From an uncultured Winogradskyella sp. (GTDB taxonomy: Bacteria > Bacteroidota > Bacteroidia > Flavobacteriales > Flavobacteriaceae), in NCBI RefSeq assembly GCF_947498005.1, contig NZ_CANMIW010000007.1:124001-188000 (forward strand): 64,000 nucleotides of DNA. Direction: 5' to 3'. The notes beneath the pieces are model-generated. The model searched no databases. It was not told where the DNA came from and saw nothing but the letters and a program-made list of their open reading frames with translations. Made by a program: the position numbers and the translations under genes. Shown here one piece after another: positions 1 to 64,000 of the stretch. Numbering within the stretch: the stretch's first letter is position 1; every line of letters begins with the position of its first letter.

Positions 1-662
1 ACAACGTCGTTAATCCAGATGATATTGTAGCAGATTATGGCGCAGACAGCCTAAGACTTTATGAAATGTTCCTTGGTCCATTAGAACAATACAAACCTTG
101 GAATACGGCTGGTATTACAGGAGTTCACGGTTTCCTTAAGAAACTATGGAAATTATATGTTAGCGAAGATGGTTTAAAAGTTAACGATGCAGAACCAACA
201 AAAGACAACTTAAAGACCTTACATAAAACCATAAAGAAAGTACAAGAAGATATTGAGAATTTCTCTTTTAACACCTCTGTTTCTACCTTTATGATTGCTG
301 TAAACGAATTAACGGCTCAAAAGTGTACAAGTAAAGATATATTAGAACCAGTATTGGTTTTAATTTCGCCTTATGCACCGCATATTGCTGAAGAATTATG
401 GTCGCAATTAGGACATGAAGGCTCTATATCCACTGTAGATTTTCCGGAATTTGAAGCCAGTCATTTAGTAGAAAGCAGTAAAAAATATCCTATTTCATTT
501 AATGGTAAAATGCGTTTTACTTTAGAGTTACCAATGGATATGAGCAAAGACGATATCGAAAAAACCGTTATGGCACACGAGAAAACCATAGCGCAATTAG
601 ATGGCAGAACACCTAAAAAGGTCATCGTAGTGCCTGGTAAAATTGTAAATATTGTTGGGTAA
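1..662 (+). CDS. leuS: Leucine--tRNA ligase, C-terminal part
   Basis: C-terminal end of leucyl-tRNA synthetase, the cytoplasmic class I enzyme that charges tRNA-Leu. The gene starts outside the window; the frame is open from base 3. The first residues ([20 protein letters not shown]) are the segment that follows the KMSKS loop, and [12 protein letters not shown] and [17 protein letters not shown] are typical of the LeuS anticodon-binding domain. The end ([19 protein letters not shown]) is the usual small C-terminal domain that contacts the tRNA, so the 3' end is intact. The next gene overlaps the stop by 11 bases. Identification is secure; nothing can be said about the editing or catalytic domains. 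Confidence 0.96.
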
Positions 663-1626
663 ACTGATAAAACATATCATCATAACTTTGTTACCAATTA
701 TAGGTTGGTCTCAAAGTTATGTTGGTACTATTGGTAATTATCCTATTCATTTAGAAGTCAACGTTTATCCACATGAAAAAGACTCAACCTCTGGCGAATT
801 AGAAGGTTATTATTTTTACGATTCTAAATTAATAAGTATTCCTATTTGTGGTCGTTTTAATAAAGAAAGTGTCGCTTTAATTGATGGATATTACTTCTCA
901 CATGAAAAGGTTTTTGATGCCGACGAAGTTTTTGACTTAACAAAAAAAGGCAATCAACTTATAGGCAATTTCACTTTAAAAGATGATACTTATAAAGTCA
1001 TTTTAACCGAAACAGAACAAGAACCATTAGAAGATTTTAGAAATCCTAAACTAACTTTTGTAAAAGATAGTGTTGTTAATTTCAAGGACAAACAGTTGGT
1101 TTGGTTTACAGAGAAATATTCAAAATTACCATTATTTAGATTAGGCAACGGTTTTACAAAAGCACAAAGAGCTAAGTTCAATCCTATTTTAGATGCTATT
1201 CACCTTGAAGATGCTAAAGATAATTTAGACTGTAATTCTTGGTTTGAGATTTCATACGAAATCAACCTCGTCAATGATAAATTTATAAGTTATTTAAAAC
1301 AATACAGTGTCTATTGTGGTGGAGCACATCCTTCGCATGGCAACGTAGGTTATAATTTTAACCTTAAAACATTAGAGGTCCTTGAGGACGTAGAATCTTT
1401 ATATCCAAAGGTTGATTTCTTTCAGAAATTAAAAGACAAATATCAAGATTCTGAAAATGATGTTGCAGATGAAGAGTGTGAAACTTTTGTAGACGACAGT
1501 TATTGGCAATACAAGACATGGAATTTAACCTCAGAAGGTGTTATTCTTATACCGAATTATCCGCATGCAATGACGCCTTGCGAAGATCACTATTTTCTGA
1601 GTTACGCTGAACTTATAAAAGCGTAA
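652..1626 (+). CDS. Hypothetical exported protein, DUF3298/RsiV-like C-terminus
   Basis: Predicted exported protein of 324 residues. The N-terminus ([18 protein letters not shown]) reads as a signal peptide. The best in-frame start is a TTG inside the last codons of leuS; no ATG precedes the signal peptide, so the exact start is uncertain. The segment [17 protein letters not shown] followed by a VLEDVESLY-like region resembles DUF3298/RsiV-type domains found in bacterial envelope proteins. The function is unknown. The 11-base overlap with leuS suggests translational coupling, and the gene is followed after 4 bases by another hypothetical gene, so the three probably share a transcript. The domain match is by eye only. 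Confidence 0.75.
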
Positions 1627-1630
1627 TGTT

Positions 1631-2065
1631 ATGTATTTAGACAAACCCTCGGAAGAAGAATCACCAATTAAAAAAAAACGAAAAAGTTTCAAAGATTATT
1701 TTGAATATGGCAACAGTCAAATTAATCAAGTAGGTCTCATTTTATTTATATCTTTTATAATAAGCAGTTCGCTCATATATGTATTTGACGAACGCTTTTC
1801 TGAAAAAAGTTGGAAACAAAGTCCTATGAAACGCTACCAAATGGTAGATGATATTATCGATCGAGATCTTTTTATAAATGATTCTAAACAAGTCGTGATT
1901 TCTAAATTAGGGCAACCCAGAATATTAAATTCTTCTACAAACAAGCAATATAATTATTATATCGGTACAGGTCTTAAAGTTTCTAACGACCAAACCGCAA
2001 TGCTTAGTTTAATCTTTCAAAATAACAAGGTTATCAAGGTCTTATTATTACCAAGCACTAACTAA
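1631..2065 (+). CDS. Hypothetical single-pass membrane protein
   Basis: Protein of 144 residues that I do not recognise as a named family. A charged N-terminus with a KKKRK cluster is followed by one hydrophobic segment at about residues 33-52 and then a soluble domain. The part from about residue 75 (INDSKQVVISKLGQP ... YYIG ... LIFQNNKVIKVLLL) has the rhythm of a BamE/SmpA-like small domain, in which a helix with SKxxVxxxLGxP precedes a beta sheet. That similarity is an inference. It lies 4 bases after the preceding exported protein and may be co-transcribed with it. About 210 bases without a gene follow. Confidence 0.7.
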   Translation: MYLDKPSEEESPIKKKRKSFKDYFEYGNSQINQVGLILFISFIISSSLIYVFDERFSEKSWKQSPMKRYQMVDDIIDRDLFINDSKQVVISKLGQPRILNSSTNKQYNYYIGTGLKVSNDQTAMLSLIFQNNKVIKVLLLPSTN

Positions 2066-2279
2066 CTCAATATGAGCACTTTTACGGTAATCGAAACTTT
2101 TTAACTTTGGTCGAATATCACTTTACACTAAAAATCTACACGGTTTTTAGAAGTCTCTAAAATATTAACACAATAATACTAATTTCGTAAAAATGGAATC
2201 AAATTCATACTCAAATTTGGAAATACGCCTTATTTAATAGTAATTTTCAAAAGCTATTAATCTATTAAAATCTACAAAA
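2066..2279. other. Intergenic region before ald
   Basis: This 214-base AT-rich gap holds no convincing gene. TAACTTTG at 2102-2109 matches the Bacteroidota -7 element TAnnTTTG, but I see no TTG box at the expected distance upstream, so a promoter for ald here is only a weak proposal. I find no riboswitch-like structure. Confidence 0.4.
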
Positions 2280-3380
2280 ATGAAAATTGGAGTCCCAAAA
2301 GAAATTAAAAACAATGAAAACAGAGTTGGTATGACACCAGCTGGTGTTTTTGAATTAACAAAAAACAAACATGTTGTTTATGTTCAAAAAAGTGCTGGTT
2401 TTGGCAGTGGCTTTTCAGACTTAGACTATATTGATGCAGGTGCTATTGTCTTAGACACTATTGAAGACGTTTACGCATCTAGTGATATGATTGTAAAAGT
2501 AAAAGAACCTATTGCTGAAGAGTATCCTTTAATACAATCACACCATGTCGTGTTTACATATTTTCATTTTGCCTCTAGCGAACCGTTAACAAAGGCTATG
2601 TTAAAAAGCAAAGCCGTTTGTATTGCCTATGAAACTGTAGAAGATGAAGATGGTTCTTTACCATTATTAACACCAATGTCTGAAGTTGCCGGAAGAATGG
2701 CCATACAACAAGGTGCAAAATATTTAGAAAAACCAATTAAAGGTCGTGGTGTATTATTAGGAGGTGTTCCTGGTGTACCTCCAGGACGTGTATTAGTTTT
2801 AGGAGCTGGTGTTGTTGGCATCCAAGCTGCAAAAATGGCGGCAGGATTAGGAGCACATGTAACCGTTATGGATATTAACATGAAACAATTACGTTATGTA
2901 AATGACGTAATGCCTAGTCATGTAGTTACGGAATTTTCTAGTGAATACAATATAAGAAAACGTATTAAAGACCACGATTTAATTGTTGGTGGTGTTTTAC
3001 TTAAAGGTGCAAAAGCGCCTAAATTGATATCGAGAGATATGCTTAAAGATATGCGACCAGGAACTGTTTTGGTAGATGTTGCCGTTGACCAAGGTGGTTG
3101 TATGGAAACTACGAAAGCGACGACACATGAAGATCCAACTTATATCATTGATGATGTTGTACATTATTGTGTGGCAAACATGCCAGGTGCTGTACCTTAC
3201 ACATCAACATTAGCCTTAACTAATGTAACTTTACCTTATGTGCTTCGTTTAGCCAACCAAGGTTGGAAGCAGGCTTGTGAAAAAGATGCCATGTTAGCAA
3301 AAGGATTAAATATCGTTGATGGCAAAATAGTATATGAAGAGATCGCAGAAGCTTTTAACTGGTCAGTAGACGCTATGTAA
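2280..3380 (+). CDS. ald: Alanine dehydrogenase
   Basis: NAD-dependent alanine dehydrogenase, which interconverts L-alanine with pyruvate and ammonia in the cytoplasm. The N-terminus MKIGVPKEIKNNENRVGMTP is the family signature with the substrate-binding Arg and Lys. The Rossmann fold is visible around residues 170-200 (VLGAGVVGIQAAKMAAGLGA), and DVAVDQGGCMETTKATTHEDP and VANMPGAVPYTSTLALTN are typical of the family. At 366 residues it is normal length and appears intact. It stands alone between the leuS group and the YugP-like peptidase, with its own leader. It probably acts in amino-acid catabolism or nitrogen assimilation. Confidence 0.96.
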   Translation: MKIGVPKEIKNNENRVGMTPAGVFELTKNKHVVYVQKSAGFGSGFSDLDYIDAGAIVLDTIEDVYASSDMIVKVKEPIAEEYPLIQSHHVVFTYFHFASSEPLTKAMLKSKAVCIAYETVEDEDGSLPLLTPMSEVAGRMAIQQGAKYLEKPIKGRGVLLGGVPGVPPGRVLVLGAGVVGIQAAKMAAGLGAHVTVMDINMKQLRYVNDVMPSHVVTEFSSEYNIRKRIKDHDLIVGGVLLKGAKAPKLISRDMLKDMRPGTVLVDVAVDQGGCMETTKATTHEDPTYIIDDVVHYCVANMPGAVPYTSTLALTNVTLPYVLRLANQGWKQACEKDAMLAKGLNIVDGKIVYEEIAEAFNWSVDAM

Positions 3381-3483
3381 TAAATTTATCCTGTCATAAT
3401 TTTAACTGACAATATTACCTAACTCAAATTTGGCTTACTATTTGTTATCTTTACAATTGTAAATTCAAAATTCGATTAAAATT

Positions 3484-4173
3484 ATGATGGGTTATTATAT
3501 CATTGCAGGAGTTATCTTCTTAGTAAGTACTTTTGTAAGTAGAAAATTAAAAAGTAAGTTTGAGTATTACTCTAAAGTAAGTCTTAGAAATGGACTTAGT
3601 GGTAGAGAAATAGCAGAAAAAATGCTTGCTGATAATGGCATTTATGATGTAGAGGTAATTTCTACTCCTGGTCAACTTACAGATCATTACAATCCTGCAA
3701 ATAAAACCGTTAACTTAAGTGAAGTTGTATATAATCAACGTAATGCTTCTGCTGCAGCCGTTGCTGCTCATGAGGTTGGTCACGCTGTACAACACGCAAC
3801 AGCTTATAACTGGTTAAAAATGAGATCTGCTATTGTACCTGCAGTTGGTATTAGTAGTAAACTCTCTAACATTGTGATTATGGCTGGTTTATTTTTATCT
3901 GCCTCTGGTACTGTATTTGGAAGTACAGTGTTCTTAATTGGTATTGTATTGTTTGGTGTTACTACGTTGTTTACATTTATTACTTTACCCGTAGAATACG
4001 ATGCTAGTAACAGAGCTTTAGCTTGGCTAAAGAACAAAAACATGGTTACACCAGAAGAATATAAAGGTTCTGAAGATGCACTTAGATGGGCCGCAAGAAC
4101 ATATTTAGTAGCCGCATTAGGCTCTTTGGCAACACTACTCTACTTTGTAAGTATATTTTTAAACAGAAGATAA
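3484..4173 (+). CDS. YugP-like zinc metallopeptidase (membrane-anchored)
   Basis: Predicted membrane zinc peptidase of the YugP/Zn_peptidase_2 type, 229 residues. A hydrophobic N-terminal segment (residues 3-17) anchors it. The zinc-binding motif HEVGH is at residues 96-100 (AAHEVGHAVQHA), followed by two or three hydrophobic segments between about 115 and 165 and a last one near 205-225. VEYDASNRALAWL is the conserved post-active-site segment expected to supply further active-site residues. The physiological substrate of this family is not established. A strong hairpin terminator follows the gene at 4213-4241, so it is probably monocistronic. Confidence 0.88.
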   Translation: MMGYYIIAGVIFLVSTFVSRKLKSKFEYYSKVSLRNGLSGREIAEKMLADNGIYDVEVISTPGQLTDHYNPANKTVNLSEVVYNQRNASAAAVAAHEVGHAVQHATAYNWLKMRSAIVPAVGISSKLSNIVIMAGLFLSASGTVFGSTVFLIGIVLFGVTTLFTFITLPVEYDASNRALAWLKNKNMVTPEEYKGSEDALRWAARTYLVAALGSLATLLYFVSIFLNRR

Positions 4174-4212
4174 TGGTTTAAAAAAAATCAATTTAAATAT
4201 TAATAATATCTT

Positions 4213-4241
4213 TAAAAGCTTTGATTTTTTCAAAGCTTTTA
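4213..4241 (+). terminator. Intrinsic terminator after YugP-like gene
   Basis: Perfect stem of 11-12 base pairs (AAAAGCTTTGA / TCAAAGCTTTT) with a five-T loop, followed by a T-rich tract. It separates the zinc peptidase from the Bax inhibitor-1 family gene. Confidence 0.8.
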
Positions 4242-4242
4242 T

Positions 4243-4274
4243 TTTGTTTTCAATACCGAAAACACCTACATTTA
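4243..4274 (+). promoter_or_regulatory. Probable promoter of the Bax inhibitor-1 family gene
   Basis: TTTG at 4243-4246 is followed after 20 bases by TACATTTA at 4267-4274, which matches the Bacteroidota -7 box TAnnTTTG in all but the last base. The spacing is normal and the start codon is 30 bases downstream. Confidence 0.5.
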
Positions 4275-4303
4275 TATCAATTCTTACCTAAACAAATAAA
4301 TTT

Positions 4304-5020
4304 ATGGAAAATCAAATCCCAAACCATCCAACTGGAAAAGTTCTGATTGGGCACCTTTCAGACGTAGAGCGTGCTGCATTTTATAAAAAAACTTATGCTC
4401 ATGTTGCGGGCGGTGTACTTGTTTTTGTATTATTTGAATACTTATTACTTCAAAGTGACACTATAGTAAACTTTATGTTTTCTATGACCGAAGGTTATAA
4501 ATGGCTATTAATGTTAGGTGGCTTTATGCTAGCAACAAACTATGCGGAAAGTATGGCTATGAAAACTACCGATAAAAATATACAGTACTTAGCCTATGGT
4601 ATTTATATATTTTTTGAAGCCTTAATTTTTATTCCTATGATTGCAATAGCCGCAGGATATATGGAATCTGGACCAGAAATCCTTCAGCAAGCCGCAATAG
4701 TTACTTTAGCACTATTCACAGGCTTATCTGCCGCAGTTTTACTAACCAAAACTGATTTTTCGTTCTTAAAAACAGGCTTAACCATTGGTTTCTTTATTGC
4801 TATTGGTTTAATTATAGCAGGATCACTTTTCGGATTTAATTTAGGTTTATGGTTCTCTGTTGGTATGTGTTTACTCGCAGGAGGTTCTATTTTATACCAA
4901 ACATCTAATTTAGTAAACACGTATGGTGTTGAGGATTATATACCTGCAGCATTAGGCTTATTTGCTTCTTTAATGTTGTTGTTTTGGTACATTCTTAGAA
5001 TATTTATGTCTAGAGATTAA
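4304..5020 (+). CDS. Bax inhibitor-1/YccA family membrane protein
   Basis: Integral membrane protein of 238 residues with about seven hydrophobic segments beginning near residue 30. After a short soluble N-terminus, the segment AAFYKKTYAHVAGGVLVFVL is the typical BI-1/YccA first helix. Members of this family act as pH-sensitive calcium leak channels or modulators of membrane proteases; which applies here cannot be told. Helix 6-7 contains YQTSNLVNTYGVEDYIPAAL, close to the conserved end of the family. It has its own promoter candidate and a terminator at 5042-5075, so it is likely a single-gene unit. Confidence 0.9.
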   Translation: MENQIPNHPTGKVLIGHLSDVERAAFYKKTYAHVAGGVLVFVLFEYLLLQSDTIVNFMFSMTEGYKWLLMLGGFMLATNYAESMAMKTTDKNIQYLAYGIYIFFEALIFIPMIAIAAGYMESGPEILQQAAIVTLALFTGLSAAVLLTKTDFSFLKTGLTIGFFIAIGLIIAGSLFGFNLGLWFSVGMCLLAGGSILYQTSNLVNTYGVEDYIPAALGLFASLMLLFWYILRIFMSRD

Positions 5021-5041
5021 AATAGAAATCCAAAAATATAT

Positions 5042-5075
5042 AAAAGCCCAACTAAAAATATTAGTTGGGCTTTTT
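5042..5075 (+). terminator. Intrinsic terminator after BI-1 family gene
   Basis: Perfect 14-base-pair stem (AAAAGCCCAACTAA / TTAGTTGGGCTTTT) around an AAATA loop, followed by T residues. Confidence 0.85.
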
Positions 5076-5155
5076 CTATAAATATTTTATTTTAACCCAA
5101 AACAAGCAAAAAACCGATATAAAAGTTAAAATAACACACAATCTTGTCAATTCTA

Positions 5156-5189
5156 TTGTTTTCTAAAGCTTACATCATTCATAAATTTG
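5156..5189 (+). promoter_or_regulatory. Promoter of the 35-residue gene
   Basis: TTG at 5156-5158 and TAAATTTG at 5182-5189 with 23 bases between them. The second box is a perfect TAnnTTTG match. The predicted transcript would start near 5196 and give a leader of about 40 bases with an AAAGGA stretch before the ATG at 5236. Confidence 0.6.
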
Positions 5190-5235
5190 CACCCGAATTT
5201 ATTTAACCCCAAACAAAGGAATAAACAATTAGATT

Positions 5236-5343
5236 ATGAAAACAAATAACAGAGTAGTTGTAGAAAGTAAAGTAGGAACTAAGACATTAAAATTTGGAAA
5301 TGCTAGTTCTATGGTATGGAATACTAAACGACGTTTTAAATAA
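5236..5343 (+). CDS. Very small basic protein, 35 residues
   Basis: Short open frame, not recognised as a named family. It encodes MKTNNRVVVESKVGTK at the start and ends SSMVWNTKRRFK, with a high Lys/Arg content and few acidic residues. It has no signal peptide or membrane segment. It is placed between a good promoter (5156-5189) and a strong terminator (5368-5397), which is the main argument that it is expressed. The composition would suit a nucleic-acid or ribosome-associated peptide, but that is inference. It could also be a leader peptide or part of a small RNA. It is convergent with the RNase G gene. Confidence 0.6.
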   Translation: MKTNNRVVVESKVGTKTLKFGNASSMVWNTKRRFK

Positions 5344-5367
5344 GTATAGAAATTACTTTAAAAACAA

Positions 5368-5397
5368 AAAGCCCAATTGAAAATTCAATTGGGCTTT
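5368..5397. terminator. Bidirectional terminator between small gene and rng
   Basis: Perfect 13-base-pair stem (AAAGCCCAATTGA / TCAATTGGGCTTT) with an AAAT loop, A-rich before and T-containing after. It lies between convergent genes and can serve both strands. Confidence 0.85.
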
Positions 5398-5408
5398 GTT
5401 AATAGATA

Positions 5409-6953
5409 TTATTTGATTTTGTTACCATCTTTATCATAAAAATGGTATTCAAGATAAGTGTAAGCATCTCTAGGTAAAACTTTTACCCATTTTTTGTGTT
5501 CAACAAACCACTTTGAACGTACTGATGGAAACCCTTTGGTTAAAAAGGCTGCTATAAAAGGGTGTGTATTGAGTGTTACCTTTTTATAGTCTTTTTTGAA
5601 AACACGCTCTAGGTCTTGATTTATTCGTTCTACCACTTTTATTGGTGCTTCGATTTCATCACCTCCTACAAGGTTTGGGTTTTCTTCTTTTGTTTTAATA
5701 TTGCGCTCTGGCCTAACGCGTTGTCTGGTTATTTGCACTAATCCAAACTTACTCGGCGGCAATATTTTGTGCTTTGCTTTGTCATCCTTCATCTCATCTC
5801 TAAGATAATTGAAAAGCTTTTTTCTGTTCTCTGCTTTACCCATATCAATAAAATCGATAACAATTATTCCTCCCATATCACGTAAGCGCAATTGGCGAGC
5901 AATTTCTTGGGCAGAAATCATATTGACTTCTAAAGCAGTATCTTCTTGGTTCTTCTCTTTGTTAGAGCGATTACCACTGTTTACATCTACAACATGAAGG
6001 GCTTCGGTGTGTTCAATAACCAAATAAGCGCCTTTTGCCATAGATACGGTTCGTCCGAATGATGTTTTTATTTGGCGTTCAATGCCAAATTTTTCGAAAA
6101 TAGGAACACCATTTTTATAGTATTTTACTATGGACTCTTTGTTTGGTGCAATTTGCTGCACATAATCTTTTACTTGTATGTACAATTCTTCATCATCTAC
6201 AACAATACCAGAGAATGAATCATTAAATATATCTCTCAAAATTGAGGATGCTTTGTTCATTTCTCCCAATACTTTAGTTGGGTGATGTGCTTTATACAAT
6301 TTTTTACACATTGCTGTCCATCGATCCAGCAAATTTTGTAAATCACTATCGAGCTCGGCAACTTTTTTGCCTTCTGCTACTGTACGTATAATAACTCCAA
6401 ATCCCTTAGGTGTAATACTTTTAACAAGTCTTTTTAAGCGATCTTTTTCTTCTTGCGATTCAATTTTTTGAGAGATTGAAATACGATTAGAAAAAGGTAC
6501 TAAGACAATGTATCTACCTGCAATAGACAATTCTGAGCTAATGCGAGGTCCTTTAGTTGAGATTGGTTCTTTTACTACTTGTACTAATATGGATTGATTA
6601 GATTTAATAGCATTAGCAATAGTGCCATTTTTATCTAAATCTTTCTCCATAGGAAAGTCTTTAAGGGTGTAATCCCTTAATTTCCCTGTGCTTACACGTT
6701 TAATGAATTTCATAAGCGAAGGTAATTGTGGTCCTAGATCATGATAGTGTAAAAAACCATCTTTCTCGTAGCCAACGTTAACAAACGCAGCGTTTAGACC
6801 AGACATAACTTTGCGTATTTTGGCAATAAAAATATCACCAACAGCAAAGTCATTATCCTCTTCGTCTTTATGTAATTCAATAAGTTTTCCATCTTTTAAT
6901 AAGGCAAAATCAACAATATCTGAACTCGATCTTACGATTAATTCTTTGTTCAT
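5409..6953 (-). CDS. rng: Ribonuclease E/G family protein (RNase G)
   Basis: Endoribonuclease of the RNase E/G family, used in rRNA maturation and mRNA decay; at 514 residues it is RNase G sized and lacks the long RNase E tail. An S1-type RNA-binding domain starts near residue 36 (DIFIAKIRKVMSGLNAAFVNVGY). The two metal-binding catalytic Asp are visible at D323 (HVVDVNSGN) and D367 (IIVIDFIDMGK). LVQITRQRVRPE and FLTKGFPSVRSKW are family segments near the end. The Zn-link Cys pair of RNase E (CPxCxGxG) is replaced by GLVQITRQRVRPERNIKTKEE without Cys. It is downstream of HU and the small basic gene on the same strand and ends at a shared terminator. Confidence 0.93.
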   Translation of the reverse strand: MNKELIVRSSSDIVDFALLKDGKLIELHKDEEDNDFAVGDIFIAKIRKVMSGLNAAFVNVGYEKDGFLHYHDLGPQLPSLMKFIKRVSTGKLRDYTLKDFPMEKDLDKNGTIANAIKSNQSILVQVVKEPISTKGPRISSELSIAGRYIVLVPFSNRISISQKIESQEEKDRLKRLVKSITPKGFGVIIRTVAEGKKVAELDSDLQNLLDRWTAMCKKLYKAHHPTKVLGEMNKASSILRDIFNDSFSGIVVDDEELYIQVKDYVQQIAPNKESIVKYYKNGVPIFEKFGIERQIKTSFGRTVSMAKGAYLVIEHTEALHVVDVNSGNRSNKEKNQEDTALEVNMISAQEIARQLRLRDMGGIIVIDFIDMGKAENRKKLFNYLRDEMKDDKAKHKILPPSKFGLVQITRQRVRPERNIKTKEENPNLVGGDEIEAPIKVVERINQDLERVFKKDYKKVTLNTHPFIAAFLTKGFPSVRSKWFVEHKKWVKVLPRDAYTYLEYHFYDKDGNKIK

Positions 6954-7095
6954 AATGTTAATTTATATCTAACTCTTCATTGAGGTAGATGGATTTTACT
7001 AAATTATTTGACACAGGATTAATATCCAACAAATTATACAACACTCTATTAAATGTTGTCAATTCTATATCAAAGAACGTTTCTTTAAAAATGAA

Positions 7096-7119
7096 AAAAG
7101 TAGTTCTAAAACTACTTTT
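7096..7119 (-). terminator. Terminator after the small basic gene
   Basis: Perfect 10-base-pair stem (AAAAGTAGTT / AACTACTTTT) with a four-base loop. On the minus strand it is followed by a T run, just after the 29-residue gene. It should reduce read-through from HU into rng. Confidence 0.7.
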
Positions 7120-7125
7120 AACAAT

Positions 7126-7215
7126 TTATTTCTTTTTATGACGATTAGCGCGTCTACGTTTTTTACGCTTATGCGTCGCTACCTTGTGTCTTTTTCTTTT
7201 TTTACCACTTGGCAT
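7126..7215 (-). CDS. Lys/Arg-rich 29-residue protein, probable small ribosome-associated protein
   Basis: Open frame of 29 codons beginning MPSGKKRKRHKV and ending RANRHKKK; more than half the residues are Lys, Arg or His. Such extremely basic peptides are typical of small ribosomal proteins that thread into rRNA. I recall near-identical short basic proteins in this position in other Flavobacteriia, but I cannot say reliably whether it is the bTHX type or another small ribosomal protein. It lies 42 bases after the HU stop on the same strand and is followed by a terminator, so it is likely co-transcribed with HU. Confidence 0.75.
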   Translation of the reverse strand: MPSGKKRKRHKVATHKRKKRRRANRHKKK

Positions 7216-7257
7216 AATAAATAATGCTTTTTAATTAATATTTAGTTTAAATTCTTT

Positions 7258-7548
7258 CTAGTTAACCTCAACATTAGATTTAACACCTTCTAAAAATACT
7301 TTTGCAGGCTTAAATGCTGGTATGTTGTGAGCTGGAATTTTTATTGTAGTATTCTTTGAAATATTACGACCTGTTTTTTCAGCTCTTGTTTTAATGATGA
7401 AACTTCCGAAACCTCTTAAATAAACGTTATCTCCACTTTCTAAAGATGTTTTTACTTCTTCCATAAAAGTTTCAACTGTCGCTTGAACGTCTCCTTTTTC
7501 AATACCTAACTTATCAGATATTTTTGCTACCAAATCGGCTTTTGTCAT
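7258..7548 (-). CDS. hup: HU-family DNA-binding protein
   Basis: Nucleoid protein of 96 residues that bends and compacts DNA as a dimer. The N-terminus MTKADLVAKISDKLGIEKGD is the dimerisation helix pair, and the DNA-binding arm signature GFGSFIIKTRAEKTGRNI is followed by IPAHNIPAFKPAKVF, the usual HU/IHF end. It is intact and slightly longer than E. coli HU because of a short C-terminal tail. A strong two-box promoter precedes it at 7590-7622. It heads a minus-strand group with the 29-residue basic gene. Confidence 0.95.
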   Translation of the reverse strand: MTKADLVAKISDKLGIEKGDVQATVETFMEEVKTSLESGDNVYLRGFGSFIIKTRAEKTGRNISKNTTIKIPAHNIPAFKPAKVFLEGVKSNVEVN

Positions 7549-7589
7549 TACTATTAGTTTTAGGGTTACTTTTTAATTCTAAGGGATTG

Positions 7590-7622
7590 CAAATATATGT
7601 AATTTAATTTCAATATTTCAAA
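7590..7622 (-). promoter_or_regulatory. Promoter of HU
   Basis: On the minus strand, TTTG (7622-7619) is followed after 21 bases by TATATTTG (7597-7590), a perfect Bacteroidota TAnnTTTG box with good spacing. On the opposite strand TAATTTTG at 7656-7663 is a -7 candidate for mutY without a clear -33 partner. Confidence 0.7.
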
Positions 7623-7684
7623 CGTAATTAATTAAAATTTAAGATGATAAACATTTAATTTTGCTTTAACACTTAAAATGAAAA

Positions 7685-8725
7685 ATGGATTTCAAATACA
7701 AATTAATTAACTGGTACTCAGATAACAAGAGAAAACTGCCTTGGCGAGAGACTAAGAATCCATATTATATTTGGCTTTCAGAAATTATTTTACAGCAAAC
7801 TCAAGTAAAACAAGGTCTTCCATATTATGAAAATTTCGTCGCAAAATACCCAACAATATTTGACCTTGCATCTGCCTCTGAAACTGAGGTACTAAAATTA
7901 TGGCAAGGTTTGGGATATTACTCTAGAGCAAGGAACCTTCATGCCACTGCAAAACATATTGTAAATACCTTTAATGGTGTTTTTCCTAACAACTATAAAG
8001 ATTTATTAAAATTAAAAGGTATTGGCGATTATACAGCTAGTGCTATTTCATCAATTGCATTTAAAGAAGTTGCCGCTGTTGTTGATGGTAATGTATACAG
8101 AGTTTTATCGCGCTACTTTGGTATTGACACACCAATAAACTCAACTTTAGGAATTAAAGAATTTAAAACTTTAGCTTCTACTTTAATAGATAAGGAGGAA
8201 CCTGACACCTATAACCAAGCCATTATGGAGTTTGGCGCGTTGCAATGCAAACCTAAAAATCCAGATTGCAATTCTTGCCCTATTAATGAAAGCTGTATTG
8301 CTCTTCAGAAAAAAAAGGTTGATACACTTCCTATAAAGTTAAAGAAAACCAAAGTGTCCGTTAAGCATTTTAACTTTTTAGTGTATATAGACAATAACGG
8401 TAAAACGCTTTTTGAAAAACGAACCCATAAGGGCATTTGGCAAAACCTCTACCAGTTTCCGTTGATTGAATCTAAAAAAAGTCTTTCTTCAAGTGATTTT
8501 GATGTTTTAGATCTAACAGACACTATTTTAAATCATATTGATTTTGATTACTCATTATATAATGATGAAGATATTGTACACAAATTATCGCATCAACATC
8601 TTTATACTAAGTTTTGGATTATAAATGTTAAGGAACTACCAAACGATGCTGTCTCAATTAAATCATTAAAAAAATTACCTACACCAGTACTTATTAGTGA
8701 GTTTATAGAAAAATTCAATTTTTAG
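7685..8725 (+). CDS. mutY: A/G-specific adenine glycosylase
   Basis: Base-excision repair glycosylase that removes A mispaired with 8-oxoG. The catalytic Glu is E33 in WLSEIILQQTQV. The helix-hairpin-helix is LKLKGIGDYTASAISSIAF with the conserved Asp in VVDGNVYRVLSR. The 4Fe-4S cluster loop CKPKNPDCNSCPINESC shows the C-x6-C-x2-C-x5-C spacing. A NUDIX-like 8-oxoG recognition domain occupies about residues 230-340. The start MDFKYKLINWYSDNKRKLPW is typical. It is the first gene of the mutY-ssb-gldE-gldD group, an order I recall from other gliding Flavobacteriia. Confidence 0.96.
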   Translation: MDFKYKLINWYSDNKRKLPWRETKNPYYIWLSEIILQQTQVKQGLPYYENFVAKYPTIFDLASASETEVLKLWQGLGYYSRARNLHATAKHIVNTFNGVFPNNYKDLLKLKGIGDYTASAISSIAFKEVAAVVDGNVYRVLSRYFGIDTPINSTLGIKEFKTLASTLIDKEEPDTYNQAIMEFGALQCKPKNPDCNSCPINESCIALQKKKVDTLPIKLKKTKVSVKHFNFLVYIDNNGKTLFEKRTHKGIWQNLYQFPLIESKKSLSSSDFDVLDLTDTILNHIDFDYSLYNDEDIVHKLSHQHLYTKFWIINVKELPNDAVSIKSLKKLPTPVLISEFIEKFNF

Positions 8726-8810
8726 AACCCTAAAGAAATCACATTTTTTTACTACTTTTAAAGTAGTGATTGCTCAATTGAGTAACTTTGCTACTTAAAA
8801 CTACAATATT

Positions 8811-9263
8811 ATGGCTGGAACATTGAATAAAGTAATGCTTATAGGAAACTTAGGTGACGAAGTAAAAATGCATTATTTTGATGATAAAAATTGTGTTGGT
8901 CGTTTTCCTATCGCTACTAGCGAATCTTATGTTAGTAAGCAAACCAATGAACGTATTACCAATACTGAATGGCACAATATTGTAGTAAGAAATAAGGCCG
9001 CAGAAATTTGCGAAAAATATTTATCTAAAGGAGATAAGGTATACATTGAAGGTAAAATAAAAACTAGAAAGTGGACAGACGACAAAGGTATGGAACGCTA
9101 TTCTACAGAAATACAATGTGATGAATTTACGTTTTTAACACCTAAAAACGACCAACAGCCCAATCAATCGCAAAAACCTAATTTACCAAAGGCCAATCCT
9201 CAATCGCAGCAATCGGCTAAAAATGCTGACATTGCAGAAGATAATGATGATTTACCATTTTAA
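8811..9263 (+). CDS. ssb: Single-stranded DNA-binding protein
   Basis: SSB of 150 residues, which coats single-stranded DNA and recruits repair and replication enzymes. The OB fold covers about residues 1-108 (MAGTLNKVMLIGNLGDEVKM ... NTEWHNIVVRNKAAEICEKYL ... VYIEGKIKTRKW), then a Gln/Asn/Pro-rich linker and the acidic tip DNDDLPF that binds partner proteins. A -7 element TAACTTTG is present at 8783-8790. A short palindrome ACTACTTTTAAAGTAGT at 8751-8767 lies between mutY and ssb. It is followed 19 bases later by gldE. Confidence 0.96.
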   Translation: MAGTLNKVMLIGNLGDEVKMHYFDDKNCVGRFPIATSESYVSKQTNERITNTEWHNIVVRNKAAEICEKYLSKGDKVYIEGKIKTRKWTDDKGMERYSTEIQCDEFTFLTPKNDQQPNQSQKPNLPKANPQSQQSAKNADIAEDNDDLPF

Positions 9264-9282
9264 TTTTTAATCTAACGTTATC

Positions 9283-10593
9283 TTGGACCCAGAACCCACG
9301 GTTTTAATAATTAATTTAATTGTAAATAGTACTTCATTTATTTCGAGTATTCTATTACTTATAATATTACTTATTTGCTCAGCATTAATTTCTGGTGCAG
9401 AGGTTGCTTTATTTTCACTTACAAAATCTGATCTCAAAGAAGGTTTAGAAAATGAATTACCAGCCATGCAAATCATTGTTACGCTATTAGAACGTCCCAA
9501 AAAATTATTAGCTACAATTTTGGTTGCCAATAACTTTATAAATATTGCCGTAGTTTTACTGTTTGCTTTTATAGGAGAAACCATTTTTAGTAGTATTTCT
9601 AGTACACTATTAAGGTTTTTGGTTGAAGTGGTTTCTGCTACGTTTTTAATCTTATTGTTTGGAGAAATAATTCCAAAAATTTATGCGAGTAGAAATAGTG
9701 TGAAATTTTCTTCGTTTATGTCTAGACCTTTAAAGGTATTAGATGTTTTATTTTCGCCTATTAGCTTACCTATGCGCTTTGTAACTATAAAAATACAAGA
9801 CAATTTTGGTAAGCAACGTTCTAATCTTAGTGTAGACCAATTGTCACAAGCGTTAGAATTGACAAATAATGACGATACTACACAAGAAGAACAAAAAATA
9901 TTACAAGGTATTGTTTCCTTCGGAAATACAGATACAAAGCAAGTAATGCGTCCTAGGATGGATTTATTTGCTCTTAAAATTGATACTCCTTTTGAAACTA
10001 TTATTAAGGAAATTATTGCCAATGGCTATTCTAGAATTCCTGTATACGAAGAAAGTATAGATACTATTACTGGTGTACTTTATGTAAAAGATTTACTTCC
10101 ACATATAAACAAGAAAAAATTTAATTGGACCACCATTTTACGTGAACCCTTTTTTGTACCTGCCAATAAAAAATTAGATGATCTAATGGTTGAGTTTCAA
10201 ACCAAAAAAGTTCATCTCGCTGTTGTGGTAGATGAGTATGGTGGTACTTCTGGTTTAGTTTCATTAGAAGATATTATTGAAGAAATAGTAGGTGATATTA
10301 GCGATGAATACGACGATGATGATTTAATATATTCTAAATTAGACGATAACAACTATAGTTTTGAAGGTAAAACACCTCTAAAGGATGTATATAAAATAAT
10401 TGGAATTGATACAAATAATGAGCTTTTTGAATCTAAGAAAGGAGAAGCAGAAACACTCGCAGGCTTTGTATTAGAAATTTCAGGTGGATTTCCTAGAGTT
10501 GGAAGTAAAATAAATTTTCATAATTACGTTTTTACTATAGAGTCTCTAGAACGAAAACGCATTAAACAAATTAAACTCACTTTATTAGAATAA
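9283..10593 (+). CDS. gldE: Gliding motility-associated protein GldE
   Basis: Membrane protein of the HlyC/CorC (UPF0053) family, 436 residues, identified as GldE by family structure and by its position directly before gldD. It has about four N-terminal hydrophobic segments (residues 8-165, DUF21/CNNM-type), then paired CBS domains (about 205-330, with PRMDLFALKI and YGGTSGLVSLEDIIEEIVGDI) and a C-terminal CorC/HlyC domain. The start is a TTG (MDPEPTVLIINLIV); no ATG fits upstream. GldE is known to support gliding motility and type IX secretion in Flavobacterium. The gene overlaps nothing and is 5 bases before gldD. Confidence 0.92.
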   Translation: MDPEPTVLIINLIVNSTSFISSILLLIILLICSALISGAEVALFSLTKSDLKEGLENELPAMQIIVTLLERPKKLLATILVANNFINIAVVLLFAFIGETIFSSISSTLLRFLVEVVSATFLILLFGEIIPKIYASRNSVKFSSFMSRPLKVLDVLFSPISLPMRFVTIKIQDNFGKQRSNLSVDQLSQALELTNNDDTTQEEQKILQGIVSFGNTDTKQVMRPRMDLFALKIDTPFETIIKEIIANGYSRIPVYEESIDTITGVLYVKDLLPHINKKKFNWTTILREPFFVPANKKLDDLMVEFQTKKVHLAVVVDEYGGTSGLVSLEDIIEEIVGDISDEYDDDDLIYSKLDDNNYSFEGKTPLKDVYKIIGIDTNNELFESKKGEAETLAGFVLEISGGFPRVGSKINFHNYVFTIESLERKRIKQIKLTLLE

Positions 10594-10598
10594 CCATA

Positions 10599-11165
10599 AT
10601 GAAACGATTAGCTCTTCCTATATTAAGTTTATTAATGTTAAGCTGTGGTAATGACCCATTACCAAAACCTAAAGGCTATTTACGATTAGAATACCCTAAT
10701 GCCAACTATAAAAAAGCTATTGTGCCTTTGCCTTTTTCTTTTGAAAAAAATGAATTAGCCAACCCAATTAGTGCGGTAAAATCTACGCCTAATTCTAAAG
10801 GTGTTGATATTAAATATCCAGCTTTAAAAGCTACTATTTACCTTACGTATAAAGAAGTTAATAATGGAAATTTAGATAGCCTACTGCGAGATGCTCAAAA
10901 CCTTACTCAAAAGCACACCATTAAGGCTGATGAAATTTCTAGCAATTTGTATGAAAACAAAACTCAGAATGTTTATGGAATGATATACGAAATTGGAGGC
11001 GATGCAGCCTCTCAATCTCAATTTTATGTTACTGATAGCATCAACCACTTTTTAAGTGGCTCACTTTACTTTTATGCTAAACCTAATTATGATATCTATC
11101 CAGCTGCAGAGTATCTAAAAAAGGATATTAGACACATTATGGAAAGTGTTCATTGGAAAGAATAA
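10599..11165 (+). CDS. gldD: Gliding motility lipoprotein GldD
   Basis: Lipoprotein required for gliding and type IX secretion in Flavobacterium. The N-terminus MKRLALPILSLLMLSCGND is a lipoprotein signal with lipidated Cys at residue 16. The segment LPKPKGYLRLEYPNANYK is the conserved GldD start, and the rest of the 188 residues is a soluble domain that would face the periplasm. It is the last gene of the mutY-ssb-gldE-gldD group and ends at a strong terminator shared with the convergent lipoprotein gene. This makes it likely, though not proven, that the organism glides or uses a type IX system. Confidence 0.94.
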   Translation: MKRLALPILSLLMLSCGNDPLPKPKGYLRLEYPNANYKKAIVPLPFSFEKNELANPISAVKSTPNSKGVDIKYPALKATIYLTYKEVNNGNLDSLLRDAQNLTQKHTIKADEISSNLYENKTQNVYGMIYEIGGDAASQSQFYVTDSINHFLSGSLYFYAKPNYDIYPAAEYLKKDIRHIMESVHWKE

Positions 11166-11187
11166 GCTTCAATTTATAACATAAAAA

Positions 11188-11216
11188 ATGCCACTGAAAT
11201 TCAGTGGCATTTTTTT
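11188..11216. terminator. Bidirectional terminator after gldD
   Basis: Stem ATGCCACTGA / TCAGTGGCAT with a three-base loop, flanked by A runs before and T runs after, between the convergent gldD and the lipoprotein gene. Confidence 0.85.
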
Positions 11217-11245
11217 TTATTATTTAATAGGATGTTCTGCTTACC

Positions 11246-12895
11246 TTAATCTTGGTAAACCCATTCTCCTCCCATTTTTATTACTGCGAAATCTTCAGTG
11301 GTATTACTACCATTATAAACTTCTATAGTAACAATATACTTTTGCTCTTCAGCAGCACTAGGATCTAAATTATCTAAGACTACTGCAGCTGCTTCAAGTA
11401 CCATTGGATTTGTCCACTCCGCTGCATTACCAGCTCTTCTATCCATGTTTCCGTAGTTACTCATACTAGCTGTTGCATTAGGGTAAACATCTCCTAATTC
11501 TGTTGCTACTAATACGTAATCATCTGCAGAAAATGTATATCTAATAGTGTTATCTGGCACCCAAATTCCATCTTCAAAACCAAACTGTAAAGTTGTAGAT
11601 ATTGTAGACTCATGACCAACAAACTCACCGTTAGTGACAGTATAAAGATTACCTCTTCTTTGTGCTCCACTAGAACTAGAGTAATAATCATAAATTATAA
11701 ATAACTCTTCTTCTTCCTGTGCATAAGGGAACGTTAGGTCTAAAAACGTTGGTAAATAGTTATCTGGTGGTACAGAACTACCAAAGTTATCGTATTGACC
11801 AGGTTGGTTAAAATCTTCACCCATTGAATCAAAATCTTTAGAACTTAAGTAATAAACACCTTCAACTGCTTCCCAAGAACCACCAGAATACATAAAGTAC
11901 TCACCTTTAGAGTTTATATCTCCCGTTGCTCCTAAAGCTTTTATCGCCATGCTTTCTATTCTCCATCTTGCAGCATCTGAATCAGTAGATTCATATTTAA
12001 AAGCCACATTAATTGTTTCACCATCATATGCCGAAAAATCGTAATCTTCAGATGAAGCCATATCTCCTGTAGCTGGATTTGCTAAAGTAATTTCATCCCA
12101 AGTTGTTGTTAAAACATCACCTGTATAATCTGTTGTAACCATTATTTTCAATAATGATGCGTCACCAGCGTAATCAAGTTCGTGAGTAATTTGAAATTTA
12201 AGATCACTCTCAGCAGATAAATCTATAGTAGGTGATACAATCCATTCTGTATTTGCTACTTGTCCGCCAAAATAACTGTTTCCTTGAACATAACCTGTTT
12301 CAGATGTCCAAACAGCATCATCACCAAACTCTTCACCAACAGTCCATCCTTCCATGCTTCCTGCAAAATTGTAAGAAACTAAGTCAGCTAAACCAACTAC
12401 AGGATCTTGAGTATATTGGTCATACTTAGCTAATATTAATTGCCCCTCTACAGGATCTGTAACCTGAGCATCTAAAATAGCTGGTATTTGATCTGCTGCA
12501 TTTACATCTGGATAAAACCCAAAAGCATCACTACCAGTTGTAGCATAATCAGAGTTTGTAAACTCATAAATATCAGAATAAGTAAAATCACTTACACCTT
12601 CTGCATTACCAATATATAGATCATAACCTACTACAACTGATGAACCTTCTCCCCAAAACGGATATTTATCAGCTAAAAATCCTGGTAATAAAACTTTGGC
12701 TTCATCAACTGAATTGAAACTTCCATAAGTCAATTCTAATTCGTCATAATCATCACTAACAAGAGTATATGATTCTGAACCTACAATTGGTTCTGCACTT
12801 GAATCTAATCCGTCATAAATGTCATCCATAGGATCACAACCGTAAAAGGCTAATCCTAAAATTGCTAAACAATAAATTATTCTTTTCATTTTCAA
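11246..12895 (-). CDS. Surface lipoprotein with choice-of-anchor J / cleaved-adhesin-like domain
   Basis: Lipoprotein of 549 residues; the signal MKMKRIIYCLAILGLAFYGC places the lipid Cys at residue 20. The mature protein is acidic and Ser/Tyr-rich. Residues about 160-315 (FAGSMEGWTVGEEFGDDAVW ... NTEWIVSPTIDLS ... LKFQITHEL ... DYTGDV) form a jelly-roll of the cleaved-adhesin/choice-of-anchor J type that often binds carbohydrate. It begins 6 bases after the stop of the TonB-dependent receptor, so the two form a receptor-lipoprotein pair comparable to SusC/SusD arrangements, although this protein is not a SusD. The substrate is unknown. Confidence 0.82.
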   Translation of the reverse strand: MKMKRIIYCLAILGLAFYGCDPMDDIYDGLDSSAEPIVGSESYTLVSDDYDELELTYGSFNSVDEAKVLLPGFLADKYPFWGEGSSVVVGYDLYIGNAEGVSDFTYSDIYEFTNSDYATTGSDAFGFYPDVNAADQIPAILDAQVTDPVEGQLILAKYDQYTQDPVVGLADLVSYNFAGSMEGWTVGEEFGDDAVWTSETGYVQGNSYFGGQVANTEWIVSPTIDLSAESDLKFQITHELDYAGDASLLKIMVTTDYTGDVLTTTWDEITLANPATGDMASSEDYDFSAYDGETINVAFKYESTDSDAARWRIESMAIKALGATGDINSKGEYFMYSGGSWEAVEGVYYLSSKDFDSMGEDFNQPGQYDNFGSSVPPDNYLPTFLDLTFPYAQEEEELFIIYDYYSSSSGAQRRGNLYTVTNGEFVGHESTISTTLQFGFEDGIWVPDNTIRYTFSADDYVLVATELGDVYPNATASMSNYGNMDRRAGNAAEWTNPMVLEAAAVVLDNLDPSAAEEQKYIVTIEVYNGSNTTEDFAVIKMGGEWVYQD

Positions 12896-12901
12896 TATTT
12901 T

Positions 12902-15436
12902 TTAAAAATTAACTTTCAATCCAACACTATAAGTTCTTCCTGGACCAAAATAAACTTGAGCAGTAGAAGAAGTCCCGTCTAAATCATTTGCATCAGATAC
13001 ATATTCTGTATTAAAAGCATTATTTACTTTTCCTATTAACTGAGCATCAAACGATCCCATTACAAAACTATGTCTTAAACCTATATCAAATAAACCAAAA
13101 TCAGGAAGCTTCCATACATCTGGTAAATCTAAACTACCTCTGTTAGTAACATCGTAAGAAGAATAGTTATCTCCTGCAAAGTTATAATCTACATAGATAT
13201 TAGATTTTGGCGCTAATTTATAATCAACACCTAATGCAAATGTAGTTTGAGCAACGTCACCTACTTTTAAATCTTCAGCATATACTTCTACTACATCAAC
13301 AACATCACCTGCTTGATCTCTAATATCTGCAGAAACATTACTTTTCCATTGCCAATCACCTAAAGATGCCATACCTGTTACAGTTAATTTATCAGTTGCT
13401 CTATATCTAAAGTCAACTTCGATACCTTGGTGTAATGCATCAATTCCTTGTAAGTTATAGAAAAATAAGTCTTCACCTGTTCCTATAGAACCACCTAAAG
13501 ATTTATCTAACCAATTTGTATAATAAACATTTACATTGGCACTTAATTTTTCTCCACGGAAACCGTATCCTAATTCTGCACTAAATACTTTTTCGTTTAC
13601 TGCGTCTTCATTTGGAATAATTCCGTCTTCATCTAAAAATACATCATCTAAAAATGGTGCTTTAGAGAAATATCCAACATTTACAAATACATTATTATTA
13701 CCATCAAGATTATAGTTACCACCACCTTTAATTCCGTATCCTGTAAAGTTTACAGCTTCAGATAATCTATCACCTGTGATAGTATTGTTCATAAACTCCT
13801 CTTGCTTATAGTTACTATTAGAAACGTCTGCAGCAACAAATAAATTCACTGATTCATTTACTTGATATTCTGCTTGTCCAAAAAGTCCATATCTTAATAC
13901 AATACCATCATAATCTTTATTGTATCTATCACCTACTTTTAAGGGCTGACCAAAAGCAAATGTATCACTTTCATTATCAAGGAAAAACTGACCTCCTAAT
14001 AAATCATCTACTTGGTACCAGTGAGAACCTACATAATAACGTCCATCTAAACCACCAGAAATTGTTAACTGATCGTTCACTTTGTTTTTATACGTTGATA
14101 AAACACCATACCATTCGTGAGAGTTTCTAGAAGACGAAATAATATCCGTTGATCCATTTACACCGTTTGCTTGATTCTCTGCAATTACCCTATCAAAATC
14201 AATAGGAGTTAATCCAGAAGACCCTATTCTATATTCATCAGATCCAATTTTAGAACCTTCATCTCTACGTCCACCACCTGAACCAAATGATGCATAAACT
14301 GCTGTAGATAATGCAGAAGCGTCATTAATTTTCCATAAATGGTTTATAGACATTTGAGGTTTGTGATAGAAGTTGTAAGATTGATGATAAACTTCACCGT
14401 TCTTGTAACCCCAATCTCTGTTGGCTTTTTGTGGACCAGAATCAGTATCCTTTAAATCAGCAATTGTAGAACGATTAAAACGTTGACCGTGTTCTTGTTG
14501 CGCACCAAAAGCTGTAAATGATAATCTGTGAGCATCATTTATTTGTTGCGTTAAACTTACAAAGTAATTGTATCCTGAAAACTCAGTTCCGTCTACATAA
14601 CCGTCACCATCAATTTTAGATGCGCTAACTGTTGCAGCAAATCCTTTATCTGATAAACCAGTAGAATATGTCATTCCATATTTTAAATAGCCATCATTAG
14701 CAATACTTGTAAGTACGTTTCCACCTTTTTCAGCGTCTGTCGTTTTTGTGATAATATTAATTGTACCACCAACTGATGCTACAGCTACTTTAGATGCACC
14801 TAAACCTCTCTGAACCTGCATTGTAGAAGTTACATCTCCTAAACCTGCCCAGTTACTCCAATAAACAGCTCCATTCTCCATGTCGTTTACTGGTACACCG
14901 TTAATCATTACAGCGACATTTTCAGAACTAAACCCTCTAAGGTTAATTCTACTATCACCATATCCACCACCTTGTCTCGTTGCGTAAACACCTGGAGTAG
15001 ATTTTAAAATTTCAGGAAATTCTTGCGTTCCTAATTTAATTGCAATTTCTTCTGCCTTAATTGTAGAAACAGCTACTGGAGTTTTTCTATCCACAGCTAC
15101 AGAAGCAACAATCATAATTTCATCTAAACCTACATTACTAGACATTAAAGTAATTGTACCTAAATCAGTATCTCCACTAAAGGCTATAGTTTGAGATATA
15201 AAACCTACATAAGAGATTACCACTTCACCTGATTTTGAATCAGTTGTTAAAGTAAAATCACCATCAAAATTTGTAGTTGCACCATTTGAAGTTCCTTTCA
15301 CTATGATATTAGCACCAGGAAGCGGTGAGCTCATGTCACTATCAATAATTTTACCCGTAATAGTGGTTTGGGCATATGCAAATGTTGTTAAGCATGTTAA
15401 TACAACAAAGCATAAATAAAGATTAAATTTTTTCAT
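12902..15436 (-). CDS. TonB-dependent receptor with CarboxypepD_reg domain
   Basis: Outer-membrane receptor of 844 residues for TonB-driven import. The signal peptide is MKKFNLYLCFVVLTCLTTFAYA. A CarboxypepD_reg-like domain follows (about 24-105, GKIIDSDMSSPLPGANIIVK), then the plug (about 120-235, FPEILKSTPGVYATRQGGG, GINI-type end GGTINIITKTT) and a beta barrel that ends in aromatic-rich strands (SVGLKVNF). A -7-like box (TAATTTTG on the minus strand at 15478-15471) and two palindromes lie upstream. It pairs with the downstream surface lipoprotein. The substrate cannot be deduced. Confidence 0.92.
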   Translation of the reverse strand: MKKFNLYLCFVVLTCLTTFAYAQTTITGKIIDSDMSSPLPGANIIVKGTSNGATTNFDGDFTLTTDSKSGEVVISYVGFISQTIAFSGDTDLGTITLMSSNVGLDEIMIVASVAVDRKTPVAVSTIKAEEIAIKLGTQEFPEILKSTPGVYATRQGGGYGDSRINLRGFSSENVAVMINGVPVNDMENGAVYWSNWAGLGDVTSTMQVQRGLGASKVAVASVGGTINIITKTTDAEKGGNVLTSIANDGYLKYGMTYSTGLSDKGFAATVSASKIDGDGYVDGTEFSGYNYFVSLTQQINDAHRLSFTAFGAQQEHGQRFNRSTIADLKDTDSGPQKANRDWGYKNGEVYHQSYNFYHKPQMSINHLWKINDASALSTAVYASFGSGGGRRDEGSKIGSDEYRIGSSGLTPIDFDRVIAENQANGVNGSTDIISSSRNSHEWYGVLSTYKNKVNDQLTISGGLDGRYYVGSHWYQVDDLLGGQFFLDNESDTFAFGQPLKVGDRYNKDYDGIVLRYGLFGQAEYQVNESVNLFVAADVSNSNYKQEEFMNNTITGDRLSEAVNFTGYGIKGGGNYNLDGNNNVFVNVGYFSKAPFLDDVFLDEDGIIPNEDAVNEKVFSAELGYGFRGEKLSANVNVYYTNWLDKSLGGSIGTGEDLFFYNLQGIDALHQGIEVDFRYRATDKLTVTGMASLGDWQWKSNVSADIRDQAGDVVDVVEVYAEDLKVGDVAQTTFALGVDYKLAPKSNIYVDYNFAGDNYSSYDVTNRGSLDLPDVWKLPDFGLFDIGLRHSFVMGSFDAQLIGKVNNAFNTEYVSDANDLDGTSSTAQVYFGPGRTYSVGLKVNF

Positions 15437-15470
15437 ATAAAATTTAAGTTAATTGGTTTTATAATTATCG

Positions 15471-15494
15471 CAAAATTACACAGCTCAATGAGCT
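15471..15494 (-). promoter_or_regulatory. -7 element and inverted repeat upstream of TonB receptor
   Basis: Minus-strand TAATTTTG (15478-15471) matches TAnnTTTG but has no clear -33 partner. Just upstream of it is the inverted repeat AGCTC-AAT-GAGCT at 15482-15494, in the position where an activator or repressor could act. The 12-base palindrome TATGCATGCATA lies further upstream at 15557-15568. Confidence 0.4.
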
Positions 15495-15598
15495 AGTATA
15501 TTAACTTAATGTTAACAATTAAGCAAAACGAAGTTAATTATAAAATCCTTAAATTTTATGCATGCATAATAGATTTTATCAAATGTTTTTAACAATTT

Positions 15599-17245
15599 TT
15601 AACAATTGTTCTTATAAAATGATATTAAATTTTGAGTCGATGAATCATGATTTGCCGTAACATCATCATTTGAGAGTTCATTTAGTATAGATTTAGCAAG
15701 TTGTTTACCCAATTCTACACCAAATTGGTCATAGCTATAAATATTCCAAATTATACCTTGTACAAAAATCTTATGTTCATACATAGCTATCAATTTTCCT
15801 AAACTCTTAGGAGATAATTTCTGAATTAATATTGATGTCGTTGGCTTATTTCCTTCAAACACTTTAAAAGCTAACAGTTGTTCTATTTCTTCAGCTGAAG
15901 CAGATTGCCCTTTTAATTCAGACATTACTTCCTCTTCCGTTTTACCATTCATTAACGCTTCAGTTTGAGCAAAATAATTAGACATCAATTTATCATGATG
16001 ATCTTTATCTCCATACAATGACTCTACATACCCAATAAAATCGGTTGGTATTAATTTAGTGCCTTGATGTATTAATTGAAAAAATGCGTGTTGTGAGTTG
16101 GTTCCTGGTTCTCCCCAAATCAATGTCCCTGTTTGGTAATTTACTTTATTACCACCTCTATCTACACTCTTACCATTACTTTCCATTATACCTTGTTGAA
16201 GGTAGGTCGCAAATTGATTTAGATATTGCGTGTAGGGAATAATTGCTTCACTTTCAGATTTAAAAAAGTTATTATACCAGATGGTCAATAATGCTGAAAT
16301 TACAGGAATATTATTATTAAAATCTGCAGTTCTAAAATGCTCATCCATTTGATGCGCTCCATCTAACAGACTTTCAAAATTTTTATAACCTACAGCCAAA
16401 CTAATTGAAAGACCTACTGCACTCCACAATGAAAAACGACCACCAACCCAATCTTTCATTGGAAATATATTAGCTTCATCAATCCCAAAGTTTTTTACGC
16501 TTTCAATATTTGTAGAAACAGCTACAAAATGATTAGCAACAGCCTCTTTTGGTTGCGATTTTAAAAACCAAGTTCTAATTGAATTGGCATTAGACAAAGT
16601 TTCTTGCGTTGTAAATGTTTTAGATACAATTACAAATAGAGTTGTTTCAGGATTTAAGTTTTTAATGACTTCTTGATAATGATCACCATCTACATTGCTT
16701 ACAAAATGCGTGTTTAATTGATTTTTATAAAACTGTAGCGAATCTACAACCATTGCTGGTCCTAAATCTGAACCACCAATGCCTATATTTACAACATCTG
16801 TTATACTTTTACCCGAATACCCTTTATGATTACCACTTACTACAGAATCCGTAAATTTTTCTATTTTCTTCTTTACATCATGTACTTCAGGAATTACATT
16901 TTCACCATCTACTAAAACCTTAGCATCTTTTGGTGCACGTAATGCAGTATGTAAAACAGCTCTTCCTTCTGTCGCGTTTATAATATCTCCTTCAAAATAT
17001 TTTGCTATAGCATTTTTCAAATCTAGTTCATTTGCTAGTTCAACTAACAAACCAACCGTTTCTGTTGTCATTCTGTTTTTTGAAAAATCGACATAAAAAT
17101 CTTCCCATTTTATAGTTAAATCATTTGCTCTATTGGCATCTGCTTTAAACAAATCTTTTAAATGCTCTGTTTTAATGCTGTCAAAATGTGCTTGTAATTT
17201 TTTCCAAGCATTTGATGTTGTTGGGTTAGTTGCTTTTAATGCCAT
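15599..17245 (-). CDS. pgi: Glucose-6-phosphate isomerase
   Basis: Glycolytic enzyme converting glucose-6-phosphate to fructose-6-phosphate, 548 residues, of the classical long PGI type. Family segments seen are [18 protein letters not shown] (sugar-phosphate binding), [37 protein letters not shown] and [20 protein letters not shown], which carry the catalytic Glu and His. The start [18 protein letters not shown] is normal. It is the last gene of a long minus-strand run and lies 9 bases after the M23 endopeptidase gene. No feature suggests truncation. Confidence 0.97.
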
Positions 17246-17254
17246 ATTTTGTTA

Positions 17255-18562
17255 TTATAAAATCGGATCTTCCGTTATTGTGTTTTCTGTTTCTTTTGGT
17301 TCTGCTTCTAAAAAGAATATATTATCTAATCTTTGCTTTATAGGTTTTATATGTTCTAAAAACTTAACTTTTAAACTATCAGAAATCGGTTTCGCTTCTG
17401 GTAACTTTTGCTTAAACGGATCTACTTGTTTTCCATTTTTCCAAAAACGGTAACAGACATGTGGTCCACCTGTATTTCCAGTCATTCCTACCTTACCTAT
17501 TATATCTCCTTGTTTTACGTAGTCACCTTTTTTAACAAGGCGTTTACTCATATGGAGGTATTGTGTAGTATAAGTATCGTTATGCCTAATTTTTACATAT
17601 TTACCATTACCGCCTCTTCGTGTAGATTCTATAACAGTACCATTAGCTGTTGCCATAATTGGCGTACCTACCGCAGCAGCGAAGTCGGTTCCTTTATGCG
17701 GACGAACTTTGTATCCATAAACCGCTATTCTTCTTTTTAAATTATATCGTGACGATATTCTACTAAATTGAACGGGTGCTTTTAAGAAGGCTCTTCTTAA
17801 GTTTTTTGCATCTTCATTAAAATAATCCACAATTCCTTTTATAGAATCTGTTTCAAACTGAAAGGCATACAGAGAATCACTATTGTGCTCAAAATAAGCA
17901 GCCTTTACATTGTGTACACCTGCATAAATTGAATCGTCTATATATTTATCTGTGTAAATAACTTTAAAACGGTCTCCTTTTTGCAATCTTCTAAAATCTA
18001 TAGTCCATGCATATATATCATCAGCCATTTTATAGGCCAATTTCTGGCTTAATCCTTTTTCCTCTAAGGTCTTTGAAATACTACTTTCTATTACACCTGT
18101 AGCTGTTTTTTCAATATAGGTTACTGGTTTTTTATTTGAATATGCGTAGATAGAATCTTTTAAATTTACAACGACATATTTTACTTGATCTGCTTGATAA
18201 ATAAATGTTTCTGGACTAGGAAGACTATCAGTGGATGATTCTTTTGAAAACAATAAAGTATATGGTTTTCCTGGATGAAGTTTTCTGGTATCAAAACTGT
18301 CTTTTGTTTTTTCAGCTATCTGAAAAATCTGTGGATACCCAATATTATTGCGTTGTAAAATCTCGCCAAAACTATCCCCTTTTTTAATAGTATCTCGTTT
18401 AACAATGTAGTTATTTATATCAAAGCCAAACTCAAGAATTTTTTCTTCTTCTACAATTTCTGCGAGTTCATTTTCATATTCAATTTCTGCTGAGTTATCC
18501 TCTTTACAAGCAAGAATACTCATTGCAATCACTAGTACTGCGATTAATGGTTTTAATTGCAT
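17255..18562 (-). CDS. M23 family peptidoglycan endopeptidase lipoprotein
   Basis: Envelope protein of 435 residues with a lipoprotein signal (MQLKPLIAVLVIAMSILACK, Cys at 19). The middle part contains OapA/LysM-like regions (IKKGDSFGEILQRNNIGYPQ near residue 60). The C-terminal LytM domain carries the zinc motifs: HKGTDFAAAVGTPI (first His and Asp) and the later HVCYRFWKNGKQVDP (HxH-type second site, here H-V-C, so the canonical HxH pair appears altered to a single His). The substrate would be peptide cross-links of peptidoglycan. Its place between a tryptophan dioxygenase gene and pgi is probably operon co-location, not a shared pathway. Confidence 0.9.
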   Translation of the reverse strand: MQLKPLIAVLVIAMSILACKEDNSAEIEYENELAEIVEEEKILEFGFDINNYIVKRDTIKKGDSFGEILQRNNIGYPQIFQIAEKTKDSFDTRKLHPGKPYTLLFSKESSTDSLPSPETFIYQADQVKYVVVNLKDSIYAYSNKKPVTYIEKTATGVIESSISKTLEEKGLSQKLAYKMADDIYAWTIDFRRLQKGDRFKVIYTDKYIDDSIYAGVHNVKAAYFEHNSDSLYAFQFETDSIKGIVDYFNEDAKNLRRAFLKAPVQFSRISSRYNLKRRIAVYGYKVRPHKGTDFAAAVGTPIMATANGTVIESTRRGGNGKYVKIRHNDTYTTQYLHMSKRLVKKGDYVKQGDIIGKVGMTGNTGGPHVCYRFWKNGKQVDPFKQKLPEAKPISDSLKVKFLEHIKPIKQRLDNIFFLEAEPKETENTITEDPIL

Positions 18563-18574
18563 TAATTAAGCTAA

Positions 18575-19507
18575 TTATAAATTATTTCCCCAATTTTCTA
18601 TTTCTTCTTTACTCCATAATTCCGGAAAGAAGATACGCTTTTGATATTTTGGATGCATGTATTTTTTCCAATCACTTCCTCCTGTAGCTTCACCATCACC
18701 AATACCACTATCGATATAGTGTTTTGCTGCATTATAATGACACATTACCCACGATACATTTACTGTATAATCGTAATGACGCATTGCTTTTACTAACTCC
18801 TCATCCTTTTGATCTTTTTCTGGAAGTTCTTTGAAGCGTGTCCAAAGGTTTTTAGTGTTATATGTTTCCATAAACCTTAAAAACTCATCTTTATAACGTT
18901 TCTCAAAATTAACTAAAAGGGTGGATTTCTTTCCTGTTTTATGATCTTTCCCTGCGGCTTGCCAATATAAATGCTCAAATGCATGCATAAAAGGCGTATT
19001 TCTATCTATATCCTTTCTAAACCTGTAATCAATAAGGTTAATTAACTCTGTTGATGCAAATTCAACGAGTCTGTACTGTGCACTTTGAAATCCACTAGCT
19101 GGTGTAAGCGTATATCTAAACTTCATATACTGCTCTACTTCCATCCCTTCTCTCATAATATCAAAAGAAGTTGATAACATATCAAAATAGCGACTAATAC
19201 GCATTAGTTTACTTTCAAAAAAAATAACATCTAAATCTTCCTTTTCTGCTACCTGAGAAATTTCCCAGAGTATCATTTTAAAAATTAGCTCATTAATTTG
19301 GTGATACGCAATAAACACCATCTCATCAGGTAGAGTTGTACGCTGAATTTGAAGATTTAACAATGCATCTGTTTGTATGTAGTCCCAATACGTTATAGGC
19401 TTACTATATAATAAACCATGTAAATGGTCGTCGGTGTCTTGATCTATTTTTTCGTACTTCTCTTGAAGTGCTTTTATAACCTCATCATAGTTAGGTTGAT
19501 CTGTCAT
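18575..19507 (-). CDS. Tryptophan 2,3-dioxygenase family protein
   Basis: Haem enzyme that opens the indole ring of L-tryptophan to N-formylkynurenine, the first step of kynurenine formation. Family motifs are DEMVFIAYHQINELIFKMIL (substrate-binding helix), LTPASGFQSAQYRLVEF and ATGGSDWKKYM near the C-terminus. Length (310 residues) is in the normal range. It lies 15 bases after the DUF3108 gene and 12 before the M23 gene on the same strand. The presence of hppD and hmgA upstream suggests a regional aromatic amino-acid catabolism unit, although no kynureninase or formamidase is in the window. Confidence 0.92.
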   Translation of the reverse strand: MTDQPNYDEVIKALQEKYEKIDQDTDDHLHGLLYSKPITYWDYIQTDALLNLQIQRTTLPDEMVFIAYHQINELIFKMILWEISQVAEKEDLDVIFFESKLMRISRYFDMLSTSFDIMREGMEVEQYMKFRYTLTPASGFQSAQYRLVEFASTELINLIDYRFRKDIDRNTPFMHAFEHLYWQAAGKDHKTGKKSTLLVNFEKRYKDEFLRFMETYNTKNLWTRFKELPEKDQKDEELVKAMRHYDYTVNVSWVMCHYNAAKHYIDSGIGDGEATGGSDWKKYMHPKYQKRIFFPELWSKEEIENWGNNL

Positions 19508-19522
19508 ATTATCAATAATATC

Positions 19523-20311
19523 TTAGAATTCTATTTTAAAAGAGTGCTTTAAACCTTTAAACTCTATAAGATCTGCACGTAAGGAACCTACTGCCAAATC
19601 TGCTTTAATTTTTAAAGGAATTTTATTCTTATCTGCACTTACCCAAAGGGTTAAACTTTCTTCTTCTTTAAACACTCGGCCAGCCATTACATAAGGTCTA
19701 AACTTAAGCGTTTTTACTTTTACATCAGATCCGTTAACGTCTACCTCTATCGTTTCTCTACCTAAAAACTTTAGTTTAAAACCATAGTTTTCTTCATCAA
19801 AAAACATGTTTGTTTTAATCTCATCACCTGTTCTTAAAGCATCTATATCAATCTTATTTCTTAGATAATAATACATAGACACCATATCCTGAACATCTTG
19901 TTCAGTAGTAACAGTGGTTACTTTCTTTTTCTTTTTATTATAAACCTCGGCTTTCTGTTTAACATGATCAAATTTTATTTCAATATCCTTAGTATGTCCA
20001 CCTTCATCAATTTTACGAATAAACTTGTATGGTACTCCTGTGTCTTTATCAAAATAACTTTCGTAACGATCCTTTACTTTAAAAAACCATTTTATTGCAC
20101 CTGTTGTCCACCCTTTGCCAACAACATGAAAAACTTCTTTTCCATCTAAATTGGTTTCTTTTACTGACATTGTAGCGTTTCCTGCTTTTACAAAGCCACT
20201 ATAACTCATTTCAAATTTAAACCACTCTCCTTCTTGAAAAGAGGATTCCTTTTCAAGGTCTGAGGCCTGAAATCCAACAAAAAATAATATGATTGTAAAT
20301 AAATATTTCAT
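19523..20311 (-). CDS. DUF3108 domain-containing exported protein
   Basis: Exported protein of 262 residues of the DUF3108 type, predicted to be periplasmic or outer-membrane associated. The signal is MKYLFTIILFFVGFQAS. Family-like segments are EGEWFKFEMSYSGFVKAGNA, RYESYFDKDTGVPYKFIRK and LWVSADKNKIPLKIKADL. No enzyme motif is visible and the function is not established. A 239-base gap with two palindromes separates it from hppD, so it may start a new transcript that continues into the tryptophan dioxygenase, M23 and pgi genes. Confidence 0.85.
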   Translation of the reverse strand: MKYLFTIILFFVGFQASDLEKESSFQEGEWFKFEMSYSGFVKAGNATMSVKETNLDGKEVFHVVGKGWTTGAIKWFFKVKDRYESYFDKDTGVPYKFIRKIDEGGHTKDIEIKFDHVKQKAEVYNKKKKKVTTVTTEQDVQDMVSMYYYLRNKIDIDALRTGDEIKTNMFFDEENYGFKLKFLGRETIEVDVNGSDVKVKTLKFRPYVMAGRVFKEEESLTLWVSADKNKIPLKIKADLAVGSLRADLIEFKGLKHSFKIEF

Positions 20312-20550
20312 GTGTTTTATGTTTTAATATTTACGGTCACATGTGATTTCTATAAATCTTTTACCATCAGCACTTAATACTTAAGTCTCAAAGCATAAAC
20401 TTTATAGATTGTAAATATAATTAATGTAACGCATTTTTTGTGTTACAATTATCTTAAATACAATTACTATTCCAAATATTAGAAACAGTTAAAAAACTAA
20501 AAACACCTCTTGATATTTAACCAAATCAATAAAAACTTATTTAAGTCAGT
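20312..20550. promoter_or_regulatory. Regulatory gap with palindromes between hppD and the DUF3108 gene
   Basis: No gene is seen in these 239 bases. TCACATGTGA at 20337-20346 is a perfect 10-base palindrome, 26 bases before the DUF3108 start. TGTAACGCA / TGTGTTACA at 20425-20433 and 20439-20447 is a 9-base-pair inverted repeat with a five-T centre, resembling an operator or a weak hairpin. No full two-box promoter was found. Confidence 0.4.
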
Positions 20551-21711
20551 TTATAGCGTACCTCTTTTAGCTTGTTCGCGCTCAATAGACTCAAATAAGG
20601 CCTTAAAATTACCTGCACCAAATCCACGTGCTCCCATTCTTTGTATTATTTCAAAAAACAAAGTTGGCCTGTCTTCTACTGGTTTTGTAAATATTTGAAG
20701 TAAGTAGCCTTCTTCATCTGCATCTATCATAATACCTAAGCCTTTTAAGGTTTCAATATCTTCTCTTAATGCATGACTATGCTCTTCTAAACGACCTGGT
20801 ACAGCGCTGTAGTATTCTTCTGGTGGTGTAGATAAAAATTCTACACCTCTAGATTTTAATTGCGAAACTGTTTTAATAATATCATCTGTTGCTACAGCGA
20901 TATGCTGTACTCCTGCGCCTTCGTAAAAGTCTAAATATTCTTCAATTTGAGAACGCTTTTTACCTTCTGCTGGTTCATTAATAGGAAATTTAATTCTACC
21001 ATTTCCATTACTCATTACCTTACTCATCAATGCTGAATATTCTGTATGAATCTGTTTATCATCAAAAGACAAGAAATTAACAAAGCCCATAACATCTTCA
21101 TACCATTTTACCCAAGTATTCATTTCACCCCAACCAACATTACCAACCATGTGGTCTATATACTTTAAGCCTGCTGGTTCTGGATTGTAATCACTTTTCC
21201 ACGCTACAAAACCTGGCATAAATGCGCCTTTGTAGTTTTTACGCTCCACAAACATATGTACTGTTTCTCCGTAAGTATATATACCTGCTCTAACGACTTC
21301 ACCAAATTCGTCTTTTTCTACAGTAGGTTCCATATACGATTTTGCACCTCGCTTTGTAGTTTCTTCATAAGATTTACGCGCATCCTCTACCCAAAGTGCA
21401 ACTACCTTTACGCCATCACCATGCTTAACGATGTGGTTATTAATTTCTGATTTACTATTTAATGGTGTGGTTAAAACTAATCGGATTTTATCTTGCTTTA
21501 AGACATAACTTACCGAATCCGTAGAACCCGTCTCCAACCCTTTATATGCATACGACTGAAAACCAAATGCGGTTTTATAAAAATGTGCAGATTGCTTGGC
21601 ATTACCAACATAAAACTCTACATAATCTGTACCTAAAAGCGGTAGGAAATCTTGAGCGTCTTCAAATATTTTTTCTAAACCGTAGTTAACGTTTTCTATT
21701 TCTTTAGTCAT
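20551..21711 (-). CDS. hppD: 4-hydroxyphenylpyruvate dioxygenase
   Basis: Non-haem iron enzyme that converts 4-hydroxyphenylpyruvate, from tyrosine, to homogentisate. Two VOC domains are visible: the N-terminal one starts DYVEFYVGNAKQSAHFYKTA, and the C-terminal one contains LKYIDHMVGNV (iron His) and GVQHIAVATDDI (second iron His). The third iron ligand and the C-terminal helix are seen in FFEIIQRMGARGFGAGNFKA. The length of 386 residues is normal. It sits downstream of hmgA, the next enzyme in the pathway, with the small CCC-motif gene between them. Confidence 0.97.
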   Translation of the reverse strand: MTKEIENVNYGLEKIFEDAQDFLPLLGTDYVEFYVGNAKQSAHFYKTAFGFQSYAYKGLETGSTDSVSYVLKQDKIRLVLTTPLNSKSEINNHIVKHGDGVKVVALWVEDARKSYEETTKRGAKSYMEPTVEKDEFGEVVRAGIYTYGETVHMFVERKNYKGAFMPGFVAWKSDYNPEPAGLKYIDHMVGNVGWGEMNTWVKWYEDVMGFVNFLSFDDKQIHTEYSALMSKVMSNGNGRIKFPINEPAEGKKRSQIEEYLDFYEGAGVQHIAVATDDIIKTVSQLKSRGVEFLSTPPEEYYSAVPGRLEEHSHALREDIETLKGLGIMIDADEEGYLLQIFTKPVEDRPTLFFEIIQRMGARGFGAGNFKALFESIEREQAKRGTL

Positions 21712-21768
21712 AATTTTATATTTTAAAAATTATATGCTTTTTAATTATCTTATTAGTTTTTTAATCTA

Positions 21769-22209
21769 TTATATAGAATCTACTTCAGATTCTAGAATGT
21801 AATCGTCTTCCTCCCAATCTTCAATACTATCTGTTTCGTATTCATAATGAAAGTCATCTTCTTCGTAATTTCCACTTCTTATACCATCTAACACGGCTGA
21901 AGATATAATGGTTCCGTAAAAAATTAATGCTGCAAAAGCAACAAGAAAAATTATTCCGTTTAAAATAACCGCTATTATATTTAAGATTTTGGCTGTATTA
22001 ACATTGCTTAGTGATTGCGGATCATAAGCTTCAGGATTGTTATGAAATTCTCTAATACTTTTATTAGCAGTTACTAACCCAATAATTGCCATAACAAGCG
22101 GTACAATCGCTGTTACTCCATAACAACAGCAACCCACTAAACCAATAATTAATGCCAATACGCCTAAAATAAGAGATAATGGATCAGCCGATAATTTATT
22201 TTTATACAT
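21769..22209 (-). CDS. Small CCC-motif membrane protein
   Basis: Membrane protein of 146 residues with two hydrophobic regions (about 10-47 and 75-108). The first contains GLVGCCCYG, a run of three Cys typical of a small Bacteroidota family of similar DUF4190-like proteins. The C-terminal 30 residues are strongly acidic (EEDDFHYEYETDSIEDWEED). I do not know the function. It lies between hmgA (12-base gap) and hppD (57-base gap) on the same strand, so it is probably expressed with tyrosine catabolism genes; whether it contributes to the pathway cannot be told. Confidence 0.8.
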   Translation of the reverse strand: MYKNKLSADPLSLILGVLALIIGLVGCCCYGVTAIVPLVMAIIGLVTANKSIREFHNNPEAYDPQSLSNVNTAKILNIIAVILNGIIFLVAFAALIFYGTIISSAVLDGIRSGNYEEDDFHYEYETDSIEDWEEDDYILESEVDSI

Positions 22210-22221
22210 TTATTTTTTCTT

Positions 22222-23382
22222 TTAATGCTCTAACCACGATTTATAATAATCCTCATCTGCAATTTTCATTGCCTCTTCCGTAACTTGTAATGGTTTAAAC
22301 GTATCTACCATTACAGCCAATTCGTCTGTTTTTACTTTACCAATACTACGTTCCATTGCTCCTGGATGTGGACCATGAGGAATACCTGCTGGATGCAACG
22401 AAATATGACCTGCAGCTATATCGTTTCTGCTCATAAAATCGCCATCTACATAATACAATACCTCATCACTATCTATGTTACTATGGTTGTATGGCGCTGG
22501 CACAGCTAATGGATGATAATCATACAGCCTTGGCACAAAACTACAGACTACAAACGCATCAGTTTCAAAAGTTTGATGCACAGGTGGTGGCTGATGCACA
22601 CGACCTGTTATGGGTTCGAAATCATGAATTGAAAAGGCATATGGATAATTATAACCGTCATAACCCACCACATCAAAAGGATGCGAGGCATATATCATAT
22701 CAAAAATATCGCCTTGTTTTTTTATTTTAATTAAAAATTCTCCAGATTCATTATACGTTTCTAGCTCTTGTGGCTGACGTAAATCGCGTTCACAAAATGG
22801 CGAATGTTCTAGCAACTGACCAAACCAATTTCGGTAGCGTTTTGGTGTATAAATTGGTCTACGAGATTCTACAATAAACAGGCGATTGTCTTCTGTATCA
22901 AAATCGATTTTATAAATAACACCTCTTGGTACTAAAAGATAATCGCCATATTTAAAATCTAAGTTTCCTAAGTGTGTTCGTAATTTCCCTGTGCCTTTAT
23001 GAATAAAAATTAACTCGTCTGCATCTGTATTTTTGTAAAAATAATCTCGTGTCGATTCTTTTGGTGCGGCCAAAATAATATGACAATCACTGTTAGTGAG
23101 GACGATTTTTCTACTCTCTAAATAATCGTTTTCTGGCTTTGTTTTAAAACCATGTAAGCGATAGGATTGCATATTGTTTGCTTTCGCAATTTTAGGTGCA
23201 ACACTATATTGTTTTTTTATGTCTTTTACTTGTGTTGGACGTTGCTCGTGGTAACTGTTGGTAGACATGCCGTCAAAACCAATAGTGCCGAACAATTGCT
23301 CGTAATAAAAATCGCCGTTTGGTTTTTTAAACTGTGTGTGGCGTTTTGGTGGAATTTTCCCTAATTTATGATAGAATGGCAT
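22222..23382 (-). CDS. hmgA: Homogentisate 1,2-dioxygenase
   Basis: Iron enzyme that opens the homogentisate ring to maleylacetoacetate. It is a cupin-type protein of 386 residues, the shorter bacterial form. Family segments are MPFYHKLGKIPPKRHTQFKK at the start, HPFDVVGYDGYNYPYAFSIH, the iron-site segment SLHPAGIPHGPHPG and VMVDTFKPLQV near the end. It is the first gene of the minus-strand run that includes hppD. An inverted repeat TACAAA-A-TTTGTA at 23464-23476 lies 82 bases upstream of the start and may be an operator. Confidence 0.95.
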   Translation of the reverse strand: MPFYHKLGKIPPKRHTQFKKPNGDFYYEQLFGTIGFDGMSTNSYHEQRPTQVKDIKKQYSVAPKIAKANNMQSYRLHGFKTKPENDYLESRKIVLTNSDCHIILAAPKESTRDYFYKNTDADELIFIHKGTGKLRTHLGNLDFKYGDYLLVPRGVIYKIDFDTEDNRLFIVESRRPIYTPKRYRNWFGQLLEHSPFCERDLRQPQELETYNESGEFLIKIKKQGDIFDMIYASHPFDVVGYDGYNYPYAFSIHDFEPITGRVHQPPPVHQTFETDAFVVCSFVPRLYDYHPLAVPAPYNHSNIDSDEVLYYVDGDFMSRNDIAAGHISLHPAGIPHGPHPGAMERSIGKVKTDELAVMVDTFKPLQVTEEAMKIADEDYYKSWLEH

Positions 23383-24059
23383 TTGCTTTTTGTTTTAAGT
23401 TCAAAAGTTGAGCTTATTATTAACTGTGGTAATTTGCAGTTAACTATAGACTACATCTAAAGGTACAAAATTTGTAGAGATTCCTGTCTTCACAAGAATT
23501 AGGCGTGCTATTCTGGATTCCTCTTAATAAGGAAGTGTAAGTGAAGTTTTATGTTTTGCCAGAATGGTTTCATGTTCTACAAATATCGAAAAATTATTTG
23601 AGATATTGAAACGAGATAATAAAGGGTAGCATAAACCAATAAGAAATATTTTTGTTAAACTCCAAATAGAAAATTGTTGAAGTTTAAGTTTTATTAATCA
23701 GCTAATTACGGTTTTCACGTAATTAAAAAAATTTTAGAAAATTCTCACATTTCCTTTGGTGGTTCCTATTTTTTTTTTCTAGATTTACAGAGTTGCAAGC
23801 ATGATTATAAGATATTTAGAAGTTACTTACAAGATTGCAATCAACAAAAATGTTAACATATAGCTTGTGCAAGCTTTTTTAATTTTATCCCTTAAAAATA
23901 ATACAGATAGCACAAAATAACTTCTACCTCTCATACCCTTAATATGAGACAACAAATAACTTCTAAAATTTAAAAAACTTCTATTCCCTAAATTTTAGGG
24001 CGAATTTATTTATTAACCAACCTATCTTAAAAAATGTGATGGGTTTAAAGTTTTAAATT
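23383..24059. promoter_or_regulatory. Repeat-rich 677-base intergenic region between divergent units
   Basis: No gene of convincing size is seen. It holds, in order: a palindrome TACAAA-A-TTTGTA (23464-23476), a decayed dispersed hairpin (23477-23500), AACTTCTA elements at 23919-23926, 23958-23965 and 23976-23983 with an inverted copy at 23817-23824, an inverted repeat CTCATA / TATGAG (23930-23935, 23943-23948), and a palindrome CCCTAAA-T-TTTAGGG (23986-24000), 60 bases before the next start. I found no standard TAnnTTTG promoter for the downstream operon. Confidence 0.45.
23477..23500. repeat. Decayed copy of a dispersed hairpin (GAGATTCC type)
   Basis: GAGATTCCTGT-CTTC-ACAAGAATT forms an ATTCCTGT / ACAAGAAT stem with one mismatch and a CTTC loop. 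The same GAGATTCC start and short loop recur at 38809-38832 and 43114-43138. Confidence 0.55.
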
Positions 24060-24302
24060 ATGAAGAAAAAAGTATTTAGCCTTATGGCTGTGGTAATGTT
24101 TATGAGCACAATAGTAAGTGCAACTCCAAAAGTAGAGTTCGAAGAGTTTGGAAGGGCATCTGATTGCGCAAGGTATTGGAGAAATGCAATACTAACTTTA
24201 GCAGCTAACAATGGAGCCGATGCTAATACAGATATTATAAATCCAACTATGAGTTATATGGAAGCTTATATGATTGGTTATAATGGCTGTCTAAATGATT
24301 AA
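24060..24302 (+). CDS. Small exported two-cysteine protein
   Basis: Protein of 80 residues, not recognised as a named family. MKKKVFSLMAVVMFMSTIVS is a clear signal peptide, leaving about 59 mature residues that are acidic and contain two Cys (in SDCARYWRN and YNGCLND), placed so that a disulfide could close the chain. The middle has AANNGADANTDI and YMEAYMIGYNG. It overlaps the following GLPGLI gene by 8 bases, which implies tight co-expression with it and with the receptor after it. It could be a secreted ligand, an inhibitor or a small envelope protein; I have no evidence to choose. Confidence 0.75.
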   Translation: MKKKVFSLMAVVMFMSTIVSATPKVEFEEFGRASDCARYWRNAILTLAANNGADANTDIINPTMSYMEAYMIGYNGCLND

Positions 24303-25035
24303 GACAAAATATTTGTCAATATTTATTTTGACCTTGTATATGAGCATTCAAGGTCAAAATAATAAATGCGGAGAAGTTACTTACGAAGTAACTTATGACA
24401 ACACATTAATTTCATTAGATAGCGAGTTTGGAGATAAAGAAGGAATTGAAGGTGCAAACAAACTAATTAGTGACGCAGAAAGTATTACTGCTACATTAAG
24501 TTTTAATGAAAATGAATCTTCCTATTCGACCGATAAAAAACTAAATATTGACAAAGAAGGAGGAATAAATATTACCTTTTTATTTGCTGGTGGAAATAAT
24601 GTCTTTTATCACTCTAAAGATTCTTTAAGTTTACTTCAATCAAATTCTTCACTTGGCAAGACATATCTCATAAAACGTGATGCGCCTAAATGGATTATAA
24701 CTAAAGAAACAAAAAAAATTGATGACTTAACCTGTTATAAAGCATATACCATTAAATCTAACAATAAAAATGATGATGAAAATATAACTGATAAAATTGG
24801 TGCAATAGCCTGGTTTTGCCCAAGTATTCCATTAAGTTATGGTCCTGTAGAATTTTTTGGTTTACCAGGATTGATTATTGAATTGAAATATTCAAAGATG
24901 ACTTACATTGCAAAAAAAATTAAATTAAACAAAAAAAATGTTCGTGTCGAAAAGCCAATTGATGCAGAAATTATAACCATTAAGGAGTTTAATCTTTTGG
25001 CTAAGAAAAAAGTTCCCTCATTTTTTGATAATTAA
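24295..25035 (+). CDS. GLPGLI family protein
   Basis: Exported protein of 246 residues of the GLPGLI family, found in Bacteroidota. The signal is MIKTKYLSIFILTLYMSIQGQ. The family-naming motif is visible as FFGLPGLIIELKYSK near residue 190, after the usual WFCPSIPLSYGPVEF. The function of this family is not established, but members often stand beside TonB-dependent receptors, as here. It overlaps the small exported gene upstream by 8 bases and the receptor gene downstream by 11, so the three genes form one coupled unit. Confidence 0.92.
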   Translation: MIKTKYLSIFILTLYMSIQGQNNKCGEVTYEVTYDNTLISLDSEFGDKEGIEGANKLISDAESITATLSFNENESSYSTDKKLNIDKEGGINITFLFAGGNNVFYHSKDSLSLLQSNSSLGKTYLIKRDAPKWIITKETKKIDDLTCYKAYTIKSNNKNDDENITDKIGAIAWFCPSIPLSYGPVEFFGLPGLIIELKYSKMTYIAKKIKLNKKNVRVEKPIDAEIITIKEFNLLAKKKVPSFFDN

Positions 25036-27730
25036 AAATTTAAATAACAATTTATTTTATTTGTCAATCCTACTTATTAAAGTAGGGTTTTCTTCTATGA
25101 TTAATGCTCAAGAAATCCAAGTTACAGGCAAAGTAACTGACTCATCTCAAAACCAACTTCCCTATGCTAATATCCTTGCTGTACCAAATACCGAGAATCA
25201 GGAAATAAGATTTGCCATTACAGAAAAAGACGGCAGCTATAAATTAAGCTTAGTAAAAAATATTTCTTACGACATAACAGTTAGTTATTTGGGCTATAAA
25301 CCCAATATTCATTCCTTAATTTCAATCAACCAGGATTTAATTAAAAATTTTGTTTTAATCGAAAAACCAAACCAATTGGATGAGGTTACTATCAATTATA
25401 TACCACCAGTTGTAGTAAAAACAGATACTACTACCTATGATATAACAAAATTTGTAACTGGCGAAGAACGTAAACTACGAGATGCCTTAAAAAAATTACC
25501 TGGTGTAGAAGTAGATAGGGAAGGTAATGTAATGGTACAGGGTAAAAAAGTAACCAAAGTCTTAGTAGAAAATAAAACCTTTTTTACTGGCAACAGTAAA
25601 CTCGCTGTAAATAATATACCTGCAGATGCTGTAGAAAAAGTAGAGGTCTTAGACAACTATAATGAGGTTGCCATGCTTAAAGGTTTGCAAAACTCTGAGG
25701 ATATGGCAATGAATATATTACTAAAAGAAGATAAAAAGAAGTTTGTGTTTGGCGATATTGAGGTTGGTGCTGGTATTAAGGAACGTTACCTTGTGCATCC
25801 TAATCTTTTTTATTATAGCCCAAAAACGAATCTAAACTTTATTGGAGACTTAAATAACCAAGGTATAAAAAGCTTTAGTTTCAGTGATTACTTAGAGTTT
25901 GAAGGAGGTTTTGGCAAACTCTTAGATGATGCTGGTAGTTATTTTAGTCTTTTTAATAGTGATTTTGCGCAATACCTCAACAACCAAGATTTTACAGATA
26001 ATATTAACCAATTTGGCGCTTTAAATATTAGGCAGTCGGTTTCTAAACATACAGATGTTAGTGGGTATTTAATTACCTCTAACTCTAAAACCCAAACAGT
26101 TAGTAACACTTTAAATACTTACCAAAATATTAGCGACCCTTTTACAGAAGACAGAACGGTTACTAACAACCTAAACAACTTTTTTACCATTGGTAAACTA
26201 ACCATAGATTATGACCCAAGTTATAAAGAAGACTTTGCGTATAATGCTTTTGTGAAAGTGACCAATAATGATAGTTATGGCTTAATAAATACTATAAGCT
26301 TAGATGATACTAATAATATTACTACACTAACTGATGTCACCTCTTTTAATCTAAAACAAAATATAAGTTATAGCCGTAAACTATCAAAAGTACATACTGC
26401 TACTTTAGAAGCTACTTATAATTTTCAGAATGACAAACCATTAACAGAATGGCTGACTAATCAGCAAATATTGCAAGGTTTAATTCCTTTAGAAGATGAA
26501 GATGTGTTTAATATTCTTCAAACTAAAAAATCAACGTCGCACAATTTTAATGCCATTGTTAAAGATTATTGGGTGCTTAATAACTTTAATCATCTATACA
26601 CAAGTGTTGGTGTTAATTTATCTTTTAATGATTTCTACAATAAAGACGTACAGTTACTAAATGATGGCACTAGCAATGATTTTAGCTCTGCTGGTTTTGG
26701 GAATGATTTCATATATAGTTTTGCTGATACGTATTTAGGCTTAGAATATAAATTTCAAATTGGTAATGCTACTTTTAAACCTGCGCTATTTTATCATGGT
26801 TATCTATGGCGTACACAACAGTTTGAGAATGCAGAAACATTTTCTAAAAATCTACTTTTACCACAATTTACAACCAAAGTAGATTTTAATAATAGTGAGA
26901 AACTAAATTTTAGGTATAAACTAAATGCGCGTTTTCCTGGTATTAACCAATTAGCTAATAATTTTCTATTATCTAGTTTTAATAGCGTTTACAAAGGGAA
27001 TAGCGACTTAGAAAATCAATTGTATCATTCCGCAACCCTTAGTTACTATAAATTTAGTTTATTTAGAAACTTAAATTTTAACCTTAATACTAGTTTTAAC
27101 AAACGTACAAAAAGCATAAAAACAGTTACAGAACTCAATGGTATAGAATCCTTTAATACAGCAATTATGTTTAATCAACCAGAACATAATTGGACCGTTA
27201 GTGGACGTGTTTCAAAAAAGATAAAAAAAATACGTTATAACTTGAGTGGTCGTTATAGTTATAATGATGTTTATCAAATCTTAAATGAGGACACCAATCT
27301 TAATATTTCAAAATCTATATCCTCAACAGTTGGTATTGAAACTTTTTTTAAAAATCATCCCAATATAGAAATTAATTACACTAAAGATTTCAGTAATTAT
27401 AAAGCTTCTAACAACACGTCTAAGTTTGAAAACGACAAATTAGAAATCATTCTAGAATACGATTTTTTACAAGACTTTATCTTTAAGGCAGACTACACCT
27501 TTGATAATTACAACAATAAAAATCAAAGTATTAACAACACTTTTGATACTGCAAATGCATCCCTATTTTACCAAAAAGAAGATAGCCCTTGGGGTTTTGA
27601 GATTAATGGGACTAATTTATTTGATGTAACATTTAAACAACAAAATTCATTTAATTCTTATCTTATAAGTGATAACAAAACATTTGTATTACCTAGAATT
27701 TTGATGTTTAAGATTAGTTATAATCTTTAG
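25025..27730 (+). CDS. TonB-dependent receptor-like outer-membrane protein (CarboxypepD_reg, OMP barrel)
   Basis: Outer-membrane protein of 901 residues. The start is a TTG that overlaps the GLPGLI gene; no ATG lies before the signal-like segment (LFYLSILLIKVGFSS ... INAQ). A CarboxypepD_reg-like domain (about 30-110) is followed by a plug-like region with EERKLRDALKKLPGVEVDRE and AVEKVEVLDNYNEVAMLKGL, and then a large barrel of the OMP_b-brl_3 type. It lacks the classical RGF-type plug signature, so it may not import in the usual way. It is the last gene of the operon and ends at a repeat terminator. Confidence 0.85.
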   Translation: MIIKNLNNNLFYLSILLIKVGFSSMINAQEIQVTGKVTDSSQNQLPYANILAVPNTENQEIRFAITEKDGSYKLSLVKNISYDITVSYLGYKPNIHSLISINQDLIKNFVLIEKPNQLDEVTINYIPPVVVKTDTTTYDITKFVTGEERKLRDALKKLPGVEVDREGNVMVQGKKVTKVLVENKTFFTGNSKLAVNNIPADAVEKVEVLDNYNEVAMLKGLQNSEDMAMNILLKEDKKKFVFGDIEVGAGIKERYLVHPNLFYYSPKTNLNFIGDLNNQGIKSFSFSDYLEFEGGFGKLLDDAGSYFSLFNSDFAQYLNNQDFTDNINQFGALNIRQSVSKHTDVSGYLITSNSKTQTVSNTLNTYQNISDPFTEDRTVTNNLNNFFTIGKLTIDYDPSYKEDFAYNAFVKVTNNDSYGLINTISLDDTNNITTLTDVTSFNLKQNISYSRKLSKVHTATLEATYNFQNDKPLTEWLTNQQILQGLIPLEDEDVFNILQTKKSTSHNFNAIVKDYWVLNNFNHLYTSVGVNLSFNDFYNKDVQLLNDGTSNDFSSAGFGNDFIYSFADTYLGLEYKFQIGNATFKPALFYHGYLWRTQQFENAETFSKNLLLPQFTTKVDFNNSEKLNFRYKLNARFPGINQLANNFLLSSFNSVYKGNSDLENQLYHSATLSYYKFSLFRNLNFNLNTSFNKRTKSIKTVTELNGIESFNTAIMFNQPEHNWTVSGRVSKKIKKIRYNLSGRYSYNDVYQILNEDTNLNISKSISSTVGIETFFKNHPNIEINYTKDFSNYKASNNTSKFENDKLEIILEYDFLQDFIFKADYTFDNYNNKNQSINNTFDTANASLFYQKEDSPWGFEINGTNLFDVTFKQQNSFNSYLISDNKTFVLPRILMFKISYNL

Positions 27731-27760
27731 TGAGATGCTGAAAACAAGTTCAGCATGACA
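27731..27760. repeat. Dispersed hairpin, probable bidirectional terminator
   Basis: TGAGATGCTGAA-AACAAG-TTCAGCATGACA: a perfect 8-base-pair stem (27735-27742 with 27749-27756). It lies between convergent genes. I recall the form GAGATxCTGAA...TTCAGxATGAC as a common dispersed repeat in Flavobacteriia, which I cannot verify here. Confidence 0.65.
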
Positions 27761-27774
27761 AAACATTCTTTTTA

Positions 27775-30012
27775 TTAAAACCAAAACCCAAGATTAAAAT
27801 ACCAATAGCCATTACCAGTTTCTGGTGAATAAGAATACTTCCCTTCTAATGGCCCAATAAATGTTTCGAGGGAATAGCCTAAAGCGTAACCTGTGTAATC
27901 TGGAGATGAGAAAAACTGACCTGTTTCAAACAAATCATCATCAATATTAGCAAAATTAGCTGCGCCAAGGATATGATGCCCTTTATGAAATTCGTAATCT
28001 AAGGTAAAAGTGGATTTTACAAAACTATTACCTATAATGGAGATAAAATCATAGCCATAAAATGAATAAAAGTTACTTATAAAATTGGCGCCATAACCTC
28101 CAAAGGCAAAATCTAAAGTATTCGTAGATTTATTTCCTATTTTAAATCCGCCATTAACTTCTGTTTTCAAGGCTAGTTTATCATTAAAACTAAAGGCATA
28201 TCCTAAATCTGCTTTAGCTATAGAAAACTCATTAAAGTCCTTATTAAAACCATAAGCATTTAAGTACAAATGAAAATTAGCATTAACATAAAATCCACTT
28301 TTTGGGAAATGCGCATTGTCATAATCATCATACAGCAAATTACCATAAACACTAAAGTAGTTTGTGTTATCAAAAGTTATCCTGTCGGATTGATCATCTT
28401 CCGTAATAGTTTCAGATGTAATTTTAAAACGACGATGCTCTCCTCCTAAACGTAAAGCAAAATCTTTCTGAAAAATAGTTTGTAAAAACAATTGGTTTGT
28501 AAAATCTGACGCTCTAGCATCTAATTTATTTACCCCTTCTAATAATGGCGAATCTTCATCTAGAGCTAAAGATGGACTAATGCTCTTACGAAATTGGTTA
28601 TAACGCGATTTTGCTCCTAAACTTATATAATATCCTTTATCTATAAAGTAATCGAAATTATACCTCGAATTATCGCCTAGAATAATATCCAAAGAAGCAA
28701 TATCATTACTAAACAGCAACTTTTTCTTTGTTAAGTTGGCCAATATGGCACTTTTGTAAAGTTCATCGAAATGTATACCTAATCGGAGAAAGGTAGATGT
28801 TTCCGACTCTATTACTTTCCCTGCGAAATTATACTCGCCTTCATTTTCTGTTGGCTCTAAATGATATCTAAATGTATCAAAATTATTTGTAGCAATAAGA
28901 CTGTTTATACCATCCTTAAAATCTTTATAACTTATTTTCTCATTACCTTTTAATTTTAGTTTTCCAATTAAATAAGATCTTGTATAACGTTCATTACCGT
29001 CTAAACTAACCTTATTTATTTTAAGACTATCCAATACAGTTAATTCTTTATACTCTCTAGTTTTTACCTGTTGTCTTTTTACTTCTTCTAGTTTTAAAAG
29101 CTGAACTCTTGCCGCTGCCTCTCCATTACTTATTATATTTTCGCCTTCATTAAATGAAATTACGGAGTAATTAGTAATATCTGGTTTAACAATAACATCT
29201 GCTAACTTCGATTTAGTTCTCATAGCATTAATGGTTCTAAAATTACTAATCTGAAATAAAATATCTGGAGCTGATTTTAATAATTTCCGATCCTTTAAAC
29301 CGTCTTGCACGTCAACTCCAATAATTATATCCATGCCTTTTGCACGTAATTCTTCAACTGGAAAATTATTTGTTACACCTCCATCCACAAGAATCCTATC
29401 GTCAATTATAACGGGCTGAAACAAGGATGGTAATGCTGCACTAGCTGAGACTGCTTCTGCCAGTTTGCCTCTTTCTAGAACAAGAGATTCACCTGTTTCT
29501 ATATCTGTAGCAATACAAAAAAATGGAATTGGTAATTTGCTAAAATCCTCAGTAGAATCAACAGGAAGCATTAAATGATACAAAAGATTATACACATTTT
29601 GACCACGAGATAATGCAGACGGCAGACTAATTTTAAAATTATCAAATGGCAAGGTTACTGCATATTTCTCAGCATTTTCTCTCTCATAGAATGATTTAGA
29701 TCCTCTAGGAAATGAGTCATTAATTAGCTCATCAAAATTTTGAGCCTCAAACATTACTTCTAATTGCTTACCAGAATATCCCGACGCATACAATGAGCCA
29801 ATAATGGCTCCCATACTTGTACCTGCAACGTAATCTACTTTTATACCTAAGCTATCAATAACCTTTAAAACACCAATATGTGCAAAACCTTTAGCTCCTC
29901 CTCCACTTAACACCAAACCTACTTTGGGTTCTTTTTTAACTATAGAATCCTGAGCTTTTACATTTAAAAAAGCCGTAAGTAATATGAATAATATAAGGTA
30001 TTTTATTTTCAT
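27775..30012 (-). CDS. Patatin-like phospholipase fused to an outer-membrane barrel (PlpD-like)
   Basis: Protein of 745 residues. After the signal MKIKYLILFILLTAFLNVKA comes a patatin domain (about 30-300): oxyanion-hole SGGGAKG at 36-42, nucleophile S66 in GTSMG and the catalytic Asp D210 in LVDGGVTNNFPV. A POTRA-like linker (about 320-390, INKVSLDGNERYTRSYL) leads to a C-terminal 16-strand-type surface-antigen barrel ending YWYFNLGFWF. This order matches type Vd autotransporters (PlpD), which place a lipase at or beyond the outer membrane. It ends next to the convergent receptor gene. Catalytic residues look intact. Confidence 0.92.
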   Translation of the reverse strand: MKIKYLILFILLTAFLNVKAQDSIVKKEPKVGLVLSGGGAKGFAHIGVLKVIDSLGIKVDYVAGTSMGAIIGSLYASGYSGKQLEVMFEAQNFDELINDSFPRGSKSFYERENAEKYAVTLPFDNFKISLPSALSRGQNVYNLLYHLMLPVDSTEDFSKLPIPFFCIATDIETGESLVLERGKLAEAVSASAALPSLFQPVIIDDRILVDGGVTNNFPVEELRAKGMDIIIGVDVQDGLKDRKLLKSAPDILFQISNFRTINAMRTKSKLADVIVKPDITNYSVISFNEGENIISNGEAAARVQLLKLEEVKRQQVKTREYKELTVLDSLKINKVSLDGNERYTRSYLIGKLKLKGNEKISYKDFKDGINSLIATNNFDTFRYHLEPTENEGEYNFAGKVIESETSTFLRLGIHFDELYKSAILANLTKKKLLFSNDIASLDIILGDNSRYNFDYFIDKGYYISLGAKSRYNQFRKSISPSLALDEDSPLLEGVNKLDARASDFTNQLFLQTIFQKDFALRLGGEHRRFKITSETITEDDQSDRITFDNTNYFSVYGNLLYDDYDNAHFPKSGFYVNANFHLYLNAYGFNKDFNEFSIAKADLGYAFSFNDKLALKTEVNGGFKIGNKSTNTLDFAFGGYGANFISNFYSFYGYDFISIIGNSFVKSTFTLDYEFHKGHHILGAANFANIDDDLFETGQFFSSPDYTGYALGYSLETFIGPLEGKYSYSPETGNGYWYFNLGFWF

Positions 30013-30061
30013 TGATTATAAACCGATTGATTATTCACGGTAGCGTTTTACTAGTTACAAT

Positions 30062-31855
30062 TTATTCTTTATGGTAATAGTTATAAACTTTATTTGCGCG
30101 AGAAACGCCTACAATGGACTCTAACTCGTCTACTTTTGCATTAGCGATACGCTTAACGGTTTTAAATTGCTTCATTAAATCTATAATGGTTTGCTCTCCT
30201 ATACCAGGTATGTTCTCCAACTCAGTTGTTAGCGCTCCTTTGCTTCTTCTATTTCTGTGATGTTCTATACCAAAACGATGCGCTTCGTTTCTTAATTGTT
30301 GAATTATTTTTAATGTTTCACTTTTCTTGTCTAAATACAATGGAATTGGATCATCTGGATAAAATAATTCTTCTAATCGTTTGGCTATACCAATAATAGC
30401 AATTTTACCTCGCAATCCTAAAACATCTAAACTTTTTAACGCTGATGATAATTGGCCTTTTCCTCCATCGATAATAATCAATTGTGGTAATGGCTGCTCT
30501 TCTTCAACTAAGCGTTTATAACGTCTATAAACAACTTCTTCCATAGACGCAAAATCATCTGGGCCTTCAACTGTTTTTATAATAAAGTTACGATAATCTT
30601 TTTTGCTTGGTTTTCCGTTTTTAAAAACCACACATGCAGCAACCGGATTTGTACCTTGTATATTAGAATTATCAAAACATTCGATATGTCTTGGCTCTTC
30701 AGACAAACGCAGATCTGCTTTCATTTGAGCCATTATTCTATTAGCGTGCCTATCTGGATCCACAAGTTTTACTTGCTTAAATTTATCCATCCTAAAATAT
30801 TTGGCATTTCTAAGCGATAAATCTAGGATACTTTTTTTATCGCCAAGTTTTGGGATTGTAACCTTTATATCATCTCCCAAATTAACTTTAAAAGGCACGT
30901 ATATTTCCTTAGATCTTGAATCAAAACGTTGTCTTATTTCTGTAATTGCCAACTCTAATAATTCTGCATCAGATTCTTGCAGTTTTTTCTTCAATTCTAG
31001 CGTATGAGACCTTATAATAGAGCCATAACTTAGCTGTAAAAAATTAACATATGCATACGTCTCATCGCTAACAATAGAGAATACATCTACATTACTAATT
31101 TTAGGATTTACAATAGTTGATTTGGCTTGGTAATTCTCTAGTACCTCAAGTTTTTCTTTTATTTTTTGAGCATCTTCAAACTGCATAGCTTCTGCATGAC
31201 GCCTCATTTGTATTTTAAATTGTTGTAAAGAATCTTTAAAATTTCCTTTTAAAATCTCTCTAATAGCAATGATATTTGCCTGATATTCTTCCTCAGTTTC
31301 ATAACCCTCACAAGCACCTTTGCAATTACCTAAATGATACTCTAAACATACTTTGTATTTGCCTGCTTCTATTTTTGCTTCAGATAAATCATAATTGCAA
31401 GTGCGTAGTTGATATAATCCTTTTATTAATCCTAAGAGTGTTTTTACCGTTTTCATGCTGGTATATGGTCCAAAATATTCTGATCCATCTTTTATAACAC
31501 GCCTAGTTGGAAAAACTCTTGGAAAACTTTCTTTCTTTATACAAATCCACGGATAAGATTTGTCATCTTTTAATAGAACATTATACTTTGGTCTATACTT
31601 TTTAATTAGATTATTCTCTAGAAGTAAAGCGTCATTTTCAGTCTCTACAACAATATGTTTTACTGACGCTATGTTTTTTACAAGAACACGTGTTTTACCA
31701 TAATCGTGGCGTTTATTAAAATAACTGCTTACACGCTTTTTTATATCTTTAGCCTTACCAACATATATTATGCGCTCATCTGCATCAAAATATTGATACA
31801 CACCAGGTTGATGAGGAAGGGTTTTAATTTGTATTTCTAAAGGAGAATCTGGCAT
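30062..31855 (-). CDS. uvrC: UvrABC system protein C
   Basis: Excision nuclease subunit of nucleotide excision repair, 597 residues. The GIY-YIG domain (PGVYQYFDADERIIYVGKAK) makes the 3' incision, then a UVR motif (about 195-235, QFEDAQKIKEKLEVLENY) binds UvrB, the RNase H-like half makes the 5' incision (HIECFDNSNIQGTNPVAACVVF) and a helix-hairpin-helix ends it (LENIPGIGEQTIIDLMKQF). The start MPDSPLEIQIKTLPHQPGVY is normal. It is the single gene of its unit, with a possible promoter at 31861-31896. Confidence 0.97.
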   Translation of the reverse strand: MPDSPLEIQIKTLPHQPGVYQYFDADERIIYVGKAKDIKKRVSSYFNKRHDYGKTRVLVKNIASVKHIVVETENDALLLENNLIKKYRPKYNVLLKDDKSYPWICIKKESFPRVFPTRRVIKDGSEYFGPYTSMKTVKTLLGLIKGLYQLRTCNYDLSEAKIEAGKYKVCLEYHLGNCKGACEGYETEEEYQANIIAIREILKGNFKDSLQQFKIQMRRHAEAMQFEDAQKIKEKLEVLENYQAKSTIVNPKISNVDVFSIVSDETYAYVNFLQLSYGSIIRSHTLELKKKLQESDAELLELAITEIRQRFDSRSKEIYVPFKVNLGDDIKVTIPKLGDKKSILDLSLRNAKYFRMDKFKQVKLVDPDRHANRIMAQMKADLRLSEEPRHIECFDNSNIQGTNPVAACVVFKNGKPSKKDYRNFIIKTVEGPDDFASMEEVVYRRYKRLVEEEQPLPQLIIIDGGKGQLSSALKSLDVLGLRGKIAIIGIAKRLEELFYPDDPIPLYLDKKSETLKIIQQLRNEAHRFGIEHHRNRRSKGALTTELENIPGIGEQTIIDLMKQFKTVKRIANAKVDELESIVGVSRANKVYNYYHKE

Positions 31856-31860
31856 ATAAC

Positions 31861-31896
31861 CAAAGGTAAATAAAACTTATAAGTTAAGAGTTACAA
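31861..31896 (-). promoter_or_regulatory. Possible promoter of uvrC
   Basis: On the minus strand TTG (31896-31894) precedes TACCTTTG (31868-31861), a perfect TAnnTTTG, by 25 bases, slightly longer than usual. The -7 box is only six bases before the annotated start codon, so a leaderless or near-leaderless transcript would result; low certainty. Confidence 0.4.
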
Positions 31897-31944
31897 GTAC
31901 TTAAAGTTATTATATCTTGCGCCTCTTTTTTATATAATTAAGTT

Positions 31945-32373
31945 ATGACAAAAAAAATCTTAGGACGTGTTGATAGAGTTAATTTTCCGGATTTACAGCT
32001 TAACAATATTGATATTAAAATAGATACTGGCGCATATACGTCTGCCATTCATTGCTCTAAAATCAGAGAAGTAGATGGTAAACTATATTGTATTTTTGAT
32101 AGTAATAGGCATCCAAACTTTAAAAGCGATGAAGTTGTTTTTAACACCTATACATATACGGATGTAAAAAGTAGTAATGGGCACAAAGAAAACCGATACA
32201 AAATTAAAACTACCGTTATATTCTTTGGAAAAACTTATAAGATTAACTTAACTTTAAGCACTAGAGACGATATGAAGTTTCCTGTTTTAATTGGTCGTCA
32301 ATTTTTAAAACTAAAATTTATGGTCGATGTTGATTTAGAAAACCAATCCTTTAAAAAATCCTTTATTAAATGA
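31945..32373 (+). CDS. Putative ATP-dependent zinc protease family protein (RimB-like)
   Basis: Protein of 142 residues of the family often annotated as ATP-dependent zinc protease, encoded with RimK enzymes. The segment [16 protein letters not shown] resembles the DTGA motif of retropepsin-like aspartic proteases, and [18 protein letters not shown] is the second family segment. No HEXXH motif is present, so the zinc-protease name may be historical. It overlaps rimK by 4 bases, which suggests that it acts on RimK products or partners. Proteolytic action here is inference from the fold. Confidence 0.82.
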
Positions 32374-33245
32374 ACATTGTAATTCTTTCTAGAAACCCTG
32401 AACTTTACTCGACAAGACGGCTTGTTGAAGAAGGCGAAAAAAGAGGTCATTCTATAGAAATAATAGACCCCTTAAAATGCGATATTATAATAGAAAAAGA
32501 AAAGCCAACTATTTATTATAGAGATAGATATCTCGATTATGTTGATGCCATTATTCCTAGAATTGGAGCTTCTGTAACGTTTTATGGTTGCGCTGTTGTA
32601 CGTCAATTTGAAGAAATGGGTGTATTTACCATTGCATCCTCTGAGGCTATTTTAAGATCTAGAGATAAACTAAAAAGTTTACAACGGCTAAGTAAAGCCG
32701 GAATTGGAATGCCAAAAACTGTTTTTACTAATTACTCTAGAGATGTAGAAGAGGTTATTGAGCATGTTGGCGGAACACCAGTAATTATTAAGTTACTAGA
32801 AGGTACACAAGGTCTTGGTGTTGTTTTAGCAGAAAGTAAAAACGCTGCTGAATCCGTTTTAGAGGCGTTTAATGGCTTACAAGCTAGAGTCATTGTACAA
32901 GAATTTATAAAAGAAGCTAAAGGCGCAGACTTAAGAGCTCTAGTTGTAGATGGCCAGGTTGTTGGCGCTATGAAACGCCAAGGTAAGGAAGGTGAATTTA
33001 GATCTAACTTGCATCGTGGTGGATCTGCTAATATTATAAAACTAGACCAAGACGAACTAAAGCTAGCGATGAATGCTGCGAAGGTTTTAAAACTCCCTGT
33101 TTGTGGTGTAGACATGCTACAATCTGCTCGTGGTCCTTTATTATTAGAAGTGAATTCCACACCAGGACTAGAAGGTATTGAAGGTGCAACACATAAAAAT
33201 ATTGCTAGAGCTATAATTACATTTATAGAACGTAGTAAAAACTAA
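32370..33245 (+). CDS. rimK: RimK-family ATP-grasp amino-acid ligase
   Basis: ATP-grasp ligase of 291 residues. In Escherichia coli RimK adds glutamate residues to ribosomal protein S6. The N-terminal domain contains [16 protein letters not shown], and the ATP-grasp domain shows [58 protein letters not shown] and [16 protein letters not shown], which holds the metal-binding Glu and Asn. Length and motifs are normal. It overlaps the RimB-like gene (ATGA overlap) and is followed after 20 bases by a deacylase gene, so all three form one cassette. Confidence 0.92.
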
Positions 33246-33265
33246 AATTTTACCAATAATTAAAT

Positions 33266-34234
33266 ATGAGCCAAAAAGACATACTTCATATATTAGGTAA
33301 AGAAGTGGCATTAGGCGAAAGCGCTCAAGTGAGTTTTAATGTCGCAAAACTGCATACGCAGAATACTATTGATGTTCCTGTAATTATTGAACGGTCTAAA
33401 AAACCAGGACCTACTGTTTTAATTACAGCTGGTATTCATGGTGACGAAGTGAATGGTGTAGAAATAGTACGTCAAATTATTTCTAAAGGTATTAACAAAC
33501 CAAAAAGAGGTACAATAATCTGTGTGCCTGTGATTAATGTTTTTGGATTTTTAAATATGAATCGTGAATTTCCCGATGGTCGTGATCTCAATCGTGTTTT
33601 TCCAGGAATTAAAGGTGGTTCTTTAGCGAGCAGAGTTGCTTTTAAATTGGTAACGGAAATTTTGCCTCATGCAGATTTAGTAATGGACTTTCATACTGGT
33701 GGTGCAGATCGCTTTAATGCGGCACAAATTAGAATCATAAAAGACGAAAAAACTTTAGATGAACTGGCTAAAATTTTTGGCGCTCCCTTTATTTATTACT
33801 CTAAAAACCTAAGTAAATCTTTTAGAAACACCTGTCACAAATTAGGAATCCCTATTTTATTATTTGAAGGCGGAAAATCTTTTAATATAGACAATACTAT
33901 CACTAACACTGGTGTAAATGGCGTTAAACGTGTTTTACATCATCTTGAAATGCTTAGCAGTAAATTTAAAGTTTCGCCACCTAAACAAACTTGCATTCAT
34001 CTGTTAGAAAGCAAATGGATAAGAGCAAAATATTCTGGCATGTTTAAAGCTACAGTTGCTATTAATTCTGAAGTTAAAAAAGGGGATGACTTAGGCAATA
34101 TTACAGATCCTTATGGTAGTTTTAACCATTTTGTGAAAGCGCCAAATGATGGCTATGTTTTTAATATTAATGAATCACCTATCATCTATCAAGGCGATGC
34201 TATTTTTCATATTTCTACAAAAGTAAAAAAGTGA
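33266..34234 (+). CDS. Succinylglutamate desuccinylase/aspartoacylase family zinc deacylase
   Basis: Zinc-dependent amidohydrolase of the M14/AstE-AspA family, 322 residues. Zinc ligands are visible in GIHGDEVNGVEIV (His and Glu) and DFHTGG (His). The C-terminal part (VKKGDDLGNITDPYGSF) is the usual all-beta tail. It follows the RimB-like protease and RimK, and I infer from the order that it removes or processes an acyl or amino-acid group that RimK acts on; the substrate is not known. Its stop overlaps the start of the 5-FCL gene by 4 bases. Confidence 0.87.
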   Translation: MSQKDILHILGKEVALGESAQVSFNVAKLHTQNTIDVPVIIERSKKPGPTVLITAGIHGDEVNGVEIVRQIISKGINKPKRGTIICVPVINVFGFLNMNREFPDGRDLNRVFPGIKGGSLASRVAFKLVTEILPHADLVMDFHTGGADRFNAAQIRIIKDEKTLDELAKIFGAPFIYYSKNLSKSFRNTCHKLGIPILLFEGGKSFNIDNTITNTGVNGVKRVLHHLEMLSSKFKVSPPKQTCIHLLESKWIRAKYSGMFKATVAINSEVKKGDDLGNITDPYGSFNHFVKAPNDGYVFNINESPIIYQGDAIFHISTKVKK

Positions 34235-34794
34235 CTAAAAAACAATTAAGACTAAAGTATAAAGCATTACGGCAATCACTTACAGAATCTGAGATTGATG
34301 AGCATAGCATAGCTATAGCCAATCGGTTATTAAATTTAGACATATGGAATAAATCATTCTACCATATATTTTTAACTATTGAAGAACAAAAGGAAATTAA
34401 CACTGATTTTATCCTCAATATATTGGCTGGTAAAGACAAGCATATTATTATCTCAAAAAGTAATTTTGAAGATTACAGTATGTCTCACTACTTACTAACT
34501 GATAGCACAACTATTAAAAAAAACAGTTATAATATTCCAGAACCTGTAGATGGCATTTCTATTGCTTCAAACCAATTACAAGTTGTTTTTATTCCACTTT
34601 TAGCTTTTGATGAGATTGGAAACAGAATTGGCTATGGTAAAGGATTTTACGACCGTTTTTTAAATCAATGTCAACCAGAAACTTTAAAAATTGGACTGTC
34701 CTTCTTTGAAGTAGAAACCGAAATTTTCAATAGTTCCACAGATGATGTTGCACTAGATTTCTGCATAACACCCAATAAAATTTACAAATTTTAA
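34231..34794 (+). CDS. 5-formyltetrahydrofolate cyclo-ligase
   Basis: Folate enzyme (MTHFS/YgfA) of 187 residues that uses ATP to convert 5-formyl-THF to 5,10-methenyl-THF. The start is GTG overlapping the previous TGA stop by 4 bases. Family motifs are KKQLRLKYKALRQSL at the start (substrate-binding basic residues), VVFIPLLAFDEIGNRIGYGK, and GFYDRFL, the conserved ATP-binding segment. It appears to be at the end of the RimB-rimK-deacylase unit, but the pathway link is not obvious and may be simple co-location. Confidence 0.9.
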   Translation: MTKKQLRLKYKALRQSLTESEIDEHSIAIANRLLNLDIWNKSFYHIFLTIEEQKEINTDFILNILAGKDKHIIISKSNFEDYSMSHYLLTDSTTIKKNSYNIPEPVDGISIASNQLQVVFIPLLAFDEIGNRIGYGKGFYDRFLNQCQPETLKIGLSFFEVETEIFNSSTDDVALDFCITPNKIYKF

Positions 34795-34895
34795 CATATT
34801 TTTTATCGTCGAAATGCACTTTAATTAGATTAAGTGTAAAATTGTTGTATATTGCAATACGAAAAAATACATTTCTTTAAAATTTAAGTTGTAGA

Positions 34896-36023
34896 ATGCT
34901 GGAATCTGACCTGACACAACATATTATCTCTAGCAGAAAACTAGAAGAGGACAATTTCTATTACCGAGAATCAGCCCTAATGACCTCTACAGGAAGTTGG
35001 TACATAGACTTTGTTAACAAAAAAAGTTACTGGGATGATATTACTAGAAATTTATTAGAATATCCAGTAGATTTTGTTCCTTCGCTAAAAATAGCGATGA
35101 CTTTATATGCAGAAGAACATCATAGTTTTATTGCCAATACATTTAAAGAATGTGCAATTTCTGGTATTCCTTTTGATACAGAAGTATTAATGTTAACGGC
35201 CAACAAAAGAAAGTTTTGGGCGAGAGCAATTGGTAAACCTGTATATAATGACGATCAAAAAATTATTGGTGTACGCGGAATCTTTCAAGATATAGACTAC
35301 ATTATACAAAAGGAAATTAATTTAGAGAAAGCCTCAGAAATTGTGGCGTCTCAAAACTCTAGATTATTCAATTTTGCTCACATTGTTTCACACAACTTAA
35401 GATCACATTCTAGTAATTTAACGTTAATAGTTCAACTTATAAACGATTTAAATACAGTAGAGGAAAAACTAGAACTGCTTGATAATATTTCTCATGTTTC
35501 AGAGAGTCTAAATACTACTATAGAACATTTAAACGAAGTGGTTTCTATTCAAACCAATTCTAACCAGCTTAAAGTTGAAGTTAATTTTGCCGATACTTTA
35601 GAGCAAGTTACAACATCAATTAATCAAATTATTGACAATAATAATGTAACAATAAATGCTGATTTTAGCAAAGCAGAATTTATTAAGTATATTCCCGCAT
35701 ATTTAGATAGTATTTTTTTAAATTTAATCACTAATGCTATTAAATATAAACACCAAGACAGAGATCCAGTAATTAATATCTCTGCATCTAGAGACTATAA
35801 AAATTATGACCGTGTAGTTTTAAAAATCTCTGATAACGGTTCTGGTATTAACATGAAGAAGTTTGGAGACAAAATTTTTGGTATGTACAAAACGTTTCAT
35901 TATAATGAAGACGCTAGAGGTATAGGCTTATTTATAACTAAAAACCAAATAGAGTCATTAGATGGCGAAATACAAGTAGAAAGTGAACTAAATATCGGTA
36001 CAACCTTCACAATTAAATTTTAA
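34896..36023 (+). CDS. PAS-domain sensor histidine kinase
   Basis: Cytoplasmic-looking histidine kinase of 375 residues with no clear membrane segment. A PAS fold covers about residues 25-135 (STGSWYIDFVNKKSYW ... KPVYNDDQKIIGVRGIF). The phosphoacceptor box is AHIVSHNLRSHSSN with the probable His at H166. The ATP-binding domain shows LNLITNAIKYK (N box), ISDNGSGINM (G1) and DARGIGLFITKNQIE (G2). It is 5 bases before a single-domain response regulator, with which it forms a two-component pair. The ligand of the PAS domain is not known. Confidence 0.9.
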   Translation: MLESDLTQHIISSRKLEEDNFYYRESALMTSTGSWYIDFVNKKSYWDDITRNLLEYPVDFVPSLKIAMTLYAEEHHSFIANTFKECAISGIPFDTEVLMLTANKRKFWARAIGKPVYNDDQKIIGVRGIFQDIDYIIQKEINLEKASEIVASQNSRLFNFAHIVSHNLRSHSSNLTLIVQLINDLNTVEEKLELLDNISHVSESLNTTIEHLNEVVSIQTNSNQLKVEVNFADTLEQVTTSINQIIDNNNVTINADFSKAEFIKYIPAYLDSIFLNLITNAIKYKHQDRDPVINISASRDYKNYDRVVLKISDNGSGINMKKFGDKIFGMYKTFHYNEDARGIGLFITKNQIESLDGEIQVESELNIGTTFTIKF

Positions 36024-36028
36024 ATAAC

Positions 36029-36439
36029 ATGAAGAATAAAATAAAACTCGCTTGTATAATTGATGATGACAAAATCTATGTGAATTTGGTTAAAAAAATC
36101 ATTGAGACTAAAAAACTCTGTGATCACTTACTCATATTTAAAGATGGAAAAGAAGGAATCGATTATTTTGAAACCTTACTTCAAAACTTTAAAGAAGAAC
36201 AAATACCAGAAGTGATTTTACTCGATCTAAATATGCCAATTATGGACGGATGGGAATTTTTAGAGCGTTTCACAAAAATTAAAAATAAGTTTAATAACCC
36301 AATTACACTATATGTGGTTAGTTCTTCCATTAACGCAATAGATATAGACAAAGCTAAATCATTGTCTACAGTCCATAATTACCTTGTAAAACCTGTAAGA
36401 ATAGATGAATTAGAAGCTGTATTTAATAAAACAGCATAA
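36029..36439 (+). CDS. Single-domain response regulator
   Basis: Receiver-only protein of 136 residues. The acidic pocket is CIIDDDKIYV, the phosphoacceptor is D66 in VILLDLNMPIMDGWEF, the conserved Ser is in VVSSSI and the Lys in YLVKPV. No output domain is present, so it acts through protein contact, for example on a motor, a kinase or a further relay. It sits 5 bases after the histidine kinase gene and ends one base from the convergent lspA gene, with no terminator visible between them. Confidence 0.92.
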   Translation: MKNKIKLACIIDDDKIYVNLVKKIIETKKLCDHLLIFKDGKEGIDYFETLLQNFKEEQIPEVILLDLNMPIMDGWEFLERFTKIKNKFNNPITLYVVSSSINAIDIDKAKSLSTVHNYLVKPVRIDELEAVFNKTA

Positions 36440-36440
36440 T

Positions 36441-37055
36441 TTATTTAAATGCCTTTTTATTAAATACAATTAAAATCCCAATTCCCGTGCTTATTGCAAC
36501 ATCTGCGATGTTAAAAACAGGATCGAAAAACGAAAAGTATTTACCACCAATTAAAGGAATACCTTCTGGTAAAACACCACTCCACAAAGGAAAATATAAC
36601 ATATCTACTACATTACCATGAAAAACACTTTCATAACCACCATCTGCTGGTAAAAAAGTAGCAACCTGCATAATACTATCACTAAATAAAAATCCGTAAA
36701 ACACAGAATCTAATATATTCCCTAAAGCGCCAGCAAATATTATAGAAATAGCGAATACTAAAGTCTTAGATTTCTTCTTTTTTATAACATCTAGCAACCA
36801 AAAGGCAATACCTGTAACGGCTATAATTCTAAACAAAGTTAAAATAAGCTTTGCAGAACGGTCTGAAATTAAGGTTGTGAAATCGCTCAATTTTGTTCCC
36901 CAAGCCATACCATCATTTTCTATAAATGCAATATGAAACCATGAGAATACTTTAACATCCTCACCTAATTGAAAATGAGTTTTGATGTAGATTTTACTGA
37001 TTTGATCAATCAGTAGAATTAAAACGATGAGAATTGAGGCTTTTTTTAAGGACAT
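36441..37055 (-). CDS. lspA: Lipoprotein signal peptidase (signal peptidase II)
   Basis: Inner-membrane aspartic protease that cleaves the signal peptide of lipoproteins after lipidation. At 204 residues it is longer than most LspA proteins because of an insert (FLPADGGYESVFHGN) of the type seen in Bacteroidota. The catalytic Asp pair is in GNILDSVFYGF and FNIADVAIST, and LLIDQISKIYI is the first-helix signature. In relatives I recall lspA directly following the dksA-like gene; here a DUF4097-type cluster and its fragment separate them. Confidence 0.95.
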   Translation of the reverse strand: MSLKKASILIVLILLIDQISKIYIKTHFQLGEDVKVFSWFHIAFIENDGMAWGTKLSDFTTLISDRSAKLILTLFRIIAVTGIAFWLLDVIKKKKSKTLVFAISIIFAGALGNILDSVFYGFLFSDSIMQVATFLPADGGYESVFHGNVVDMLYFPLWSGVLPEGIPLIGGKYFSFFDPVFNIADVAISTGIGILIVFNKKAFK

Positions 37056-37087
37056 ATTTAAAAATAATGAAAGGCAAAAATAAAGGA

Positions 37088-37273
37088 TTATTCCTGTTTA
37101 AGCACTGTAATATCACCATGAATTGAAATCAATGTCCAAATAGAAATTTTACTAAAAAATGTATCTAAATCTATTTCTCCATGATTAGAATTTGCTTCAA
37201 TTGTAGCATTATTAGTAGTAACGCGAATATTTCCTTCCAACGTATTCACAGTTGCTGTTTTAACCTTTCCTTT
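37088..37273 (-). pseudogene. Truncated copy of the DUF4097-type gene (C-terminal 61 codons)
   Basis: No start codon precedes it; the frame begins at the stop codon of the HEXXH gene and reads KGKVKTATVNTLEGNIRV ... ISIHGDITVLKQE, then stops. By hand alignment about 44 of 60 residues match the end of the intact protein encoded at 38137-38790. The junction falls at a shared AAAAGGAAA sequence. It looks like the 3' remnant of a tandem duplicate that lost its 5' part. Confidence 0.85.
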
Positions 37274-38130
37274 TAAAAACCTCTACCATAGTACTGAGCT
37301 TCATGTTCAAAGATGTTATCATAATGAGTCTCTGCTTTATTAGCTTCAAAAATATAAAGTGGTCTTAAGATTAAATAATGATATTCCGTATATAAATGTT
37401 CGTTTAACCATTTAACCGTTTTGTTTTCTGCAGACCATTTCGTTAATGGCTTATTAAGATAAGTGTTGAAAATAGAAAAGTCATTAGATTGATATAAGTG
37501 TATTATTTCGTGTACATTAATATCTATTTGATTTAAATATGATTTATTAAAAACCATATAGCCAGCGGTAGCAGAAGCCACAATTTCGTCATAATTACTA
37601 TTTTCTAATCTTCGATTAATTGAATAAACAAACTCACCAACACGCAGACTATGTTTTAATTCAAATTTATACCTAAATAGAGCATCTACATTATACACAA
37701 ATGCTACAGGCATCAATTTATACTTTACAGAGAACTCATCCTTTGTATTAAATTCTAGTCTACTAAAACCAATATTTAAGTGCCATTTCTCGTAAAAATT
37801 CTTATTTAACGCTGTATTTTCCTTAATAGAAGTGCCAGCCGCATTAATCAATTTAGCCATCCAAAAATATTCCCACTGTTCTTGTCTTCTTGCTTCTCTT
37901 AAAACACGCTTACTCTCAAAAGTAATATAACCGCCTAAAGCGCCTTGCCATAAAGATTTTTTAATCACTTTACCTAAAGGCTCATCTGGAGATTTATTGA
38001 TTATTGCTCCTACAGTACCAAATACAGCTCCAAAACCTACATTGTACAAGGCGGCTTCAGTATCGTTGGCTTGGGCTTTTGTTGTGAAACTTATTAGTAT
38101 TAATAAAAAAGTTAATATTAAGTTTCTCAT
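37273..38130 (-). CDS. Exported protein with HEXXH motif, function unknown
   Basis: Protein of 285 residues, not recognised. The signal is MRNLILTFLLILISFTTKAQ. A membrane-like glycine-rich region (about 30-70, NVGFGAVFGTVGAII) follows. HEIIH at 207-211 (INVHEIIHLYQSNDF) would be a zinc-binding motif of a gluzincin or related fold if a third ligand exists; EANKAETHYDNIFEHEAQYY near the end offers acidic and His residues. It ends exactly at the junction with the truncated DUF4097 copy, so its original C-terminus may have been altered. It lies 6 bases after the DUF4097 gene and is probably co-expressed. Confidence 0.7.
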   Translation of the reverse strand: MRNLILTFLLILISFTTKAQANDTEAALYNVGFGAVFGTVGAIINKSPDEPLGKVIKKSLWQGALGGYITFESKRVLREARRQEQWEYFWMAKLINAAGTSIKENTALNKNFYEKWHLNIGFSRLEFNTKDEFSVKYKLMPVAFVYNVDALFRYKFELKHSLRVGEFVYSINRRLENSNYDEIVASATAGYMVFNKSYLNQIDINVHEIIHLYQSNDFSIFNTYLNKPLTKWSAENKTVKWLNEHLYTEYHYLILRPLYIFEANKAETHYDNIFEHEAQYYGRGF

Positions 38131-38136
38131 ATATAA

Positions 38137-38790
38137 TTAGCTATTTACTACTCTAATATCACCATGAATTGACCTCAATATCCAAACAGAAGATGTATTA
38201 AAAAATTCATCTAGTTCTATTTCACCATGATTAGAATTTGCTTCAATTGTAGCACTATTAGTAATAACGTGAATATTTCCGTCTAACGTATTTACAGTTG
38301 CTGTTTTAACTTTTCCTTTTATATTAAATTGTCCTCGTAATAATTCAACATTTAGCGTATTAAAAGTCCCTAATAAGCTCACAGAGCCAATATCGCTAAG
38401 AATATTTACTTTAAGAGATTCAGGAATTTCAAGGTGTAATGTGGCTGCAATTACCTTATGCGCATTACGTTTATCGTCTGGTATTTCTTCTAAGGATACG
38501 TGTTCTAAGCTTAGATTTAATGTTGATTTTCCTTCTTTTACAACAATTTGAAAATCATTTTGGTATTCGCCATCTAAAGTTGAAGTAATCTTAATTTGAT
38601 CTGTTTCTGAAGTTGACACCGAAATATTAAAAATATCATTTCCATTAATAGAAACAGAAGTGATACCATCGGCTTGTATAGTATTCTCTATAACATTCTG
38701 AGATTCTATAGCTGTAAGGTTAAATATAAAAAGCAAAAAAAAAGCCATGAAATTAAAATTCCACGGCTTTATGATTTCTGTATTATTCAA
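38137..38790 (-). CDS. DUF4097-like exported protein (putative adhesin type)
   Basis: Protein of 217 residues with a repeated beta pattern (SVSINGNDIFNISVSTSETD ... TATVNTLDGNIHV ... ANSNHGEIELDEFF ... SIHGDIRV) typical of DUF4097-like right-handed solenoids. The signal-like stretch FMAFFLLFIFNLTAIESQN is preceded in the long frame by 14 residues (MNNTEIIKPWNFNF). A second ATG at 38748 would give a cleaner start. The region 38735-38770 also forms a terminator hairpin for the upstream dksA-like gene, so the true start is uncertain. Function is unknown; DUF4097-type proteins occur in bacterial envelopes. Confidence 0.75.
   Translation of the reverse strand: MNNTEIIKPWNFNFMAFFLLFIFNLTAIESQNVIENTIQADGITSVSINGNDIFNISVSTSETDQIKITSTLDGEYQNDFQIVVKEGKSTLNLSLEHVSLEEIPDDKRNAHKVIAATLHLEIPESLKVNILSDIGSVSLLGTFNTLNVELLRGQFNIKGKVKTATVNTLDGNIHVITNSATIEANSNHGEIELDEFFNTSSVWILRSIHGDIRVVNS
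38735..38770 (-). terminator. Probable terminator of the dksA-like gene overlapping the next gene start
   Basis: On the minus strand, AAAGCCGTG and CATGGCTTT form a nine-base-pair stem with one mismatch around a 12-base loop, followed by a run of nine T. It follows the dksA-like gene by 65 bases and lies across the start of the DUF4097 gene. Confidence 0.6.
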
Positions 38791-38808
38791 AATAAGTCCT
38801 CAATTATA

Positions 38809-38832
38809 GAGATTCCTACCTTCGTAGGAATT
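38809..38832. repeat. Dispersed hairpin at the end of the dksA-like gene
   Basis: GAGATTCCTAC-CTTC-GTAGGAATT gives a perfect 8-base-pair stem (38812-38819 with 38824-38831) and a CTTC loop, three bases after the dksA-like stop. It is the best-preserved member of the GAGATTCC hairpin set seen also at 23477-23500 and 43114-43138. Confidence 0.7.
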
Positions 38833-38834
38833 GG

Positions 38835-39215
38835 TTACTGCATATTCTTAGCTTCAATACTTAATGTAGCATGAGGCACTAACTTTAAACGCTCTTTTTT
38901 AATTAATTTACCAGTTACACGACATACACCATAAGTCTTATTTTCAATACGAATTAAAGCATTCTTTAAGTCTCTAATAAACTTCTCTTGACGTATAGCC
39001 AAAGCCGAATTCGCTTCTTTACTCATCGTCGCACTTCCTTCTTCGAATGCTTTAAATGTGGGTGAAGTATCATCTGTACCATTATTATGGTCATTCATAT
39101 ATGCACTTTTAATTAACTCTAAATCGTGCTCTGCCTTTTTAATTTTATCTAAAACGATAGTTCTAAATTCCTCTAAATCTTTATCAGAGTATCTGCTTGT
39201 AGTATCTGTTGCCAT
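38835..39215 (-). CDS. TraR/DksA-family regulator lacking the zinc-finger cysteines
   Basis: Cytoplasmic regulator of 126 residues that would bind RNA polymerase through its secondary channel. The coiled-coil part (EFRTIVLDKIKKAEHDLELI) precedes the C-terminal family segment YGVCRVTGKLIKKERLKLVP. Only one of the four zinc-binding Cys is present (GVCRVT), so the domain must fold without zinc, as in other Cys-poor DksA-like proteins. It is 5 bases after ileS on the same strand, and the pair is probably one operon. Role in the stringent response is inferred from the family. Confidence 0.88.
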   Translation of the reverse strand: MATDTTSRYSDKDLEEFRTIVLDKIKKAEHDLELIKSAYMNDHNNGTDDTSPTFKAFEEGSATMSKEANSALAIRQEKFIRDLKNALIRIENKTYGVCRVTGKLIKKERLKLVPHATLSIEAKNMQ

Positions 39216-39220
39216 ATTTT

Positions 39221-42200
39221 TTAATGTTTTTTAATAAACAATTTAGTATTTACGTTATCGAACGCAATTTCTATACCATTGTCTACGGTGTCCATAATTT
39301 TTAAATCTTCAGTTAATGTTTCTGATTTAATATACGCCTCATTTGAAACAATTGCTGCTGCTACTTGAGAATCATTTTGAAGTTGTACGTCAATTCTGTC
39401 TGTAACCTCAAATCCTGAATCCTTACGTAAATTTTGAATACGATTTACAAGCTCTCTTGCAATTCCTTCTTTACGTAATTCTTCATTGATTGTAACATCT
39501 AAAGCCACAGTTAATGCACCTTCGTTAGCAACAAGCCATCCTTCAATATCTTGCGATGTAATCTCAACATCATCAAGTCCCAAATTAATCTTTTTTCCGT
39601 TAACTTCAACGTCAATATTACCGTTTTGCTCGATATTTTTAATGTCATTTGCATCAAAAGCACTTATCGCACTAGCAATCAACTTCATATCCTTACCAAA
39701 CTTAGGTCCTAAAGCCTTAAAATTTGGTTTTATTTGTTTCACTAATATATCTGAAGCATCCTCTAAAAGTTCAACTTCTTTTATATTTACTTCGTGTTTA
39801 ATTAAATCTGCAACTGCTTCAATTTCTTCCTTTTGTTGCTGATTATCAACAGGAATCATAATTTTCTGTAACGGCTGACGTACTTTAATTTTCTCCTTAG
39901 CTCTTAACGATAATACTAGTGAACATATTGTTTGCGCACTTTCCATTTTTCGTTCTAATACCTTGTCTATAATAGTGGTATTTGCAACAGGGAAATCTGC
40001 TAAGTGTACACTCTCAAACGTTTCTTTTTTAGTCACTGCATTTAAATCTAAATACAAACGATCCATAAAGAAAGGTGCTATTGGTGCGCCTAACTTTGCA
40101 ATGGTTTCCATACATGTATAAAGTGTTTGATATGCCGAAATCTTATCTGTTTGGTAATCGCCTTTCCAGAATCGTCTTCTACTTAAACGTACATACCAGT
40201 TACTTAAATAATCTTGTGTAAAGTCTGAAATTGCTCGCGCAGCTTTGGTTGGTTCGTATTCTGCATAATAATCGTCTACTTTCTGAATTAAAGTATTCAA
40301 CTCAGATAAAATCCAACGGTCTATTTCTGGTCTTTCATTTAAAGCAATATCTGCTTCACTATAATTGAAACCATCAATGTTTGTATACAACGTGAAGAAT
40401 GAATAGGTGTTATACAATGTTCCGAAGAATTTTCTGCTTACCTCAGCAATCCCTTCGCTATCAAATTTTAAGTTATCCCAAGGATTGGCATTACTAATCA
40501 TGTACCAACGTGTAGCATCTGCTCCATATTTAGATAAGGTTTCAAATGGATCTACGGCATTACCTAAACGCTTAGACATTTTTTGACCGTTTTTATCTAA
40601 AACTAATCCGTTTGAAACGACATTTTTGTAAGCCACAGAATCGAAAACCATAGTTCCGATAGCATGCAATGTATAGAACCATCCACGTGTTTGGTCAACA
40701 CCTTCTGCAATAAAATCCGCAGGAAATGCTTCATTTTTATCAATTAAGTTTTTATTCTCAAATGGATAATGCCATTGTGCGTAAGGCATAGAACCAGAAT
40801 CGAACCAAACATCTATTAAATCGCTTTCGCGTTTCATGGGTTGACCTGATGCTGAAACTAATACAATTTTATCAACTACATTTTTATGTAAATCGATAGT
40901 TTCGTAATTCGCATCAGACATGTTACCAACTTCAAACTCCGCAAAAATATCTTCAGACATTACGCCTGCTTCCACAGACTTTGCCATTTCTTCTTTTAAC
41001 TCAGCAACGGAACCAATACATAATTGTTCTTTTCCGTCTTCTGTTCTCCATATAGGTAATGGAATTCCCCAGAAACGAGAACGCGATAAATTCCAGTCGT
41101 TTGCATTTGCTAACCAATTACCAAAACGCCCTTCTCCTGTAGATTTAGGTTTCCAGTTAATCGTGGTATTTAGCTCGTGCATTCTCCCTTTTACATCAGT
41201 GATTTTAATAAACCACGAATCTAATGGGTAGTATAAAATTGGCTTATCAGTTCGCCAACAATTTGGGTAACTGTGCTTATATTTTTCAACCTTAAAGGCT
41301 TTGTTTTCTGTTTTTAATTTAATGGCTAATTCAACATCAATAGAACGTTCTGGTGCTTCGCCATCATCGTAATATTCGTTTTTCACATATTTACCTGCAA
41401 ATTCGCCTAATTCTGGTCTGAATTTCCCTTGTAAATCTACTAATGGCACTAAATTTCCATTCTCATCTTTAACTAATAATGGTGGAATTTCTGGTGTTGC
41501 TTGTTTTGCAACCATAGCATCATCTGCTCCAAATGTTGGTGCTGTGTGTACAATACCTGTTCCGTCTTCAACCGTTACGAAATCTCCAGAAATCACTCTA
41601 AAGGCATCTTGAGGATTGTCGTTTGGTAGCGCATATGGTAAAAGCTGCTCGTATGTGATTCCAACTAAATCTTTACCTACAAAATCTTTAACTACGAAGT
41701 AAGGAATCTTTTTATCTCCTTCTTTGTATTCAATTAATTCTGGTTTTGTTTCAACACGTTTAAATTTTCCATCGAATTGTTTGTTGACTAAATTCTTAGC
41801 CAAAACCACATTCATAGGTTTAAATGTGTATTGATTATAGGTTTCAACTAAGACATATTCAATCTTTGGCCCAACAGTTAATGCAGTATTACTTGGCAAG
41901 GTCCAAGGTGTTGTTGTCCAAGCTAAAAAGAAAATATCGCCTTCATTTTGAAGAAAATCTGGTAATGACTCTGCATTCGCCTTAAACTGTGCTACAACCG
42001 TTGTGTCTGTAACATCTTGGTATGTTCCTGGCTGGTTCAACTCATGCGAGCTTAAACCCGTTCCTGCCTTTGGTGAATATGGCTGAATAGTGTAACCTTT
42101 GTAGATTAAATCTTTCTCATAAATCTGTTTTAGTAACCACCAAACAGATTCCATATATTTGGATTTGTAAGTAATATATGGATCGTCCATATCTACCCAA

Positions 42201-42625
42201 TACCCCATTTTTTGAGTTAGGTCGTTCCAAATATCAGTGTAACGCATAACGGCTTTTTTACAAGCTTCGTTATATTCCTCTACAGTGATTTTTTTACCAA
42301 TATCTTCTTTGGTAATTCCGAGTTCTTTTTCTACTCCAAGTTCAACTGGCAGTCCGTGCGTATCCCAACCGGCTTTACGTTTAACCTGAAACCCTTTCAT
42401 GGTTTTGTAACGTGGAAAAATATCTTTAATAGCACGTGCTAAAACGTGATGCACACCAGGCAAACCGTTTGCAGAAGGTGGTCCTTCAAAAAACACAAAA
42501 GGTGGTTTTCCTTCTCTTGTAGTTACACTTTTATCGAAGATATTATTAGCTTCCCAATAGTTACCGATTTCATCGGCAACGTTTGGCAAGTTAAGTCCTT
42601 TATATTCAGGGAACTTTGTACTCAT
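39221..42625 (-). CDS. ileS: Isoleucine--tRNA ligase
   Basis: Class I tRNA synthetase of 1134 residues, longer than the E. coli enzyme and of the type with an extended C-terminus. The HIGH-equivalent motif is ANGLPGVHHVLARAI near residue 60, and the KMSKS motif is KNGQKMSKRLGNAVDP near residue 682. The editing domain lies between them (about 200-430, with AWTTTPWTLPSNTAL and GTGIVHTAPTFG). The anticodon-binding part begins LNTLIQKVDDYYAEYEPTKA. It heads the ileS-dksA unit. No T-box or other leader structure was recognised upstream. Confidence 0.97.
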   Translation of the reverse strand: MSTKFPEYKGLNLPNVADEIGNYWEANNIFDKSVTTREGKPPFVFFEGPPSANGLPGVHHVLARAIKDIFPRYKTMKGFQVKRKAGWDTHGLPVELGVEKELGITKEDIGKKITVEEYNEACKKAVMRYTDIWNDLTQKMGYWVDMDDPYITYKSKYMESVWWLLKQIYEKDLIYKGYTIQPYSPKAGTGLSSHELNQPGTYQDVTDTTVVAQFKANAESLPDFLQNEGDIFFLAWTTTPWTLPSNTALTVGPKIEYVLVETYNQYTFKPMNVVLAKNLVNKQFDGKFKRVETKPELIEYKEGDKKIPYFVVKDFVGKDLVGITYEQLLPYALPNDNPQDAFRVISGDFVTVEDGTGIVHTAPTFGADDAMVAKQATPEIPPLLVKDENGNLVPLVDLQGKFRPELGEFAGKYVKNEYYDDGEAPERSIDVELAIKLKTENKAFKVEKYKHSYPNCWRTDKPILYYPLDSWFIKITDVKGRMHELNTTINWKPKSTGEGRFGNWLANANDWNLSRSRFWGIPLPIWRTEDGKEQLCIGSVAELKEEMAKSVEAGVMSEDIFAEFEVGNMSDANYETIDLHKNVVDKIVLVSASGQPMKRESDLIDVWFDSGSMPYAQWHYPFENKNLIDKNEAFPADFIAEGVDQTRGWFYTLHAIGTMVFDSVAYKNVVSNGLVLDKNGQKMSKRLGNAVDPFETLSKYGADATRWYMISNANPWDNLKFDSEGIAEVSRKFFGTLYNTYSFFTLYTNIDGFNYSEADIALNERPEIDRWILSELNTLIQKVDDYYAEYEPTKAARAISDFTQDYLSNWYVRLSRRRFWKGDYQTDKISAYQTLYTCMETIAKLGAPIAPFFMDRLYLDLNAVTKKETFESVHLADFPVANTTIIDKVLERKMESAQTICSLVLSLRAKEKIKVRQPLQKIMIPVDNQQQKEEIEAVADLIKHEVNIKEVELLEDASDILVKQIKPNFKALGPKFGKDMKLIASAISAFDANDIKNIEQNGNIDVEVNGKKINLGLDDVEITSQDIEGWLVANEGALTVALDVTINEELRKEGIARELVNRIQNLRKDSGFEVTDRIDVQLQNDSQVAAAIVSNEAYIKSETLTEDLKIMDTVDNGIEIAFDNVNTKLFIKKH

Positions 42626-42713
42626 TATTCTGTTTTCTTTTCGAGGTGCGAAATTACAGAATTTTGTGGAAATAGTTAAAGGTTTTATATGCTATGTATA
42701 GATTACTAAATTT

Positions 42714-43091
42714 TTAGGTTTTTAGTTTAAAATATTTGTAGAATAATTGATGATTTTTTGAAGGATAATAAGGATTTACATATATAATGTTCTCTATGCC
42801 ATCATGGAAATATGTGATTTTTCCATCTTCTATATTTTGAATTCGGGATAATTCAACTTTAGATTGGTCTTTAAAATAGAAATAGTTTTCATCAAAAGTT
42901 ATGGCTTGTGTTCTGAATAATTTTCTTCCAAAGATGATATAATTGAATGTTCCAAATAAAATTCCGGCAATTATTCCTGGCCAGTCCTTAACCACCAATG
43001 AATATGCTATAATGCCAATAGAAGCTGCCAATAAAGCATAACAAATAAATGCGAATAATTGTCCTAATGTAGATGATAGTGGCTTTTTCAT
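42714..43091 (-). CDS. Hypothetical two-helix membrane protein
   Basis: Protein of 125 residues not recognised as a named family. Two hydrophobic segments (about 9-30 and 36-53, AASIGIIAYSLVVKDWPGII) are followed by a soluble part with VELSRIQNIEDGKITYFHDG, reminiscent of bPH-type domains in small membrane proteins. It follows radA by 47 bases on the same strand, with a hairpin in between that may act as a terminator. The gap to ileS is short. Function is unknown. Confidence 0.65.
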   Translation of the reverse strand: MKKPLSSTLGQLFAFICYALLAASIGIIAYSLVVKDWPGIIAGILFGTFNYIIFGRKLFRTQAITFDENYFYFKDQSKVELSRIQNIEDGKITYFHDGIENIIYVNPYYPSKNHQLFYKYFKLKT

Positions 43092-43113
43092 CTTCGTGAA
43101 TTGTAAATAACTG

Positions 43114-43138
43114 TGAGATTCCTTTTTTCAAAGGAATT
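43114..43138 (-). repeat. Dispersed hairpin after radA, probable terminator
   Basis: GAGATTCCTTT-TTTC-AAAGGAATT gives a perfect 8-base-pair stem (43118-43125 with 43130-43137). It directly follows the radA stop on the minus strand and belongs to the GAGATTCC hairpin set. Confidence 0.65.
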
Positions 43139-44497
43139 TTAAACTAAAAATCCAACCAAATCTTCAATCTTAGAAATCAATTGAATCTTAATAACCGTAT
43201 TCTTTAAGGCTATTTTATTGTACTTGGAAACAAATATGGTAGAAAACCCTAATTTTTCAGCTTCTAAAATACGTTGCTCTACACGTTGTACTGGTCTTAT
43301 CTCACCAGATAAACCTACTTCTGCTGCAAAACAAAAATCACTTTGTAATGCTACATCTTCGTTAGAAGACAAAATAGCTGCAACAACGGCTAAATCTATT
43401 GCAGGATCATCCACAGTGATGCCTCCAGTAATATTTAAAAATACATCTTTTGCTCCCAAACGGAAACCTGCACGTTTCTCTAAAACGGCTAATAACATAT
43501 TTAAACGCTTAGCATTAAAACCTGTGGCAGAACGTTGTGGTGTTCCATAAACTGCTGTACTTACCAAAGCCTGTACTTCTATCATTAAAGGTCGTAAGCC
43601 TTCTAAAGTTGCAGCGATGGCGTTACCTGAAAGCTCGCCATCTTTTTCTGAAATTAGTATTTCAGAAGGATTAGAAACTTCTCTTAATCCTTTGCCTTGC
43701 ATTTCGTAGATACCGAGTTCATTAGTAGAACCAAATCGGTTTTTATTAGCTCTTAAAATTCTGAACACATGATTGCGGTCGCCTTCAAACTGCAAAACCG
43801 TATCTACCATATGCTCTAAAATTTTTGGACCTGCAATATTTCCATCTTTAGTAATATGACCAATTAATAAAACTGGTGTTGACGTTTCTTTGGCAAATTT
43901 TATAAGTTCGGTTGTGCATTCCTTAATCTGAGAAATACTTCCTGCAGACGATTCTATATAATCGCTATGTAAGGTTTGAATTGAATCTATTACCACAATA
44001 TCTGGCTCTAAAGCTTCAATCTGTTTAAATATATTTTGAGTTTTAGTCTCTGTAAGAATGTAACAATTATTGCTATTAGGATTAATACGTTCTGCACGCA
44101 TTCTAATTTGCTTCTGACTTTCTTCTCCAGAAACATAAAGTGTTTTGTATTGTAATTTTAAAGCAATTTGAAGTAAAAGCGTACTTTTTCCTATACCTGG
44201 TTCGCCACCTAAAAGTGTTAAGGATCCATTAACCATTCCGCCTCCAAGAACACGATTAAACTCGCCATCTTGCATATCTAAACGTGCCTCTTGGGAGGTA
44301 TCAATTTCATTAATAAGTAATGGTTTTGATACGCGCTTAGTGGTTGTTGTCGGAGTTTTCCAATCGCTTTTTTCAGGTTTCTGAATAACTTCTTCTGCAA
44401 TGGTATTCCATTCCTTACAAGACGTGCACTGCCCTTGCCATTTTGCATACTGACTTCCACAATTCTGACAAAAAAAAGTTGTTTTTACTTTAGCCAT
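43139..44497 (-). CDS. radA: DNA repair protein RadA
   Basis: RecA-like branch-migration protein used in homologous recombination. I chose the ATG at 44497 (MAKVKTTFFCQNCG), 452 residues; a longer frame adds eight unlikely residues. The zinc finger CQNCG ... CTSCKEW is at the N-terminus, the Walker A motif is GGEPGIGKSTLLLQ, and the RadA-specific motif is RANKNRFGSTNELG. The C-terminal Lon-like domain carries IDLAVVAAILSS. It is preceded by a possible overlapping small gene and the esterase-fold genes. All motifs look intact. Confidence 0.96.
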   Translation of the reverse strand: MAKVKTTFFCQNCGSQYAKWQGQCTSCKEWNTIAEEVIQKPEKSDWKTPTTTTKRVSKPLLINEIDTSQEARLDMQDGEFNRVLGGGMVNGSLTLLGGEPGIGKSTLLLQIALKLQYKTLYVSGEESQKQIRMRAERINPNSNNCYILTETKTQNIFKQIEALEPDIVVIDSIQTLHSDYIESSAGSISQIKECTTELIKFAKETSTPVLLIGHITKDGNIAGPKILEHMVDTVLQFEGDRNHVFRILRANKNRFGSTNELGIYEMQGKGLREVSNPSEILISEKDGELSGNAIAATLEGLRPLMIEVQALVSTAVYGTPQRSATGFNAKRLNMLLAVLEKRAGFRLGAKDVFLNITGGITVDDPAIDLAVVAAILSSNEDVALQSDFCFAAEVGLSGEIRPVQRVEQRILEAEKLGFSTIFVSKYNKIALKNTVIKIQLISKIEDLVGFLV

Positions 44498-44559
44498 GTT
44501 CTTTTGCTGCTTACACAACAATCAATTTTTAAATTAAGAACAGCTAAATTAAAACAATT

Positions 44560-44709
44560 TTAGTTGATGTCTCTAAACCAAGATATAATTGCCATAATTT
44601 TTAATGCCGCTAATTTTGAAGGTAAGTTAAATAACAAGAATTGCTTAGATTTTCTAAATATTGATTCAAAAAAATAATCTGTTGAAGGTGTTTTCTTTTT
44701 ATTTTTCAT
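44560..44709 (-). CDS. Possible small basic protein, 49 residues
   Basis: Frame starting MKNKKKTPSTDYFFESIFRK and ending MAIISWFRDIN. The start is inside the last codons of the upstream esterase-fold gene (11-base overlap in another frame), which suggests coupled translation. The N-terminal part is basic and the C-terminal half (LFNLPSKLAALKIMAIISWF) is amphipathic. I do not recognise it. The longer frame upstream (to 44742) is less likely because it lies wholly in the neighbour's tail. It could be a chance frame. Confidence 0.4.
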   Translation of the reverse strand: MKNKKKTPSTDYFFESIFRKSKQFLLFNLPSKLAALKIMAIISWFRDIN

Positions 44710-45895
44710 CTTCAACCTCCTCCTCTTCTTCGGCATCCTCATCGTCTGTATCGACTAATGTCAATGCAAGTTCATCAATTTTAGAGAAAATAAAATCTCT
44801 ATTAATATGACTTACATCATTTAAAGTTAATGCATCTTCATAAAGCTTTTTTGCCTTCTTAGTTTTTCCCAATTTTTCAGCAGATTGAGCCAAGTAAAAT
44901 GTACCTAATAAGGTCTCTGGATGCAATTTATTTGCCAAAATTCCTAACTTAAATAAAGATTTATAATCTTCTCTTTGCTCGGCTACTTTTGCCACTTTTT
45001 CTAACTCTTCTTCACTAATATCTTTTTCAATTCCAAATAGTTTCTCTATTCTTCTATATCTATCAACTAAATACTCATCTAAAGTCCCTTCATATGTTAA
45101 GACCTTTTCCTCTAATTCTTTTTCACGAAGTGGATTATAGATTGAGAAAATTTTATCAAAAGATCTTGATATGGCTCCTGTTACTAAAGTATAATGTGTT
45201 TCGCCTTTAAAATCATCAAAATAGTACGTTAAGTTTTTATTTTCAACGGTTTTAATTAATTCGTTTGTAGATAGTATATTCTCTCTTATTGCTGGAATAT
45301 CTTTTTCTGCAGTTGCCATATAATAAAAGACATCGCTCTTATAAAGTGCTAACCGCTTAGATACAAAATTTCTCAAGGAACCAACGAAATCAGGACTAAT
45401 ACATACATAGGCCTGAAACTCTAGGTCTTCTTTAAATAAATATGAGTTTATAAAATTACCCATTATATCATGACCTACGGCAACTCTAAATTTGCTTGTT
45501 TTGTATTTGTCATCTAAATACGGTAATAATTCTTCTGATACGAACTCGTGGAATCTTATACCAGACTCTGTAGGTAATCCTGTTTGTGGTTCGTAGTAAC
45601 TATCGTAAACTCGTTCTTCACCTTGCATTACACCAACGACAATTGAGCTTGGCATATCATCAAAATAGGTTTGAAAATCTACTTGACCAGTTACGGGTTC
45701 AAATAAGTAATCACCATCAAAAACGATAATAAGCGGATACTTTTTATCTGCTTTAGAATCATAATCGGTTGGTAACTTAATTTTTAATTGTCGAATAGAG
45801 TTTAAGCGAGACGAAGAAATCTCTTCGTATGAAATTTGCGCATAGGATAGCACGCAAATAAAACAAGTAAGAACTACTAAGATAGTTTTTCTCAT
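44699..45895 (-). CDS. Esterase-fold protein with Asp in the nucleophile position (copy 1)
   Basis: Exported alpha/beta-hydrolase of the putative-esterase (EstD/Fes-like) type, 398 residues. The signal is MRKTILVVLTCFICVLSYAQ. The nucleophile-elbow segment reads FRVAVGHDIMGNFINSYLF, so D143 stands where GHSxG would place Ser; H234 (GETHYTLV) is the probable catalytic His. A helical TPR-like tail (about 300-385) ends in an acidic run. It is about 40 percent identical by eye to the next protein upstream and in the same order. It may be inactive or use Asp chemistry. Confidence 0.83.
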   Translation of the reverse strand: MRKTILVVLTCFICVLSYAQISYEEISSSRLNSIRQLKIKLPTDYDSKADKKYPLIIVFDGDYLFEPVTGQVDFQTYFDDMPSSIVVGVMQGEERVYDSYYEPQTGLPTESGIRFHEFVSEELLPYLDDKYKTSKFRVAVGHDIMGNFINSYLFKEDLEFQAYVCISPDFVGSLRNFVSKRLALYKSDVFYYMATAEKDIPAIRENILSTNELIKTVENKNLTYYFDDFKGETHYTLVTGAISRSFDKIFSIYNPLREKELEEKVLTYEGTLDEYLVDRYRRIEKLFGIEKDISEEELEKVAKVAEQREDYKSLFKLGILANKLHPETLLGTFYLAQSAEKLGKTKKAKKLYEDALTLNDVSHINRDFIFSKIDELALTLVDTDDEDAEEEEEVEDEK

Positions 45896-45973
45896 AATTA
45901 AGTAGGTTTAGTTTTGGGACACCAAACATAGTTAATTATCGTCAAATAGTCAATTTTTTTCGATGAAATGCAC

Positions 45974-47122
45974 TTAATCGTTTAATGCTTCTTGCGTATC
46001 GTACATTTTTTCGAGCATAATTTCCTTATCTATAAATTGTGAAGGCTGCAATAATAATCCAGATTTATATTGAATTAAGGCCTTTCGCAGATTACCTTCT
46101 TTTTCATATAACATACCTGAGTAATAAGAACTTAGCATCGATTTTGGAAAATTTTTCTTAACCAACTTCGTTAATTTTTCTAAAGATTCTAAATCGTCTT
46201 TTTTATTGCTTGCTGCTGCTATGGCTCTAATATCATTTTCAATCAACTTTTTTTCAAATCCGTAGAAATATTCTATGTCTTCGTATTTTTTAACCAGATA
46301 CTCGTACGGAGAACCTTCATAAGTGAGAACTTTTTCTTTATATTCTTTGGCATTTATAGGTTTAAAGAGCCCAAAAATTTGATTTAAAGCCTTGGGAATT
46401 CCTCTACCTACTAAACCGTAGTGGTTGGCATCTTCAAAATCATCAAATGTGTAAAGTAATTTTTCATTTTCTATGGTAGAAATAATGGAATCACTTTCTA
46501 TAATTGAAGATCTTAAACTTTTTAAATCCGCATCACCAGTTGCTAGATAATAAAATGTTTCTTGTTGCAGAATTTCTAAACGCTGTTTCAATCTATCTTT
46601 CATCTCTGGTGCAAAATCTGGACTCAAGGCCACATATGCTCTAAAAAGGGGCTCGTTTTTAAACAAATAATAATTAATAAAATTAGCACTAAGGTCGTGC
46701 CCTACAATTATTCTAAAGTTTGATGCCTTGTAGTTATCCTCAATATATGGTAATAATTCAGCTGCCATAAACTCGTAGAAAGCGGCACCTTCATGCGCTG
46801 GAAAAAAAGATTCATCGTCATAGAAGAAATCATCATTTCTGGTAGTTCCTTGTTTAATACCAACTACAATACAATCTGGTATGTCTTCCCAATAAGACTG
46901 ATAATCAATGTTACCAGCTATTGGCTCAAACAAATAATCTCCATCTAAAACGATAATTAATGGATAGGTTCGTTTTTCTTCAGGATCATAATTTCTCGGT
47001 AACTGAATTTTTAATTCACGTTTTCCTTCAAGTTTATAAGAATCTATTGTTTTATAAATAGCTTGTGCTTGAAGATTATACACAAAAAAGAAACTTATTA
47101 GAAGTAGGTAAAAATTCTTCAT
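45974..47122 (-). CDS. Esterase-fold protein with Asp in the nucleophile position (copy 2)
   Basis: Paralogue of the downstream gene, 382 residues, with signal MKNFYLLLISFFFVYNLQAQ. The elbow is FRIIVGHDLSANFINYYLF with D143 in place of Ser, and H234 lies in ANHYGLVG. The segment YPLIIVLDGDYLFEPIAG is shared nearly unchanged with the other copy. The C-terminal part is helical, TPR-like. The shared Asp and His positions in both copies argue for conservation and against decay. The 78-base gap to the next gene contains the GAAATGCACTT element. Confidence 0.83.
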   Translation of the reverse strand: MKNFYLLLISFFFVYNLQAQAIYKTIDSYKLEGKRELKIQLPRNYDPEEKRTYPLIIVLDGDYLFEPIAGNIDYQSYWEDIPDCIVVGIKQGTTRNDDFFYDDESFFPAHEGAAFYEFMAAELLPYIEDNYKASNFRIIVGHDLSANFINYYLFKNEPLFRAYVALSPDFAPEMKDRLKQRLEILQQETFYYLATGDADLKSLRSSIIESDSIISTIENEKLLYTFDDFEDANHYGLVGRGIPKALNQIFGLFKPINAKEYKEKVLTYEGSPYEYLVKKYEDIEYFYGFEKKLIENDIRAIAAASNKKDDLESLEKLTKLVKKNFPKSMLSSYYSGMLYEKEGNLRKALIQYKSGLLLQPSQFIDKEIMLEKMYDTQEALND

Positions 47123-47159
47123 ATTTATATTGATAATATTAGCAAGTTAAAAAATATTT

Positions 47160-48119
47160 CTAAGCTGCCGTTTTATTTCTATTATAGATAGGCAAATATA
47201 ATAACGATAGGCCACCTATCACAATAATAACTAAAGTTTGAGTTGACCACATTATCCAACCAAATGCTCTACTTGGTTCTTCTAACATACTAAATAACGA
47301 AAAAGCAATGACTACTGCCTCAGGGAATGATCCAATTCCGCCATTAGTGGCTGCAATACTAAAGCTTGCAAGAATGAAGCCAATTAATATAGCTGCTATA
47401 GAAATGTTCTGTAATTCTGGCAACGCAAATGTTGTGATATAGAACATTAGCACATACATAACCCAAATAAATATGGTGTGACCTATAAAAGCCCATTTCT
47501 TTTTCATTTTAAAAATACTCAACGCACCTTGAATGAGACCAGAAACGAATCCTTTTACTTTTAAGGCAAACTTTCTGTGGCTTTTTTTTATTAAGAGAAA
47601 CACAATCAATGCACCAATAAAGAGCACAGCAATACCAACTAAAATCAAGGTCGAATTAAATTTTGAAGCGAAAAAATCATAGATAAATTCAAATTCTAAA
47701 AAAAATGCTATTGCAATAATTAACAATAACATTATAGTATCTGCCACGCGTTCTGCAACTATAGATCCTATACCTTTATCAAATGGAATTTCTTCATAAT
47801 TTGTTAATATGGATGCTCTTGCAATTTCTCCTGCTCTTGGAATGGTAAAATTAATGAGATATGCGGCGTACACTGCCATAAAACTGTTTCCAAATTTTGG
47901 TTTATAACCCAATGGTTCTGCCATAAAAAGCCAACGGTAGGCTCTAGATGCATGACTTAAAAGGCCCATAAACACACCCAGAATTATCCAAGAATAGTCC
48001 GCATCTTTAAAATACTGTAATAACGTTGGTACAGAAATTTTAGATAGTGAATACCATACCAAACCTACACCTAATAGAAGAGGAATGACAACTTTTAGGA
48101 TGGATTTAGGGGAAGCCAA
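47160..48119 (-). CDS. Lysylphosphatidylglycerol synthase TM-region family protein (UPF0104)
   Basis: Integral membrane protein of 319 residues with about eight helices. Family segments are the start KSILKVVIPLLLGVGLVWYS, SHASRAYRWLFMAEPLGYKP, TIPRAGEIARASILTNYE and ATNGGIGSFPEAVVIAFSLF. The family includes flippase-like domains of MprF; the lipid substrate here is unknown, and the soluble synthase domain is absent. It lies 4 bases after panD and 37 before the esterase-fold gene, in the order I recall from other Flavobacteriia. Confidence 0.9.
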   Translation of the reverse strand: MASPKSILKVVIPLLLGVGLVWYSLSKISVPTLLQYFKDADYSWIILGVFMGLLSHASRAYRWLFMAEPLGYKPKFGNSFMAVYAAYLINFTIPRAGEIARASILTNYEEIPFDKGIGSIVAERVADTIMLLLIIAIAFFLEFEFIYDFFASKFNSTLILVGIAVLFIGALIVFLLIKKSHRKFALKVKGFVSGLIQGALSIFKMKKKWAFIGHTIFIWVMYVLMFYITTFALPELQNISIAAILIGFILASFSIAATNGGIGSFPEAVVIAFSLFSMLEEPSRAFGWIMWSTQTLVIIVIGGLSLLYLPIYNRNKTAA

Positions 48120-48123
48120 CTTC

Positions 48124-48474
48124 TTAGTTTAGAAGATTTGTAGCTTCATCAGGAAATACTAAAGATGGTTTAAAAACTTTAGCGTCCTCAATATCCATAA
48201 AGGCATATGTAATAAGAATTAATGTATCACCTATGGAAACTTTTCTAGCTGCAGCTCCATTTAAAGTAATTTCTCCACTTTTTCTAGGACCAGGAATACA
48301 ATAGGTTTCTAAACGTTCACCATTGTCATTATTTACAATCTGAACTTTTTCACCTTGAATAATGTTAGCTGCATCCATTAAATCTTCATCAATAGTAATA
48401 CTACCAATATAATTTAGTGCTGCACCTGTAACCTTTACACGGTGAATTTTTGATTTTACGACTTGTATTTGCAT
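48124..48474 (-). CDS. panD: Aspartate 1-decarboxylase
   Basis: Pyruvoyl enzyme that makes beta-alanine from L-aspartate for pantothenate. The self-cleavage site is G24-S25 in [18 protein letters not shown], which yields the pyruvoyl group. At 116 residues the length is normal. [20 protein letters not shown] holds further active-site residues. It follows panC by 13 bases, so the two steps of beta-alanine use are encoded together. Confidence 0.96.
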
Positions 48475-48487
48475 TTTACAAAGATAA

Positions 48488-49339
48488 TTAATTTAATGCG
48501 ATATTATCAATTAGTCTAATATCGCCTGCATATACCGCAATAAATGCTCTATATTTCTTTTTCAACGATTTTCTTTTTACAGTTTTTAAGGTATCAATAC
48601 TTGCAATTATGATATACTCTAACTCTAAAAGTTCTTGTGTTTTGAATTGTATTTCTACCCATTCTGTCACATTTTGTGCACTTCTAGTTTCAAACTTATT
48701 TTTAGCTTCAACTAAAGTTTTATATATAAATGGTGCTGCATTTCTATGCGCTGAAGTTAACCTCGTATTTCTAGAGCTCATTGCCAAACCATCTTTAGCT
48801 CTGTGGATTGGGCAGCCAATTATATTTACTGGCAGATTGTATAATTCTACTAGCTTTCTAATTATTTGTAGTTGTTGAAAATCCTTTTCTCCAAAATAAG
48901 CGCTTTTAGGCTCAACAATTTCAAACAATCGTTTAACAATAGTTCCTACACCATCAAAATGACCTGCTCTAAAAGCACCTTCCATTTGATGTTCTAAACC
49001 ATCAAATTTAAAAGATTTAGATTCTATTTTATCGCCGTAAATATCGTCTACAGTTGGTGCGTAGACAATAATTGCATTTTCATTAACCGTTTTTAATAAA
49101 TTAACATCTGCTTCTAAAGTTCTTGGGTATTTTACGAGATCTTCTTGATTATCAAACTGTGTAGGGTTTACAAAAATACTAACTACAAGAAAGTCGTTTT
49201 CGCTAAGCGCTTTATTAACTAAAGATAAATGACCGTTATGTAATGCTCCCATTGTAGGAACAAACCCTATGGAGTTTCCGTTTTCTCTTAGGCTGTCTAA
49301 ATATTTAGATAATTCGGATTTATTGTAATATACTTTCAC
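48488..49339 (-). CDS. panC: Pantothenate synthetase
   Basis: Enzyme joining pantoate and beta-alanine with ATP, 283 residues. The HIGH-like motif is [15 protein letters not shown] and the KMSKS-like motif is [26 protein letters not shown] is also typical. It is the first gene of the panC-panD-UPF0104-esterase-radA run and has a strong two-box promoter at 49365-49397. panB is not in the window. Confidence 0.96.
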
Positions 49340-49364
49340 AATTCTAACAAAAAATTAACGCGTG

Positions 49365-49397
49365 CAAACATAATATAATACTAGCAATCTGCCCAAA
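49365..49397 (-). promoter_or_regulatory. Promoter of panC
   Basis: On the minus strand TTTG (49397-49394) and TATGTTTG (49372-49365) are 21 bases apart, both matching the Bacteroidota consensus. The -7 element for the divergent gene, TAATTTTG at 49404-49411 on the plus strand, lies just beside the -33 box, so the two promoters are back to back. Confidence 0.7.
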
Positions 49398-49449
49398 ATT
49401 TTGTAATTTTGCATGTTTTTTACTCTTAATTTTCAAAAGAAGCAGATTT

Positions 49450-50265
49450 ATGAAAGATAAACGAATATTGTATGTGTCCTCGGAAGTAGTTCCATATTTA
49501 CCAGAAACAGAGATTTCTTCAATGTCATTTGAAGCGCCTCGAATGGTAAACAAACAAGGAGGTCAGATAAGAATATTTATGCCTCGTTTTGGAAACATTA
49601 ACGAAAGAAGACACCAACTTCATGAAGTGATTAGACTATCTGGTATAAACTTAGTGATTAATGACTTAGATATGCCATTGATAATTAAAGTAGCTTCTAT
49701 ACCTAAAGAAAGAATTCAAGTTTACTTTATAGATAACGAAGATTATTTTAAAAGAAAAGCCACTTTAACTGACGAAAATGGAAAGTTGTTTTCAGATAAT
49801 GATGAACGTGCTATTTTCTTTGCTAAAGGTGTAATAGAAACTGTAAAAAAATTAAATTGGGCTCCAGATATTATTCATGTAAATGGATGGTTAGCCTCAC
49901 TATTACCTTTATATCTAAAGGAATTTTACAAAACGGAACCTCTTTTTACTGAAAGCAAAATTGTAACCTCTGTATACAATCAATCTTTTGATGGTACGTT
50001 AGATAAAAACATGATCTCTAAAATTAACTTTGACGGACTAGACACTGAATCGACTAAATTATTAGAGCAGCCAGATTATAATAATTTAATGAAAATTGCA
50101 ATTGATAATTCTGATGCAATTATTAGAGGATCTGAAAATTTATCTGAAGAGTTAGATACCTATTTAAACGATTTATCAAAACCAGTTTTAGATTATTTTT
50201 CTATTGAAGAATTTGCAGATCCATATACTGATTTTTATACCAATACTGTACTTAACAGTAAATAA
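49450..50265 (+). CDS. Half-length glycogen/starch synthase-like protein (GT5 N-terminal domain)
   Basis: Protein of 271 residues that matches the N-terminal Rossmann domain of glycogen/starch synthases: ILYVSSEVVPYL at the start, then IRIFMPRFGNINERRHQLHE, YFIDNEDYFKRKAT and WAPDIIHVNGWLASLLPLYL. The C-terminal nucleotide-sugar-binding half is absent and the KxGG loop of true synthases is replaced by EISSMSFEAPRMVNKQGG, so it probably does not act alone as a synthase. A partner or a regulatory role is possible. It is divergent from panC and 5 bases before the DUF4270 gene. Confidence 0.83.
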   Translation: MKDKRILYVSSEVVPYLPETEISSMSFEAPRMVNKQGGQIRIFMPRFGNINERRHQLHEVIRLSGINLVINDLDMPLIIKVASIPKERIQVYFIDNEDYFKRKATLTDENGKLFSDNDERAIFFAKGVIETVKKLNWAPDIIHVNGWLASLLPLYLKEFYKTEPLFTESKIVTSVYNQSFDGTLDKNMISKINFDGLDTESTKLLEQPDYNNLMKIAIDNSDAIIRGSENLSEELDTYLNDLSKPVLDYFSIEEFADPYTDFYTNTVLNSK

Positions 50266-50270
50266 TTACT

Positions 50271-51968
50271 ATGAAAAGAAATAAATTTGCCTTACAATTA
50301 TTAGTTTTTGGATTAATTGTATTTAGTTTTATTGCATGTGATAATGATTTTGCAGCGATCGAATCAGATGTTGTTAATTCAGATAATGCAACAAACTTCA
50401 CTATAGAAGATTTTACAAGCAACATTATCACTTACACAAAGCCTTTGGGCCCTGTACAAACCAATGATTTTGGAACAGGTTTAAGTACTTTAGGTATTTA
50501 TGATGATGTATATGGTAGAACCACAGCTAGTTTCGTAACCCAATTATCGCCTGAAACTTTTGATCCAGATTTTGGCAACGAAACAATAATAGATTCCGTG
50601 GTTGTAACTATTCCATTTTTCAGTACAGCTTCTAGTTTTGATGATGATGGAAACGTTGTTTACGATGTAGATTCAATTATACCAAATGGTGATACTTATA
50701 AAGATTTAAAATTGCGAATCTATGAGAATGAATATTTCATTAGAGATTTTGATCCTGAAGGCGATTTTAATGAAAGTCAAGCTTATTTTTCAAATAAAAC
50801 AGCGTCTAATACTGAGACTATTACAACGCTAATGGGTGAAGAATTAGAATTTACTGATAATGAAGATCCTGAAGGCAGTGTTGTGGGTAACACTATTAAA
50901 ATCAATTCAGACCCTTTTATTCTAACTGATGTTAATGATGTAGATGATGATGGTATTGAAACTATATTAGAAACCCAAAATCCAGGTATTAGAATTAAAT
51001 TAGATCATGCATTTTGGCAAAACAAAATTATAGACAAAGAAGGTGATGCGGTTTTAAGTAGTCAAAACAATTTTGAGGACTATTTTAGAGGTTTATATTT
51101 TGTAGCAGAACCTAATGAAGATAACGATGGTGATTTCTTTATTTTAAATACAAATAATGCTAACGCCAATATTACCATTTATTACAGTAACACAACAACA
51201 TCTACTGATGGTGTGGATTCTACAAACTCAGATACTTATGTTTTAAACTTTGGCCCAAATAAAATCAATTTTTTCGACAACGATTTTACGCAACCAATAG
51301 CTGAAGGTAATTCAGAAACAGGTGATAGTGAAATTTACTTAAAAGGAGGTGAAGGAGCTGTAGCCGGAATTAAATTGTTTCAAGGTTTCTACGATGAAGG
51401 TGCTGGTATTACAAACTTTGATAAATTTAGAAGTGATTTTGTAAATCTCGATGAAAACAATGAGTTTGAAAGTTCTAAACGTTTAGTCAATGAAGCTAAC
51501 CTAATATTTTACTTAGTTGACCAAAATAATGAGCAGAACAACGAACCTAATCGCCTCTATTTGTATGATATAGATAATAAGTCACCGTTGGTAGATTATT
51601 ATTTAGATGGTATTAATAATACGTTACCTTCGTTTTCAATAGTAAACCATCTTGGTCCATTAGAACGAGTTGATAACGATGATCCAAATAGTGAAGGTGT
51701 TAAATATAAATTTAGAATTACAGAGCATATAAATAATCTTCTTTTGAGGGATTCTACTAATGTAGAACTAGGTTTGGCTGTTTCTTTAAATGTTAATATT
51801 GAAGAAGCGATCACACAAAGAGAAGTACAAACCCCAACTAATTTAGATTTTAATATACCTGCAAGTTCTACCGTTTCACCGAGAGGTTTAATATTACATG
51901 GTAACGCTACAAGCGATGCCGATAAGCGTGTTTATTTAGAAATTTATTATACAGAACCAAATAACTAA
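50271..51968 (+). CDS. DUF4270-family lipoprotein
   Basis: Lipoprotein of 565 residues. The signal MKRNKFALQLLVFGLIVFSF continues to IAC, with the lipid Cys at 23. The segments TSNIITYTKPLGPVQTNDFG and LGIYDDVYGRTTASFVTQLS are typical of DUF4270 proteins, which in Bacteroidota usually follow the GT5-like gene. It is acidic and Asn/Asp-rich, as expected for a surface-exposed or periplasmic protein. No catalytic motif is visible. It is 11 bases before glmS, and the three genes probably share a transcript that ends at the terminator 53856-53895. Confidence 0.87.
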   Translation: MKRNKFALQLLVFGLIVFSFIACDNDFAAIESDVVNSDNATNFTIEDFTSNIITYTKPLGPVQTNDFGTGLSTLGIYDDVYGRTTASFVTQLSPETFDPDFGNETIIDSVVVTIPFFSTASSFDDDGNVVYDVDSIIPNGDTYKDLKLRIYENEYFIRDFDPEGDFNESQAYFSNKTASNTETITTLMGEELEFTDNEDPEGSVVGNTIKINSDPFILTDVNDVDDDGIETILETQNPGIRIKLDHAFWQNKIIDKEGDAVLSSQNNFEDYFRGLYFVAEPNEDNDGDFFILNTNNANANITIYYSNTTTSTDGVDSTNSDTYVLNFGPNKINFFDNDFTQPIAEGNSETGDSEIYLKGGEGAVAGIKLFQGFYDEGAGITNFDKFRSDFVNLDENNEFESSKRLVNEANLIFYLVDQNNEQNNEPNRLYLYDIDNKSPLVDYYLDGINNTLPSFSIVNHLGPLERVDNDDPNSEGVKYKFRITEHINNLLLRDSTNVELGLAVSLNVNIEEAITQREVQTPTNLDFNIPASSTVSPRGLILHGNATSDADKRVYLEIYYTEPNN

Positions 51969-51979
51969 AAAATTAACCT

Positions 51980-53827
51980 ATGTGTGGAATTGTTGGATAT
52001 ATTGGCCATAGAGAGGCCTATCCTATTGTAATAAAAGGACTCCAAAGATTAGAATATCGTGGCTACGACAGTGCTGGTATTGCTCTTTACGACGGAAAAG
52101 AAATTAAACTTTCTAAAACCAAAGGTAAAGTCGTTGATTTAAAAGAGAAACTTGAAAATGAAATTTCTATTGATGGTACTTTAGGAATAGGACATACGCG
52201 TTGGGCAACACATGGTGTGCCTAATGATGTAAACTCTCACCCACACTATTCTAACTCAGGTGATCTTGTGATTATTCACAACGGGATAATTGAAAATTAT
52301 GATTCACTTAAGAAAGAATTAATAAAACGTGGTTACACTTTTAAGTCCGATACTGACACTGAAGTATTAGTCAACCTCATTGAAGATGTAAAGAAAAACG
52401 AAAACATTAAACTTGGTAAAGCTATTCAAATTGCATTAAATCAAGTTGTAGGAGCTTATGCTATTGCGGTTTTTGATAAAAACAAACCTAATGAAATTGT
52501 AGTAGCAAAACTTGGTAGCCCTTTGGCTATTGGTGTTGGTGAAGATGAATTTTTTATTGCTAGTGATGCATCGCCTTTTATCGAATATACTAAGAATGCC
52601 ATTTATCTTGAAGACGAAGAGATGGCTATTATTAGACGAGGAAAAGACATCAAGATTAGAAAAATCAAAAATGATAGCTTAGTTGATCCTTACGTACAAG
52701 AATTGCAATTAAATTTAGAGCAAATTGAAAAAGGTGGTTATGATCATTTTATGCTTAAAGAAATTTATGAACAACCTGAAGCTATTTTAGATACATTTAG
52801 GGGTCGTTTATTAAGTAACGAAGCCATAATAAAAATGGCAGGAGTTGAGGATAATATGAAAAAATTCTTAGCTGCAGATAGGATTATCGTAGTTGCCTGC
52901 GGTACATCTTGGCATGCTGGCTTAGTAGCCGAATATATATTTGAAGATTTAGCAAGAATTCCTGTAGAAGTGGAATATGCCTCAGAGTTTAGATATAGAA
53001 ATCCGGTAATTACAGAAAAGGATATTGTAATTGCAATTTCTCAATCTGGTGAGACAGCAGATACTTTAGCTGCAATAAAGTTAGCAAAATCTAAAGGTGC
53101 ATTTGTATTTGGTGTTTGTAATGTTGTAGGATCTTCTATTGCAAGAGAATCAGATGCAGGCGCATACACACATGCAGGACCTGAGATTGGAGTTGCTTCT
53201 ACAAAGGCATTTACAACTCAAATTACTGTCTTAACGTTAATTGCTTTACGTTTAGCTCGTGCAAAAGGAACTATGTCAAGTTCAGAATTTAGACATCACT
53301 TAATAGAATTAGAAACTATTCCAGGTAAAGTAGAAGAAGCCTTAAAGTCAGATGCTTATGTAAAAACCGTAGCAGAGATTTACAAGGATTCTAAAAATTG
53401 TCTTTACTTAGGTAGAGGTTTTAATTTTCCTGTTGCATTAGAAGGTGCATTAAAACTAAAAGAGATTTCTTATATACATGCAGAAGGTTATCCTGCTGCT
53501 GAAATGAAGCATGGCCCTATTGCATTAATAGATGAGCAAATGCCAGTATTTGTAATTGCAACTAAGAAAGGACATTACGAAAAAGTTGTAAGTAATATTC
53601 AAGAAATTAAATCTAGAAAAGGTAAGATTATTGGCATAGTTACTAAAGGCGATGAGAGTGTAAAGGAATTAGCTGATCACGTTATTGAAGTACCTGAAAC
53701 ACTAGAATGCCTTACACCACTGTTAACTACAATTCCATTACAATTATTATCTTATCATATCGCAGTCTTGTTAGATAAAAACGTGGATCAACCAAGAAAT
53801 TTAGCAAAATCAGTTACTGTAGAATAG
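51980..53827 (+). CDS. glmS: Glutamine--fructose-6-phosphate aminotransferase
   Basis: First enzyme of UDP-GlcNAc synthesis, which feeds peptidoglycan and lipopolysaccharide. The nucleophile Cys follows the initiator Met (MCGIVGYIGHREAYP). The glutaminase domain shows GIGHTRWATHG and HNGIIENYD, and two SIS domains follow (ACGTSWHAGLVAEY, SQSGETADTLAAI). The C-terminus PRNLAKSVTVE is the usual end. At 615 residues it is normal. I saw no glmS ribozyme; the gap before the gene is only 11 bases. Confidence 0.98.
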   Translation: MCGIVGYIGHREAYPIVIKGLQRLEYRGYDSAGIALYDGKEIKLSKTKGKVVDLKEKLENEISIDGTLGIGHTRWATHGVPNDVNSHPHYSNSGDLVIIHNGIIENYDSLKKELIKRGYTFKSDTDTEVLVNLIEDVKKNENIKLGKAIQIALNQVVGAYAIAVFDKNKPNEIVVAKLGSPLAIGVGEDEFFIASDASPFIEYTKNAIYLEDEEMAIIRRGKDIKIRKIKNDSLVDPYVQELQLNLEQIEKGGYDHFMLKEIYEQPEAILDTFRGRLLSNEAIIKMAGVEDNMKKFLAADRIIVVACGTSWHAGLVAEYIFEDLARIPVEVEYASEFRYRNPVITEKDIVIAISQSGETADTLAAIKLAKSKGAFVFGVCNVVGSSIARESDAGAYTHAGPEIGVASTKAFTTQITVLTLIALRLARAKGTMSSSEFRHHLIELETIPGKVEEALKSDAYVKTVAEIYKDSKNCLYLGRGFNFPVALEGALKLKEISYIHAEGYPAAEMKHGPIALIDEQMPVFVIATKKGHYEKVVSNIQEIKSRKGKIIGIVTKGDESVKELADHVIEVPETLECLTPLLTTIPLQLLSYHIAVLLDKNVDQPRNLAKSVTVE

Positions 53828-53855
53828 TAACATTTAGACTATTAAATTTTCATTA

Positions 53856-53899
53856 AAACGCCTTTAAATTGAGAAATCATCAATTTAAAGGCGTTTATT
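53856..53899 (+). terminator. Intrinsic terminator after glmS
   Basis: Perfect 17-base-pair stem (53856-53872 with 53879-53895, AAACGCCTTTAAATTGA and its complement) with a six- or seven-base loop and a T tail. Confidence 0.88.
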
Positions 53900-53913
53900 T
53901 TTTTAAATTTTCC

Positions 53914-53925
53914 TATGCGTGCATA
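53914..53925. repeat. Motif TATGCGTGCATA upstream of TonB receptor
   Basis: Near-palindrome 78 bases before the start of the TonB receptor at 54003. It differs in one base from the perfect palindrome TATGCATGCATA at 15557-15568, which lies 121 bases before the other TonB receptor. In both, the gene-sense strand continues with an A/T run. A shared operator is possible but unproven. Confidence 0.4.
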
Positions 53926-54002
53926 ATTTTTTATGGATTTCTTACCGAATTATCATATATTTAATTAAATTGCTCGTCTAATAAATTAACTAATTTTCTA
54001 AC

Positions 54003-56735
54003 ATGAAGACAATCTTAAAGCTTTTCACAATGCTTTTTTGCGTGGTATCTTTTGCACAAACCACAGTAAAAGGTAAAATTACTGACAATACTGGGTTACC
54101 CTTACCTGGAGCAAATATTGTTGTTTTAGGTACCAGTTCGGGTACTATAACTGATTTTGATGGTAACTATTCTTTAACCGTAAATCAAGATCCTCCTTTT
54201 TCAATCCAAATAAGTTATGCAGGATTCGAAACAGCAACCGTTGAGATAACTACAAATAATCAAACTGTGGATATTTCTTTAAAAGAAGGGAATGAGCTAG
54301 ATGAAGTCGTAATTTCAGCTTCTCGTACTCCAGAACGAATTTTTGAATCTCCTGTAACAGTAGAGCGTTTTGGGCTTAAAGAGATAAAAAATACGGCATC
54401 TGCAGATTTTTATGGAGGTCTTGAGAACTTAAAGGGCGTAGATGTTAATACGAGTAGTTTAACATTTAAGTCCGTAAACACAAGAGGCTTCGCAACTACA
54501 GCTAATACACGTTTCATGCAATTAGTTGATGGTATGGATAACTCTACTCCAGCCTTAAACTTTCCAATTGGAAATTTAGTTGGTATGATTGAAACTGATG
54601 TTCAAAGTGTTGAATTACTTCCAGGAGCTTCATCGGCATTATATGGTGCCAACGCTTTTAATGGTATACTTTTTATGAGAAGTAAAAGCCCTTTTGATCA
54701 TCAAGGTATAAGTGCTTTTGTAAAAAGAGGAATTACTTCACAAGAAGCTGCTGGAGATAATGCGTATACTGACTTAGGTGTTAGAATGGCATATAAGTTT
54801 AGTGATAAATTTGCTGCAAAGGTTAACTTTGGTTACTTACATGGTAAGGATTGGGCAGCAACTAGCGAAGTTGATAGTGATATGCCAGGTGGTACGAGAG
54901 CAACCAACAGAAATTATAACGGTATTAACGTATATGGCGATGAAGTATCTGCAAACCTTAACGATTTAGCAGGTGGTACCGGAATTGTACCAGACGTGTT
55001 TGTTAGTAGAACAGGTTATAACGAAAGTGACCTTACAGAACATAAAGCTGAAAGTGTTAAAGCTGATTGGGGCTTATATTACCGTCCGATTACTGATAGC
55101 AATTTTGAAATCCAATATGTTGGTAAAGTAGGTACAGGTACAACTATTTACCAAGGAACTAACCGATATAACATTGACGGTTTCTTTCAACAACAACACA
55201 AATTAGAAGTAAAAAACGATAATTACTTTTTAAGAGGTTATGTCGTAGCTGATAGAGCGGGAGATTCATATGATATGGTATTTACTGGAATTAACATTAA
55301 CAGATCTTGGAAAAGTGATGAAGAATGGTTTGGTGATTACATAAACACATATGTTGCCGCAACCTTAGGTGGTGGCGCAACAGATGAACAAGCGCATGCC
55401 GCGGCAAGAGCAGCAGCTGAAAACGGAAGATTTGAACCAGGATCAGAAGAATTTAACAATGCTTTTGATAGAATTATTAAAGACCCAGATTTAGCAACAG
55501 GATCTAAATTTCAAGATCAATCTAAGTATTATCATGCAGATGGTAACTACAATTTTAGTGAGTTAATAGATTTTGCAGATATTCAAGTTGGTGGTTCATT
55601 TAGACAATATGATTTAAATTCTTTAGGGTCAATCTACACAGATTATGATGGTCCTATTAAATATAGTGAATTCGGTGTTTATACTCAGATACAGAAAAAC
55701 CTAGAATTAAGTGAAATGATGGCTTTAAAAGTTACTGCTTCTGCACGTTACGATAAGTCTGAATTCTTTGACGGTTTCGTTTCACCAAGACTTTCTCTAG
55801 GTTTAACTTTAAATGAAAATCATAACATTAGAGCTTCCGCTCAGACAGGATTTAGAAATCCAACTACACAAGATTTATTTATTGGTTTAGATGCAGGTAG
55901 AGCTATATTAGTTGGTTCTTCACCAGATAACCTAGATCGTTATTCTAGAGATTTTGTAGCCAATGATGGTAATACTTATACGCAAACTGGTGCTGCGGCA
56001 TATAACAATTCTTATACTGCAACGTCTGTACAACAATTAGGTGCAACAGGTGATCCTTCCGTTTTAGAGATTGCAAACCCAGATCTTGTTTCTCCTGAAA
56101 AAGTCACTTCTTTTGAAATTGGTTATAGAGGTAAAATTAATAAGTTAACAGTAGATTTCAGTACGTATTATAATAAATATGAAGACTTTATCTCGTCTGA
56201 AGTTGTTATTGCTCCTTTATATGGTTCAGTAGCTGATGGTTCGGCAATTGCAGCAATAGCTAATAGTGATTTCAGAACTTACAGCACATATACAAATTCC
56301 GAAGCTGATGTTAATTCTTATGGTGCATCTATTGGGTTATCTGCAAAGGTATTTGGTGATTTTGACCTAGGAGGAAGCTATACGTTCACAAAACAAGATT
56401 TTGATCAAGCTGCAAATCCAAATTTTGAAACTAATTTTAATACTCCAGAACACAAATTTAAAGCGCATTTTGGAAATACTGAGTTATTTAAAAACTTCGG
56501 ATTCAACATCGCTTACAAATTCAGTGATGATTATTTTTGGCAAGCAACATTTGGTGACGGTATAGTACCTGAATTCCATACGGTAGATGCACAGATTAAC
56601 TATAAGATCCCAAGCCTAAAATCTATTATAAAAGTAGGCGGTACAAATATTGGAGGTAAGGAATATTTCACAATATTTGGTTCTGGATATATTGGTTCAA
56701 TGTATTATGTATCATGGACGATTAATAACTTATAA
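54003..56735 (+). CDS. TonB-dependent receptor with CarboxypepD_reg domain (second)
   Basis: Outer-membrane receptor of 910 residues. Signal MKTILKLFTMLFCVVSFAQ, CarboxypepD_reg domain (about 20-100, GKITDNTGLPLPGANIVVLG), plug (about 110-225, ESPVTVERFGLKEIKNTAS, SVNTRGFATTANTRFMQL and LPGASSALYGANAFNGI) and a barrel that ends MYYVSWTINNL. It is followed after 10 bases by an SGNH lipoprotein gene, with which it appears coupled. The pair suggests import of a product of the lipoprotein, but the substrate is unknown. Confidence 0.93.
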   Translation: MKTILKLFTMLFCVVSFAQTTVKGKITDNTGLPLPGANIVVLGTSSGTITDFDGNYSLTVNQDPPFSIQISYAGFETATVEITTNNQTVDISLKEGNELDEVVISASRTPERIFESPVTVERFGLKEIKNTASADFYGGLENLKGVDVNTSSLTFKSVNTRGFATTANTRFMQLVDGMDNSTPALNFPIGNLVGMIETDVQSVELLPGASSALYGANAFNGILFMRSKSPFDHQGISAFVKRGITSQEAAGDNAYTDLGVRMAYKFSDKFAAKVNFGYLHGKDWAATSEVDSDMPGGTRATNRNYNGINVYGDEVSANLNDLAGGTGIVPDVFVSRTGYNESDLTEHKAESVKADWGLYYRPITDSNFEIQYVGKVGTGTTIYQGTNRYNIDGFFQQQHKLEVKNDNYFLRGYVVADRAGDSYDMVFTGININRSWKSDEEWFGDYINTYVAATLGGGATDEQAHAAARAAAENGRFEPGSEEFNNAFDRIIKDPDLATGSKFQDQSKYYHADGNYNFSELIDFADIQVGGSFRQYDLNSLGSIYTDYDGPIKYSEFGVYTQIQKNLELSEMMALKVTASARYDKSEFFDGFVSPRLSLGLTLNENHNIRASAQTGFRNPTTQDLFIGLDAGRAILVGSSPDNLDRYSRDFVANDGNTYTQTGAAAYNNSYTATSVQQLGATGDPSVLEIANPDLVSPEKVTSFEIGYRGKINKLTVDFSTYYNKYEDFISSEVVIAPLYGSVADGSAIAAIANSDFRTYSTYTNSEADVNSYGASIGLSAKVFGDFDLGGSYTFTKQDFDQAANPNFETNFNTPEHKFKAHFGNTELFKNFGFNIAYKFSDDYFWQATFGDGIVPEFHTVDAQINYKIPSLKSIIKVGGTNIGGKEYFTIFGSGYIGSMYYVSWTINNL

Positions 56736-56745
56736 AAAACGCAAA

Positions 56746-58329
56746 ATGAAAAATATTAAATATATATTATTATCGGCTGTTCTAATAGGATTTACGGCAT
56801 GTAATGATGAAAGTGATTTTGAAGACCAATTAGATAATCCATTAACAGAAGAAGTATTGCCACCTTTAACTGCTGGCTCTGCCAATTTTTCAAATTATGT
56901 ATCTATTGGTAATTCTCTAACTGCGGGTTTTACAGATAATGCCTTATTTATTCAAGGACAAGTAAACTCAATACCAAATATGTTATCGCAACAATTCGCA
57001 TCGATAGGTGGCGGTAGTTTTACTCAACCATTAATGGATGATAATATTGGTGGATTACTTTTTGGTGGAATGCAAAATGTTGACGGAAGTTTTGGACCTC
57101 GACTCTTTTTTGACGGTTCAGGACCATCTGGTTTACCTGCTGTTTCTACAACTGAGGCCTTTGCTCCTTCTGTTGGTAGTCAAAATAATATGGGAGTTCC
57201 TGGTGCCGCAAGTTATCACTTGTTGTATGACGGTTATGGTAATCCAGGTAACTTATTGACAACTCCGCCAACTGCAAACCCTTATTATGTTCGTATGGCT
57301 TCAGCTCCAAACGCAACTGTTTTAGGAGATGCATTAGCACAACAACCAACTTTCGTTTCTTTATGGATTGGAAATAACGACGTATTAGGTTATGCAACTT
57401 CTGGTGGAGATCAAACTGCAGCAGCTATAACTCCAATCGATGGTCCTCCAGGTGTAGGGTTCGACCAAACTATAGGTGCTATTGTAAATTCAATACAAGC
57501 ATCTGGCGCACAAGGCGTAATGGCAAATATTCCTTATGTAACAACTATTCCACATTTTACAACTGTTCCTCATAACCCTGTTCCTTTAGATGCCGCTACT
57601 GCAGGCTTTTTAAACAGTGCAAGTGCTTATGGAGCATATAACGGCGGACTTGATGCGACATTAGCGTTTCTAATGGCCAATCCTGCTCAACTTGCTTTCT
57701 TCTTTCCTCCTAATGATAGTATGACATCTGAGGAATTAGCAACGGCTGAAATAGCTAAAAGAAAAATTTACTTTTCTGAAGGCGCTGGCAATGCAGTTGT
57801 TATTATGGATGAAAACTTAACCGATTTAACGGCTATAAACGCTGCTTTGGTTAGTATGCGTCAAGCTACTGAAGATGATTTATTAGTATTACCTGCCTCT
57901 AGTTTTATTGGTACAGAGGCTATACCAGGAAATCCAACCACTGTTAATGGTGTTGCGATACCTTTAGCAGATAAGTGGGTTTTAACTCCAGAAGAACAAG
58001 CCGAAATTATAACTGCAACGGATAGTTTTAATGCGACATTACAATCTGCAGCAACATCTGCAGGATTTGCTTTTGTAGATGCTAATACGTTAATGCAACA
58101 ATTAGATAATGGTGGTTATTCAGATGGAGATTTTATATTAACATCAAGTTTAGTAACAGGAGGTGCATTTTCATTAGATGGTGTTCATCCAACAGCTCGA
58201 GGTTACGCATTATTGGCAAATGAATTTATGAAAGCTATAGATGCTACGTATGGTTCTAACTTTGAAGCTTCGGGTAGCTTATTAGATATTGGTAATTACC
58301 CAACAAATTACCCGCCAACTTTACAGTAA
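56746..58329 (+). CDS. SGNH/GDSL-like lipoprotein hydrolase
   Basis: Lipoprotein of 527 residues. I chose the ATG at 56746 (MKNIKYILLSAVLIGFTAC, lipid Cys at 19); a longer frame from 56650 runs inside the receptor gene and is unlikely. SGNH motifs are YVSIGNSLTAGF (block I, G-N-S-L in place of GDSL), FVSLWIGNNDVLG (block III, Gly-Asn) and DGVHPTARGYALLANE (block V, Asp and His). It belongs to esterase or acylhydrolase-type proteins acting on sugar acyl groups or lipids. It is the second gene of the receptor pair and ends at a terminator. Confidence 0.88.
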   Translation: MKNIKYILLSAVLIGFTACNDESDFEDQLDNPLTEEVLPPLTAGSANFSNYVSIGNSLTAGFTDNALFIQGQVNSIPNMLSQQFASIGGGSFTQPLMDDNIGGLLFGGMQNVDGSFGPRLFFDGSGPSGLPAVSTTEAFAPSVGSQNNMGVPGAASYHLLYDGYGNPGNLLTTPPTANPYYVRMASAPNATVLGDALAQQPTFVSLWIGNNDVLGYATSGGDQTAAAITPIDGPPGVGFDQTIGAIVNSIQASGAQGVMANIPYVTTIPHFTTVPHNPVPLDAATAGFLNSASAYGAYNGGLDATLAFLMANPAQLAFFFPPNDSMTSEELATAEIAKRKIYFSEGAGNAVVIMDENLTDLTAINAALVSMRQATEDDLLVLPASSFIGTEAIPGNPTTVNGVAIPLADKWVLTPEEQAEIITATDSFNATLQSAATSAGFAFVDANTLMQQLDNGGYSDGDFILTSSLVTGGAFSLDGVHPTARGYALLANEFMKAIDATYGSNFEASGSLLDIGNYPTNYPPTLQ

Positions 58330-58351
58330 AATCAGATTAAATACAATTATA

Positions 58352-58379
58352 AAAACGCTCTCAAATTGGGAGCGTTTTC
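58352..58379 (+). terminator. Intrinsic terminator after the SGNH gene
   Basis: Stem AAAACGCTC / GAGCGTTTT with a nine-base loop that can pair further, followed by T residues. Confidence 0.75.
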
Positions 58380-58400
58380 TATGCTTAAAAAAGCCGAAAT

Positions 58401-58487
58401 TTTGATATGTTTTTTAAATTAAAACTCCTATCTTTGCAGCGCGAAAAACGCATGCACTCAACTTGATTAGGTAAGCTAATTTTTCGC
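58401..58487 (+). promoter_or_regulatory. atpD: Promoter and structured leader of atpD
   Basis: TTTG at 58401-58404 and TATCTTTG at 58429-58436 (perfect TAnnTTTG) are 24 bases apart. Directly after, GCGAAAAA (58441-58448) pairs perfectly with TTTTTCGC (58480-58487), closing a loop of 31 bases that itself has a small TTAG/CTAA hairpin. The structure lies in the transcribed leader, 34 bases before the atpD start. Confidence 0.6.
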
Positions 58488-58518
58488 ATTTAAACTATTG
58501 CAAAACAAAAACATATAA

Positions 58519-60030
<1,512 letters not shown>

Positions 60031-60106
60031 ATCAGTTAGTAGTATTCAGTATTCAGCCCAAAGTGTGACTGCAAACTGCAAACTGCGACTGCAAACTTAA
60101 AAGATT
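60031..60106. repeat. Small direct repeats between atpD and atpC
   Basis: The 76-base gap contains AGTATTCAGTATTCAG (60041-60056) and a run with three CTGCAAA copies plus one CTGCGA variant (60069-60097). These look like short, low-complexity intergenic repeats. They separate two genes that are usually adjacent. Confidence 0.5.
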
Positions 60107-60382
60107 ATGTATTTAGAAATTGTATCACCAGAAGCAACATTATTTAGCGGAGAAGTTACTTCAGTAACGGTTCCTGGTGTAAATGGTGAGTTTGAAATGT
60201 TAACCAACCACGCTCCTATTGTCTCTATTCTTAAAGAAGGACATGTAAAAGTTGCTGGTTCAGTTACTCTTGAAAAAGAGGTTGAAGAAAAGTTCACTAA
60301 ATCTGATAAAGGTGTTTGGTTAGCTATCAATTCTGGAACATTAGAAATGAAAGATAATAAGCTAATTATTTTAGCCGATTAA
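60107..60382 (+). CDS. atpC: ATP synthase F1 subunit epsilon
   Basis: Small regulatory subunit of F1, 91 residues, at the central stalk. Only the N-terminal beta-sandwich is present (MYLEIVSPEATLFSGEVTSV ... FEMLTNHAPIVSILKEGHV); the C-terminal helical domain of the E. coli protein is missing, as is common in this phylum. That would remove the inhibitory helices, an inference from length. A strong terminator (60402-60436) follows. Confidence 0.95.
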   Translation: MYLEIVSPEATLFSGEVTSVTVPGVNGEFEMLTNHAPIVSILKEGHVKVAGSVTLEKEVEEKFTKSDKGVWLAINSGTLEMKDNKLIILAD

Positions 60383-60401
60383 TCTCTTCATTATATAAAT
60401 T

Positions 60402-60436
60402 AAAAAAGCGCGAAATATTAATTTCGCGCTTTTTTT
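60402..60436 (+). terminator. Intrinsic terminator after atpC
   Basis: Perfect 15-base-pair stem (AAAAAAGCGCGAAAT / ATTTCGCGCTTTTTT) with an ATTA loop and a T tail. It can also serve the convergent repressor gene. Confidence 0.88.
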
Positions 60437-60474
60437 ATGTCTAATCTTTTTCGACGACAGTTAATCTGTTGAAA

Positions 60475-61242
60475 TTACATCTGCTTCACAGCCTCCAACT
60501 CAACTTTCAATTCTTGAAACAACATCATAATACTACTCAATTTCAATTCCTTTTCATCATATTCTTGAGTGTTAATACAACAAGTAAATTCCCAAACCTC
60601 TAAAATAGTTTCACGCTTAACCAAATACGGTTGATACGTTTTATTATCTGAACTTAATAATAAACTCGTTATATCTCCTTCCGGAATATAAACCCTTTTA
60701 TAAACCAAACCATCATCCTTAGTTAATATAATATACGTGCGTCCATTTTTAATATCAGCAATGTCTTCCAAAAATTTTGCAACTATAAAAGCACCATCTT
60801 TTACTGGCAACATAGAATCGCCTTTAATAGGAAATGCCCTGTGCGTACCTGTGGGCAAAAACGGCAATTTAATTTTTTGAAGTTGCTCTATATATTCTGG
60901 GTCATCATAACCAGATAAATATCCTGCAGAGGTCTTTGCTGGTATAATTTCAATGAGATCTTCATTGTTTTCACTAACCGTTACCGGAAACAACACACGC
61001 TTATTTCCTACTTCTATAAACGAGGTGTCCTTTGCCTTACGTAAATCGTTTTTTACTAAAATATCAATAGGAATATCAAAGAAGTTAGACAAGTCTATTA
61101 AACGGTCTATTGGTGGCTCAGAACGCCCTTCTTCATAAGAACCCACAACTGAGCGTGTCCAGTTGAGTTCGTCTGCAAAACGCTCTTGAGACAGCTTTCT
61201 AAGCGCGCGTAAATGTTTTATGTTGGCCTGAATAGGTTTCAT
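60475..61242 (-). CDS. XRE-family repressor with S24 (LexA-like) self-cleavage domain
   Basis: Transcription regulator of 255 residues; I chose the ATG at 61242 (MKPIQANIKHLRALRK) over a longer frame. The N-terminal HTH is KLSQERFADELNWTRSVVGSYEEGRSEPP. The C-terminal S24 domain shows a possible Ala-Gly cleavage site in KTSAGYLSGYDD, Ser in FPIKGDSMLPVKDG and Lys in LVYKRVYI, which form the Ser-Lys dyad. This arrangement supports RecA-stimulated self-cleavage, as in LexA and phage repressors. It is divergent from a dnaE-like gene, which it may control. Confidence 0.9.
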   Translation of the reverse strand: MKPIQANIKHLRALRKLSQERFADELNWTRSVVGSYEEGRSEPPIDRLIDLSNFFDIPIDILVKNDLRKAKDTSFIEVGNKRVLFPVTVSENNEDLIEIIPAKTSAGYLSGYDDPEYIEQLQKIKLPFLPTGTHRAFPIKGDSMLPVKDGAFIVAKFLEDIADIKNGRTYIILTKDDGLVYKRVYIPEGDITSLLLSSDNKTYQPYLVKRETILEVWEFTCCINTQEYDEKELKLSSIMMLFQELKVELEAVKQM

Positions 61243-61454
61243 TACAATTTGAGATTTATTTAATATTACTACAAATGTAAGCAATAAAAACTACACATAG
61301 TAGCTAATTTTACAATCTGCTAATAGAAATAATCAAGGGTAGAACGCAAATATTTTTAGCAATCCATTGATATCTCTTTATCAGTTCGTTAAAATTTAGT
61401 CTTTGTTCTTATCTCTAAAAGCAAAGCGGTCTTTTATCAAAAAAACAGCGTTTT
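61243..61454. promoter_or_regulatory. Divergent control region between S24 repressor and dnaE-like gene
   Basis: Minus-strand TACATTTG (61279-61272) is a perfect -7 box for the repressor, without a clear -33 partner. Two ACTACA elements (61268-61273 and 61290-61295), 22 bases apart, each start a short imperfect inverted repeat (ACTACaaatGTAAG and ACTACacataGTAG); the first overlaps the -7 box. They are candidate repressor sites. No perfect -7 box was found for the dnaE-like gene. Confidence 0.4.
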
Positions 61455-64000
61455 TATGTATTTAAATTGTCACACCTATTTTAGTCTTCGTTATGGCACC
61501 ATAAAGCCAGAGCAACTACTCGCTATTGCTTCAGAAAATGGCGTACAAACCCTTGCATTAACTGATATCAACAGCACATCGGCATGCCTAGATGTGATGC
61601 GTTTATCTAAGAAATATAAAATCAAATCCGTCCTTGGTGTCGATTTTAGAAACCGCGCCAAACAACAATTTATTCTTATTGCTAAAAATAATAATGGCTT
61701 TCACAATATCAATAATTACCTTTCAAAGTTTCTTCATAATTCAGACGTACAAATTCCTGAACGACCAGATGAAGCGATACCAGATAGTTTCGTGATTTAT
61801 CCGTATCAATCCGGAAAAGATTTCGAATTAAAACCCAATGAATTTTTAGGCATCACACCTCAAAACCTTAATCGCCTTAAATTTTCAAAATGGAATCAAT
61901 TCAAACACAAACTCGTGGTTTTAAAAACAGTATCCTTTCAAAATAAAAAAGGATTCAACACACATCGTTTATTACGCGCTATTAATAATAATACCTTATT
62001 AAGCAAACTTCCAAAGTCTGAAGAAGGGAGCATAAACGACATGATGTTACCTTATAACGAACTCTGCGAAACCTATGCCGAATTCCCAAAACTCATTAGT
62101 AATACCGAACAACTTTTACAACGCTGTAAGACAGATTTTAATTTTGAAAACGTAACCCCTAAAAACCAAAAATGCCTGACAGACAATAAAACGTCAGATT
62201 ATCAACTGTTGAGACAATTAACCTACGATGGCATTCCGTATCGCTACGGAACTGATGTAGGGCAAAAGGTGTATGACCGTATTGAAAAAGAACTTAATAT
62301 TATAAAACAACAAAACTTTGTGTCCTATTTTCTTATCAATTGGAAAATTTTAGAATACGCACGCAGCAAAGATTATTACTATGTTGGTCGTGGTAGTGGT
62401 GCCAATAGTATTATTGCGTATTTGTTGCGGATTACCGATGTAGATCCCATTGAGCTCGACTTATATTTTGAGCGTTTTATTAATTTATTCAGACAAAATC
62501 CACCAGATTTCGACCTCGATTTTTCTTGGCGCGATAGAGATGATATTACCAATTACATTTTCAAAACCTTTAAACACACAGCGCTTATTGCGGTTTACAA
62601 TACGTTTAAATTTAAGGCTTCGGTGCGTGAATTAGGAAAAGTTTTTGGCTTACCAAAAGCCGAAATGGACAAATTAACCCGAAGAAAATACAATCTTAAT
62701 CAACTCGATACACTCTCACAATTGGTTATTAAATATGCGGAATACATTCAAGGCTTTCCTAATTATTTAGGGATTCATGCTGGTGGCATTTTAATTTCTG
62801 AAGAACCCATTCATACGTATTGTGCCACATTTATGCCACCAAAAGGGTTTGCAACAACACAATTTGATATGGTGGTTGCCGAAGATATTGGCTTGTACAA
62901 ATTCGATATTCTGAGTCAACGTGGTCTAGGAAAAATAAAGGAAGCAGTAGAAATTATTGACGCCAATTACACAGAACAACCTCCAATTGATATCCATGAT
63001 ATAAAAGGGTTTAAAAAAGATGAACGCATAAAAGATTTACTACGACATGCCAAAGCCATTGGTTGCTTTTATGTAGAATCGCCAGCCATGCGTATGCTCT
63101 TAAAAAAGTTGCAAGTGGATAATTATCTAGGTTTAGTCGCGGCAAGTTCTATCATTAGACCTGGTGTTGCCAAAAGCGGTATGATGAGGCAATACATTTT
63201 ACGCTATCGTTATCCCGAAAAACGAAAAGAAGCACATCCTGTGTTGCAAAAAATTATGCCAGAAACTTATGGCATTATGGTGTATCAAGAAGATGTGATA
63301 AAAGTTGCGCACCTTTTTGGTGGTTTAGATTTGGGCGAATCGGATATGTTGCGTCGTGGTATGTCTGGAAAATTCCGTTCGCGAAATGAGTTTTTAAAAG
63401 TGAAACAAAAATTCTTCGATAATTGTATAAACGACGGTAAACCTGAAGCTTTAGTCGCTGATGTTTGGCGACAAATTGAAAGTTTTGCTGGCTATGCGTT
63501 TGCCAAAGGACATTCCGCATCTTATGCCGTAGAAAGTTATCAAAGTCTGTTTTTAAAAGCCTATTATCCGTTGGAATATATGACAGCCACCATCAATAAT
63601 TTTGGTGGATTTTATAGCACAGAACTCTACGTACACGAAGCCAGAATGCACAATGCCACTATTGAAGCACCATGTATAAATCGTTCGTTTACGCAAGCCC
63701 TTATAAAAGGCACAACCATTTACTTGGGTTTTATGTTTTTGCAATCTCTAGAATCTAAAACCATCAATCGCATACTTAATGAACGTGAAAAAAATGGGGT
63801 TTTTCAATCGTTAGATGACTTTATAGAACGTGTCCCCATTTCTATTGAGCAGATGTCTATTTTAATAAAAATAAATGCTTTTCGGTTTACAAATATTAAT
63901 AAACGTGAATTGCTTTGGGAAGCGCATTTAAAAATTAGTAAAACCGTCATTCAAGACGAGGTCGTTACACTATTTAAAACCCAACGGATTAACTATAACA
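61455..64000 (+). CDS. DNA polymerase III alpha-subunit family protein (DnaE-like), partial
   Basis: C-family DNA polymerase, 848 codons visible, running off the end. It opens with MYLNCHTYFSLRYGTIKPEQ, a PHP domain in which metal-binding His residues are altered (NCH for the usual HxH, and LTDINST for LTDH), so proofreading or metal binding there is doubtful. The palm motifs are intact: PDFDLDF (about residue 350, first two Asp) and YKFDILSQ (about 481, third Asp), with VGRGSGANSIIAYLL before them. The C-terminal part has GYAFAKGHSASYAVESYQS. The compact length and the divergent S24 repressor point to an SOS-type, error-prone DnaE (DnaE2/ImuC-like), an inference. Confidence 0.9.

What the first reader, a model, noticed from the sequence alone, without database searches (positions are those of the whole stretch)
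24060..27730. Overlapping operon of a small exported protein, a GLPGLI protein and an outer-membrane receptor
Three genes overlap by 8 and 11 bases, so they are made together. The first encodes an 80-residue exported protein with two Cys and an acidic mature part of about 59 residues; the second belongs to the GLPGLI family, whose function is unknown; the third is a barrel protein with CarboxypepD_reg but no classical plug signature. A small secreted protein, a periplasmic protein and an outer-membrane gate with a repeat-rich promoter region look like an undescribed secretion, signalling or uptake module. The role is inference.
Basis: partly seen in the sequence, partly recalled or inferred. 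Interest (0 to 1): 0.7.

Follow-up and report, generated by a model that had tools for sequence, protein, structure and literature searches.

The report
Exchangeable small-protein cassettes before a barrel
Marine Winogradskyella bacteria and relatives carry a swappable gene pair, a tiny exported protein with two cysteines and a matching GLPGLI protein, in front of a much more constant outer-membrane gate; it looks like an undescribed locus for making and exchanging many versions of one secreted protein.

Summary
But this is not a fixed operon: it is one allele of a polymorphic locus. A small exported two-Cys gene lies in the locus in 14 of 14 evaluable Winogradskyella genomes with a full barrel at least 60% identical (2 more are cut by contig ends), and small gene, GLPGLI and barrel recur together in 12 other Flavobacteriaceae genera. 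Among 12 orthologous triads the barrel averages 82% identity, the GLPGLI protein 34%, the mature small protein 26%. Small protein and GLPGLI vary together (Mantel r 0.80) and move as a block: one pair has dS 0.02-0.12 between two genomes whose barrel and flanking gene have dS 0.65-0.81. Displaced pairs form arrays with cut barrel starts. A covarying hairpin and lineage-specific direct repeats precede the small gene. Thirty core-type GLPGLI genes lack it (0 of 30 by profile). Best reading: an effector-like secreted protein with a dedicated GLPGLI partner and a shared TonB-receptor-like barrel. Binding, export and role are inferred.

The parts
23915..23983 (+). short direct repeats (ACTTCTA three times) upstream of the small gene
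   Evidence: p 0.005 against dinucleotide shuffles; 20 of 37 cassette upstream regions significant, 2 of 80 control regions
24019..24045 (+). 5' hairpin element just before the start codon (arms 24019-24026 and 24038-24045)
   Evidence: covariation in 29 chosen cassettes; model matches in 20 of 68 genus genomes, one place in the own genome
24060..24302 (+). 80-residue exported two-Cys protein (leader residues 1-21, mature 22-80)
24295..25035 (+). GLPGLI family protein, 246 residues; motif GLPGLI at 24859-24876
25025..27730 (+). 901-residue outer-membrane barrel protein, TonB-receptor-like, with N-terminal CarboxypepD_reg domain and weak plug match

Best explanation
Shown: one allele of a polymorphic locus of Flavobacteriaceae. 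A fairly constant outer-membrane barrel is preceded by an exchangeable pair, a small exported two-Cys protein and its own GLPGLI protein. The pair can move between species as a block bounded by the conserved 5' leader region and the start of the barrel gene, and displaced pairs persist as arrays. Inferred: the small protein leaves by Sec and folds as a helical hairpin closed by a disulfide; its GLPGLI partner, a half-barrel of the PNGase-F-II-N/RseB/LolA kind, binds it in the periplasm through its variable part; the conserved part of GLPGLI docks to the shared barrel, through which the small protein passes the outer membrane or is held at the surface. The fast change of the pair suggests use against or between close relatives (competition or recognition).
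For: Gene order in 14 of 14 evaluable genus genomes and 12 other genera; joint variation of mature part and GLPGLI, r 0.80, 0.82 given the barrel; block transfer between L039 and L045; arrays with barrel stubs; purifying selection on the small frame; invariant C36 and C77 in 35 aligned members; two-helix model; GLPGLI model like the PNGase F-II N-domain and, more weakly, RseB/MucB and LolA; acidic small proteins (36 of 37) and anti-correlated charges of the pair, r -0.39, p 0.007.
Against: Joint variation can come from linkage alone, since homology for recombination exists only outside the pair. The GLPGLI model is of low confidence (pLDDT 59.8) and Z under 8 may be a common arrangement. GLPGLI-barrel loci without the small protein exist in the genus. 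GLPGLI and barrel also correlate (r 0.49) over the 18 triads that include other genera. Charge correlation is not corrected for kinship, and core GLPGLI proteins can be basic too. The same 5' element also precedes other exported proteins in 5 of 11 loci read. No expression or binding data.
Confidence: 0.42

Rival explanations
1. Toxin and immunity: the small protein is a bacteriocin-like toxin, the GLPGLI protein its periplasmic immunity protein, and the shared barrel its exporter or its receptor on kin cells; arrays keep old immunity genes.
For: Hypervariable linked pairs, block exchange and arrays as in polymorphic toxin loci (45-locus arrays in 21 and 76); extra GLPGLI copies without a small gene of their own in L045, L147 and L211; damaged small gene with intact GLPGLI in L051, and unusual short starts in L042 and L045.
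Against: L040 has an intact small gene and a broken GLPGLI frame (may be a sequencing error). Small genes without a GLPGLI of their own also occur (L149, L211). The small proteins are acidic, unlike most membrane-active peptides (recalled). Core GLPGLI genes lack any small partner.
Confidence: 0.28
2. Uptake: the small protein is a secreted binder (of a metal, cofactor or glycan) whose loaded form is taken up through the TonB-like barrel with help of GLPGLI.
For: The barrel resembles TonB-dependent receptors: CarboxypepD_reg in 22 of 23, Plug at E<=0.01 in 6 of 23 members; N-terminal match to SusC homologues.
Against: A binder of one ligand should keep ligand residues; only M1 and two Cys are invariant in 35 members. 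The barrel is much more constant than the pair.
Confidence: 0.12
3. Hot spot without special function: the site collects exported-protein modules by recombination, and the small gene is a dispensable passenger.
For: Patchy presence: 16 of 68 genus genomes have a full barrel of 60% or more; alternative modules behind the same 5' element at the same site; deletion scar in G309.
Against: dN/dS 0.09, 0.19 and 0.25 in three pairs and 0.47 in a fourth; a fifth pair (L039/L045) gives 2.42 on dS 0.02, too few changes to judge. The Cys pair and gene order are kept in distant genera.
Confidence: 0.1

Closest known systems
GLPGLI family (TIGR01200; PF09697 Porph_ging)
   Same: Gene 2 is a member over both cut-offs.
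   Different: The family has no known function that I found; this subgroup is hypervariable and paired with a small protein, while core-type GLPGLI genes of the genus are not.
TonB-dependent receptors of the SusC/CarboxypepD_reg kind
   Same: N-terminal CarboxypepD_reg domain, weak plug match, N-terminal profile match to SusC homologues.
   Different: Plug below the curated cut-off; no SusD partner seen in the locus; operon with GLPGLI and a hypervariable small protein. Barrel fold and TonB dependence not tested.
Polymorphic toxin systems (PMC3482391, passages read)
   Same: Variable effector-like gene linked to a variable partner, a more constant transport part, neighbouring extra cassettes, exchange by recombination.
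   Different: Here the variable part is a separate small Sec-exported protein, not the C-terminal domain of a large toxin; the partner is exported (most polymorphic-toxin immunity proteins are cytoplasmic); no toxic activity is known.
Bacteroidetocins (PMC6671954, passages read)
   Same: Small Cys-containing exported products of Bacteroidota.
   Different: Bacteroidetocins have a 15-16 residue leader cut after GG, a mature part of about 42-48 residues and a nearby peptidase-ABC transporter; here there is a Sec-type leader and none of that in the operon.
PNGase F-II N-terminal domain; RseB/MucB; LolA/LolB/LprG folds
   Same: The GLPGLI model aligns to them: Z 10.0-10.7, 6.6-7.1 and about 5-6; Foldseek E 4.9e-06 for the best PNGase.
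   Different: Sequence identity 15% or less; low-confidence model; a shared fold does not show a shared job.

Membership tests
GLPGLI family (TIGR01200) | score over the curated cut-off of 50 bits | tested here: met
   127.1 bits
GLPGLI family (TIGR01200) | GLPGLI motif | tested here: met
   residues 189-194; L190, P191 and G192 invariant in 37 cassette members
TonB-dependent receptor | plug domain over the Pfam cut-off | tested here: not met
   16.7 bits against 23.9; 6 of 23 members match Plug at E<=0.01
TonB-dependent receptor | 22-stranded barrel with inner plug | not tested
TonB-dependent receptor | dependence on TonB | not testable with these tools
   needs an experiment
Polymorphic toxin system | variable effector linked to a variable partner gene | tested here: met
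   (the functional link is not shown)
Polymorphic toxin system | toxic activity and immunity | not testable with these tools
   needs an experiment
Polymorphic toxin system | toxin domain at the C-terminus of a large trafficking protein | tested here: not met
   80-residue separate protein without any domain match
Bacteroidetocin | short leader cut after a GG motif | tested here: not met
   leader MKKKVFSLMAVVMFMSTIVSA has no GG (definition from passages)
Bacteroidetocin | peptidase-ABC transporter next to the small gene | tested here: not met
   neighbours are GLPGLI and barrel; by their translations I see no such transporter among the window's listed ORFs near the locus, without a family scan of the neighbours
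RseB/LolA-like fold | half-barrel fold | tested here: inconclusive
   Z about 5-7 with a model of pLDDT 59.8

The most novel reading that the evidence does not exclude
A new outer-membrane export and recognition system: a TonB-receptor-like barrel is the shared exit for a hypervariable family of disulfide-bonded small proteins, each loaded by its own GLPGLI carrier. Species swap the cargo-carrier pair by recombination, which gives each strain its own secreted identity or weapon. The core GLPGLI-barrel loci of Bacteroidota would be fixed members of the same export principle, giving the GLPGLI family its first function.
Probability: 0.27. Interest if true: 0.9.

Novelty: new variant of a known kind. 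Interest (0 to 1): 0.7.

Why it matters
GLPGLI proteins occur in 68 of 68 genomes searched in this genus, and I found no function for them: three papers of the library hold the word; I read passages of one, where they appear only as gene names in a regulon, and saw the other two in the listing only. A hypervariable partner gives a first handle, because matched and mismatched pairs from different species make binding, export and inhibition directly testable. If the pair serves competition or recognition, it is a polymorphic secretion locus of marine Flavobacteriaceae for which my searches showed no description.

Tried and rejected
A single-sequence search of 299 family genomes gave 12 genomes at E<=0.1, all weak beside the query; two of those hits (G141, G224) proved true with the 22-sequence profile, while L048, L054 and L056, fetched around weak hits, show no GLPGLI neighbour. 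Of 30 loci from the profile search, 17 had no GLPGLI or barrel and were low-complexity or leader-only matches.

A search of 345 genomes of the class with the 35-row profile gave 13 genomes at E<=0.001. I read only the region of G608, a Flavobacteriaceae genome with an array; the other eleven, outside the family, were judged by score and frame length only, so spread beyond the family is neither shown nor excluded.

Family scans of the 22 small proteins gave scattered weak matches (NCBIfam best: IseA-type inhibitor in 3 of 22, E 1.6e-05; Pfam best: DUF6520 in 1 of 22, E 0.0067), not pursued. The small-protein profile had no PDB sequence match at E<=1 and its model no PDB fold match at E<=0.001. 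The GLPGLI profile gave only chance-level PDB sequence matches. An operator reading of the 5' element was considered; kept U-G pairs (13 of 26 at one pair) and variable loop length favour RNA, which is inference. Counting which gene breaks first in arrays, to tell immunity from carrier, was undecided. A Bacteroidetes-type promoter (pattern recalled) was not found before the small gene.

Rows dropped: the covariation test used 37 of the 56 GLPGLI rows; 17 had no small gene by the rule (contig ends, core-type loci, extra GLPGLI copies, and L166 where the GLPGLI start was called too early) and 2 had one only by the loose Cys rule. The hairpin alignment used 29 of 37 cassettes, chosen because I saw the element by eye, so its pairing percentage is favoured by that choice, and many matches are its training rows. 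The repeat test counts related cassettes apart, and its controls used 100 shuffles against 200.
Full report
What is there. The window lies in a Winogradskyella genome: genomes of the same genus have contigs of the same length as named records of W. psychrotolerans, W. costae and W. undariae (inference from contig lengths). The three genes are as described, 24060-24302, 24295-25035 and 25025-27730 on the + strand, overlapping by 8 and 11 bases. The first encodes an 80-residue protein without a match in Pfam, NCBIfam or PHROGs at E<=1. The second is GLPGLI. The third has a CarboxypepD_reg domain and a sub-threshold Plug match; its family profile matches the N-terminal part of SusC homologues and of one TonB-dependent receptor in the PDB.

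The small gene is real and has a family. Against L038 (W. psychrotolerans E3R09) it has dN 0.11 and dS 1.22; leader (dN/dS 0.02) and mature part (0.13) are both constrained. In the genus 15 of 68 genomes match the single sequence at E<=0.1. A profile of 22 small proteins matched 45 of 299 family genomes at E<=0.01. Of the 30 loci returned, 13 carry GLPGLI and barrel downstream (the window and 12 genomes of 12 other genera) and 17 do not. In 35 aligned members only M1, C36 and C77 are invariant. The model of the small protein has helices 33-50 and 66-79 with block pLDDT 74-83 from residue 31 on; the disulfide is inference.

The association seen from the barrel. P0003 finds 16 full-length barrels of at least 60% identity in 68 genus genomes, plus partial or split ones in G331, G338 and G301. 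In 14 of the 16 a small exported two-Cys gene lies in the locus; in 2 (G341, G344) the contig ends before it could be seen. In G361 the small gene stands at the far end of an array and the GLPGLI frame next to the barrel is broken; in G321 the small gene next to the barrel has an unusual short start. Of 26 GLPGLI rows with a barrel over 800 aa, 20 have a small gene (18 by profile, 2 by a Cys rule); of the 6 without, 2 are contig ends, 1 is L166 where the small gene is visible, and 3 (L154, L156, L159) have none. As control, the 30 best-scoring GLPGLI genes of 30 genus genomes, core-type by length and score, have a small gene within 420 bases upstream in 0 of 30 by profile and 2 of 30 by the loose Cys rule.

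Polymorphism. In 12 triads with orthologous barrels (over 70% to P0003) mean pairwise identities are barrel 82%, GLPGLI 34%, leader 47% and mature part 26%. Distances of mature part and GLPGLI correlate with r 0.80 over 37 cassettes (p 2e-4); leader against GLPGLI gives 0.15 (p 0.02). Over 18 full triads mature part against barrel gives 0.22, GLPGLI against barrel 0.49, and mature part against GLPGLI given the barrel 0.82. Within the 12 orthologous triads no barrel segment correlates with GLPGLI above 0.23. Using only pairs below 35% GLPGLI identity r is 0.35 (p 5e-4), and nearest neighbours agree in 17 of 31 dereplicated cassettes against 1.02 in shuffles. Matched types recur across genera, for example L038 with L062 and L045 with L162. 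Linkage alone could give this: it shows that the pair is the unit of inheritance, not that the proteins touch.

Exchange and arrays. L039 (W. costae) and L045 (G321) share one pair with dS 0.02 (small) and 0.12 (GLPGLI), while hgd and barrel have dS 0.81 and 0.65. Identity is 92-98% per 100 bases from about 130 bases before the small gene to about 50-75 codons into the barrel gene. In L039 the pair stands at the full barrel; in L045 it is displaced upstream and ends in an 80-residue barrel stub. Displaced pairs occur in L038, L041, L045, L046, L047, L147, L163, L166 and L211. The window-type pair is at the barrel in the window and displaced in L038. G309 keeps only the 5' element and a 225-residue barrel end.

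5' element and repeats. A hairpin before the start codon covaries in 29 chosen cassettes: 94.9% of cells paired against 84.3% in shuffles, 20 double-change cells against 3.8, slid controls at most 53.5%. Its model matches 31 places in 20 of 68 genus genomes, one in the own genome; many are training rows. I read 11 of the 31: 3 are cassettes with an intact small gene (L167, L181, L187), 1 is a divergent triad missed by the small-protein profile (G306, L182), 1 has a broken small gene (L188), 1 is the G309 scar (L186), and 5 precede other exported proteins (L178, L183, L185, L193, L194), three of them after hgd as in the window. Short direct repeats further upstream are significant in 20 of 37 cassettes against 2 of 80 controls, and the unit differs by lineage, e.g. 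GACTTCT, GACTTTG, CTCGTTA, CCTTGTA.

GLPGLI as partner. The model of P0002 (six sequences, pLDDT 59.8, pTM 0.57) is closest to the PNGase F-II N-terminal region (Foldseek E 4.9e-06; Z 10.0-10.7), then RseB/MucB (Z 6.6-7.1) and LolA, LolB and LprG (Z about 5-6). That RseB and MucB bind peptides and LolA carries lipoproteins is established knowledge, recalled. Residues invariant in the 37 cassette GLPGLI proteins include Y30, L68, W133, I142, C147, A150, W173, G183 and L190-P191-G192. Mature small proteins are acidic in 36 of 37 (median -8; L053 is +7), GLPGLI proteins positive in 25 of 37 (median +4), with anti-correlated charges (r -0.39, p 0.007, kinship not corrected).

Mechanism. Shown: gene order, selection on the small frame, joint variation, block transfer, the more constant barrel, the 5' element. 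Inferred: Sec export, disulfide, binding by GLPGLI, docking to the barrel, passage or display, use among relatives. I put 0.42 on carrier-cargo and 0.28 on toxin-immunity; they differ in what loss of GLPGLI does. Broken copies do not decide: L051 has a broken small gene with intact GLPGLI, L040 the reverse.

Literature. Searches showed no description of this locus. I read passages of PMC9603813, PMC6671954 and PMC3482391, and otherwise saw listings and starts of abstracts only.

Noticed in passing
L212 4423-5559, L213 4348-5886, L214 4066-5717: The same 5' hairpin, at the same site after hgd, stands before a different exported set: a roughly 182-aa Cys-containing lipoprotein and a roughly 200-aa protein, in L213 and L214 followed by a roughly 140-aa protein. 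The site seems to hold alternative modules.
   Followed up: partly
window 23915-23983; upstream of small genes in L049, L052, L148, L162-L165: The direct repeat before the small gene changes its unit between lineages (GACTTCT, GACTTTG, CTCGTTA, CCTTGTA, TTAGACT, CGGCTTT) while staying repeated within most of these promoters; unexplained.
   Followed up: partly
window 23862-23881: By eye a terminator-like palindrome (agcttg-tgc-aagct and a T run) lies before the repeats and recurs in several cassettes (sequence).
   Followed up: no
L216 5456-9689 and 10726-11940 (G314:C8); L154, L157, L158: GLPGLI-barrel loci also lie near hemB/hemA/ferrochelatase-like genes in several genomes (names by eye from translations), some with two GLPGLI genes and one with a small two-Cys gene (L157); possibly a second site for such modules.
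   Followed up: no
L053 (G224): In this other genus the small protein is cationic (+7), two small genes stand in a row before GLPGLI, and the barrel is only 21% identical to P0003.
   Followed up: no
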